Both the position numbers and the translations under genes were made by a program. The notes beneath the pieces were generated by a model. It was not told where the DNA came from. It saw only the letters and a list, made by a program, of their open reading frames with translations, and made no database searches. This document shows positions 1-33,657 of a DNA stretch of 33,657 nucleotides, piece after piece; within the stretch, counting starts at the first letter, position 1, and each line of letters starts with the position of its first letter. Origin of the DNA: an uncultured Ruminococcus sp. (lineage in GTDB: Bacteria; Bacillota; Clostridia; Oscillospirales; Acutalibacteraceae); contig CACWVH010000054.1 in the NCBI GenBank assembly GCA_902764235.1, forward strand, positions 1 through 33,657, given 5' to 3'.

Positions 1-85
1 TGGTGCGAGTGATGGGACTTGAACCCATACGTCGTGAAACACACGCCCCTCAAACGTGCCTGTCTGCCTATTCCAGCACACTCGC
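1..85 (-). tRNA. tRNA-Leu (anticodon GAG)
   Basis: Read on the minus strand this is a complete tRNA. A 7-bp acceptor stem (GCGAGTG with CACTCGC) is followed by discriminator A and an encoded CCA (positions 3-1). The T arm carries GGTTCAAGTCC. The anticodon stem is CACGT with GCGTG, and its 7-base loop holds GAG after T33, so it reads CUC/CUU leucine codons. A long variable arm, as expected for leucine tRNA, lies between the anticodon stem and the T arm. A strong promoter lies just upstream at 103-131. The CCA ends at the window edge, so any neighbouring tRNA genes downstream cannot be seen. Confidence 0.96.
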
Positions 86-102
86 TTATTGCAATATATG
101 AT

Positions 103-131
103 ATTATACAGCATTAATACAGATTTGTCAA
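103..131 (-). promoter_or_regulatory. Promoter of the tRNA-Leu gene
   Basis: On the minus strand, TTGACA (131-126) and TATAAT (108-103) are both perfect consensus hexamers 17 bases apart, a textbook housekeeping sigma promoter. Predicted transcription starts near 96, about 11 bases before the mature tRNA 5' end. Confidence 0.9.
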
Positions 132-155
132 TACTTTTTTAGAAAAAAAGCTCCG

Positions 156-194
156 GTGCGTCATGGGTGCGTCATGGGCGTCATGGGTGCGTCA
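156..194. repeat. Short tandem repeat, unit GTGCGTCATGG
   Basis: About four imperfect head-to-tail copies of a GTGCGTCATGG-type unit; one copy lacks two bases and the last ends CACG. It lies between the tRNA promoter and the first copy of the 31-bp dispersed repeat. No function is evident. Confidence 0.8.
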
Positions 195-209
195 CGCTGG
201 CACTCCTCC

Positions 210-254
210 GCCGGCAAGTTGGTGTAAGATAATTCTGGGACTTTCCAGAATTAT
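210..254 (+). repeat. Short dispersed repeat copy 1, with hairpin
   Basis: The stretch CCGGCAAGTTGGTGTAAG followed by an ATTCTGGGA-like end recurs at 610-641 with a few changes. In this copy the end is part of a perfect hairpin, ATAATTCTGG (229-238) with CCAGAATTAT (245-254) and a 6-base loop, followed by TGTTTTTG. On the plus strand this resembles a weak intrinsic terminator. Confidence 0.6.
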
Positions 255-609
255 TGTTTTTGCACACATTTGGGAATATGGCATAATAGAAGAACACATT
301 CCGTGATTCATAAAAGTATGTGTATGAAGAAAGTTTTTAAAGACAAAATTGACAGCGCAGGCACTGGTAAGTGTAAAATTACTGTACAAGTCTATAGTCT
401 TTGCACAAATTCATTGTAGTAATTATATCAGTATTGACTATAACTGTAGAGTTGTATTTCTGGTGGTGCCACGAATACGGGGTATGGAGGTTTAGTTGGC
501 AACAGGTATTTGAATTTTATTCTGTTGCAGTTCAGGCTGAATAAGTATGGCGGTGCCGGGAAAAACTTTATCAGGCTGACTAAGCCGTGAATCGCGACCC
601 CGACGGCAC

Positions 610-641
610 GCCGGAAGTTGGTGTAAAATTTTTCTGGGAGT
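610..641 (+). repeat. Short dispersed repeat copy 2
   Basis: Second copy of the sequence at 210-241: GCCGGAAGTTGGTGTAAAAT and then TTTTCTGGGAG. The hairpin of the first copy is not conserved here. It lies about 150 bases upstream of the iron operon. Confidence 0.6.
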
Positions 642-642
642 T

Positions 643-671
643 TTGAAGGAGCTATAATCAACTGATATAAA
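643..671 (+). promoter_or_regulatory. Weak candidate promoter of the iron operon
   Basis: TTGAAG (643-648) and TATAAA (666-671) are separated by 17 bases; predicted start near 679, giving a leader of about 120 bases. Each hexamer departs from consensus in one or two positions. It is the best pair seen upstream of the FTR1 gene, but alternatives are possible. Confidence 0.35.
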
Positions 672-797
672 AGTTTTGGACAGAAGAAATCAGAGCCGCG
701 GGAATAAAAGCGGAACATTAACTGTAATAACATTATTCTAATCGTAGTAATATATACCTAACTATTTTCGGAGCATTTTAAAGGGGGAGTGAAATAT

Positions 798-2198
798 ATG
801 ACAAGAAGAATTTCTGCGGCGGCTGTATCCTTGTTTTTGCTGCTGATGGTATTTTCGGCAGTTTTCAGTCTGGGAGCTTCTGCGGCAGATGACAGCGTCA
901 AGGCTGATTATTATTTATCCTATAAGAAATATATAGCTGCCGAAAACCCCGACGGAAAAAAGACCGTAACCTACAATGATATCACAGATCAGATATCAAA
1001 CCTTCTTGACGAGGGCGTCAGACGCTATGAAAGCGGAGCACAGAAGGACGGAGATGACGGTTATTATAAGCCCTTTACAAATTCATACGGCTTCTGGTAT
1101 GAAACCTCGGGTTATGAAAAGACTGTAATGGGTTATATTTCCGGAGCAAGGGTAAATGAAGTCGAGCTTCAGTTTTCCAATATGAAAAAGGCTGTCAATA
1201 ACAAGGACAGTGTTGAAAACGTAAAGGCTGAGGTTGAAAAGCTTGTGTCAATGCTTAGAGAGGATGCAGATACTCTTGATTCGCTTTTCGGCTATGAAAA
1301 AACAGAAACAGAACAATCGGGCTCGGGGGACGGACTTGCGTGGGCGACCTTCGGTGCTATCTTCGGAATAATCCTGCGTGAGGGACTTGAAGCAATACTG
1401 ATAGTCGGTGCAATGGCAGCCTATCTTGTAAAGACCGAAAACAAAAAGGGTCTTATCTACGTTTACGGCGGCTCAGGACTTGCGCTTATCGCAAGTGTGA
1501 TAATGGCAATTATTCTTTACTCTATCACAAGCAGCACAAGCAACTCCATACCGCAGGAGATCGTTGAGGGTGTTACAGCACTTCTTGCTGTTGCGGTGCT
1601 CATATATGTATCAAACTGGATGATATCAAAGGCTGAATCACAGGCATGGACAAAGTATATTTCTGACAAGGTCTCAGGCTCAGCTGATAAGGGTAAGCTG
1701 CTTGCATTGGGATTCACAGCTTTCCTTGCGGTATTCCGTGAGGGAGCAGAGGTTATTCTGTTCTGTCAGCAGTATTTCTCAAGAGCAGACTCGATGAACA
1801 ACGGTTTCTTTGCTGTATTCGGAGGAATAATCGCCGGACTTGCGGCTGTTGCGGTAATATTCGTTCTAATCCGTGTGTTTGGTGTAAAGATACCGCTGGG
1901 ACCCTTCTTTATGGCAACAAGTATTCTCATGGCTGTTATGTCAATAGCATTCCTTGGCTCGGGAATGTGGGAGCTTTTCCTCGACGGAGGTCTTGCTGAG
2001 TCTATCGGCGGATTTGTACAGAGCCTTGCAGGAACGATTCCGGCACTTTCATGGATGTCCGGAAATGACGCGCTTGCGTTCCTCGGAATTTATCCCACAT
2101 GGATAACCCTCGGACCGCAGCTGATACTTCTTGTGGTAACAATAGTAACCTTCATTCTTGCAATGAAGAAAAGCCGTAACAAAAAGGAAACGGCATGA
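798..2198 (+). CDS. FTR1-family iron permease with extracytoplasmic N-terminal domain
   Basis: Predicted high-affinity iron permease that moves iron across the membrane, probably Fe(III) after oxidation or ligand transfer. The 466-residue protein starts with a signal-like hydrophobic segment, then about 140 residues predicted outside the cell (acidic, helical), then some seven membrane segments. Two FTR1 signature REGxE motifs are visible: REGLE near residues 194-198 and REGAE near 314-318. The ATG at 798 is chosen over the in-frame GTG at 789 because AAGGGGGAG (781-789) overlaps the GTG but sits 8 bases before the ATG. It is the first gene of a ten-gene run ending at 10878; the next gene, a P19-like lipoprotein, is a known functional partner of FTR1 proteins (Campylobacter Cj1658/p19, E. 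coli FetM/FetP). The family is clear; metal specificity is inferred. Confidence 0.93.
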   Translation: MTRRISAAAVSLFLLLMVFSAVFSLGASAADDSVKADYYLSYKKYIAAENPDGKKTVTYNDITDQISNLLDEGVRRYESGAQKDGDDGYYKPFTNSYGFWYETSGYEKTVMGYISGARVNEVELQFSNMKKAVNNKDSVENVKAEVEKLVSMLREDADTLDSLFGYEKTETEQSGSGDGLAWATFGAIFGIILREGLEAILIVGAMAAYLVKTENKKGLIYVYGGSGLALIASVIMAIILYSITSSTSNSIPQEIVEGVTALLAVAVLIYVSNWMISKAESQAWTKYISDKVSGSADKGKLLALGFTAFLAVFREGAEVILFCQQYFSRADSMNNGFFAVFGGIIAGLAAVAVIFVLIRVFGVKIPLGPFFMATSILMAVMSIAFLGSGMWELFLDGGLAESIGGFVQSLAGTIPALSWMSGNDALAFLGIYPTWITLGPQLILLVVTIVTFILAMKKSRNKKETA

Positions 2199-2275
2199 CA
2201 ACGCAATGATCCGGTCTGACCCGTAAGCAACCGGTTTTATTGACAATAAATATGTATTAACGGAGGCAAAGAAAA

Positions 2276-2941
2276 ATGAAAAAGTATGTAAGATTTATCG
2301 CAGCTGCTCTTTGCGCTGCAATGCTCACAGTCGGAATGGCTGCCTGCAACAATTCAAACAATAACGATCAGTCATCAGCTGCATCAGCTGCTCAGACAAA
2401 GACTGATTCTGATTCAAATGCGGATGCAAACGCAGACGCAGATGCTGCTGCTGAGGATGACGGCGGCAAGGATCTTGGTTTTACAGAGGTCGAGATCTTC
2501 TCAGGCGTTAAAAAGGAATTCCTTAACCTCAATGCTGTATATTTCCAGCCGGTTGATATGACAGGCGGATATAAGGCTGAGGATTATGACTGTCACCTTG
2601 AGCTTGATGTTTCTGCTCTTGAAAACGGTCTTGGCTTCGGTAAGGGCGACTGGGTTCCTTATCTTACAGTAAACTATGAAGTAACAAAGAACGATACAAA
2701 GAAGAAGATCAGCGAAGGTACCTTCATGCCGATGGCTGCTTCTGACGGTCCTCATTACGGTGCTAATATCAAGATGGACGGTGACGGACTTTACACAGTA
2801 AAATTCACAGTCAAATTCCCTGATTCAAGCACATACCTTATCCATACGGATGAAACAGGACCTGATACACATGAGTTCCCGTCTGCTATCGAATATACAT
2901 ATGATAACTGGCAGTTCACAAAGGGCGCATGGGCTGAATAA
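2276..2941 (+). CDS. P19/Tp34-family periplasmic-type metal-binding lipoprotein
   Basis: Predicted surface lipoprotein that binds metal and works with the FTR1 permease. The 221-residue protein has a lipoprotein signal with Cys24 in a MAAC lipobox, an Ala/Asp/Ser-rich linker (about 30-64), then a P19/Tp34 beta-sandwich domain. Candidate metal ligands match the copper/iron site known in C. jejuni P19: His107 (in HLELD), Met151 or Met153 (FMPM), His160 (GPHYG) and His190 (IHTDETG). RBS GGAGG lies about 8 bases before the ATG. It follows the FTR1 gene by 77 bases and is followed by a strong hairpin (2993-3032), so it and FTR1 may be expressed at a different level from the rest of the cluster. 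Being a lipoprotein rather than a soluble periplasmic protein fits a Gram-positive cell. Confidence 0.92.
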   Translation: MKKYVRFIAAALCAAMLTVGMAACNNSNNNDQSSAASAAQTKTDSDSNADANADADAAAEDDGGKDLGFTEVEIFSGVKKEFLNLNAVYFQPVDMTGGYKAEDYDCHLELDVSALENGLGFGKGDWVPYLTVNYEVTKNDTKKKISEGTFMPMAASDGPHYGANIKMDGDGLYTVKFTVKFPDSSTYLIHTDETGPDTHEFPSAIEYTYDNWQFTKGAWAE

Positions 2942-2965
2942 TTTATAAAAAATTTGCGGTATATA

Positions 2966-3070
2966 GAGTTTTATGGGACTCTGAATGCCGGAATAACTCC
3001 GATCCTGGTATTGATATGAGGATCGGAGTTATCGGCTTGTATATATTATTTTTTACAGAACATAAAACTC
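2966..3070 (+). terminator. Nested inverted repeats between the P19 gene and the DUF2318 gene
   Basis: A perfect 14-bp stem, ATAACTCCGATCCT (2993-3006) with its complement at 3019-3032, is extended by GCCG/CGGC outside a 2-base bulge and followed by an interrupted T-rich stretch (3047-3053). A second perfect 10-bp inverted repeat, GAGTTTTATG (2966-2975) with CATAAAACTC (3061-3070), encloses it. It could be a partial terminator or an mRNA-stabilising structure; the T-run is not immediately next to the stem. Confidence 0.6.
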
Positions 3071-3172
3071 AGACTTCCCGAATGAAAATTTCCGGTGTGC
3101 TTCCGGCTTTATTGTCAGGTGCTGAATGCTATACAGTACGGGAAGATGAAGTAAAAAGAAAAAGGTGGAAAA

Positions 3173-4486
3173 ATGCTTACATATTTAATTAATGTAACCG
3201 GAGATATGCTTGCAGTGTCTCTGGTGATCGGAATAATAATGGCATTTATAGATACAAACTGCACAGACAGGGCTAAGGTTATCTATAAGCTCGGTATTGC
3301 AGCAGGCTTTGTTTCTGCCGGAATAAGGGCATATATCACAAATACAAGAAGGCTTGAGGGCGGCTGGAAGGTGGGCGCTTACGGTCTCGGTATTTCGCTC
3401 GGACTTTTTGTTCTGTCCATGGCTGCGCTGTGCATTTTCGGGTACAGCCTTCTGAAACATAAAAAAGGCTCAAAAATGGCATCAGCCGGAAATTATGTAA
3501 TTGCTGTGACGGCGGCTCTTCTGAGCGGGTCATATCTGTATTGTGAGCTGCCGAATGTATTTGCTTATCCTTTCAAATTCGGCACGGACGGAGAAAGTAT
3601 ATTATCAACGGAATTTCTTTTCCGTCTCGGCGGATATCTGCTCGGTATCGCTGTATGTGCGGCAGCCTTTTATTCCGCATATAAGCTTTGTATGACAGCT
3701 GCTGAAAAAGGAATGAAAGGCTTGCTTACCTTTGCATTTCCGGCAGCCGGTCTGGTTCTCGGAGTTTATCTTTTCGCAATGCTCATGCTTGTGCTTACGC
3801 CGAGAAAGATTGTTGACAGCCCGGAGCTTTTCAGCTTTGCCGCATCAAGCAGCAATTATGCTTATCTTTATACCTGTGCTGTATTCCTCATCCTTGTAGT
3901 GACCGCTGTTATATTCTGGATAAAGAGCTTTACAGTGAAGGAGCCATACAGCAATAAGGCGCAGCACAGAAAGCAGCGTGCTGTCTGGAGAAGCGGCAGG
4001 CGGTACAGTGTATTGATGGCAGTATGCCTTGTGACCGGAATTCTGTGCGCAACATGGTTTGTCGCTCTGAATACCGTTGAAATAAGGGAAGCTCCTGTTG
4101 AGGACCCTGTAATCATAAAGGACAGCGCCGGACATGACAGTACGCTTCAGGTTCCGATAGAGATCGTTCAGGACGGACATCTGCATCGCTTTGGATATAA
4201 AACACCTGACGGCAATCTTGCAAGGTTCATTGTTGTTCTCAAGCAGGAGAATACGAATAATTACGGCGTCGGACTTGATGCCTGCGAGATTTGCGGTGAG
4301 GCAGGCTATTATGAAAACAACAACGGTCAGATCGTCTGCAAAAAGTGTAATGTAATAATGAACAGGACAACAATAGGCATGAAGGGCGGCTGCAATCCCA
4401 TAATAATCGACTATGATATTGACGAAAGCAATATTACAGTCCCGGTGGAAGAAATGGTCAAGAACGGCTCAAGATTCAAGAACTGA
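3173..4486 (+). CDS. DUF2318-domain integral membrane protein of the iron cluster
   Basis: A 437-residue membrane protein. About eight hydrophobic segments fill the first 260 residues, another lies near 280-300, and a soluble C-terminal DUF2318 domain of about 110 residues follows. That domain carries the family cysteines Cys371 and Cys374 (CEIC), Cys389 and Cys392 (CKKC) and Cys407 (GGCNP), plus a His-rich start (DGHLHRF). These suggest binding of a metal, Fe-S centre or heme-like group on the outer face. The same family occurs next to FTR1/P19 in Campylobacter (Cj1660) and E. coli (fet operon). The start at ATG 3173 has AGGTGG just upstream. A 350-base gap follows, unusual inside this otherwise tight cluster, and it contains a dispersed repeat. 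Its exact function is unknown; a redox or metal-delivery role is inferred. Confidence 0.88.
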   Translation: MLTYLINVTGDMLAVSLVIGIIMAFIDTNCTDRAKVIYKLGIAAGFVSAGIRAYITNTRRLEGGWKVGAYGLGISLGLFVLSMAALCIFGYSLLKHKKGSKMASAGNYVIAVTAALLSGSYLYCELPNVFAYPFKFGTDGESILSTEFLFRLGGYLLGIAVCAAAFYSAYKLCMTAAEKGMKGLLTFAFPAAGLVLGVYLFAMLMLVLTPRKIVDSPELFSFAASSSNYAYLYTCAVFLILVVTAVIFWIKSFTVKEPYSNKAQHRKQRAVWRSGRRYSVLMAVCLVTGILCATWFVALNTVEIREAPVEDPVIIKDSAGHDSTLQVPIEIVQDGHLHRFGYKTPDGNLARFIVVLKQENTNNYGVGLDACEICGEAGYYENNNGQIVCKKCNVIMNRTTIGMKGGCNPIIIDYDIDESNITVPVEEMVKNGSRFKN

Positions 4487-4836
4487 TGTGATTCTAAATA
4501 CTGTTTTTCATAAAATACTGAGCGTCTGTACAAATATATAGAATCAGAGCTTTTTAATGAAGCTCAGTAACTTAAACTTCCCATACCATTTTACTGTTAA
4601 ATCCAAGTATTAATCGTACTTTTAACAACTTTGTTTGTTTTCTTTTTCGACAGTGTAATATCAAGTGGAAGGTTTGAGTCAGTAAAAATCACGGACGGCA
4701 GCGGAGAATAATGTAAAATATATTATTGTTTTCCGCATGAATAAAAGCTTTTCTGTATTTTAAGATCAACCGCTGATATCTGATATATGCAGACATATAT
4801 TTTATAAGGTATCAGTATTATGAGAGGAATGATAAA
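4487..4836. other. 350-base gap inside the iron cluster
   Basis: No gene is seen. From left to right it holds a small GATTCTA/TAGAATC inverted repeat (4490-4545), a dispersed element (4567-4677) whose inverted relative lies at 27910-28078, and a hairpin formed by GCGGA-AATAAT and its imperfect complement (about 4699-4735). The GAGAGG ribosome binding site of the next gene ends the gap. A separate promoter for the ABC part could lie here, but I could not pick one with confidence. Confidence 0.6.
4567..4677 (-). repeat. Dispersed element family D, short copy inside the iron operon
   Basis: The reverse complement of this 111-bp stretch matches most of 27910-28078. Shared blocks include CAAAGTTGTT, TTAATACTTGGATT and AACAGTAAAATGGTAT. 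This copy lacks the GC-rich palindrome found in the middle of the other. Its ends share AAACTTCCCA-like sequence in inverted orientation, like a small inverted-repeat element. No coding potential. Confidence 0.75.
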
Positions 4837-6138
4837 ATGTTTTTCAGAATGATCCGGGGGACATTTCTCCGGCAGTGGAAAAAGCTTCTGATGATAGCGC
4901 TGACGGTTGCCCTGGGTGCGTCTATTGCAACGGCAATGCTGAATGTTATGCTTGACGTCGGAGACAAGATAAATGAGGAGCTGAAAACCTACGGCTCGAA
5001 TATAACCGTAGTTCCGCAGTCCGAGGCTGTAATGAACAAGCTGTATGATGTGGAAAACGATGAAGCAGTGACTGAATATATAGCAGAGGAAAAGCTCGGT
5101 GAGCTGCTGACAATATTCTGGGCTAATAATATTACCGATTTTGCGCCTGTCACGGATACCACAGTCACACTCAACGGCGGAGATGAGGTTACTCTTGTGG
5201 GAAGCTGGTTTGACCATCATCTGGAGTTTACCAAAAAGGGAACGACATATCAGCGTGACACAGGTATCATTAATCTGAGAAGCTGGTGGGATGTGACAAG
5301 CGGTAAAATGCTTGATGAGCAGAAACAAAGCGGTGACGGCTATGCTATGGTAGGCTCGGAGCTTGCAGCACAGCATAATATCAGCGCCGGAGATAAAATA
5401 ACCGTTAAGGGCGAAAAGGGCAGCGAGCAGCTTGTGGTTACCGGAATATATGAATCAGGTGATGATGAGGATAAATATATCTACACGACCCTCTCTGCTG
5501 CACAGAGGCTGACAGGAAGTACCGGCTATTTCAAAAAAGCAGAGGTCAGCGCAATAACCTCACCTGACGACGAGCTTGCAGTCAGGGCGGCTAAGGACCC
5601 CTCGCTGCTGTCAGGTGATGAATATGATCTCTGGTACTGCACAGCCTATGTCAGCTCCATATGCTTTCAGATTCAGGAGGCTATTCCCGAGGCAAATGCG
5701 TCTGCTGTAAGACAGATCGCAGATTCGGAGGGTAAGATCCTTGAAAAGACAGAGCTTCTGATGACTCTGATCTCGATAATGAGCCTGATCGGTGCAACGC
5801 TCGGCATATCTAACCTTGTCACCTCAGGCGTTATGGAGCGTTCGCAGGAGCTTGCGCTGCTGAAAGCAGTCGGGGCTACCAACGGACAGATAACAAGGCT
5901 TGTTCTGACAGAAATATTATCGGCAGCCATAGTGGGAGCCGCGGCAGGCTTTTTTATGGGCTATGCCTTTGCGCAGATAATAGGTAGGACCGTATTTGAT
6001 TCGGCAGTTGAAATGAGCGGAATGGTCGCCTTTATCGTCGCTGTGCTTATAATAGCAGTAACGCTTTTCGGAAGTATACCGGCTGTGAGGATGCTGCTCA
6101 GGCTCAGACCGTCTGAGGTGCTTCACGGCGGACATTAA
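4837..6138 (+). CDS. MacB/FtsX-type ABC transporter permease (first of the cluster)
   Basis: A 433-residue permease with the MacB-like layout: one N-terminal membrane segment (about 15-35), an extracytoplasmic domain of some 260 residues, then three C-terminal membrane segments of the FtsX fold (about 305-430). The coupling-helix region reads GVMERSQELALLKAVGATN, a family hallmark. Such permeases often do not carry solute through the membrane but couple ATP hydrolysis to work outside the cell. It is 11 bases upstream of a second, related permease and close to its ATPase (7370). Homologues sit in the same order in FTR1/P19 clusters of other bacteria. RBS GAGAGG is upstream of the ATG. Role in iron release or handover is inferred. 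Confidence 0.9.
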   Translation: MFFRMIRGTFLRQWKKLLMIALTVALGASIATAMLNVMLDVGDKINEELKTYGSNITVVPQSEAVMNKLYDVENDEAVTEYIAEEKLGELLTIFWANNITDFAPVTDTTVTLNGGDEVTLVGSWFDHHLEFTKKGTTYQRDTGIINLRSWWDVTSGKMLDEQKQSGDGYAMVGSELAAQHNISAGDKITVKGEKGSEQLVVTGIYESGDDEDKYIYTTLSAAQRLTGSTGYFKKAEVSAITSPDDELAVRAAKDPSLLSGDEYDLWYCTAYVSSICFQIQEAIPEANASAVRQIADSEGKILEKTELLMTLISIMSLIGATLGISNLVTSGVMERSQELALLKAVGATNGQITRLVLTEILSAAIVGAAAGFFMGYAFAQIIGRTVFDSAVEMSGMVAFIVAVLIIAVTLFGSIPAVRMLLRLRPSEVLHGGH

Positions 6139-6149
6139 GGAGAGATAGC

Positions 6150-7355
6150 ATGAATAAAAAACGAAGGATGTTTGTCAGGATGGTCACAGCCTCCCTTGTA
6201 AGAAGACGCTCACGTATGATAGTGGCACTTCTTGCTATTATTGTCGGAGCAACTATCCTGTCAGGTCTCGGAATGATATATTTTGATGTACCCCGTCAGA
6301 TGAGCGCTCAGTTCAGAAGCTACGGAGCGAATATCATCTTTACTCCCTCGGATGACGGATATATAGACAAGGATTCACTTGAAAAAGGCATATCCTGTTT
6401 CAGCAAGGAACAGCTTGAGGGTTATACACCGTACCGATATGAAAACACAAGTATACATAATATACCGGTGACGCTTGCCGGAACGGACTTTTCAGGTGTG
6501 CTGAAAACAAGTCCCTACTGGCATATCAACGGGTCAATGCCGTCATCAGACGGCGAAGCCCTGATCGGTGCAAAGGCTGCGGAAAAGCTGGGCATCAGCG
6601 TCGGAGACAGCATTTCAGCGCAGAATTCCTTTGAGGTGACCGATGAGACCGATCTTACAGGTATACCGGATTACGAAATATATACAGACCCGGAAACAGG
6701 TGAAAAATACTGCGATCATATGCTTGAGCTCAAGGCAGCAGGAATACTTGAAACAGGCGGCTCTGAGGAGGAGTATATATATGTAACACTTGCCGACATA
6801 CAAAGCCTTACTCTCAGCGACAGAGGCTATGATATTGTTGAGGTCAGCGTTGCGGCAATGCAGGATGAGCTCAAGGATTATTTAAAGCAGGTCGGTGAAA
6901 AGACTCCGGATATTTCCGCAAGGCTCGTAAAGAGGGTAACAGCTTCTGAAAGCACAGTGCTGACAAAGCTTGAGGCTCTTGTGCTTATTGTTACTATCGT
7001 TGTTCTTGCACTTACTATGATATGTGTTGCAACAACAATGACGGCGGTGATTGCGGAGCGCAGAAAAGAGATCGGTCTGAGAAAGGCTCTCGGTGCGCAG
7101 AATTCAAGTATTATGGCAGAATTTCTTAGCGAGGGTCTTGTACTCGGCGGCGTGGGAGGAATAGCAGGCTCTTTGCTTGGCTTTGTTTTTGCGGATATTG
7201 TCAGCATGAATGTTTTCAGCAGTCCGATAACCTTCCGTCCGCTGCTTCTGCCCATAACGATAGCAGCGTCTGTGATCGTCACAGGACTTGCGTGTATGAT
7301 TCCGATAAAAAGTGCTGTTGAAGTTGATCCGGCACTGGTTCTCAAGGGTGAATAA
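6150..7355 (+). CDS. MacB/FtsX-type ABC transporter permease (second of the cluster)
   Basis: A 401-residue permease with the same plan as the preceding gene: N-terminal membrane segment, extracytoplasmic domain, then three C-terminal membrane segments. The hallmark between the first two of these reads IAERRKEIGLRKALGAQN. GGAGAG lies just before the ATG. With the 4837 permease it probably forms a heterodimer served by the ATPase that follows 14 bases later. The two permeases are clearly related in design but differ in the outer domain, so each may touch a different partner such as P19 or the flavoprotein; that is inference. Confidence 0.9.
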   Translation: MNKKRRMFVRMVTASLVRRRSRMIVALLAIIVGATILSGLGMIYFDVPRQMSAQFRSYGANIIFTPSDDGYIDKDSLEKGISCFSKEQLEGYTPYRYENTSIHNIPVTLAGTDFSGVLKTSPYWHINGSMPSSDGEALIGAKAAEKLGISVGDSISAQNSFEVTDETDLTGIPDYEIYTDPETGEKYCDHMLELKAAGILETGGSEEEYIYVTLADIQSLTLSDRGYDIVEVSVAAMQDELKDYLKQVGEKTPDISARLVKRVTASESTVLTKLEALVLIVTIVVLALTMICVATTMTAVIAERRKEIGLRKALGAQNSSIMAEFLSEGLVLGGVGGIAGSLLGFVFADIVSMNVFSSPITFRPLLLPITIAASVIVTGLACMIPIKSAVEVDPALVLKGE

Positions 7356-7369
7356 GGAGGTTGGAAAAA

Positions 7370-8050
7370 ATGAGCTTGCTTGAATTAAAGGATGTATCAA
7401 AGGTATACGGAGAGCTTCATGCTCTTGAAAAGGCAAATTTAAAGGTTGACAAGGGCGAGTGGATTGCAATAATGGGACCGTCCGGCTCAGGAAAGAGTAC
7501 CATGATGAATATAATAGGCTGTATGGACAGACCAAGCTCGGGTCAGGTGATCTTTGACGGCAGGGATATCACAAAGGAAAGCCGCAAAAAGCTTACAGAA
7601 TTTCACCGTGACAAGATCGGTCTGGTATTCCAGCAGTTTCATCTTATCAACTATCTGAATGCAGTTGAAAATGTAATGGTTGCTCAGTATTATCACAGTA
7701 TGCCCGATGAAAAGGAGGCGCTGGAGGCTCTTGAGCGTGTAGGTCTGAAGGACAGGGCAAGACATCTTCCCAGTCAGCTTTCTGGCGGTGAGCAGCAGAG
7801 AGTATGCATAGCCCGTGCGCTTATCAACTCGCCGGAGCTTATACTTGCAGATGAACCGACAGGAAACCTTGATGAAGCGAATGAAAATATCGTTCTTGAT
7901 ATATTCAGACAGCTGCACAAGGAGGGCACAAGCCTTATCGTAGTTACTCACGACCCGGAGGTGGGCGAGGTGGCACAGCGTATCGTCAGGCTTGACCACG
8001 GAAAGATAATTTCCGATAAGAAAAATGAAAGCTTTTCGGAAGGAGAGTAA
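7370..8050 (+). CDS. ABC transporter ATPase (LolD/MacB type) of the first module
   Basis: A 226-residue cytoplasmic ATPase that energises the two permeases upstream. Visible motifs are Walker [10 protein letters not shown] near residue 35, the Q-loop in LVFQQFHL, the signature LSGGEQQR, Walker [14 protein letters not shown] and the switch His in VVTHD. AAGGAGG (7354-7360) sits 9 bases before ATG 7370, so the in-frame TTG at 7361, directly touching the ribosome binding site, is unlikely to be the start. The following FMN-binding lipoprotein begins 3 bases after its stop, so they are probably co-translated. Confidence 0.94.
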
Positions 8051-8053
8051 AAA

Positions 8054-8497
8054 GTGAAAAAACGAATAATTATTATTTGTGCAGCATTGATATCCGCAGT
8101 GATGCTGAGCCTTGCAGGATGCTCACAGCAGGAAAAGCAGACTGATTACAAGGACGGGGTATATACCGGAAAAAGCTCAGTTCATCAGTCAGACGAGGAC
8201 GGAAACGGCTCGGGCTACGGTGAAACAGAGATTGAGATAAAGAACAACAAGATAGTTTCATGCACCTTTACAACATATGAGCCTGACGGTACATTAAAGG
8301 ATGAAAGCTACGGCTCGGAATTTTCAAAGGAAAACAGACTGAAAGCACAAAAGGCAGTACAGGCGAGCACAAAATACGGTTCAATGCTTGTATCGAAGGG
8401 CTCAGTAGATGAGGTAGACGCAATAAGCGGAGCGACCATTTCCTATGAAGAATTCAAAGAAGCTGTTGAGGATGCGCTTAAAAAGGCTGAAAAATAA
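8054..8497 (+). CDS. FMN-binding-domain lipoprotein, predicted covalently flavinylated
   Basis: A 147-residue lipoprotein: signal with LAGC lipobox (Cys23), then an FMN-binding domain. Its motif DAISGAT (residues 122-128) fits the consensus at which ApbE attaches FMN through a phosphoester bond, here predicted on Thr128. The start is GTG at 8054, with AGGAGAG (8041-8047) in front and the upstream stop overlapping this region. The protein would face outside and carry one-electron or two-electron redox equivalents. In the Campylobacter and E. coli clusters thioredoxin-like proteins occupy a comparable place, so a reducing role towards metal or cysteines of the DUF2318 protein is a reasonable inference. 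No ApbE gene lies in this window. Confidence 0.9.
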   Translation: MKKRIIIICAALISAVMLSLAGCSQQEKQTDYKDGVYTGKSSVHQSDEDGNGSGYGETEIEIKNNKIVSCTFTTYEPDGTLKDESYGSEFSKENRLKAQKAVQASTKYGSMLVSKGSVDEVDAISGATISYEEFKEAVEDALKKAEK

Positions 8498-8533
8498 GCA
8501 GATGAAATAAAGAAGCGGAAAAGAGGAAGGATA

Positions 8534-8989
8534 ATGCTTGTAAACAAACCAAAATTAAAGATTGCCGTAACAGAGCTGCTCATTGCAGCTGTTTCGATAA
8601 TATTTCTTATAGGGATAAGAGTATGGTTCCCGGTATGCGAGCCTTCGGGGGAAAGCTATATGAGCTGCCACTGGGCAGGTGAGTCGCTGGGAGCGGTTTC
8701 GATAGTAATAGCTGTGCTGTCGGTTGTACATATTTTTATTCCTGATGCAAAAATAAAGACGGGCATGGATATCGCTGCACTGGGAACTGCTGTGTATACA
8801 TTTCTGATCCCGGGGACGATAATAAGTCTTTGTAAGATGCCTGAGATGTCATGCAGAAGCAATACGGCTCTCTGGACAACGGTAATAATGATAGTTTTTG
8901 CAGTGATTACAGCAGCGGATATTATTCTTCAGCTGTCATGCAACTCCGGGGAAAAGCACAGAAGAAAGAAAACGGAAGGTCAGATATGA
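8534..8989 (+). CDS. DUF4418-family small membrane protein
   Basis: A 151-residue protein with four predicted membrane segments (about 10-30, 52-72, 80-105 and 112-135) and a short basic tail. Two Cys-containing outer loops are visible, WFPVC...MSCHWAG and CKMPEMSCRS, a pattern typical of the DUF4418 family. The family's biochemical role is unknown. The paired Cys/His/Met residues at the membrane surface could bind metal or take part in redox chemistry. GGAAGG precedes the ATG. Its stop overlaps the start of the next permease in an ATGA (8986-8989), which implies translational coupling with the third permease. Confidence 0.82.
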   Translation: MLVNKPKLKIAVTELLIAAVSIIFLIGIRVWFPVCEPSGESYMSCHWAGESLGAVSIVIAVLSVVHIFIPDAKIKTGMDIAALGTAVYTFLIPGTIISLCKMPEMSCRSNTALWTTVIMIVFAVITAADIILQLSCNSGEKHRRKKTEGQI

Positions 8990-10194
8990 AATTTGCTTTT
9001 AATGTTTCACTGAAAAATATCAGAAGAAGACCCTTCCGTTCAGCGGCACTCGGAGCGCTTGTGATGCTGCTGACGATCTGTCTGTTTCTCGGTGCAGAGG
9101 TGATACTCAGTCTTCAGGGCGGTCTTGATGCATACAGGTCAAGACTCGGGGCGGATGTGATAGTTACACCCTCATCAGCGTCTGCCCACGGTTCTGTTGA
9201 TGATATTTTTCTCCAGGGTATTACGGGCAATTATTATATGTCTGAAAAGGATATTAAGAAAGCCGCAGATACAGACGGCGTTCAGAGTATATCAAGACAG
9301 TTTTACCTGACCTCGGCAAAGGCAGGCTGCTGCTCGGCGAGAGTTCAGATCATCGGCTTCGAGCCGGAAACTGATTTTTCTGTTCTGCCATGGATAAAAG
9401 AAAGCTACAGCGGAGAAATACGAAACGGAGATATTGTTGTCGGCTCGGAGATAAGCGTGCCTTCTGACAGACAGATAAAATTCTACGGCAAAAAATATAA
9501 TGTTGCAGCAATACTTGGGAAAACCGGTACAGGACTTGATAATGCAGTTTTCACAGGCTACGATACAATAAAGGAAATGGCAAGGAGCGCTGCGGATATT
9601 ATTTCCAGAAAGGAATTCAGCGGAGTCAATATTGATAATACGGCTTCTGCATTGCTTATAAGGGTAAAGGATGGCTATGATCCCCAGACTGTGGCGGATG
9701 ATATCAATATACATATCACAAAGGTGCAGGCGAAGGCTTCAAAAAGCATGATATCCGGTCTGTCTGACGGGCTTTCGGGCATTTCAGGAATAATAGCTGT
9801 GCTTGTGGGTGCAGTATGGGTATTCTGCTTTATTATCATGCTGATGGTTTTTGCACTTCTTTCAAATGAAAGAAAAAAGGAATTCGCTGTTTTCAGGATA
9901 ATAGGTGCATCGGGAAAAATGCTGACTGCTGTTATGGCGGGGGAAACAGCGGTGCTGTGTCTTGCCGGCTCTGCGGCAGGGCTGCTTGTGTCGGTGCCGT
10001 TGTGCTTTCCTCTTTCGGATATGATACACAGCTCCCTTTCACTGCCTCTGCTGATGCCGGACGGTGCAGTGCTTGCGGCACTGTGTGCAGGAGCTGCTGT
10101 AATACCGCTGATAACGGGAGTGCTTATATCGCTTGCTTCGGCGGTCAGGATAACAAAGGCAGAAACAGGTCTGCTACTGAGGGAGGGTGCATGA
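8986..10194 (+). CDS. MacB/FtsX-type ABC transporter permease (third of the cluster)
   Basis: A 402-residue permease with a basic N terminus (NVSLKNIRRRPFRS), a first membrane segment, an outer domain of about 240 residues and three C-terminal membrane segments; the family hallmark reads NERKKEFAVFRIIGAS. Start at ATG 8986 is supported by GGAAGGT five bases upstream, by the ATGA overlap with the DUF4418 gene, and by the normal N terminus it gives; a longer in-frame extension back to 8851 would overlap the previous gene and looks wrong. It has its own ATPase immediately downstream (10195), so the cluster contains two complete ABC modules. Confidence 0.9.
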   Translation: MKFAFNVSLKNIRRRPFRSAALGALVMLLTICLFLGAEVILSLQGGLDAYRSRLGADVIVTPSSASAHGSVDDIFLQGITGNYYMSEKDIKKAADTDGVQSISRQFYLTSAKAGCCSARVQIIGFEPETDFSVLPWIKESYSGEIRNGDIVVGSEISVPSDRQIKFYGKKYNVAAILGKTGTGLDNAVFTGYDTIKEMARSAADIISRKEFSGVNIDNTASALLIRVKDGYDPQTVADDINIHITKVQAKASKSMISGLSDGLSGISGIIAVLVGAVWVFCFIIMLMVFALLSNERKKEFAVFRIIGASGKMLTAVMAGETAVLCLAGSAAGLLVSVPLCFPLSDMIHSSLSLPLLMPDGAVLAALCAGAAVIPLITGVLISLASAVRITKAETGLLLREGA

Positions 10195-10878
10195 ATGAAG
10201 CTGAGAGCAGAAGGAATAAGCAGAAATTTTTTCAGAAAAGGTAAGAACACTAATTTTTTCACAGCTGTTGAAAAAACTGATTTTGAGCTTGAGCAGGGCT
10301 GTCTGACTGAAATAACAGGTCACTCGGGCAGCGGAAAAACAACCTTTTCAAATATGCTGTGCGGACTGCTGACTCCTGACAGCGGAAGGGTTTTTCTCGG
10401 AGACCAGTCATTATATGAGCTTGACGACAGAAAGCGCTCTTATCTGCGCAATCGCTATATCGGGATAATTCCGCAGGGGCAGACAGGTCTTCACGGGCTG
10501 ACAGTGCTTGAAAATGTGATGCTTCAGGCGGAAATGTACGGCAGCACCCCGGATGCAAGGGAAAAAGCCGTTTCACTGCTTGAAGCGGCAGGCATCGGGG
10601 AGCTGTGCGAGGTTTATTCAAACGAGCTTTCCGGCGGAGAACTGAGACGTATGGTTATCGCCCGTGCAATGATGAATGATCCGCCCATACTGATCGCAGA
10701 TGAGCCCACAGGAGATCTTGACAGTGAAACAACAGCTCTTATACTTGAGCTTTTCAGAAAATATGCCGATTCCGGCAACGCTGTGCTTATGGTGACCCAT
10801 GAAAAAGAGGCGCTTTGTCATGCAGACAGAATTTTTTGTATGGAAAAGGGCATTCTGAGCAGCGTACCCAAGAAATAA
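10195..10878 (+). CDS. ABC transporter ATPase of the second module
   Basis: A 227-residue ATPase. Walker A is GHSGSGKTT (about residues 41-49), the Q-loop region IGIIPQGQTG, signature LSGGELRR, Walker B PILIADEPTGDLD and switch VTHE. It starts directly after the permease stop, with GGGAGGG at 10182-10188 inside the end of the permease gene. It is the last gene of the iron cluster and is followed by a hairpin terminator (10925-10983). Sequence and spacing tie it to the third permease rather than to the first pair. Confidence 0.93.
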   Translation: MKLRAEGISRNFFRKGKNTNFFTAVEKTDFELEQGCLTEITGHSGSGKTTFSNMLCGLLTPDSGRVFLGDQSLYELDDRKRSYLRNRYIGIIPQGQTGLHGLTVLENVMLQAEMYGSTPDAREKAVSLLEAAGIGELCEVYSNELSGGELRRMVIARAMMNDPPILIADEPTGDLDSETTALILELFRKYADSGNAVLMVTHEKEALCHADRIFCMEKGILSSVPKK

Positions 10879-10924
10879 AAGCAGAAGCTCCGGGAACAGA
10901 GCACGCCGGAAAAATAAACATATG

Positions 10925-10983
10925 ACAGCTTTGGAATCATTATGTAAATTTTACTTATAAAAAATGGTTCCGGAGCTGTTTTT
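10925..10983 (+). terminator. Intrinsic terminator at the end of the iron operon
   Basis: ACAGCTTTGGAATCAT (10925-10940) pairs, with a few G-U or mismatched positions, with ATGGTTCCGGAGCTGT (10964-10979), followed by TTTTT. A small inner GTAAA/TTTAC helix shortens the loop. Confidence 0.75.
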
Positions 10984-10999
10984 ATGTATAGTTAAAATA

Positions 11000-11028
11000 T
11001 TGACAAGAATCCTTAATAATGATATAAT
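11000..11028 (+). promoter_or_regulatory. Promoter of the cpsC/cpsD-type pair
   Basis: Perfect TTGACA (11000-11005), 17-base spacer, perfect TATAAT (11023-11028); start expected near 11035, leaving a leader of about 150 bases with one small hairpin (AATGCT/AGCATT near 11067-11086). The stretch 10879-11187 otherwise contains only the upstream terminator. Confidence 0.88.
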
Positions 11029-11187
11029 AAGTCGGAATAATTGAGGTATATCCAATAACCTGTACAATGCTGATGATAAAGCATTTTACTTATGAGTCGT
11101 TTTATAGTTTCTGAAAAATAATCTTTCGATCATTTTTATCATGCATATCATTTCGGTTATTGAAAATGCGGAATAGGAGTTGGGATA

Positions 11188-11907
11188 ATGGATGAAAAGG
11201 AAAACGTCCGGGAAACGGAAATCGATCTCAGGGCGATATTGCTTCTTCTAAGAAGAAATCTGGCATTCCTTATAGTTGTTACTGTTTTGTTTGGCGTTAC
11301 TTCGTATCTTTTTTCAAAGTTCTTTCTTCCGAAAAAATATGAGGCGACCGCAACTATCATTGTAAACAACCTGTCCGACAGTGAGGCTACGGTAAATAAT
11401 ACAGAGATCCTTGCGGCTCAGAACCTTGCTGATGTGTATGCGATCATCATCAAATCCGATACGGTGCTTCAGGAGGTCATTGACAGGGAAAAGCTCAGTA
11501 TGTCATATGATGAGCTGAGAAATGCAGTCAGTGTAACGAGCGTAAATTCTACTCAGGTAATCAGCGTATCGATGATACATTCTGATAAGAATGTTGCAAA
11601 GACAGTTATTGCAAGTATCGTTGATATCGCACCGCCGATAATCAAGGACAGAGTTGAAGCAGGCTCTGTTGAGGAGCTTGGTGATGCAAAGATCAGCAAT
11701 AACGGAAATCCTGTCAGTCCGAAATCAGGCAGAAATGCGGCAATAGGCGCTGCTCTCGGACTTGTTCTGGCTCTTGCATTTATCTTTGTAAAGGAATTCA
11801 CAAACAACACCTTCAAGACTGAGGAAGATGTGACCGATACATTAAAAATACCGCTGCTCGGAATAATACCTGCCGTGGAGACAAAGGAGTTTAATAAGAA
11901 TGTTTAA
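11188..11907 (+). CDS. Polysaccharide co-polymerase / tyrosine-kinase adaptor (Wzz/CpsC type)
   Basis: A 239-residue membrane protein of the Wzz family. A cytoplasmic N terminus (about 1-25) precedes a membrane segment near 30-50, an outer domain follows, then the typical proline-containing stretch NPVSPKSGRN leads into a second membrane segment (about 185-205) and a short cytoplasmic tail that normally activates the partner kinase. Such proteins set chain length of capsule or exopolysaccharide. RBS AGGAG precedes the ATG. It overlaps the kinase gene by 8 bases. No glycosyltransferase, flippase or polymerase gene is seen in the window, so the pair appears to be separate from its biosynthesis locus. 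Confidence 0.88.
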   Translation: MDEKENVRETEIDLRAILLLLRRNLAFLIVVTVLFGVTSYLFSKFFLPKKYEATATIIVNNLSDSEATVNNTEILAAQNLADVYAIIIKSDTVLQEVIDREKLSMSYDELRNAVSVTSVNSTQVISVSMIHSDKNVAKTVIASIVDIAPPIIKDRVEAGSVEELGDAKISNNGNPVSPKSGRNAAIGAALGLVLALAFIFVKEFTNNTFKTEEDVTDTLKIPLLGIIPAVETKEFNKNV

Positions 11908-12682
11908 ACGTAAGAACAAACCTGTTGTAAAAAGCTTGTGCAGTATTGCAGACCCGAATGCACCGTTCAATTATGTTGAAGCATACAAAATGCTTTGCAC
12001 AAATATTGAGTTCCTTAGTGCGACACAGAAATGTAAGAATATAATGATAACCTCAACTCTTGCAAATGAGGGTAAAACAAATATTTCCATCAATCTTGCG
12101 CTGACTCTTTCCGGCTACAACAAAAGCGTATGCCTTGTTGAGTGTGACCTGAGAAAGCCTGCTATACACCGTTATATCGACTCAAAGAGAAACTCCTACG
12201 GACTTACAAATGTGCTCAAGGGTCAGGTCGATATCGGCAGCGTGCTTCATAAGGTAAGCGGAACGAAAATGAGTATACTTCTTGCAGGCTCAATACCGCC
12301 GAACCCGTCAGAGCTTCTTTCAAGCCCTAACATGAAGGCACTCGTAGACGAGCTTGAAACAAAATTTGATTATGTAATTTACGATACACCCCCTGTATTC
12401 CTTGTAACAGATGCGGTTGCACTCGGAAAATATATGGACGGTGCTGTTTTCGTAATCAAGCATAACTTTACTGACAAGAACGTTGTGGTGCAGGCAAAGA
12501 AAAACCTTGAGGCAGGCGGTGTAAAGATCCTCGGCGCAATTTACAGTACCTACAACGCAAAGCAGGCAAGCTCGTACTCGAAGTATTCCAACTATTATTA
12601 TTATGAATACTATTCAAGCGATAAGGATGAAAAGGGTTCTCAGCCAAGAAGCAGGAGAGCACGACATTCTGTCGATGACTAA
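11900..12682 (+). CDS. Bacterial tyrosine kinase (BY-kinase, CpsD/CapB type)
   Basis: A 260-residue cytoplasmic P-loop kinase that works with the adaptor encoded just before it. Visible are Walker A STLANEGKT (about residues 52-60), Walker A' VCLVECDLRKP (about 77-87, with Glu where Asp is commoner) and Walker B YVIYDTPP. The tail has a dense tyrosine cluster (SSYSKYSNYYYYEYYSSD), the usual autophosphorylation site, followed by a basic end. Start ATG 11900 lies within the adaptor's last codons, implying coupled translation. A hairpin terminator follows at 12695-12732. Regulation of polysaccharide export or of unlinked targets is inferred from the family. Confidence 0.9.
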   Translation: MFKRKNKPVVKSLCSIADPNAPFNYVEAYKMLCTNIEFLSATQKCKNIMITSTLANEGKTNISINLALTLSGYNKSVCLVECDLRKPAIHRYIDSKRNSYGLTNVLKGQVDIGSVLHKVSGTKMSILLAGSIPPNPSELLSSPNMKALVDELETKFDYVIYDTPPVFLVTDAVALGKYMDGAVFVIKHNFTDKNVVVQAKKNLEAGGVKILGAIYSTYNAKQASSYSKYSNYYYYEYYSSDKDEKGSQPRSRRARHSVDD

Positions 12683-12694
12683 AGTATAAATTAT

Positions 12695-12732
12695 ACGGCA
12701 GAAATCCGTTTCCGGTTTTTCTGCCGTGTTTT
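12695..12732 (+). terminator. Intrinsic terminator after the tyrosine kinase gene
   Basis: ACGGCAGAAA (12695-12704) pairs with TTTCTGCCGT (12718-12727), followed by GTTTT. Confidence 0.8.
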
Positions 12733-12759
12733 AGCATATATATGCCCGAAATCAATTAC

Positions 12760-12765
12760 TATAAT
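12760..12765 (+). promoter_or_regulatory. Possible -10 element ahead of the NAD-salvage pair
   Basis: A perfect TATAAT lies four bases left of the repeat element that begins at 12769. The region 17 bases upstream reads TATATA, a poor -35. If used, transcription would begin inside the repeat element and place its hairpins in the leader. Confidence 0.35.
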
Positions 12766-12768
12766 AGC

Positions 12769-12868
12769 TAAGGAAACACTGATTAGTTCATTAATCAGTG
12801 TTTGGGGTGTGGGGCGAAGCCCCACGTATAGCCACTTCTAACTTGCTTCAAACATAAAATGATATTTT
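12769..12868 (+). repeat. Dispersed element family A, copy lacking its right end
   Basis: These 100 bases are identical to 16365-16464. The element begins TAAGGAAACACTGATTA, contains a hairpin (CACTGATTAG/TTAATCAGTG) and a GTGGGGC/GCCCCAC hairpin, and is non-coding. The right terminal inverted repeat present in the other copy is missing; instead the nicotinamidase-like coding sequence starts at the break (12869). Confidence 0.85.
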
Positions 12869-12875
12869 TGTTGAT

Positions 12876-13373
12876 ATGCAGAAGGATTTTGTTGACGGTT
12901 CACTCGGCTCTGAGCAGGCACAGCTTATTGTGTCGGCAGCAGCTGAAAAGATTAGCAGCTTTGACGGAGATATCTTTGTCACCTTCGATACGCACTTTGA
13001 AAACTATCTTCAGAGCGCCGAGGGAAAAAAGCTTCCCGTTCCTCACTGCATAAAAGGTACAGAAGGCTGGAAGCTGGACAGCTGTATTGAGAGGGCTTTG
13101 TCAGGAAAACAGTATACAAGCGTTGAAAAGCTTACCTTCGGCTCGACAGAGCTGCCGGGGCTTATCAGTAAGGCAGCAGACGGAGATGAGTTTTCAGTAG
13201 AGCTTATCGGTCTTTGTACGGATATCTGTGTTGTAAGCAATGCGCTGATCCTCAAAGCGAGCTTTCCGGAAGCTGAGATCTCAGTCTGTGCGTCCTGCTG
13301 TGCAGGTGTTACACCTGAGCTTCACGAGGCAGCCCTTGCAACAATGAAAAGCTGCCAGATAAATATTATTTGA
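12876..13373 (+). CDS. Nicotinamidase-like isochorismatase-family hydrolase, 5' end lost
   Basis: Expected to hydrolyse nicotinamide to nicotinate. Counting from ATG 12876 (165 residues), metal ligands Asp38/His40 (DTH) and His57 (PHC), Lys85 and the nucleophile Cys118 (in TDICV) are visible. The family's catalytic Asp lies in VDMQKDF, and here that Asp codon (12873-12875) is directly upstream of the only nearby ATG. In frame the upstream codons read Asn-Asp-Ile-Phe-Val-Asp before the ATG, with a stop at 12855-12857. There is no ribosome binding site and no ATG that would include the Asp, because family A repeat sequence ends at 12868. So about 8-10 N-terminal residues are missing, and the gene is either inactive or starts at a rare codon such as ATT 12864. 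The next gene, pncB, is the following step in NAD salvage. Confidence 0.78.
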   Translation: MQKDFVDGSLGSEQAQLIVSAAAEKISSFDGDIFVTFDTHFENYLQSAEGKKLPVPHCIKGTEGWKLDSCIERALSGKQYTSVEKLTFGSTELPGLISKAADGDEFSVELIGLCTDICVVSNALILKASFPEAEISVCASCCAGVTPELHEAALATMKSCQINII

Positions 13374-13386
13374 AAGGACGATGAAA

Positions 13387-14580
13387 ATGAAGCTTGAACC
13401 TATCGTGATATCCCTGCTTGATACCGATCTGTACAAATTCAATATGGATCAGGTTATTTTTCATAAGCATACCGACCTATGCGGACAGTATTATTTTAAA
13501 TGCCGCAATAAGGATGTAGTGTTTACAAAGGAAATGGCAGACGAAATAAAGGCTCAGACAGATCATCTCTGTACCTTGAGGTTTACAGATGACGAGCTTG
13601 ATTATCTGCGCTCCATACGCTTTATAAAAAATGACTATGTAGAATTCCTTCGTCTGTGGCATCCGATAAGAGATTATGTGGATATAAAGCTTACAGATGA
13701 AGGAGAACTTGAAATTGTCGTTGACGGTCCGCTGTTTTCTGCCATGCAGTTTGAGATATATCTTCTTGAGATCGTGAACGAGGTGTATTTCCGCATGAGC
13801 TATGATTATGATACCCTGAGAAAATCAGCAGAGGAAAAGCTTGATGAAAAGCTCAGGATGCTCAGTGACGGTACATATACATTCAGCTTTGCGGAGTTCG
13901 GATGCAGGAGAAGGCTTTCAAGAGAATGGGAGGATGTGGTAATAAGACGTCTTGCTCAGGAAACGGACAAATGTGTCGGAACCTCAAATGTATATTTTGC
14001 AAAGAAATACGGACTTACTCCCATCGGAACCTATGCGCATGAATACGTGCAGATGTATCAGGGAATAGACAAGATACCCCTTGCTTATACTAACTACTAT
14101 GCAATGAAGGACTGGTATGACGAATATCAGGGCGATAACGGTACTGCACTGACAGATACCGTTACAACAGACCTTTTTCTCAGGGATTTCAACCGTTCAA
14201 TGGTGAATAACTATACAGGAGTGCGCCACGACAGCGCTGATCCATATGAATGGGGAGAGAAAATAATAGCACACTACAGGAAATACGGCGTCGATCCCAG
14301 AACAAAGCTTCTTCTTTTCAGCGACAGTCTTGATTTTGACCGTGCTCAGGCACTTTACGATCATTTCAGGGATAAGGCAAAGGTAAGCTTCGGAATAGGT
14401 ACATTCTGCTCAAACGATACCTGCGAGCCGGCACTTAATATTGTTATCAAGCTCCAGTATGTAAACGGACGTCCGGTGGCAAAGCTTTCGGATGCTCCCG
14501 GAAAGGCAATGTGCAGGGATGAGTCCTATCTTGAATATCTCAGACGTTCTGTTGAATTCAGACTTGAAAGAGAAAAATAA
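13387..14580 (+). CDS. pncB: Nicotinate phosphoribosyltransferase
   Basis: Converts nicotinate, PRPP and ATP to nicotinate mononucleotide in the Preiss-Handler NAD-salvage route. The 397-residue protein has the family start SLLDTDLYKFNM, the central HDSADPYEWGEK segment and LLLFSDSLDFDRA, all typical of bacterial PncB; the length is normal. ATG 13387 is preferred to ATG 13381 because AAAGGA (13373-13378) is 8 bases from the former and only 2 from the latter. The gene begins 13 bases after the nicotinamidase-like gene and shares its transcript. A strong bidirectional terminator follows. If the upstream gene is dead, this enzyme could still use nicotinate taken up from outside. Confidence 0.95.
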   Translation: MKLEPIVISLLDTDLYKFNMDQVIFHKHTDLCGQYYFKCRNKDVVFTKEMADEIKAQTDHLCTLRFTDDELDYLRSIRFIKNDYVEFLRLWHPIRDYVDIKLTDEGELEIVVDGPLFSAMQFEIYLLEIVNEVYFRMSYDYDTLRKSAEEKLDEKLRMLSDGTYTFSFAEFGCRRRLSREWEDVVIRRLAQETDKCVGTSNVYFAKKYGLTPIGTYAHEYVQMYQGIDKIPLAYTNYYAMKDWYDEYQGDNGTALTDTVTTDLFLRDFNRSMVNNYTGVRHDSADPYEWGEKIIAHYRKYGVDPRTKLLLFSDSLDFDRAQALYDHFRDKAKVSFGIGTFCSNDTCEPALNIVIKLQYVNGRPVAKLSDAPGKAMCRDESYLEYLRRSVEFRLEREK

Positions 14581-14606
14581 ATGCTGAAAAAGCTCAGCAA
14601 TCAAAA

Positions 14607-14649
14607 AACGCCTTCCCGGCTTCTGAATTTACCGGGAAAGCGTTATTTT
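14607..14649. terminator. Bidirectional terminator between pncB and the dockerin gene
   Basis: AACGCCTTCCCGG (14607-14619) pairs with CCGGGAAAGCGTT (14632-14644) with one mismatch. A run of T follows on the plus strand and AAAAAA precedes it, so it can act on both convergent genes. Confidence 0.85.
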
Positions 14650-16033
14650 ATGCAGTAAACACCGAATAGAAATCCGAAAGCGTCAGTCTGCCGTCACTGT
14701 TCATATCTGCTGCAAGAGAATATAAGCCGTCGCAGCTTTCAGAGCTTATCAGGTGATCGGCAAGCGCATTGTAATCATTGGAATTGACATTGCCCTCACC
14801 GGTGATATCTCCTTTTATGACAAGCGTAAAGGACTTGTCATTTCCACCGCCGCTGAAAATAAGCTTTGCGCCTGTTCCTAAGACGCCTGAGCGTTTTTCG
14901 ATGCCGTTTTTGTCAAATGCGCGAACTGTGTTATCGCCGGAGCATATAAGCTTTTTGATCTGAGCAAAGGTGCTGCCCGGGGCAATGCCGGAAATTATGC
15001 CGCCGCTGATAACAAGCTGGGATGAGGTTATGCGGTAATCAGCTGCATTCGCCGCACGGCCGCTTTTGGTCACAGATGCTTTTGCCGGAGATGAGGATTT
15101 CTCTTCAGGATGAGAAGGGACGGCGGTCTGTACTGAAGGTGTGTTTTCTGTACTTATCAGTGTGCCTTTGTCGAGTATATGTAATTTGCCGGAGCTTACA
15201 AATGCTAAATTACTTCCGCTTGCCAGAAGCTCTTTGACTTCCATTCCGGTATCAAAGTAGGAGAGAACTTCACCGGAAACGGAAAGAAAAACTATCCTGC
15301 TGTTGTCTGCCGCATAAAAGCCGTTATCTGAAAAGCAGACCATTTTATATCCGCTGTTAAGGACAGGGCTGAATCCGGTCTCACGGTCAAAGGAATAAAT
15401 CCTTCCGGCTTCATCGTAATAATAGCCGCCGCTGAAGGAAAGACTTCCGGTGGGTATATCCGAGCTTATATATGTACCGTTTCCGGTATCGAAAATACCG
15501 CTGCCGGTCAGGGCGAATATATTTGCGCCCTCCGGGTCGGAAAAAAGAGTACGGACGGTCTCATTTACAGGAATTTCCTGAATGAGCCTGCCCTTTCTGT
15601 TGTATTTAAGTATCTTTTTATCTGATCCTGAGGAAAGGGTGAAAATGTTGAAGGCTTTGTCAGCACACAGGACTGACGAGTCAATGTCCTGACGGGGGAG
15701 AAGCACACAGGACTGGAGCCATTTGTGCATATCGTATACAATAATATTGCAGGTGTATCTGTTGGATGAACTGACAATAAGCATTTTCGGCGTGCAGATA
15801 ATATTATCAGGTACAGCAGTTTCAGAGGCTATGATGTTTTCCCTGAGATCACTGCCGCAGGAGGATATCCGGTAAGTCCTGCTGTCACAGGAAACCGAAA
15901 TAAAATGACCGTCAGAACCAGAATAATACCGGATCACTGAGCCTGCTGCTGTACATGGGACAGATAAGCAGGAGAAAACAGAGCAGATTATCATGGTCAG
16001 TGATATCAGCCCGATGGTATATTTTCTTGTCAT
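14648..16033 (-). CDS. Secreted protein with beta-propeller-like repeats and C-terminal dockerin-like module
   Basis: A 461-residue exported protein. ATG 16033 is chosen because GGATGG lies 8 bases upstream and it gives a clean signal peptide (MTRKYTIGLISLTMIICS..., cleavage likely near TAAG). Residues about 35-310 are rich in short beta-strand repeats resembling a propeller. A low-complexity Ser/Pro/Ala linker follows, then a module with ISGIAPGSTFAQIKKLI...TGAKLIF that often precedes dockerins in Clostridia. The last 55 residues hold two Ca-binding type segments, GDITGEGNVNSNDYNALADH and AADMNSDGRLTLSDFYSVF, each like a dockerin half. No catalytic residues of a known glycosidase were recognised. 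The dockerin suggests docking to a cohesin scaffold or cell-surface assembly; binding partner unknown. Confidence 0.8.
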   Translation of the reverse strand: MTRKYTIGLISLTMIICSVFSCLSVPCTAAGSVIRYYSGSDGHFISVSCDSRTYRISSCGSDLRENIIASETAVPDNIICTPKMLIVSSSNRYTCNIIVYDMHKWLQSCVLLPRQDIDSSVLCADKAFNIFTLSSGSDKKILKYNRKGRLIQEIPVNETVRTLFSDPEGANIFALTGSGIFDTGNGTYISSDIPTGSLSFSGGYYYDEAGRIYSFDRETGFSPVLNSGYKMVCFSDNGFYAADNSRIVFLSVSGEVLSYFDTGMEVKELLASGSNLAFVSSGKLHILDKGTLISTENTPSVQTAVPSHPEEKSSSPAKASVTKSGRAANAADYRITSSQLVISGGIISGIAPGSTFAQIKKLICSGDNTVRAFDKNGIEKRSGVLGTGAKLIFSGGGNDKSFTLVIKGDITGEGNVNSNDYNALADHLISSESCDGLYSLAADMNSDGRLTLSDFYSVFTA

Positions 16034-16147
16034 AATTATCACCATCCGTAATTGAAGATTTGAAAATGTGTTTATCTGATTGTTGAGGGATATTTTGTTT
16101 GAAAATTGAATCTGTAATAAAAATATCATCGTATTGATAATGATTTA

Positions 16148-16334
16148 CCTGAATCTGTGAGGTTGAATTGAACCATTTTTAAATTATTTCCGTTTTTAGT
16201 TTTATCCAGTCAGCGAGGAATGGGCGGGAGAAGCTGCACTTTATGAGTGAGTGACAAAATGACTGAAAACGTATAGAATGGCGCATTGTCGATGTAATTA
16301 TCAGATCAATCAGAAATGAGTTTCACGGATTCAG
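16148..16334. repeat. Dispersed element family B, copy 1
   Basis: The ends are inverted repeats: CCTGAATCTGTGAGGTTGAA at the left and TTTCACGGATTCAG at the right. The same ends, with the shared inner block TCAATCA-(G)AATGAG, flank 25765-25939. The centres differ. Non-coding. Confidence 0.7.
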
Positions 16335-16363
16335 AATGTAGTTTATTTCAGTGAATTTTAACA

Positions 16364-16481
16364 TTAAGGAAACACTGATTAGTTCATTAATCAGTGTTTG
16401 GGGTGTGGGGCGAAGCCCCACGTATAGCCACTTCTAACTTGCTTCAAACATAAAATGATATTTTAATCAGTGCTTCCTTAA
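16364..16481 (+). repeat. Dispersed element family A, complete copy
   Basis: A 118-bp element with near-perfect 18-bp terminal inverted repeats, TTAAGGAAACACTGATTA at the left and TAATCAGTGCTTCCTTAA at the right (one mismatch). The inner part has a GTGGGGC/GCCCCAC hairpin. One hundred bases are identical to 12769-12868. It has the layout of a miniature inverted-repeat transposable element. No clear target-site duplication was seen. Confidence 0.85.
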
Positions 16482-16613
16482 TTATTTTTATTTTACAACA
16501 AAAAAAGACATTATTCAATATGAATGAAAAAGTATCACAACCTGATATATTATGTTCGGAAATATCTGAAATTTATATCAGAAGAAAAATATAGAAAAAA
16601 CTTACAGAATTCC

Positions 16614-16642
16614 TTGCAATATTCTCTCGGGTATAGTAAAAT
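16614..16642 (+). promoter_or_regulatory. Promoter of pgi
   Basis: TTGCAA (16614-16619), 17-base spacer, TAAAAT (16637-16642). The predicted start near 16649 would give a leader of about 410 bases, including the family C element. Confidence 0.65.
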
Positions 16643-16664
16643 AAAGACAGGAATTTTTATATCC

Positions 16665-16850
16665 TGAGCTGATATGACTATTACATATCAGACCGAACGG
16701 CGATATTTTGTATCATTGATCTTTCCGTTCGCTTGAAAAATAACTGACAGCAAATTGTCTGAACCGCTTACATATTGACGATCTGCTTCAGCTGATGCAT
16801 TACCGGAATATTGCTTTTGCGTTTTTTGTGCAAGCAGATCTCCGGTATCT
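16665..16850 (+). other. Structured leader upstream of pgi
   Basis: Several perfect stems are visible: CTGATATG/CATATCAG (16669-16676 with 16684-16691), CGAACGG/CCGTTCG (16694-16700 with 16725-16731), GATCTGCTT/AAGCAGATC (16780-16788 with 16832-16840) and TACCGGA/TCCGGTA (16801-16807 with 16841-16847). The last two pairings cross, so they are mutually exclusive or form a pseudoknot. I do not recognise a known riboswitch class. It may be a regulatory leader or an independent small RNA. Confidence 0.45.
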
Positions 16851-16874
16851 TAAAACCGGCTATTTTAAGCAAAT

Positions 16875-17028
16875 TAGCCAATTGTAAAATGGCGAAAGGT
16901 CGTCTGCCCGCCGCAGGCGGGCAGACACCTCGCCAAAACCTGAAAAACTTTGAAAATGCGGAGAAAAATGTAATGCAAATACAAAAATCCGCATAAACAA
17001 ATGCTTTTTTGACTTTTACAATCAGCTA
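16875..17028 (+). mobile_element. Dispersed element family C, copy 1, with target-site duplication
   Basis: A 154-bp non-coding element with terminal inverted repeats TAGCCAATTGTAAAA and TTTTACAATCAGCTA. It is flanked by the direct repeat TTAAGCAAAT on both sides (16865-16874 and 17029-17038). The centre has a GTCTGCCCGCC/GGCGGGCAGAC hairpin with a 3-base loop. It lies 29 bases before the pgi start codon, immediately ahead of the ribosome binding site. The reverse-complement copy is at 27599-27753. Confidence 0.88.
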
Positions 17029-17057
17029 TTAAGCAAATATTAAGGAGGATTTTATTT

Positions 17058-18395
17058 ATGTCTGTTACTTTAAGTGATAAGCATCTGAAGGAATTTATAA
17101 GCGAGGAGGAATATACTGCTATTGCTCCGCAGATCGCTGCTGCGCATGAGCTGCTGCACAATAAGACCGGTCTGGGTAATGATTTTACAGGCTGGGTGGA
17201 TCTCCCGGTGGATTATGACAAGGATGAATTCGACAGGATCAAAAAGGCTGCCGAAAGAATCAAGGGCAATACTGATGTATTCGTAGTCATCGGCATCGGC
17301 GGATCATATCTCGGCGCAAGAGCAGCTATCGAGTTCCTTAAATCCCCGAATTATAACGCTCTGAAAAAGGATACTCCAGATATATATTTCACAGGTAATT
17401 CCATCAGCTCAACAGCACTTGCCGAACTTCTTCAGATCTGTGAGGGCAGAGATGTTTCTATCAATATGATCTCAAAATCAGGTACAACAACTGAGCCTGC
17501 GATCGCTTTCAGAGTATTCAGAGAGCTTCTTGAGAAAAAGTACGGCAAGGAAGGCGCAAAGGAAAGAATCTTCTGCACAACAGATAAGGCAAAGGGTACA
17601 CTCAAGCAGCTTGCAGACCGTGAGGGCTATGAGACCTTCGTTGTACCGGATGATGTGGGCGGACGCTTCAGCGTACTTACAGCAGTAGGACTTCTCCCGA
17701 TCGCTGTTTCGGGCGCAGATATAGACGCACTTATGCAGGGCGCTGCTAAGGCAAGAGAAGAGCTTATGAGCACTGACCTCAGCGCAAATGACTGCTATAA
17801 ATATGCAGCAGTAAGAAATATCCTTTACAGAAAGGGAAAAAGCATTGAGCTTCTCGTCAGCTATGAGCCGTCATTCACTCTTATGAATGAATGGTGGAAG
17901 CAGCTGTTCGGCGAAAGCGAGGGTAAGGATCAGAAGGGTCTGTTCCCGGCAAGCGTAGTATTCTCTACAGATCTTCATTCAATGGGTCAGTTCATTCAGG
18001 ACGGCACAAGAACAATGTTTGAAACAGTTGTTCAGATAGATAAGCCGAAATATGAGATCACTCTCGGCACAGATCCTGAAAATGTTGACGGACTTAACTT
18101 CCTCTCAGGCAAAACAGTGGACTTCGTGAACAAAAAGGCATTCGAGGGTACTGTACTTGCTCATACAGACGGCAAGGTCCCGAATGTTGTATTGAATATG
18201 GCAGATCAGAGCGAGGGCGAGCTTGGCTATCTTATCTACTTCTTTGAAAAGGCTTGTGCAATAAGCGGATATACACTTGGTATCAATCCGTTCAATCAGC
18301 CCGGCGTTGAGAGCTATAAGAAGAATATGTTCGCACTTCTCGGCAAGCCCGGCTATGAGGATCAGAAGGAAGCACTTGAGGCAAGACTTAAATAA
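17058..18395 (+). CDS. pgi: Glucose-6-phosphate isomerase
   Basis: Interconverts glucose 6-phosphate and fructose 6-phosphate in glycolysis and gluconeogenesis. The 445-residue protein is the usual Firmicutes length. Visible family segments are [15 protein letters not shown] (phosphate-binding region), [15 protein letters not shown], the catalytic-Glu region [17 protein letters not shown] and [14 protein letters not shown] near the C terminus with the active-site Lys. AAGGAGG lies 11 bases before ATG 17058. It appears to be transcribed alone from 16614-16642, with a long leader interrupted by a family C element. A new promoter follows 24 bases after its stop. Confidence 0.97.
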
Positions 18396-18418
18396 AATAT
18401 ATTTATTTGATAAAACGG

Positions 18419-18447
18419 TTGACAGTTGGTCAAATATAATATAAAAT
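18419..18447 (+). promoter_or_regulatory. Promoter of the small P-loop protein gene
   Basis: Perfect TTGACA (18419-18424), 17-base spacer, TAAAAT (18442-18447). A GCCGCC/GGCGG-type hairpin (about 18483-18496) lies between it and the ribosome binding site AAGGAGG (18508-18514). Confidence 0.75.
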
Positions 18448-18522
18448 AAATATAGTATAAATAATTTTTTATGCAAAGGATAAGCCGCCCCGGCGGTGAA
18501 ACTTTACAAGGAGGCAAAAATA

Positions 18523-18939
18523 ATGGTTAAACTTATTGTCGGTAAAAAAGGTACAGGCAAAACAAAGAAACTTATTTCACTTGCAAATGAAGCTGTTGAG
18601 TCTTCAAACGGAAATGTAGTTGTAATAGAAAAGGGCTCAAAGCTTACTTATGATGTTACACATAAGGCTCGTCTTATAGATACAGAGCAGTATTTTATTT
18701 CCGGATATGATGTATTCTTCGGATTCCTCAGCGGTCTTTGCGCAGGTAACTATGATGTTACAGATGTTCTCGTTGATTCTACATTTAAGATCGGCGGACA
18801 GAATATCGAAGAATTCTCTTCATTTATCGAAAAGATCAATACACTTGCAGCAAAAACTGACACACAGTTTACATTCCTTGTATCTGCCGATGAAAGTGAG
18901 CTTCCTGAAAGCCTTGCAGCGGTTTCAGAGAAAGTCTGA
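18523..18939 (+). CDS. Small P-loop protein of unknown function
   Basis: A 138-residue protein starting MVKLIVGKKGTGKTKKLI, a clear Walker A near residues 7-14. The rest is short: a VVVIEKG strand and a VLVDSTFK segment that may act as Walker B, with no recognisable second domain. ATG 18523 is chosen because AAGGAGG is 8 bases upstream; the longer frame from 18496 has no site. Its codon choice is very regular, which suggests good expression. It has its own promoter and terminator, so it is a single-gene unit between pgi and yceD-rpmF. I do not recognise the family beyond a generic ATP-binding fold; similar clostridial proteins have sometimes been named after PilT, which this does not resemble in length. 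Confidence 0.8.
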   Translation: MVKLIVGKKGTGKTKKLISLANEAVESSNGNVVVIEKGSKLTYDVTHKARLIDTEQYFISGYDVFFGFLSGLCAGNYDVTDVLVDSTFKIGGQNIEEFSSFIEKINTLAAKTDTQFTFLVSADESELPESLAAVSEKV

Positions 18940-18967
18940 TCAGATAATTATTAAAAGATCATAAGAT

Positions 18968-19004
18968 GTTATGAGGAGGCAAAAGGGCTTCCTCATAACT
19001 TTTT
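18968..19004 (+). terminator. Intrinsic terminator after the small P-loop gene
   Basis: GTTATGAGGAGGC (18968-18980) pairs with GCTTCCTCATAAC (18987-18999), one G-U pair, then TTTTT. An open frame starting at 18971 runs through this hairpin and the next promoter, which argues that it is not a gene start. Confidence 0.88.
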
Positions 19005-19037
19005 ATTGCAAAAAAGGTAATTTTTCCGAAAAAGTTA

Positions 19038-19066
19038 TTGACAAAACAATCGAATACAATTATAAT
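19038..19066 (+). promoter_or_regulatory. Promoter of yceD-rpmF
   Basis: Perfect TTGACA (19038-19043), 17-base spacer, perfect TATAAT (19061-19066); start near 19073. A CGGGG/CCCCG hairpin (19087-19101) follows in the leader. This position shows that the coding region must begin downstream, at 19130. Confidence 0.9.
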
Positions 19067-19129
19067 AATGTATGGCGTGTTGATATCGGGGTATTGCCCC
19101 GTGTAATAATAATGTCGGGATGTGGGATA

Positions 19130-19624
19130 ATGATTCTTGAGTTGAAGAAGGTTTTTCTTAATGAGAATGAAAGTATCTCTGTTACGACAGAAGCAGATCT
19201 GACAGGTGAAGCCGATAAAAGCGGCAGCTTTCCTGAAAAGGTAAAGGCTGAGATAACGGTTTCAAACCATGCAGGAATGGTAGTGTATGAAGCGCAGTGC
19301 AGCTTCAGGTATGATTTTCTGTGTGCAAGATGTTATGAAAGCTTCAACAGGCAGCTCGCCTACAGGTTTAATCATATTCTCGTAACCGCTCTTCCTGAGG
19401 ACGGCGGGGACGACTATATTGAAGCACCGGACTATATGCTCGATACTGATGCTTTGCTCAGAGATGATATTCTTTTGGAGCTTCCGTCAAAGTTCCTCTG
19501 TAAGGATTCTTGTAAGGGCTTGTGTCCAAAGTGCGGAAAAAATCTTAACAAGGGAAAATGTGCTTGTCCTGAAAAGGAGCCAGATCCCAGATTTGCAGCT
19601 TTGTCAAAGCTGCTTGAAGAATGA
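19130..19624 (+). CDS. YceD family (DUF177) protein
   Basis: A 164-residue protein of the YceD/DUF177 family, which is almost always encoded directly before ribosomal protein L32 and is linked to 23S rRNA or ribosome assembly. The FLCARCYESF segment and the C-terminal cysteine cluster CKDSCKGLCPKCGKNLNKGKC...C could bind zinc. The start at ATG 19130 (MILELKK) is chosen because the upstream in-frame stretch contains a terminator and a promoter. The spacing to a GGGATGTGG-like site is acceptable but weak. rpmF follows 33 bases later and is co-transcribed. Confidence 0.9.
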   Translation: MILELKKVFLNENESISVTTEADLTGEADKSGSFPEKVKAEITVSNHAGMVVYEAQCSFRYDFLCARCYESFNRQLAYRFNHILVTALPEDGGDDYIEAPDYMLDTDALLRDDILLELPSKFLCKDSCKGLCPKCGKNLNKGKCACPEKEPDPRFAALSKLLEE

Positions 19625-19657
19625 TTTTTGTACTTTAATTTCAAGGAGGTTATTTAA

Positions 19658-19840
19658 ATGGCAGTACCTAAGAGAAAGACATCCAAAGCAAGAAGAGATA
19701 AAAGACGCTCAGCAGTATGGAAGCTCAGTGCTCCTGCACTTGCAAAGTGCCCGAACTGCGGCGAATATAAGCTCGCTCACAGAGCATGCACAAGCTGCGG
19801 TATGTACAACGGAAGAGTTGTAATCAACACAGAAGCTTGA
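19658..19840 (+). CDS. rpmF: 50S ribosomal protein L32
   Basis: A 60-residue basic protein beginning [18 protein letters not shown], the standard L32 start, with a four-cysteine zinc ribbon at Cys31, Cys34, Cys44 and Cys47 (CPNCGEY...CTSCG). It is part of the large ribosomal subunit. A strong AAGGAGG lies upstream. It forms the conserved yceD-rpmF pair and is followed by a strong terminator. Confidence 0.98.
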
Positions 19841-19854
19841 TCGTCTTCTGATTT

Positions 19855-19889
19855 ATAGAGAAGGAGCATATCCTTCTCTATTATTTTTT
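19855..19889 (+). terminator. Intrinsic terminator after rpmF
   Basis: ATAGAGAAGGA (19855-19865) pairs perfectly with TCCTTCTCTAT (19871-19881), with a 5-base loop, then TATTTTTT. Confidence 0.92.
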
Positions 19890-19945
19890 AGCAGAGCAAC
19901 TAAAGCAGCGTTATCGGAATAACCAGCTTGTAATAAACGCAAAGT

Positions 19946-20099
19946 TTAGGGAAGCACTGATTAAATCCAGTGCCTGTATTGCGTCAGCAATTTTTTCGTC
20001 AGATTGTGCAAAAAGACCGCAGGCAACCTGACGGTTGTCAAGGGCTTTAGCAAGACAGGTGCTGAGCCGGAAGGCGTGATTTATTCAGTGATTCCTTAG
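19946..20099. repeat. Element with family A-like ends
   Basis: The left end TTAGGGAAGCACTGATTA continues to AAATC, and the right end is its imperfect inverted copy (GATTTATTCAGTGATTCC then TTAG). These ends match the family A consensus TTAAGGAAxCACTGATTA. The interior, about 110 bases, is unrelated to the other copies. It resembles a second member sharing the same transposase-recognition ends. Confidence 0.65.
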
Positions 20100-20100
20100 G

Positions 20101-20250
20101 TCCACCCTTTTCAAAGGGTGGCAGGGGTCCAGGGGGTGCGGGTGTCCGGTGGACACCGCTGCCAGGGGCAGCAGCACCGACCGAGCCGGCAGGCGAGACC
20201 CAGAGTCCCCTGGTCGCACTACGCAGAGTGCGAAATCCCCCAAGGGGTGA
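20101..20250. repeat. GC-rich block of stacked palindromes upstream of der
   Basis: Consecutive perfect hairpins are seen: CCACCCTTT/AAAGGGTGG (20102-20121), GGTGTCC/GGACACC (20141-20157), GCTGCC/GGCAGC (20158-20172), GCACT/AGTGC (20216-20231) and CCCC/GGGG (20237-20247). GC content is far above the neighbouring DNA. It abuts the preceding element at 20099. A role as a transcription or mRNA-structure element, or a mobile palindromic unit, is possible. Confidence 0.65.
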
Positions 20251-20285
20251 GAGGAAAAACATGAAGCGGAAAGGGAGGATGTAAA

Positions 20286-21614
20286 GTGTCTATGCCAGTG
20301 GTTGCGATAGTCGGCAGACCGAATGTCGGCAAATCAACACTGTTCAATAAGCTCATAGGTGACAGGGTAGCTATCGTCAACGATACACCGGGCGTTACCA
20401 GAGACAGGATATTCGGACAGTGCGAATGGAGAAACAGAAAAATAACCGTTGTGGATACAGGCGGAATAGAGCCGTATTCAGACGATATAATATTAAAGCA
20501 GATGAAACGACAGGCAGAGCTTGCAATTGATGCAGCTGATGTTATCGTCCTTGTGACCGATGTAAAAAGCGGTGTGGTCGCAGCAGATGAAGAGGTCGCT
20601 CTGATGCTCCAGAAAAGCGGCAGACCGGTAGTTCTCTGTGTCAATAAATGTGACGGGATCGGTGAACCTGACCCTGCATTCTATGAATTCTATAATCTCG
20701 GACTGGGAGACCCTATACAGGTATCATCTGTTCACGGACACGGAACAGGTGATCTTCTGGATGCCGTATATGAATACCTTCCTGAGGAAAGTGACGGACA
20801 GGAGGAGGACGACTCGATAAAGGTGGCTGTGATCGGACGCCCGAATGCCGGAAAATCCTCGCTTGTCAATAAAATAACAGGTGAAAACAGATGTATCGTA
20901 TCGGATATTGCCGGAACGACCCGTGACAGTATTGATACTGTAATTGAAAATAAACACGGCCGTTTTACACTTACTGATACAGCAGGTATCAGACGCAGCA
21001 GCAAGGTGGATGACGCAATAGAGAAATACAGTATCATCCGTGCGAAAATGGCAATTGAGAGAAGTGATGTCTGCGTTATTATGATAGACGGAGAAGCAGG
21101 CGTTACCGATCAGGATACAAAGATCGCCGGTCTTGCGCATGAATCGGGCAAGGCGTGTATCATAGCTGTGAATAAATGGGATGCTGTCGAAAAGGACGGC
21201 AAAACAATGAACGAATACAGAAAAAAGCTTGAGACTGAATTTGCGTATATGTCATATGCACCGTTCATTTTTATCTCTGCCAAAACAGGTCAGCGCCTTG
21301 ACAGATTATTCGAGCTTATTGTTACAGTGGTGAATTCCGCAGCAATGAGAATTACGACCGGAAAGCTCAATGACATTCTTGCAGAGGCAACCGCAAGGGT
21401 GCAGCCTCCCACAGATAAGGGAAGAAGACTCAAGATCATGTATGTCACACAGGCGTCAGTCAAGCCTCCCACATTTGTGTTCTTTGTCAATAATGCTGAG
21501 CTTTTCCATTTTTCATATCAGCGTTATCTTGAAAATAAGATCAGAGAAACCTTCGGAATGCAGGGTACTCCGATAAGATTCATTATCCGTGAACGCGGAG
21601 ATGAGAAGAAATGA
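20286..21614 (+). CDS. der: Ribosome-assembly GTPase Der (EngA)
   Basis: An essential GTPase for late 50S subunit assembly. The 442-residue protein has two tandem G domains: G1 motifs GRPNVGKS at residues 10-17 and GRPNAGKSS near 185, DTGG and DTAG G3 motifs, NKCD and NKWD G4 motifs, then a C-terminal KH-like domain. GTG 20286 is preferred to ATG 20292 because GGGAGG (20273-20278) lies 7 bases from the GTG. The downstream plsY gene starts 28 bases after its stop and is probably co-transcribed. The upstream region is filled by repeats. Confidence 0.97.
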   Translation: MSMPVVAIVGRPNVGKSTLFNKLIGDRVAIVNDTPGVTRDRIFGQCEWRNRKITVVDTGGIEPYSDDIILKQMKRQAELAIDAADVIVLVTDVKSGVVAADEEVALMLQKSGRPVVLCVNKCDGIGEPDPAFYEFYNLGLGDPIQVSSVHGHGTGDLLDAVYEYLPEESDGQEEDDSIKVAVIGRPNAGKSSLVNKITGENRCIVSDIAGTTRDSIDTVIENKHGRFTLTDTAGIRRSSKVDDAIEKYSIIRAKMAIERSDVCVIMIDGEAGVTDQDTKIAGLAHESGKACIIAVNKWDAVEKDGKTMNEYRKKLETEFAYMSYAPFIFISAKTGQRLDRLFELIVTVVNSAAMRITTGKLNDILAEATARVQPPTDKGRRLKIMYVTQASVKPPTFVFFVNNAELFHFSYQRYLENKIRETFGMQGTPIRFIIRERGDEKK

Positions 21615-21642
21615 TTATATTCCATCGGGGGAGAGGATATTT

Positions 21643-22362
21643 ATGGAAATGTTAGGTGAGCTTTTTACAAATTACTGGCTCTATATGCTTATAGCGGCAG
21701 CGGCGGCTTATCTGATAAGCAGCGTCAATACCTCAATAATTGTGACAAGAATCGTAAAGCATGAGGATATAAGAAAGATGGGAAGCGGAAACGCAGGCTT
21801 TACAAATGTACTGAGATGTGTGGGAAAGGTTCCGGCAATAATAACATTTGTGGGTGATTTTCTCAAGGGCGTTGTCTCAACTCTCATACCTTATATAATG
21901 ACAGCGAATATGTCGTCAGATACGGCTTCTCAGGAGATAAGGACAATAATCCTTTATATCGGCGGACTTTTTGCTGTGCTTGGTCATATGTTCCCTGTCT
22001 ACTACAAATTCAAGGGGGGCAAGGGCGTTGTTACAACAGCGTCAGTAATGCTTATGACTGACTGGAGAGTGCTCGTTGCGGAGCTTCTGATATTCGGAGC
22101 CTTCTTCGCAGTGACCAGGACTATCTCAAAATGCTCTCTGCTTTGCGCAGGCTGCTATCCCTTTGTGGCAGCAGCACTCAGGCTTCTTGACAGCATGGGT
22201 CATCTTTCGTTCCTTTCACCTATCAAGGCGCCTACACCTATGTTTATTGCCTGCGTTTTTATAATTACGTTCATAAACGGTGCAGCGGTAATAATCCTGC
22301 ATAAGGATAACATAAAGAGAATACTTGACGGAAGTGAAAAGAAAATAACTTCAAAAAAATAA
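21643..22362 (+). CDS. plsY: Acyl-phosphate glycerol-3-phosphate acyltransferase PlsY
   Basis: An integral membrane enzyme that acylates glycerol 3-phosphate at position 1 using acyl phosphate, the first step of phospholipid synthesis. The 239-residue protein has about six to seven membrane segments and the three PlsY motifs: GSGNAGFTNVLR, GDFLKG and GHMFPVYYKFKGGKGVVT. ATG 21643 is preferred because GGGGGAGAGG is just upstream; an in-frame extension to 21589 would overlap der. The substrate supplier gpsA lies 3.7 kb away on the opposite strand, whereas der-plsY-gpsA are often adjacent in related bacteria. A terminator follows. Confidence 0.95.
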   Translation: MEMLGELFTNYWLYMLIAAAAAYLISSVNTSIIVTRIVKHEDIRKMGSGNAGFTNVLRCVGKVPAIITFVGDFLKGVVSTLIPYIMTANMSSDTASQEIRTIILYIGGLFAVLGHMFPVYYKFKGGKGVVTTASVMLMTDWRVLVAELLIFGAFFAVTRTISKCSLLCAGCYPFVAAALRLLDSMGHLSFLSPIKAPTPMFIACVFIITFINGAAVIILHKDNIKRILDGSEKKITSKK

Positions 22363-22371
22363 CGCAAAATG

Positions 22372-22400
22372 ATCGGGAGAGCTTATTCTCCCGATTTTTT
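22372..22400 (+). terminator. Intrinsic terminator after plsY
   Basis: ATCGGGAGA (22372-22380) pairs with TCTCCCGAT (22387-22395), followed by TTTTT. Confidence 0.9.
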
Positions 22401-22412
22401 GACAAAATACTC

Positions 22413-22441
22413 TTGTGGATAATGACAAAATATGATATAGT
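22413..22441 (+). promoter_or_regulatory. Promoter of the cvpA-family gene
   Basis: TTGTGG (22413-22418), 17-base spacer, TATAGT (22436-22441); predicted start near 22448 gives a 185-base leader. The leader holds no recognisable gene; an in-frame extension from 22486 has no ribosome binding site. Confidence 0.6.
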
Positions 22442-22632
22442 ATATAGGTAACTGAATTCATTTTTGATGAAATCAGATTATTGAGTTGTATTTCATAATC
22501 AGTGTCGGTGTTTTCCGGAAATGCTATAGGGGAAGGCTTTTGCTGTGCTGTGACAGGGTCAGCGAAGTCCTCTATGGATCCCTGGGGAACAATACGTTTT
22601 TCGGCTGGTCTGGAATAGATTGGAGGGTCAAT

Positions 22633-23349
22633 ATGAATATTGTACTTGATCTGATTGTTTTGCTGATCGTTGTTCTTCTCGTAATCGGTGGGTATAAAAG
22701 AGGAGTTATCAAAACAGTTGTTGAACTGGGAGGTACCCTGCTTTCGTCACTTGCGGCATCGCTGGGCGGTTCTGTGCTTGCTGTGAATCTCTATGATTCA
22801 TTTATAAAACAGCATATAATAGATGCTGTTTCATCCTCTCTGCCGGAGATAACCCCGCTTACGAAAACTGTTGAAATAACAGAGGAGCTGGTAAAGAATG
22901 CACCGAGCTATATCACTAACGCATTTGAGCTTATGGGCTACGATATCAATTCTATCACAAATGATATCGACAATTCTGCAAGCAATATTCCCGTAATGGT
23001 CGAATCTATGATAAGACCTGTAATGATAAAGCTTTTTACGGTTGTTATCACAATAGTTCTGTTTGCTGTGTTTGCTACAGTAATTGCACTTGTTTCAAAA
23101 TCAATTACCTCGGTTGTCCAGATGGCAGGACTCAGCGGAGTTAACCGTTTTTTTGGAGCAGTTGTTGGGCTTGTTGAAGCTGTTGCGCTGATAATGGTTA
23201 TGTGCATGATAATATACATACTTACCGTGCTGCTTCCGACGGATGCTGCACAGGGACTTCGGGATGCAGTGGATTCTACATTTATTTTCAGGTTTATTGC
23301 AGATATCAATTTACCGGAAATGATTATTGATAAGATAATAACGGTGTGA
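22633..23349 (+). CDS. CvpA-family membrane protein
   Basis: A 238-residue membrane protein of the CvpA (colicin V production) family with four predicted membrane segments: near 5-22, 28-48, about 145-165 and 185-210. A hydrophilic outer stretch lies between the second and third. The start MNIVLDLIVLLIVVLL at ATG 22633 is supported by TGGAGGG about 6 bases upstream. CvpA proteins are linked to envelope homeostasis; their molecular function is not settled. It is 56 bases upstream of the Clp ATPase gene, probably in the same transcript. Confidence 0.85.
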   Translation: MNIVLDLIVLLIVVLLVIGGYKRGVIKTVVELGGTLLSSLAASLGGSVLAVNLYDSFIKQHIIDAVSSSLPEITPLTKTVEITEELVKNAPSYITNAFELMGYDINSITNDIDNSASNIPVMVESMIRPVMIKLFTVVITIVLFAVFATVIALVSKSITSVVQMAGLSGVNRFFGAVVGLVEAVALIMVMCMIIYILTVLLPTDAAQGLRDAVDSTFIFRFIADINLPEMIIDKIITV

Positions 23350-23405
23350 CATGAACACGTTATAAACGGAATGAAAAGAAATACAGGGAAGGGAGAATAA
23401 TAATA

Positions 23406-25742
23406 ATGATGTTATGCTCTAAGTGTAATAAAAGACCTTCTGTCGTATTTGTATCAAATACGGCTAATCCGTCAGAAACTGTCGGATATTGTCTTGTGTG
23501 TGCAAAAGAAATGGGCATCAAGCCTGTAACTGATATAATGGAAAAAATGGGTATCTCTGAGGACGATCTCGCAAATATCCAGGATCAGATGGATGATCTT
23601 GCACAGTCCGGTGTATTTCCGGATATGGATAGTCTTGAGGATGGTCAGGATCTGCTTTCAGAAGAAGACGAGGACGATGATTTCAGCAGGGGAGGCGCAC
23701 CAACATTCCCGCCGTTTTTCAAGAATCTTTTCAATTCAAAATCCCCCAGCGATAAGCTCAGCGAAAATGAAGGCAAGTCCAATAAGACAGATGAAAAGCA
23801 AAGCAAGCGTGAACAGCGTAAAAGACGCAAGAACAGAAAGCATATCGATGCATATTGTACAAACCTGACGCAGCGTGCCGCAGACGGTAAGCTTGACAGG
23901 ATAATAGGCAGAGAAAAGGAGATTGACAGAGTTGTCCAGATCCTTTCAAGAAGAACTAAGAATAATCCCTGCCTTATTGGTGAACCCGGTGTAGGTAAAA
24001 CAGCAATCGCAGAGGGTCTTGCGCTCAAGATCGCAGCTGGAGATGTTCCCCACAGACTCAAGAATAAGGAGATACAGCTTCTTGACCTGACCTCACTTGT
24101 AGCAGGCACTCAGTTCAGAGGTCAGTTTGAAAGCAGGATAAAGGGTCTTATCAGTGAGGTCAAGGAATCGGGAAATGTCATTCTTTTTATTGATGAGGTT
24201 CACAGCCTTGTCGGTACAGGTGAATCAGAAGGCTCTATGAATGCAGCAAATATTATGAAGCCTGCACTCTCAAGGGGCGAGATCCAGGTGATAGGCGCTA
24301 CCACCTTCAATGAATACAGAAAATATATCGAAAAGGACGCAGCTCTTGAAAGACGCTTCCAGCCTGTTACTGTAACAGAGCCTTCCATTCAGGATACAAT
24401 AGACGTCCTTCTCGGAGTAAAGAATTATTACGAGGATTATCACAGGGTGAAAATGGCTGATGATATTGTCAGAAAGACCGTTGTGCTTTCTGAGAGATAT
24501 ATCACAGACCGTTTTCTTCCGGATAAGGCTATCGACCTGCTTGATGAATCCTGCACCCATGCGTCACTGAGAAACAAGAATCTTGAGAAATTCGATGAAT
24601 CAAAGGATAAAATAGAGGAGCTCAAGGAACGTGAGGAAGAACTCAGGGGCGAGGATGATATAGATTATGAAAAGCTCGCAACCGTTCAGTATGATATTGC
24701 AAAGCTCGAAAAGGAGCTTGATGAAATGAATCCTGATTCGATCTTCGCAGAGGTGACTGAGGAGGATATCGCTCATGTTATTGAGCTGTGGACAGGTATC
24801 CCGGCATCAAAGGTGACAGAAAACGAGCTTCATAAGCTTGCTGACCTTGAGGATAAGCTGCGTTCAAGGGTTATCGGTCAGGATGAGGCTGTAAAGGCTC
24901 TTGCGGCAGCTGTAAAGCGCAGCAGGGTACAGATAAGCCCGAGAAGACGCCCGGCATCCTTCATCTTTGTAGGCCCCACAGGCGTTGGAAAGACCGAGCT
25001 TGTAAAGGTGCTTTCCACAGAGCTTTTCAATACACCTGAAACCCTGATAAGACTTGATATGAGTGAATTCATGGAGAAGCATTCCGTCAGCAAGATAATA
25101 GGCTCACCTCCCGGATATGTAGGCTATGATGAGGCTGGACAGGTAACAGAAAAGGTAAGGCGCAGACCATACAGTGTTCTCCTTTTCGATGAGATCGAAA
25201 AGGCTCATCCGGATGTGCTGAATATCCTTCTCCAGATACTCGATGAGGGTGTGCTCACTGATGCACAGGGAAGAAAGGTCAATTTCAGCAATACAGTTAT
25301 CGTAATGACCTCCAATGCAGGCAGCGAGAAACGTGAAAATGCTCTTGGCTTTGCAAAGACACAGGCACAGGCAACAGAGGAAAAGGTCAGAAAGGCACTT
25401 TCCGAATTCCTCAGACCTGAATTCCTCAGCCGTCTTGACGAGATCATTATATTCTCAGCTCTTACTGAGGAAAACTATGTTGAAATAAGCAAGCTTATGC
25501 TTGATGAATATGTGGATACATTGAAGGAAAAGGGTATAAGCTTCAAATATGATGACAAGGCAAGAGAATATCTTGCAAAGAAATCCTTCGGCGGAAGCAG
25601 CGGTGCAAGAGATCTTCGCAATCTTATCCGCAAGGAGGTCGAGGACAAGATCGCTTCGGCTATCGTTGACAGCAGAGACGGTATAATTACCGCTATCAGC
25701 GTTACAGCTGAAAATGATGCTATCAGTCTTGAGGTCATCTGA
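23406..25742 (+). CDS. ClpE-like AAA+ ATPase with N-terminal zinc finger
   Basis: A class I Clp unfoldase of 778 residues, likely a ClpP partner. It lacks the usual double Clp-N domain; instead it begins with a zinc finger, Cys4/Cys7 and Cys29/Cys32, the arrangement known from ClpE. An acidic and then basic linker (about 60-145) follows. The first AAA+ domain has Walker A GEPGVGKTA and Walker B VILFIDEVH; a coiled-coil middle region follows (about 395-440). The second AAA+ domain has GPTGVGKTE and LLFDEIEKAHPD. NALGFAK after the SNAG motif resembles the ClpP-docking loop. Start at the first of two ATGs, with GGGAG upstream. A terminator follows after a family B element. No heat-shock operator (CIRCE or CtsR type) was recognised in front. 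Confidence 0.92.
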   Translation: MMLCSKCNKRPSVVFVSNTANPSETVGYCLVCAKEMGIKPVTDIMEKMGISEDDLANIQDQMDDLAQSGVFPDMDSLEDGQDLLSEEDEDDDFSRGGAPTFPPFFKNLFNSKSPSDKLSENEGKSNKTDEKQSKREQRKRRKNRKHIDAYCTNLTQRAADGKLDRIIGREKEIDRVVQILSRRTKNNPCLIGEPGVGKTAIAEGLALKIAAGDVPHRLKNKEIQLLDLTSLVAGTQFRGQFESRIKGLISEVKESGNVILFIDEVHSLVGTGESEGSMNAANIMKPALSRGEIQVIGATTFNEYRKYIEKDAALERRFQPVTVTEPSIQDTIDVLLGVKNYYEDYHRVKMADDIVRKTVVLSERYITDRFLPDKAIDLLDESCTHASLRNKNLEKFDESKDKIEELKEREEELRGEDDIDYEKLATVQYDIAKLEKELDEMNPDSIFAEVTEEDIAHVIELWTGIPASKVTENELHKLADLEDKLRSRVIGQDEAVKALAAAVKRSRVQISPRRRPASFIFVGPTGVGKTELVKVLSTELFNTPETLIRLDMSEFMEKHSVSKIIGSPPGYVGYDEAGQVTEKVRRRPYSVLLFDEIEKAHPDVLNILLQILDEGVLTDAQGRKVNFSNTVIVMTSNAGSEKRENALGFAKTQAQATEEKVRKALSEFLRPEFLSRLDEIIIFSALTEENYVEISKLMLDEYVDTLKEKGISFKYDDKAREYLAKKSFGGSSGARDLRNLIRKEVEDKIASAIVDSRDGIITAISVTAENDAISLEVI

Positions 25743-25764
25743 GTATTACAGCAGAATAAATAAT

Positions 25765-25939
25765 ACCTGAATCCGTGAAATTGAATTAAATCTTTTTTTA
25801 AACCTTCCGGCTTTTCATTTCAGCCAGGCGGCAGGCGCCCGAAGGAAGTGCCCTAGGGGTGCGTGCGCAGCACGCCTGCCGCCGTCCCCTGAAGTCTCCC
25901 CCTTCCCTTTCAATCAATAATGAGTTTCACGGATTCAGG
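25765..25939. mobile_element. Dispersed element family B, copy 2, with GC-rich core
   Basis: Perfect terminal inverted repeats CCTGAATCCGTGAAA and TTTCACGGATTCAGG, flanked by TAATA on both sides, consistent with a 5-bp target duplication in AT-rich DNA. The core contains the palindrome GGCGGCAGGC/GCCTGCCGCC (25827-25836 with 25874-25883) enclosing smaller GC-rich hairpins. It lies between the Clp gene and its terminator. Confidence 0.75.
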
Positions 25940-25946
25940 TAATAAT

Positions 25947-25991
25947 AAAAGCTCTGTCAGCAGGTCAATTACCTCAGACAGAGCTTTTTTT
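25947..25991. terminator. Bidirectional terminator between the Clp gene and gpsA
   Basis: AAAAGCTCTGTC (25947-25958) pairs with GACAGAGC plus TTTT (25977-25988), with an inner AGGT/ACCT helix. T-runs occur on both strands, serving the two convergent genes. Confidence 0.9.
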
Positions 25992-26022
25992 ATGTGTAAT
26001 TGTTATAAAAGGCGGAGCAGAA

Positions 26023-26982
26023 TCAGAATTCAGATTTTATTGAACGCTCAAACATTTCTGTAAGAGCTTCCTTTGCGCTCATCTTTCCCGAAATGACATT
26101 GGCAACACCGTGGCATATGGGCAGGTCAACATTGTATTTTTCCCCTAACTGACACAGGGCGGTCGTGGTATCTACGCCCTCGGCAAGCAGTCCGTATTTT
26201 TCGCCCCTGACAAGTGTTTCTCCGTACATACGGTTGTGACTGTATTTTGAGAAAAGTGTTGCTTCATAGTCACCCAGGTGACAAAGACCGTAAGCAGAAA
26301 GCTCATTTCCTCCCATAGCCTTTATAAGTCTTGCAATTTCTCTTGTGCCTCTTGACATAAGGGCACCCTTGAGAGATGAAAGGTTCATTCCGTCAAGCAT
26401 ACCGGCAGCAATGCCGATGGAATTCTTTGCGGCAGCGCCGATCTCGTTTCCGATCAGATCCTGACCGACATAAAATCGTATAAGATCACTTGAAAACTCA
26501 GAGATAAGATACTTCTTGAGTTCATCATGTCTTGAATCAATGACCATACAGTTAGGTATACCCTGACTGAAGCTCTGCGGATGTCCCGGACCGACCCATA
26601 CAGCGACCTGAGTTTCATCTGTGATGTATTCCTCAACGATCTGTGTCAGACGGCAGCCGGTGTTAAGCTCGATACCCTTCATACACAGAACTATCTTTTT
26701 GCCTCTGATATCCTGCTTTATCAGCTCCTTCATAAAGGACCTCAGAGCCTGAGAGCTGATTGAGATTATCATAACCTCGGCAGAGCTTACTGCAAGGGCA
26801 AGATCATCTGTGATCGTAATGGATTCCCTGAAGGTGAGCATATTGTTTTTTCTTTGTGTTTTCAGCTCAATAAGCTGAGGTGCATCAGCCAGCCCCCAGA
26901 TCGTTACATTATGCCCGATCTTGTCGAGATACCAGCCGATAAATGAGCCCCATCTTCCGCAGCCTAAAAGTGTAATATTCAA
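26023..26982 (-). CDS. gpsA: Glycerol-3-phosphate dehydrogenase [NAD(P)+]
   Basis: Reduces dihydroxyacetone phosphate to glycerol 3-phosphate for phospholipid synthesis. The 319-residue protein has the N-terminal dinucleotide fold GCGRWGS, the central PGHPQSFSQGIPN region and the catalytic Lys in AAAKNSIGIAAGMLDG. The start is called as TTG at 26982: GGGGAGG lies 8 bases upstream and the resulting N terminus (LNITLLGCGRWG) matches the family. The ATG at 27018 would add 12 unfamiliar residues and has no ribosome binding site. It is the second gene after the PAP2 phosphatase on the minus strand and ends at a shared terminator. Confidence 0.93.
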   Translation of the reverse strand: MNITLLGCGRWGSFIGWYLDKIGHNVTIWGLADAPQLIELKTQRKNNMLTFRESITITDDLALAVSSAEVMIISISSQALRSFMKELIKQDIRGKKIVLCMKGIELNTGCRLTQIVEEYITDETQVAVWVGPGHPQSFSQGIPNCMVIDSRHDELKKYLISEFSSDLIRFYVGQDLIGNEIGAAAKNSIGIAAGMLDGMNLSSLKGALMSRGTREIARLIKAMGGNELSAYGLCHLGDYEATLFSKYSHNRMYGETLVRGEKYGLLAEGVDTTTALCQLGEKYNVDLPICHGVANVISGKMSAKEALTEMFERSIKSEF

Positions 26983-27027
26983 ATCAGATTCCTCCCCTGA
27001 TATAAAGTACATATTCAATAAAAAATC

Positions 27028-27573
27028 TTAATAGGCTTTATTATCCAGTATCAGTTCCTTCCCGAAAACATAGTTTTCCAGCTTACCGGCGATGATACCG
27101 GTAATTATGCCGAAAATCGCACCGAAAAGAACATCCGTCGGAAAGTGAACATAGAGATAAAGCCTTGAAAACGCCATTAGCACAGCAAAAAGATACATGA
27201 TGACCCCAAGTCTTTTGTTATACATAAAGCATACGGTAGCTGTACTAAAGGCAAAGAAGGTATGCCCGGAGGGAAATGAGGTGTCTATTTCCGGAGCGAC
27301 CATAAGCTGTATGGTAGAGTTAAGATCATATGGACGTATTCTCGAGACGACAGGCTTGAGGATACAGTTGCATACGATAAGGGAAAGTATCATTGTAAAG
27401 GAAAGCTTTGTACCCAGTCTCCTGTATTTTTTAGTTATAAGGGCAATGATCGTGAAAACTATCCAGATGATCCCGAGCGCCCCCAGCATCGAGACCACAG
27501 GCATTATCTTGTCAAGAAAAGGATTTTTTATGTTTTTTTGGATAAAATCCAGAATAACGAATTCCAACTCCAT
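27028..27573 (-). CDS. PAP2-family membrane phosphatase
   Basis: A 181-residue membrane phosphatase acting on lipid phosphates or undecaprenyl pyrophosphate. The three PAP2 motifs are complete: KPVVSRIRP (Lys73, Arg80, Pro81), PSGH (101-104) and SRLYLYVHFPTD (Arg137, His143, Asp147). Five to six membrane segments are predicted. AAAGGAG lies 7 bases before the ATG. It precedes gpsA by 45 bases, so the pair may link lipid-precursor synthesis and dephosphorylation. A family C repeat element ends 25 bases upstream of the start codon. The true substrate cannot be told from sequence. Confidence 0.92.
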   Translation of the reverse strand: MELEFVILDFIQKNIKNPFLDKIMPVVSMLGALGIIWIVFTIIALITKKYRRLGTKLSFTMILSLIVCNCILKPVVSRIRPYDLNSTIQLMVAPEIDTSFPSGHTFFAFSTATVCFMYNKRLGVIMYLFAVLMAFSRLYLYVHFPTDVLFGAIFGIITGIIAGKLENYVFGKELILDNKAY

Positions 27574-27598
27574 ATCAATACTCCTTTACAGAAATATT

Positions 27599-27753
27599 TA
27601 GCTGATTGTAAAAGTCGAAAAATATCTGTTCATGCGGATTTTTGAATTTGCAATTATACATTTTTCTCCGCTTTTTCAAAGCTTCTCGGGTTTTGGCGAG
27701 GTGTCTGCCCGCCTGCGCGGGCAGACGACCTTTCGCCATTTTACAATCGGCTA
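27599..27753 (-). mobile_element. Dispersed element family C, copy 2, with target-site duplication
   Basis: A 155-bp element, the reverse complement of 16875-17028 with scattered differences. Ends are TAGCTGATTGTAAAA and TTTTACAATCGGCTA, flanked by AGAAATATT on both sides (27590-27598 and 27754-27762). The centre has GTCTGCCCGC/GCGGGCAGAC. Relative to the PAP2 gene it has the same orientation and nearly the same distance to the start codon (25 bases) as copy 1 has to pgi. Confidence 0.9.
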
Positions 27754-27909
27754 AGAAATATTACCTGAAAAAATATATACATACATTAACATATTGTTCA
27801 GCATTCGTATTCAATATACCATCTTTTTCATAGGTTTTTAAAATACTGAGCTAATACTTCTGAAATACAGTATACCATATATTTACCTCAAAGGCAATCA
27901 ATTAATAAA

Positions 27910-28078
27910 TCAAACTTCCCACTTGATACTATATTGTCGAAATAGTCGGCTTATTATCAGGCGTTTTCTTTCCGCCGCCCGCCGGAGGCGGGCGGCGGAA
28001 AGAAAACAACCAAAGTTGTTGAAAGTACTATTAATACTTGGATTGAACAGTAAAATGGTATAAGAAATTTAAGTTAAT
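27910..28078 (+). repeat. Dispersed element family D, long copy with GC-rich palindrome
   Basis: Matches the reverse complement of 4567-4677 on both sides of an extra block of about 58 bases. That block builds a perfect 21-bp inverted repeat, GTTTTCTTTCCGCCGCCCGC at its left arm start (27963), a 3-base loop and the complementary arm ending at 28007. The arms include the AAAGAAAAC already present in the short copy. Non-coding. Confidence 0.8.
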
Positions 28079-28163
28079 AAGTAAGAATGAATGATGATTA
28101 ACAATAGTAAATTGTGTGCAGAAAATATTCGTAAATATTGTGTGCAGAAATAAAAAATAATTG

Positions 28164-28192
28164 TTGATTTTTTTAAAAAGATATAGTATAAT
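28164..28192 (+). promoter_or_regulatory. Promoter of the SRP RNA
   Basis: TTGATT (28164-28169), 17-base spacer, perfect TATAAT (28187-28192); start near 28199. Confidence 0.85.
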
Positions 28193-28198
28193 ATGTTT

Positions 28199-28402
28199 GT
28201 CGCCTTGAGGCGGAGTAGGTATGCAAGACAGAATCATACTTTTGGAGATGCGAACGGGCAGGCGCTGTACGACGGCTCGCCGTGAACCATGTCAGGCGGG
28301 GAACCGAGCAGCATTAAACGTGCACAGCTGTGCGATACAGTCAGTCTGTTCGTCCGTGTCTCCAAGTGTATGACACCGCTGTGCGGTCTGTCTTGTTTTT
28401 TT
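28199..28402 (+). ncRNA. ffs: Signal recognition particle RNA (4.5S/scRNA)
   Basis: The conserved SRP core is present: GTGAACCATGTCAGG, then a CGG/CCG stem closed by a GGAA tetraloop (28297-28306), then AGCAGCATTAA. It binds Ffh and forms the cytoplasmic core that directs membrane-protein insertion. Flanking arms pair over a long distance: CAAGACAG (28224-28231) with CTGTCTTG (28388-28395), and TCATACTTTTGGAGA (28234-28248) with TCTCCAAGTGTATGA. A small extra hairpin (CACCGC/GTGCGG) bulges from the 3' arm, and a run of seven T ends it. A CGCC/GGCG hairpin near the 5' end (28201-28212) may be trimmed. It precedes dnaX as in Bacillus. Exact ends are inferred from the promoter and the T-run. Confidence 0.93.
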
Positions 28403-28500
28403 ATGTACAGACTGCCTGAAGGTATGAAAATGACCGTGCAGCAGATGATCTGTATTTACTCTGCTCAGATCAATGCCATTGCTTTTGAAGGGGTGAGAGT

Positions 28501-30084
28501 ATGTATCGGGTATTGTACAGAAAATATCGTCCGAGGTTCTTTGCAGATGTTATAGGTCAGCGTCAGGTCACTGACACTCTGAAAAATGAGCTTGAATCCG
28601 GAAGACTTGCCCATGCATATCTTTTTACCGGCTCAAGAGGAACGGGAAAAACCACCTGTTCAAAAATATTGTCAAAGGCTGTTAACTGCCTTAATCCCCA
28701 TAACGGCGATCCCTGCGGAGAATGTGAGATCTGCCGGGGAATTGACGACGGAACGATACTTGATGTTGTCGAGATCGACGCAGCAAGCAATAACGGTGTT
28801 GAGGATATCCGTACTCTCAGAGAGGAAGCAAATTTCACACCTGCCAGAACAAAATACAGGGTATATATTATAGACGAGGTGCATATGCTTTCAATAGGGG
28901 CGTTCAATGCACTCCTTAAAACACTTGAGGAACCTCCCGGATATGTGTTGTTCATACTTGCAACAACGGAGGTACACAAGATTCCGGCAACTATACTTTC
29001 AAGATGTCAGAGGTTTGATTTTCACAGGATCTCACCGGAGGATATCGCTCAGAGGCTCAGATTTGTCTGTGAACAGGAAAACGTTATTATTGATGATGAG
29101 GCGGCACTGCTTGTTGCAGGCATTGCTGACGGTGCAATGCGTGATGCTCTGTCCCTTCTTGACCAGTGCATGGGCAGAAGCGAGGGTCATATCACTGAGG
29201 AAACAGTCCGTCTGACAGCAGGGCTTGCTGATAAGAGCCATCTTATCAGAATAACCGATTCTGTCAGGGCACACGACAGCGCAGCTATTATTGAAATGAT
29301 AGATGAGCTTTATAAAAACAGCAAGGATATGGCAAGGCTCTGTGAAGAGCTTATCGAGCATTACCGTGAGCTTATGCTGATAAAAACAATGAAGCAGCCA
29401 CGGAATATTATTATAATGTCAGAAAGCGAATTTCAGAATGCCCATGAACAGGCAATGTCAATACAGCTTTCAGATATTGTCAGGGCTATCGGAATACTCC
29501 AGAGCGCTCAGGAAAAAATGCTCCGCGGCGCAAACCGAAGGATAGAAATGGAAATGACTGCCGTTAAGCTTTGCTCAGCAGAAGCAGCGGCTGTAGTCGG
29601 CACAGACCCGGCAGTTGAAAAACGTGTTGCAGCGATTGAAAAGGTACTGGCATCACTGAAAAACAGCCCTCAGAGGACGGAGGCTAAACCCGCTGCCAGA
29701 CAGCGTACAATGCTTGCACCTGCTAAAAGACCCGGCGCTGATGAAATGGAAAAGCTACGCAGCAATGCAGTTGCTTTTTCAAGATGGCCAGAGGTCGTTG
29801 AGGAAATATCAAAATACTCTCCCACTGTTGCGGCTGGCTTTTCAGGAAGCAAGGCGTATATTTCCGGAAGATATATCCTTGTTGATTCCGATAAGGATAT
29901 ATGCTTTGAATGTCTGAGAAAAGCGGAGCTTCGTGATAAGGTGAGAGAAACGGTAAGACAGCTTACCGGTGAGGAATATAAGCTCGGCAGATACAGCTAC
30001 CCTGATGAGAAAAAAGAGGATGATCCTCTCGATTCATTTATAAACGACCTTAAAGCATCAGGAGTCAATGTCGAAGAAAACTGA
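28501..30084 (+). CDS. dnaX: DNA polymerase III subunit gamma/tau
   Basis: The clamp-loader ATPase of the replisome. The 527-residue protein starts MYRVLYRKYRPRFFADVIGQ, the usual DnaX start. It has Walker A GSRGTGKT (44-51), a zinc finger Cys63/Cys72/Cys75/Cys78, Walker B VYIIDEVHML and the sensor-1 SRC region (LSRCQRFDF). A Lys/Arg/Pro-rich linker near 385-415 and a C-terminal tau-like domain follow. GGGGTGAG lies just before ATG 28501. It begins about 100 bases after the SRP RNA. The order ffs-dnaX-ebfC-recR is conserved in Firmicutes. No obvious A-rich slippery site for making a short gamma form was noticed. Confidence 0.97.
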   Translation: MYRVLYRKYRPRFFADVIGQRQVTDTLKNELESGRLAHAYLFTGSRGTGKTTCSKILSKAVNCLNPHNGDPCGECEICRGIDDGTILDVVEIDAASNNGVEDIRTLREEANFTPARTKYRVYIIDEVHMLSIGAFNALLKTLEEPPGYVLFILATTEVHKIPATILSRCQRFDFHRISPEDIAQRLRFVCEQENVIIDDEAALLVAGIADGAMRDALSLLDQCMGRSEGHITEETVRLTAGLADKSHLIRITDSVRAHDSAAIIEMIDELYKNSKDMARLCEELIEHYRELMLIKTMKQPRNIIIMSESEFQNAHEQAMSIQLSDIVRAIGILQSAQEKMLRGANRRIEMEMTAVKLCSAEAAAVVGTDPAVEKRVAAIEKVLASLKNSPQRTEAKPAARQRTMLAPAKRPGADEMEKLRSNAVAFSRWPEVVEEISKYSPTVAAGFSGSKAYISGRYILVDSDKDICFECLRKAELRDKVRETVRQLTGEEYKLGRYSYPDEKKEDDPLDSFINDLKASGVNVEEN

Positions 30085-30166
30085 AAATCGGCGGAAATAA
30101 AAAACCGCTTGATAAGTTCGTACTGACGAACTTGATATAATCATAAAAAAACGGAGGCTATTAAAA

Positions 30167-30517
30167 ATGAAAGCAAGATTACCTAAAGGATATAGTAACG
30201 GAGGAAATACCAATATTCAGCAGCTTGCACGTCAGGCTCAGAAAATGCAGGAGGAAATGGACGCTGCAAGCAAGGAGCTCGATGAAAAGGAATACAGCGC
30301 AGCAGCAGGCGGCGGAGCAGTCAAGGCAGTAGTTAAAGGAAGCCTTGAGATAAAGTCAATCGAGATAAGCAAGGATGTTGTTGATCCCGAGGATATAGAT
30401 ATGCTCAGCGACCTTGTTATCGCAGCGGTTAACGAAGCTATCCGCAATGCGCGTGATGAAAAGGCTGAAACTATGGATAAGATCTCGGGCGGACTCAATG
30501 TTCCCGGTTTGTTCTGA
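30167..30517 (+). CDS. YbaB/EbfC nucleoid-associated protein
   Basis: A 116-residue DNA-binding protein of the YbaB/EbfC family, forming a homodimer with a tweezer-like shape. The helix QLARQAQKMQEEMDAASKEL and the strand region YSAAAGGGAVKAVVKGSLEIKSIEIS are typical. GGAGG lies upstream. It stands between dnaX and recR, its standard place, and is linked to DNA repair or nucleoid organisation. In the 82-base gap after dnaX an 8-bp hairpin, AAGTTCGT/ACGAACTT (30114-30133), is visible without a T-run. recR begins 2 bases after its stop. Confidence 0.94.
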   Translation: MKARLPKGYSNGGNTNIQQLARQAQKMQEEMDAASKELDEKEYSAAAGGGAVKAVVKGSLEIKSIEISKDVVDPEDIDMLSDLVIAAVNEAIRNARDEKAETMDKISGGLNVPGLF

Positions 30518-30519
30518 TT

Positions 30520-31125
30520 ATGGCAGGCTTCAATAATATCCCTGTATATGAAGAGCTTGTTGAAATGATACAGCGGCTGCCGAATATCGGCAGAAGATCA
30601 GCAGAAAGGATCGCCTATCATATAATAGAAACTGACGATAGGAATGTTGATCGTCTTGTAGACGCTATACGCAAGGCACATAACAATATACATAAATGTG
30701 AAATATGCGGTAATTATACCGATAAGAAAATATGTTCGATCTGCAGTGACCCTTCAAGGGATAAAAGTACGATCTGTGTTGTGACAAGACCAAGGGACAT
30801 AGTTGCTTTTGAAAAAAGCAGGGTGCTCAGATGTACATATCATGTTCTTCATGGACTTCTGTCACCGGCAGAAGGCATAGATCCTGATATGATCGAGATA
30901 AGAAGTCTTATCCGGCGTCTCAGGAAAGGCGGTGTCAAAGAGGTCATAATGGCGACCGATCCGTCTGTGACAGGTGAAGCTACAGCAATGTATATATCAA
31001 AGCTTATCAAGCCTATGAATATAAAGGTCACAAGACTGGGATACGGAATCTCAATCGGCAGTGAGCTTCAATATACAGACGAAATGACCTTGTCAAGGGC
31101 ACTTGAATACAGAAATGAGATATGA
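30520..31125 (+). CDS. recR: Recombination mediator protein RecR
   Basis: Works with RecO (and RecF) to load RecA on gapped DNA. The 201-residue protein has the helix-hairpin-helix region LPNIGRRSAERIAYHI, a four-cysteine zinc motif (Cys60, Cys63, Cys72, Cys75) and a Toprim domain with VIMATDPSVTGEATAMYI, then LGYGISIGSELQYTD. The length is typical. It starts 2 bases after ebfC, a tight coupling. A TGCAGG/CCTGCA hairpin (31132-31155) separates it from smpB and lacks a T-run, so read-through into smpB is likely. Confidence 0.97.
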   Translation: MAGFNNIPVYEELVEMIQRLPNIGRRSAERIAYHIIETDDRNVDRLVDAIRKAHNNIHKCEICGNYTDKKICSICSDPSRDKSTICVVTRPRDIVAFEKSRVLRCTYHVLHGLLSPAEGIDPDMIEIRSLIRRLRKGGVKEVIMATDPSVTGEATAMYISKLIKPMNIKVTRLGYGISIGSELQYTDEMTLSRALEYRNEI

Positions 31126-31179
31126 CAGAATGCAGGGTGCGTAAGTGCCCTGCACAGATCATAAAAGGTGGTGGAATCT

Positions 31180-31647
31180 ATGGCGAAAAAACAGCCTGAC
31201 AATACAATAGCGCAGAATAAGAAGGCATACCATGATTATTTCGTCATAGAAAGCTATGAAGCAGGAATTGAACTGTGCGGCACCGAGGTAAAATCGCTGA
31301 GACAGGGCAGGGTAAATCTGAAGGACGCATGGTGTACGGTGGATGACGGAGAGCTTTGGGTCAAGGGAATGCATATCAGCCCATATGAGCAGGGCAATAT
31401 CTTCAACCGTGATCCGATGAGAGTCCGCAGACTTCTGATGCATAAGCGTGAGATCATGAAGCTTTACGGAACTGTAAAGCAGGATGGCTTTTCGCTGATA
31501 CCGCTGGCGCTGTATTTCAAGGGCTCACACGTCAAGCTGAAGCTGGGACTGTGCAAGGGCAAAAAGCTTTATGATAAGCGTGACGATATGGCTCAGCGTC
31601 AGGCAAAGAGAGATATTGAAAGAGCTGTCAAGGAAAGAAACAGATGA
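31180..31647 (+). CDS. smpB: SsrA-binding protein SmpB
   Basis: Binds tmRNA and brings it to stalled ribosomes for trans-translation. The 155-residue protein has the family segments [45 protein letters not shown] and a basic tail ([25 protein letters not shown]). ATG 31180 is chosen over the in-frame GTG codons at 31168 and 31171 because AGGTGG (31166-31171) is 8 bases before it and MAKK is the usual start. Its RNA partner ssrA follows 111 bases downstream on the same strand. Confidence 0.97.
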
Positions 31648-31758
31648 TACTTTATCGTATAAACAGTCGTTCCTCACCATAAGAAATAAGCTTCTCGTGA
31701 TTTTTTTCCATATATAAGCTATGCAAATAAGACTGCAAAGCGGTCTTGTAATATATAT

Positions 31759-32114
31759 GGGGGTGCAATGGTTTCGACGGGGGGCGGGAACGCCGGCAAG
31801 CGAGCAGCGGCATTGCGGAACCGCTATAAAATCCGTAAAACTTAAATAATAAACGACAACAATAAAACTGTTGCCCTTGCCGCTTAATTAGGCAAGCGTT
31901 CGTGCAGTGAGTACCACGGCACTGTACGGGCGTCGACTTAGTGGTGAACGTGAACAGGGAAGAGTCTTGCTCTCTGTCATGATCTAAAGACTACCGAAAC
32001 AGTATGCCTGTCTGTGGGCGTGCTGCCGGGGGAAACTTCAAACACAGACTGCGCTCGGAGAAAACCGACCGGATCGCCTTTCGGACAGGAGTTCGATTCT
32101 CCTCACCTCCACCA
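31759..32114 (+). ncRNA. ssrA: Transfer-messenger RNA (tmRNA)
   Basis: The one-piece tmRNA begins GGGGGTGCAATGGTTTCGAC and ends TTCGATTCTCC-TCACCTCC-ACCA. The acceptor arms GGGGGTG and CACCTCC pair (one G-U) and CCA is encoded. The tag reading frame at 31852-31887 encodes NDNNKTVALAA followed by TAA. The codon immediately before, where the resume codon is expected, reads ATA. smpB is next door. The 3' 77 bases are overlapped antisense by the recombinase frame, showing that the tmRNA 3' end is an integration site and is kept intact on this side. Confidence 0.96.
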
Positions 32115-33657
32115 AAAGTTCGTTATTCAAACCCTGCCCAAAAAAATTTGAGTAGGATTTGAGTAACTTGTGGATAGAATCAGCGTCTGCTTCGGCAGAC
32201 GCTGATTTCGTGTTCTGATTAATCAAATCATGCTCAATTGGGCCGACGATATTCTTATATATGTCAGTAAATTCTGTAGTTACTGTCCCGTCCTCATGTA
32301 TCCAGATTCTCTTGAATATAGCTTGGCACATGAGTTTTTTAATATTATCGTTCGCTTTTCGATAAGTTCTGCCGCAATCCTCGATGAGATCGAAGGCAAG
32401 AGACAGATTCTTGAGGATATCATCGAACGTAGTGCTGCGGACGCTGATTTCATGTTCAATAGCTGAGAGCTGTTTTGATAATGATTGCTGTTCTCGCTTC
32501 ATTAAACTGAGGGGGATTGCATCGTTAAAATGTGCTTCAAGTAGTTTTTCCTGCTTATGCTCAATTTTTTCCTTCTCTCGATGAAGCGCATCCAGTTCAG
32601 TCTTAAATTTCTCATTTTCTTTATTAATGAAATCTTGAATTTGTGCTTCTAGCAAGAATCGATCTTCGGGCTTTATTGAATAGTTATCGAAAATCTTTTC
32701 AAGTTGATATTCAACTTCGTCAATTAGTATAGAGCGCATCTTACATGTCTGCCTTGCAGATTTCGTTCGATGCCTTCCTGCGCATATAAAATATGGATAT
32801 ACATTTCCTGTATGACTTTTTGCGTGAGTCACAACCATTCTGGATTTGCAATTCCAACAGTAAACTAGCCCCTTCAGAAAGTGTGGGTGCTCTCTTGTTC
32901 GCTCTCCATTATGATGCGACTGTATAATGTTCTGTACTTTGTTGAATGTTTCTAGGTCGATGAGCGCTTCATGAGCTCCGTCATATTCAATGCCGTTATA
33001 TCGGATTACTCCAGCATAGTATGGATTCTTAAGCATTTTTTCGATTGATGTTTTTGTGACGGGCTTGGATGGAATCTTTGGTGTCGGCCTCGTACTTAAT
33101 CCTAATGCGGCCATATATTCGGCAAGACTAATAATTGACCATTCGCCGGTCGCGTATTCTTCGAAAGCTTGTTTAACGAGTGGAGCTCGTTCTGGGTCAA
33201 GTTCGACGGTGCGTTCTTCGCGTCCTTTATCGTCAATTCTTCGCACATTGATGTAACCGAGCGGTGCTCTGCCTACGGTTCCACCACCTTTTACTTTTTC
33301 GCCCATGCCTTTCTTAACTTCCGTCGCAAGGTTTTGGGAGTAGAACTCGGCGATGGAGCTCATGATGCCGTGGAGCAGCATGCCAGAAGGCGTCTCGTCG
33401 ATGCTTTCCGAGGTGGAGACTAATTGCACACCGCATTCGCGCAGCACCTTCATGATTTCTGCATCGTCGCCACGGTTCCTTGCCAGTCTGTCCACTTTGT
33501 GAACGATGACGTAGTCGATGCGCTCGGCGTTTTCCTTCACATACTCGAGCATCGCCTGAAGCTGTGGACGATCAGCAGATTTAGCAGATGCACCGCGATC
33601 AACGAATTCTTTTCCAACCATAGCACCCATGGATAGAGCTTTTTTCTTCTGTATTTC
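32038..33657 (-). CDS. Large serine recombinase, 5' end beyond the window
   Basis: Site-specific recombinase of an integrated element. At least 539 residues are visible; the frame is open to the window edge, so the N terminus with the catalytic serine is not seen. Present are the rest of the resolvase domain (VIVHKVDRLARNRGD and the SSIAEFYSQNLATEV region), a Recombinase domain (APLGYINV...NPYYAGVIRYNG), a zinc ribbon (LVYCWNCKSRMVV with later Cys in FICAG and QTCKMRS), and a long coiled coil (NEKFKTELDALHREKEKIE). This is the standard order of large serine integrases. The stop at 32038-32040 lies inside ssrA antisense, so the last 25 or so residues are encoded by the tmRNA complement; before integration the C terminus would differ. 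Confidence 0.92.
   Translation of the reverse strand, partial: EIQKKKALSMGAMVGKEFVDRGASAKSADRPQLQAMLEYVKENAERIDYVIVHKVDRLARNRGDDAEIMKVLRECGVQLVSTSESIDETPSGMLLHGIMSSIAEFYSQNLATEVKKGMGEKVKGGGTVGRAPLGYINVRRIDDKGREERTVELDPERAPLVKQAFEEYATGEWSIISLAEYMAALGLSTRPTPKIPSKPVTKTSIEKMLKNPYYAGVIRYNGIEYDGAHEALIDLETFNKVQNIIQSHHNGERTREHPHFLKGLVYCWNCKSRMVVTHAKSHTGNVYPYFICAGRHRTKSARQTCKMRSILIDEVEYQLEKIFDNYSIKPEDRFLLEAQIQDFINKENEKFKTELDALHREKEKIEHKQEKLLEAHFNDAIPLSLMKREQQSLSKQLSAIEHEISVRSTTFDDILKNLSLAFDLIEDCGRTYRKANDNIKKLMCQAIFKRIWIHEDGTVTTEFTDIYKNIVGPIEHDLINQNTKSASAEADADSIHKLLKSYSNFFGQGLNNELLVEVRRIELLSERRSGRFSPSAVCV
32123..32166. other. Candidate attachment-site dyad at the ssrA/element junction
   Basis: TTATTCAAACC (32123-32133) and GGATTTGAGTAA (32155-32166) form an imperfect inverted repeat directly beyond the tmRNA CCA end. 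This is the expected place for one half-site of the attachment site used by the adjacent recombinase. It could also be a terminator-like structure for ssrA. The exact crossover point cannot be set from one junction. Confidence 0.45.

Follow-up and report, generated by a model that had tools for sequence, protein, structure and literature searches.

The window analysed here, a 33,657-nucleotide stretch of DNA from an uncultured Ruminococcus sp., probably contains an iron-uptake locus in which the Gram-positive form of fetMP-fetABCD is joined to a second module of three genes (the triad), which encode a DUF4418 protein, an FtsX-type permease (permX) and an ATPase (ATPX). For the way the locus is proposed to work, every activity, direction and interaction is inferred from the gene content, linkage and conserved residues that were observed. 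Iron would be handed by P19 to FTR1, with the import step coupled to a redox change of the iron, and on the outer side of the membrane FetA would trade electrons or disulfides with a covalently flavinylated lipoprotein. Neither FtsX-type ABC module would carry iron; ATP-driven conformational change would move or reset the outer-face partners, and the second module would act on the four-cysteine membrane protein DUF4418. Such mechanical work is plausible from the FtsX/MacB family of the permeases.

Architecture of the ten-gene cluster

All ten genes lie on the forward strand between 798 and 10878, and the families that the original prediction gave them were borne out. The first encodes an FTR1/FetM-type iron permease (798..2198; PF03239, 9.3e-27) with the R-E-G-x-E motifs typical of FTR1 permeases at residues 194-198 and 314-318, and the R, E, G and E of both are found in 19/19 aligned rows. 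The P19/FetP-type iron-binding lipoprotein (2276..2941; PF10634, 7.3e-43) is matched by P19 relatives in the PDB down to 6.7e-32 and keeps the lipobox C24 together with H107, E109, M153, H160 and H190 in 21/21 rows, the latter residues presumably belonging to the metal site. In the FetA-like membrane protein of 437 aa (3173..4486), the DUF2318/FtrD-like domain occupies the C-terminal end (PF10080, 1.4e-25), and C371, C374, C389, C392 and C407 are kept in 25/25 rows with the spacing CxxC-x14-CxxC-x14-C, compared with CxxC-x13-CxxC-x14/15-C in the available text of PMC6083913. FetB-like (4837..6138) and FetC-like (6150..7355) FtsX/MacB permeases follow, each matching PF02687 and PF12704, and then a FetD-like ABC ATPase (7370..8050; PF00005, 2.5e-36), whose more likely start is the ATG at 7370; two FtsX-type permeases followed by the ATPase is the fet/P19 order. 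Families, motifs and gene order agree with the predicted FTR1/P19 iron importer of the Campylobacter and E. coli fet kind.

The seventh gene encodes an FMN_bind lipoprotein (8054..8497; PF04205, 1.5e-9), which fills the redox slot of the cluster as proposed, and its D122-A-I-S-G-A-T128 flavinylation motif places the predicted Thr128 as the motif residue. The lipobox C23 and S125, G126, A127 and T128 are each kept in at least 24 of 25 rows. The protein combines a lipobox with an [S/T]GA[S/T] motif in a genome with an ApbE gene (G000:C11). Its sole NCBIfam match is PplA, an extracellular electron transfer flavoprotein, at 31.5 bits against a cut-off of 325 bits. The triad closes the cluster with the DUF4418 gene (8534..8989; PF14387, 1.1e-25), permX (8986..10194; PF02687, and PF12704 at residues 55-240) and ATPX (10195..10878; PF00005, 1.1e-27); with these DUF4418, MacB_PCD plus FtsX and ABC_tran matches, the view that the fet core has been extended by DUF4418 and another permease-ATPase pair stands. 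For permX, the ATG at 8986, which overlaps the DUF4418 stop by 4 nt, is more likely than the mechanical start at 8851.

Intergenic gaps within 4837-10878 are 11, 14, 3, 36, -4 and 0 nt, and one cluster is well supported for this part. The first four genes are separated by 77, 231 and 350 nt. The middle one of these gaps, between the P19 and fetA-like genes, holds a forward-strand inverted repeat (2993..3032; 19-nt arms, 89% complementary), possibly an attenuator or partial terminator. In view of these wide gaps and the repeat, a single transcript for all ten genes is no more than a candidate. Past the cluster, a 12/12 sigma-70-like match, of a kind that proves no function, lies at 11000-11028 before the next forward-strand gene (11188), and within the cluster no Rfam family was found at its gathering score. 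A putative metalloregulator operator (744..761, forward strand) matches TTAG-N10-CTAA at 7/8 positions, 36 nt 5' of the FTR1 ATG. An exact N6 or N10 palindrome stands upstream of FTR1 in 14/19 relatives, the motif having been chosen by eye and its enrichment being post hoc; L146, one of the 5 misses, offers only 62 nt. No exact copy was found in the window, which holds 9 matches of 7/8 over its whole length, so the operator call is weak there. A classical Fur or DtxR box was rejected, with no match of at least 12/19 within 303 nt before the FTR1 gene of the window, and a DtxR/MntR-type gene is present in 5 fetched loci; like the shared palindrome, it points to iron regulation only indirectly.

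The DUF4418 triad and its linkage to fet genes

Two loops of DUF4418 bear cysteine pairs, C35/C45 and C100/C107, and all four cysteines are kept in 32/32 rows, with M-x-C within each loop in most rows. Four helices appear in a low-confidence model; with pLDDT values of 52.4 and 53.3, the two structure models obtained were too poor for fold searches, which were rejected. No PDB chain matched the protein at E up to 10, on which ground a DsbB/VKOR homologue was rejected, and Pfam gives DUF4418 alone. A full-text search met the name DUF4418 in a single paper of the library; a Bifidobacterium DUF4418 gene is described in PMC7701253. The permease carries a vicinal pair, C115-C116, inside the MacB_PCD match (both in 31/31 rows), and ATPX conserves Walker A, SGGE, Walker B and His-loop residues across 29 rows, its best NCBIfam model being LolD, under its cut-off. 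The second module fits the type VII (FtsX/MacB) ABC systems, as a MacB_PCD-FtsX permease with its cognate ATPase, and weakly matches LolF in the PDB (5.2e-5).

Co-occurrence was counted in samples of 291 genomes of the class, 200 of the family and 61 of the genus (G and L denote genomes and loci), as plain genome counts in which kinship is ignored and PF10080 matches under cut-off were dropped before FetA genomes were counted. P19 was found in 4/291 class genomes, all 4 of which carry the triad in the same locus, and DUF4418 exceeded its cut-off in 12/291. All three family genomes with a full-length FetA frame have the triad in the locus, and G379 is a fourth DUF4418 genome of this sample. Among the genus genomes, DUF4418 lies on the fet-bearing contig in 15 of the 21 that have it and is present in 16/19 FetA genomes, the contigs of the other 3 breaking off inside the fet genes or a short way past them. 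The triad co-occurs with fet genes and is physically linked to them, more than chance would give on these counts, and the lack of co-occurrence that would have refuted the original prediction is not seen. Its position varies: downstream of the fet genes in the window, L046, L051, L136-L144 and L156, upstream in L130, L131 and L157, and split round the operon in L047, with DUF4418-ATPX before FTR1 and permX after FMN. The fet-linked permX sequences sit in three parts of the tree.

Triads without fet genes adjoin genes for CysK-type proteins, Cys/Met-metabolism PLP enzymes, NifH, nitrogenase component 1-type and NMT1-type proteins. The class genome G081 has full-length FetA-like and FetB-like genes on a cut contig, with no P19 and no DUF4418 match, and around weak DUF4418 matches in G003 and G123 (L057, L058) profiles found none of the ten genes. 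Short PF10080 proteins of the class (L059-L062, L064, L065) had no other fet gene by profiles and seem to represent another context; ABC ATPase cross-matches alone were seen in L059 and L061. A scan of the genome collection with DUF4418 gave one locus only, L045.

A fumarate reductase-like module and the direction of electron flow

The transmembrane link of the flavoproteins in this genus is probably a module that lies outside the fet locus in the window's genome, on contig C174 (L164). It encodes FrdA and FrdB together with a putative cytochrome b that is SdhC-like and a membrane-anchored protein with a flavin motif. Relatives have the same four genes beside or interleaved with fet/triad genes: the order FMN-anchor-SdhC-DUF4418-permX-ATPX-LDH/MDH-FrdA-FrdB occurs in L137, L138, L139 and L142, and L140 and L152 follow it up to FrdA, where the contigs end. 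In the genus sample, the SdhC-like protein was found in 16/19 FetA genomes vs 3/42 others (G316, at 8.2e-4, was dropped). The search for the module, which had the class as its scope and left out G392 and G400 as whole genomes, did not find it in the three distant class genomes with a full fet-plus-triad locus (G024, G185, G206). It also occurs without P19 in G250, G146 and G057, and in G250 it follows genes for an ArsR-type regulator and a metal P-type ATPase; it is therefore no fixed part of the system.

Catalytic and Fe-S domains were found in FrdA and FrdB of L164, and all five dicarboxylate motif patterns occur in 16/23 FrdA rows. The site of the covalent-FAD His is Gln in all 22 rows that show it; E. 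coli FrdA without this His is said to disfavour succinate oxidation, so the substitution would favour fumarate reduction. The SdhC-like protein has four invariant His, and its profile finds SdhC as the best, weak PDB match (0.0018). Sdh models matched the L137 copy under their cut-offs (Pfam Sdh_cyt 0.0041, NCBIfam 0.00093), with no Sdh match at 0.1 for the L136 and L045 copies or at 1e-5 for that of L164. In the anchor protein, whose L137 copy matches no Pfam family, D-x-[VIT]-[ST]-x-A-[ST] is kept in 23/24 rows and the motif Gly in 16/24. We do not count the anchor of the window's genome as flavinylated, as its motif has Ser at the Gly position and 8/24 rows lack this Gly.

We tentatively prefer an inward flow, short of even odds, in which electrons of Fe(II) or thiols would pass through flavin and cytochrome b to FrdBA and fumarate, supplying the ferrous oxidation thought to be needed by FTR1 where oxygen is absent. 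The original prediction had the flavin reduce the metal, which is doubtful given the fumarate reductase-like module, the description of FTR1-family permeases as ferrous-oxidase dependent (PMC11966278) and the view of FetE/FetF as perhaps oxidases (PMC10783030). FetE reduced insulin too, and the authors still speak of reducing power being relayed (PMC10783030). Models of the fet core in print assume reduction (PMC8238504, PMC6083913, PMC10783030), which counts against inward flow. The full form of this reading, an anaerobic ferrous-oxidase importer in which Fe(II) at P19/FTR1 is oxidised, electrons pass via covalent flavins and the SdhC-like protein to FrdBA and cytosolic fumarate, a malate dehydrogenase-like enzyme whose gene adjoins that of FrdA in relatives helps to regenerate the fumarate, and the triad resets outer-face thiols, is a speculative model that we consider rather unlikely as a whole.

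An assimilatory ferric reductase built of the same parts is a possible, if somewhat doubtful, alternative, only slightly less likely than inward flow. Electrons from the cytosol would reach the FMN lipoprotein across the membrane, Fe(III) or FetA disulfides would be reduced there, and the iron would enter as Fe(II). The co-occurring FrdA without the covalent-FAD His, reportedly disfavouring succinate oxidation, would be a poor electron source for it. The view that FTR1 permeases depend on ferrous oxidation speaks against it, as does the resemblance of FetE/FetF to oxidases. Outward reduction is favoured by surveys that note FMN proteins in P19 clusters (PMC6083913, PMC8238504) and by PplA as sole NCBIfam match of the lipoprotein, far below cut-off though it is. 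It also agrees with Bifidobacterium breve sifABCDE mutants, which showed sensitivity to both Fe(II) chelators but none to the third chelator (PMC5449479), a pattern suggesting that the substrate may be Fe(II).

The other alternatives concern the triad itself. It may be a thiol module common to iron and sulfur-salvage loci, with DUF4418/permX forming an outer-face dithiol relay, or handling thiols, sulfide or soft metals, and giving thiol electrons to FetA or taking them from it. The invariant DUF4418 cysteines, with M-x-C in both loops of most rows, the vicinal permX pair and standalone triads beside Cys/Met and nitrogenase-like genes are consistent with this; we nevertheless consider it unlikely, as DUF4418 matches no PDB sequence, hence neither DsbB nor VKOR there, its topology comes from a low-confidence model and charge only, and the sulfur context may reflect a different substrate. 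That two unrelated systems, a full fet importer and an ABC module serving a substrate of its own, are neighbours by chance is very improbable. The triad does stand alone in other loci, and the Campylobacter and Bifidobacterium cores are described as working with the triad unmentioned in the available parts of PMC6083913 and PMC5449479, but all class P19 genomes (4/4) have it in the locus, its layouts are several, including the split in L047, and it lies between SdhC and FrdA in L137-L140, L142 and L152.

Significance and comparison with known systems

For the preferred reading, a fet locus joined to the DUF4418 module, the linkage names candidates for a function only partly identified, the ferrous oxidase of bacterial FTR1 systems (the FtrABCD cupredoxin, PMC11966278), in anaerobes without oxygen to drive one: the Frd/SdhC-like and DUF4418 modules. 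DUF4418 gains two concrete contexts. If the ferrous-oxidase importer were true, iron uptake would run on fumarate respiration, and SdhC/Frd would join the classes of membrane-spanning partners that serve flavinylated proteins.

Campylobacter jejuni fetMP-fetABCDEF (CJJ81176_1649-1656) and E. coli fet share the order and families of the first six genes, whereas the window has an FMN lipoprotein, not a thioredoxin, in seventh place and DUF4418-permease-ATPase as an extra. This replacement is not new: the Gram-positive P19 clusters of PMC6083913 and PMC8238504 are alike in genes 1-7, with the FMN protein seventh. The text available from these papers describes no transmembrane partner, whereas the window's relatives have a candidate in the Frd/SdhC-like module; DUF4418 is absent from both papers. 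The bfeUO-sifABCDE genes of B. breve (PMC5449479; named also in PMC6955684) likewise specify an FTR1 protein, an eight-TM protein, two FtsX permeases, an ATPase and an FMN protein, and mutants are sensitive to iron chelators, but the second gene is described as BfeO. As sifE is followed by a gene of opposite orientation in the excerpt available, there is no triad at this locus.

FtrABCD of Brucella and Bordetella pairs a P19-type FtrA with an FTR1-type FtrC, and the window FetA has the Pfam FtrD-like domain; as described in the accessible part of PMC11966278, that system has four components, no ABC modules and no FMN protein, and its cupredoxin, FtrB, acts as an Fe(II) oxidase in vitro. The off-window module resembles complex II in FrdA, FrdB, an SdhC-like anchor and the kept dicarboxylate motifs, but differs in the Gln at the covalent-FAD His, the weakly recognised SdhC-like protein, the added flavin-motif anchor protein and the linkage to iron uptake genes. 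Genes 1-7 are the system published, so far as these excerpts go, in PMC6083913, PMC8238504 and PMC5449479, and the triad and electron-module additions are the new part.

The ten-gene cluster and the added triad

All ten open reading frames of the FTR1/P19 cluster were found by ORF and family searches where the original prediction had placed them (798-10878, + strand), with the same families: FTR1, P19, FetA (DUF2318, PF10080), FetB, FetC, an ATPase, an FMN lipoprotein, DUF4418, a third FtsX/MacB-like permease (permX) and a second ABC ATPase (ATPX). The intergenic gaps from gene 1 to gene 10 are 77, 231, 350, 11, 14, 3, 36, -4 and 0 nt, and the last seven genes are packed like an operon. Because of an inverted repeat between the P19 and FetA genes (2993-3032) and the long gaps, the upstream part may give more than one transcript. 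A predicted promoter-like match (12/12) precedes the next + strand gene, which starts at 11188. Elsewhere, a tRNA-Leu gene occupies 1-85, an identical 18-mer occurs at 12828 and 16424 (two copies, 3.6 kb apart), and a - strand recombinase-like ORF, its family judged by eye, runs into the tmRNA gene at its 3' end (31759-32114 / 32038-33630), which looks like integration of an element into ssrA.

The predicted co-occurrence of DUF4418 and the second ABC pair with FTR1/P19 was borne out. Among 291 genomes of the class, P19 exceeded the cut-off in 4 and DUF4418 in 12, and all 4 P19 genomes carried DUF4418, permX and ATPX (the triad) in the P19 locus itself. In the family sample, PF10080 exceeded the cut-off in 13/200 genomes, with frames of 439-458 aa in 3 and 169-244 aa in 10; DUF4418 was found in 4/200, and in the locus for 3/3 genomes with the 439-458 aa FetA frame. 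The PF10080 proteins of the class loci L059-L062, L064 and L065, mostly short frames with the other fet genes absent, seem to form a second, separate DUF2318 context. Among 61 genus genomes, the window's own included, PF10080 exceeded the cut-off in 19, DUF4418 in 21 and both in 16 (one-sided Fisher 7e-8, kinship ignored). The FetA genomes without DUF4418 (G304, G329, G346) are 74-84% complete, and the contigs of the three end inside the ATPase gene, FrdA and the electron module's anchor gene. DUF4418 and fet genes share one contig in 15 of the 21 DUF4418 genomes, G340 being among these with DUF4418 and neither permX nor ATPX on the fet contig (L132:13304-13765, same strand, 1.4 kb upstream of FTR1). 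The triad stands alone in G292 and G328 (2/21), DUF4418 adjoins FrdB on cut contigs in G308 and G298 (2/21), and it lies on short contigs in G297 and G334 (2/21), followed in G334 by LDH/MDH, FrdA and FrdB. A second DUF4418 copy without permX/ATPX occurs on a short contig of G293 (L155:790-1197). Class genome G081 counts against the tie between triad and fet genes, since P19 and DUF4418 were both unmatched there, although a cut contig of 10.9 kb carries a 428-aa FetA-like frame together with a FetB-like gene.

DUF4418 lies 3' of the FMN gene in the window, most linked genus loci, G024, G400 (with an ApbE gene in between) and G185 (with permX last), and ahead of FTR1 in G307, G293 and G392; in G206 the triad is split, with DUF4418-ATPX ahead of FTR1 and permX 3' of the FMN gene. 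In G392, the triad and FTR1 are separated by a transglutaminase-like gene (L157:5318-6202). In the permX tree, fet-linked sequences fall into three parts, and truly standalone sequences, except L055, into one of these; rows called alone from cut contigs (L135, L149, L154, L158) group with the window. The number of triad-fet joinings is unsure, because this tree has several open inner branches and some long rows.

Triads with fet genes absent were found at L049, L050, L052, L053, L054, L056, L133 and L134, in part in a sulfur and nitrogenase-like context. Ten neighbours from the triads L049, L050 and L133 and from L048 (DUF4418 without permX) were scanned with Pfam, the remaining loci being judged by eye, and nine gave matches: PALP (two), Cys/Met-metabolism PLP (two), NifH, nitrogenase component 1-type, Nitro_FeMo-Co and NMT1-type (two). 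By eye, no such neighbours were seen at L053 and L055. This context may recall nitrogenase-like methylthio-alkane reductase loci.

In DUF4418, C35, C45, C100 and C107 are invariant (32 alignment rows), and M-x-C occurs in each of the two loops in 94-97% of rows. In a low-confidence structure model, one Cys pair lies in the loop joining helices 1 and 2 and the other in that joining helices 3 and 4; judging from the charged ends, both loops would point outward. A profile search with DUF4418 gave no PDB relative. The vicinal pair C115-C116 of permX is invariant (31 rows), all five DUF2318 Cys of FetA are kept (25 rows), and the FMN protein keeps its lipobox Cys and SGAT. In a B. longum expression table, the available part of PMC7701253 has DUF4418 next to a gene for an ABC permease; a full-text search, with most subscription journals and bioRxiv preprints outside its scope, gave no other DUF4418 paper.

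The electron module and the direction of electron flow

The FMN and DUF4418 genes are 36 nt apart in the window, and in relatives this interval holds genes for a ~168-aa anchor protein with an N-terminal membrane stretch and a ~179-aa SdhC-like protein (genus loci L136-L142, L144, L151, L152; Lachnospiraceae MAG locus L045); both are absent from the interval in L143. FrdA and FrdB, identified by Pfam and NCBIfam, follow SdhC directly in G337, G293, G340, G392 and stand-off copies of G000 (the window's genome), G307 and G342, and follow the triad and an LDH/MDH-type gene in L137, L138, L139 and L142; L140 and L152 keep the L137 order up to FrdA. In the window's genome, all four genes lie on contig C174 (L164, 5263 bases). 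The SdhC-like protein is weakly recognized: the copy of L137 matched Pfam at 0.0041, under the cut-off, and those of L136 and L045 gave no Sdh match. The best PDB match of its profile was SdhC (0.0018), and four His are invariant.

In the genus, the SdhC-like protein was found in 16/19 FetA genomes vs 3/42 others (Fisher 4e-9, kinship ignored); the latter (G308, G315, G324) all carry DUF4418, and two also carry other fet genes on cut contigs. In the class (291 genomes), it was matched at E <1e-40 in G000, G250, G146 and G057, and 4 further genomes gave weak matches. The link between module and fet genes is not fixed, because P19 was not matched in G250, G146 and G057, nor the SdhC-like protein in G024, G185 and G206, which have fet genes. 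In G250 the module lies 3' of an ArsR/SmtB-type regulator and a heavy-metal (Cd-family) P-type ATPase, and in G146 3' of similar proteins (by eye), which is again a metal context. The module at L181:7004-13110 and L182:100-5978 likewise follows such a regulator and ATPase and has DAVTGAT in the anchor, neighbour families being tested for L181 only. The main text of PMC11334425 mentions no succinate dehydrogenase, fumarate reductase or cytochrome b, and no paper combining P19 or FTR1 with fumarate reductase was found by title or abstract, most subscription journals and bioRxiv being outside the scope.

The anchor, a candidate for flavinylation, carries D-x-[VIT]-[ST]-x-A-[ST] in 23/24 rows and the Gly of SGA[ST] in 16/24, with Ser there in the window's genome. 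ApbE is encoded on contig C11 of this genome; as it is present in 50/61 genus genomes, it is not fet-specific. Among the matches listed for flavinylation with transmembrane electron transfer, none deals by title or abstract with the pairing of P19 or FTR1 and fumarate reductase.

Electrons could flow inward to fumarate or outward. FrdA aligns with succinate dehydrogenases and fumarate reductases and keeps the substrate motifs, with all five patterns in 16/23 rows; the other rows are cut (L140, L144, L149, L183) or miss one pattern (L167, L181, L182). Gln occupies the covalent-FAD His site in 22/22 rows showing it, and E. coli FrdA without this His reportedly still reduces fumarate and scarcely oxidizes succinate. 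The LDH/MDH-type gene between ATPX and FrdA (L137:14896-15858; also L138, L139, L140, L142, L152, L154) scored highest as L-LDH, below the cut-off, but its specificity loop reads TAGRGR in 7/7 rows, and Arg at this place marks malate dehydrogenases. FTR1-type permeases are regarded, in the available text of PMC11966278, as powered by ferrous oxidation. Together, these features make inward flow slightly more likely, against which stand the published reading as reduction and the ability of FetE to reduce insulin (PMC10783030, available text).

Candidate regulation

An exact TTAG-N6-CTAA palindrome was found in 10 of 20 FTR1-upstream regions, the window's being counted, and an exact TTAG-N10-CTAA palindrome also in 10. 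Of the 19 relatives, 14 have one or the other, and no palindrome with any other spacer length between 4 and 11 was seen in the 20 regions. The window has no exact palindrome, its candidate site being a 7/8 match at 744. In G322 (L140), the palindrome precedes FetA, with FTR1-P19 on a separate contig. A DtxR/MntR-type gene, assigned by Pfam in L137 and by phmmer in L139, L142, L153 and L159, lies within these fetched stretches; it adjoins FrdB in L137, L139 and L142. In L159 its distance to P19 is 164 nt, and in L153 the closest gene of the cluster is 4.6 kb away. The product of this DtxR/MntR-type gene is a candidate binder of the palindromes.

Relation to known iron-uptake systems

As far as the available texts go, Liu et al. 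(2018) reported genes 1-6 in unchanged order in 33 species; in Actinobacteria, Firmicutes, Spirochaetes and Synergistetes they found the seventh position taken by an FMN-binding protein (PMC6083913). Meheust et al. also describe an FMN protein within such P19 clusters (PMC8238504). The bfeUO-sifABCDE genes of Bifidobacterium breve, whose mutants are harmed by iron chelation, encode a similar set: an FTR1 protein, BfeO, an eight-TM protein, two FtsX permeases, an ATPase and an FMN protein (PMC5449479). In C. jejuni, each deletion of fetM, fetP and fetA-D impaired growth, whereas fetE and fetF contributed to growth redundantly with each other (PMC10783030). Genes 1-7 are thus a known system, and half of the novelty originally claimed was already in print: the FMN protein as seventh gene had been published, and the added triad is new. 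The reduction by surface flavin originally proposed is one of two possible directions of electron flow. In the window's cluster this known system has been extended, and the extension is real and well linked; what is new in it, and testable, is the added triad together with the Frd/SdhC-like module that lies off the window.
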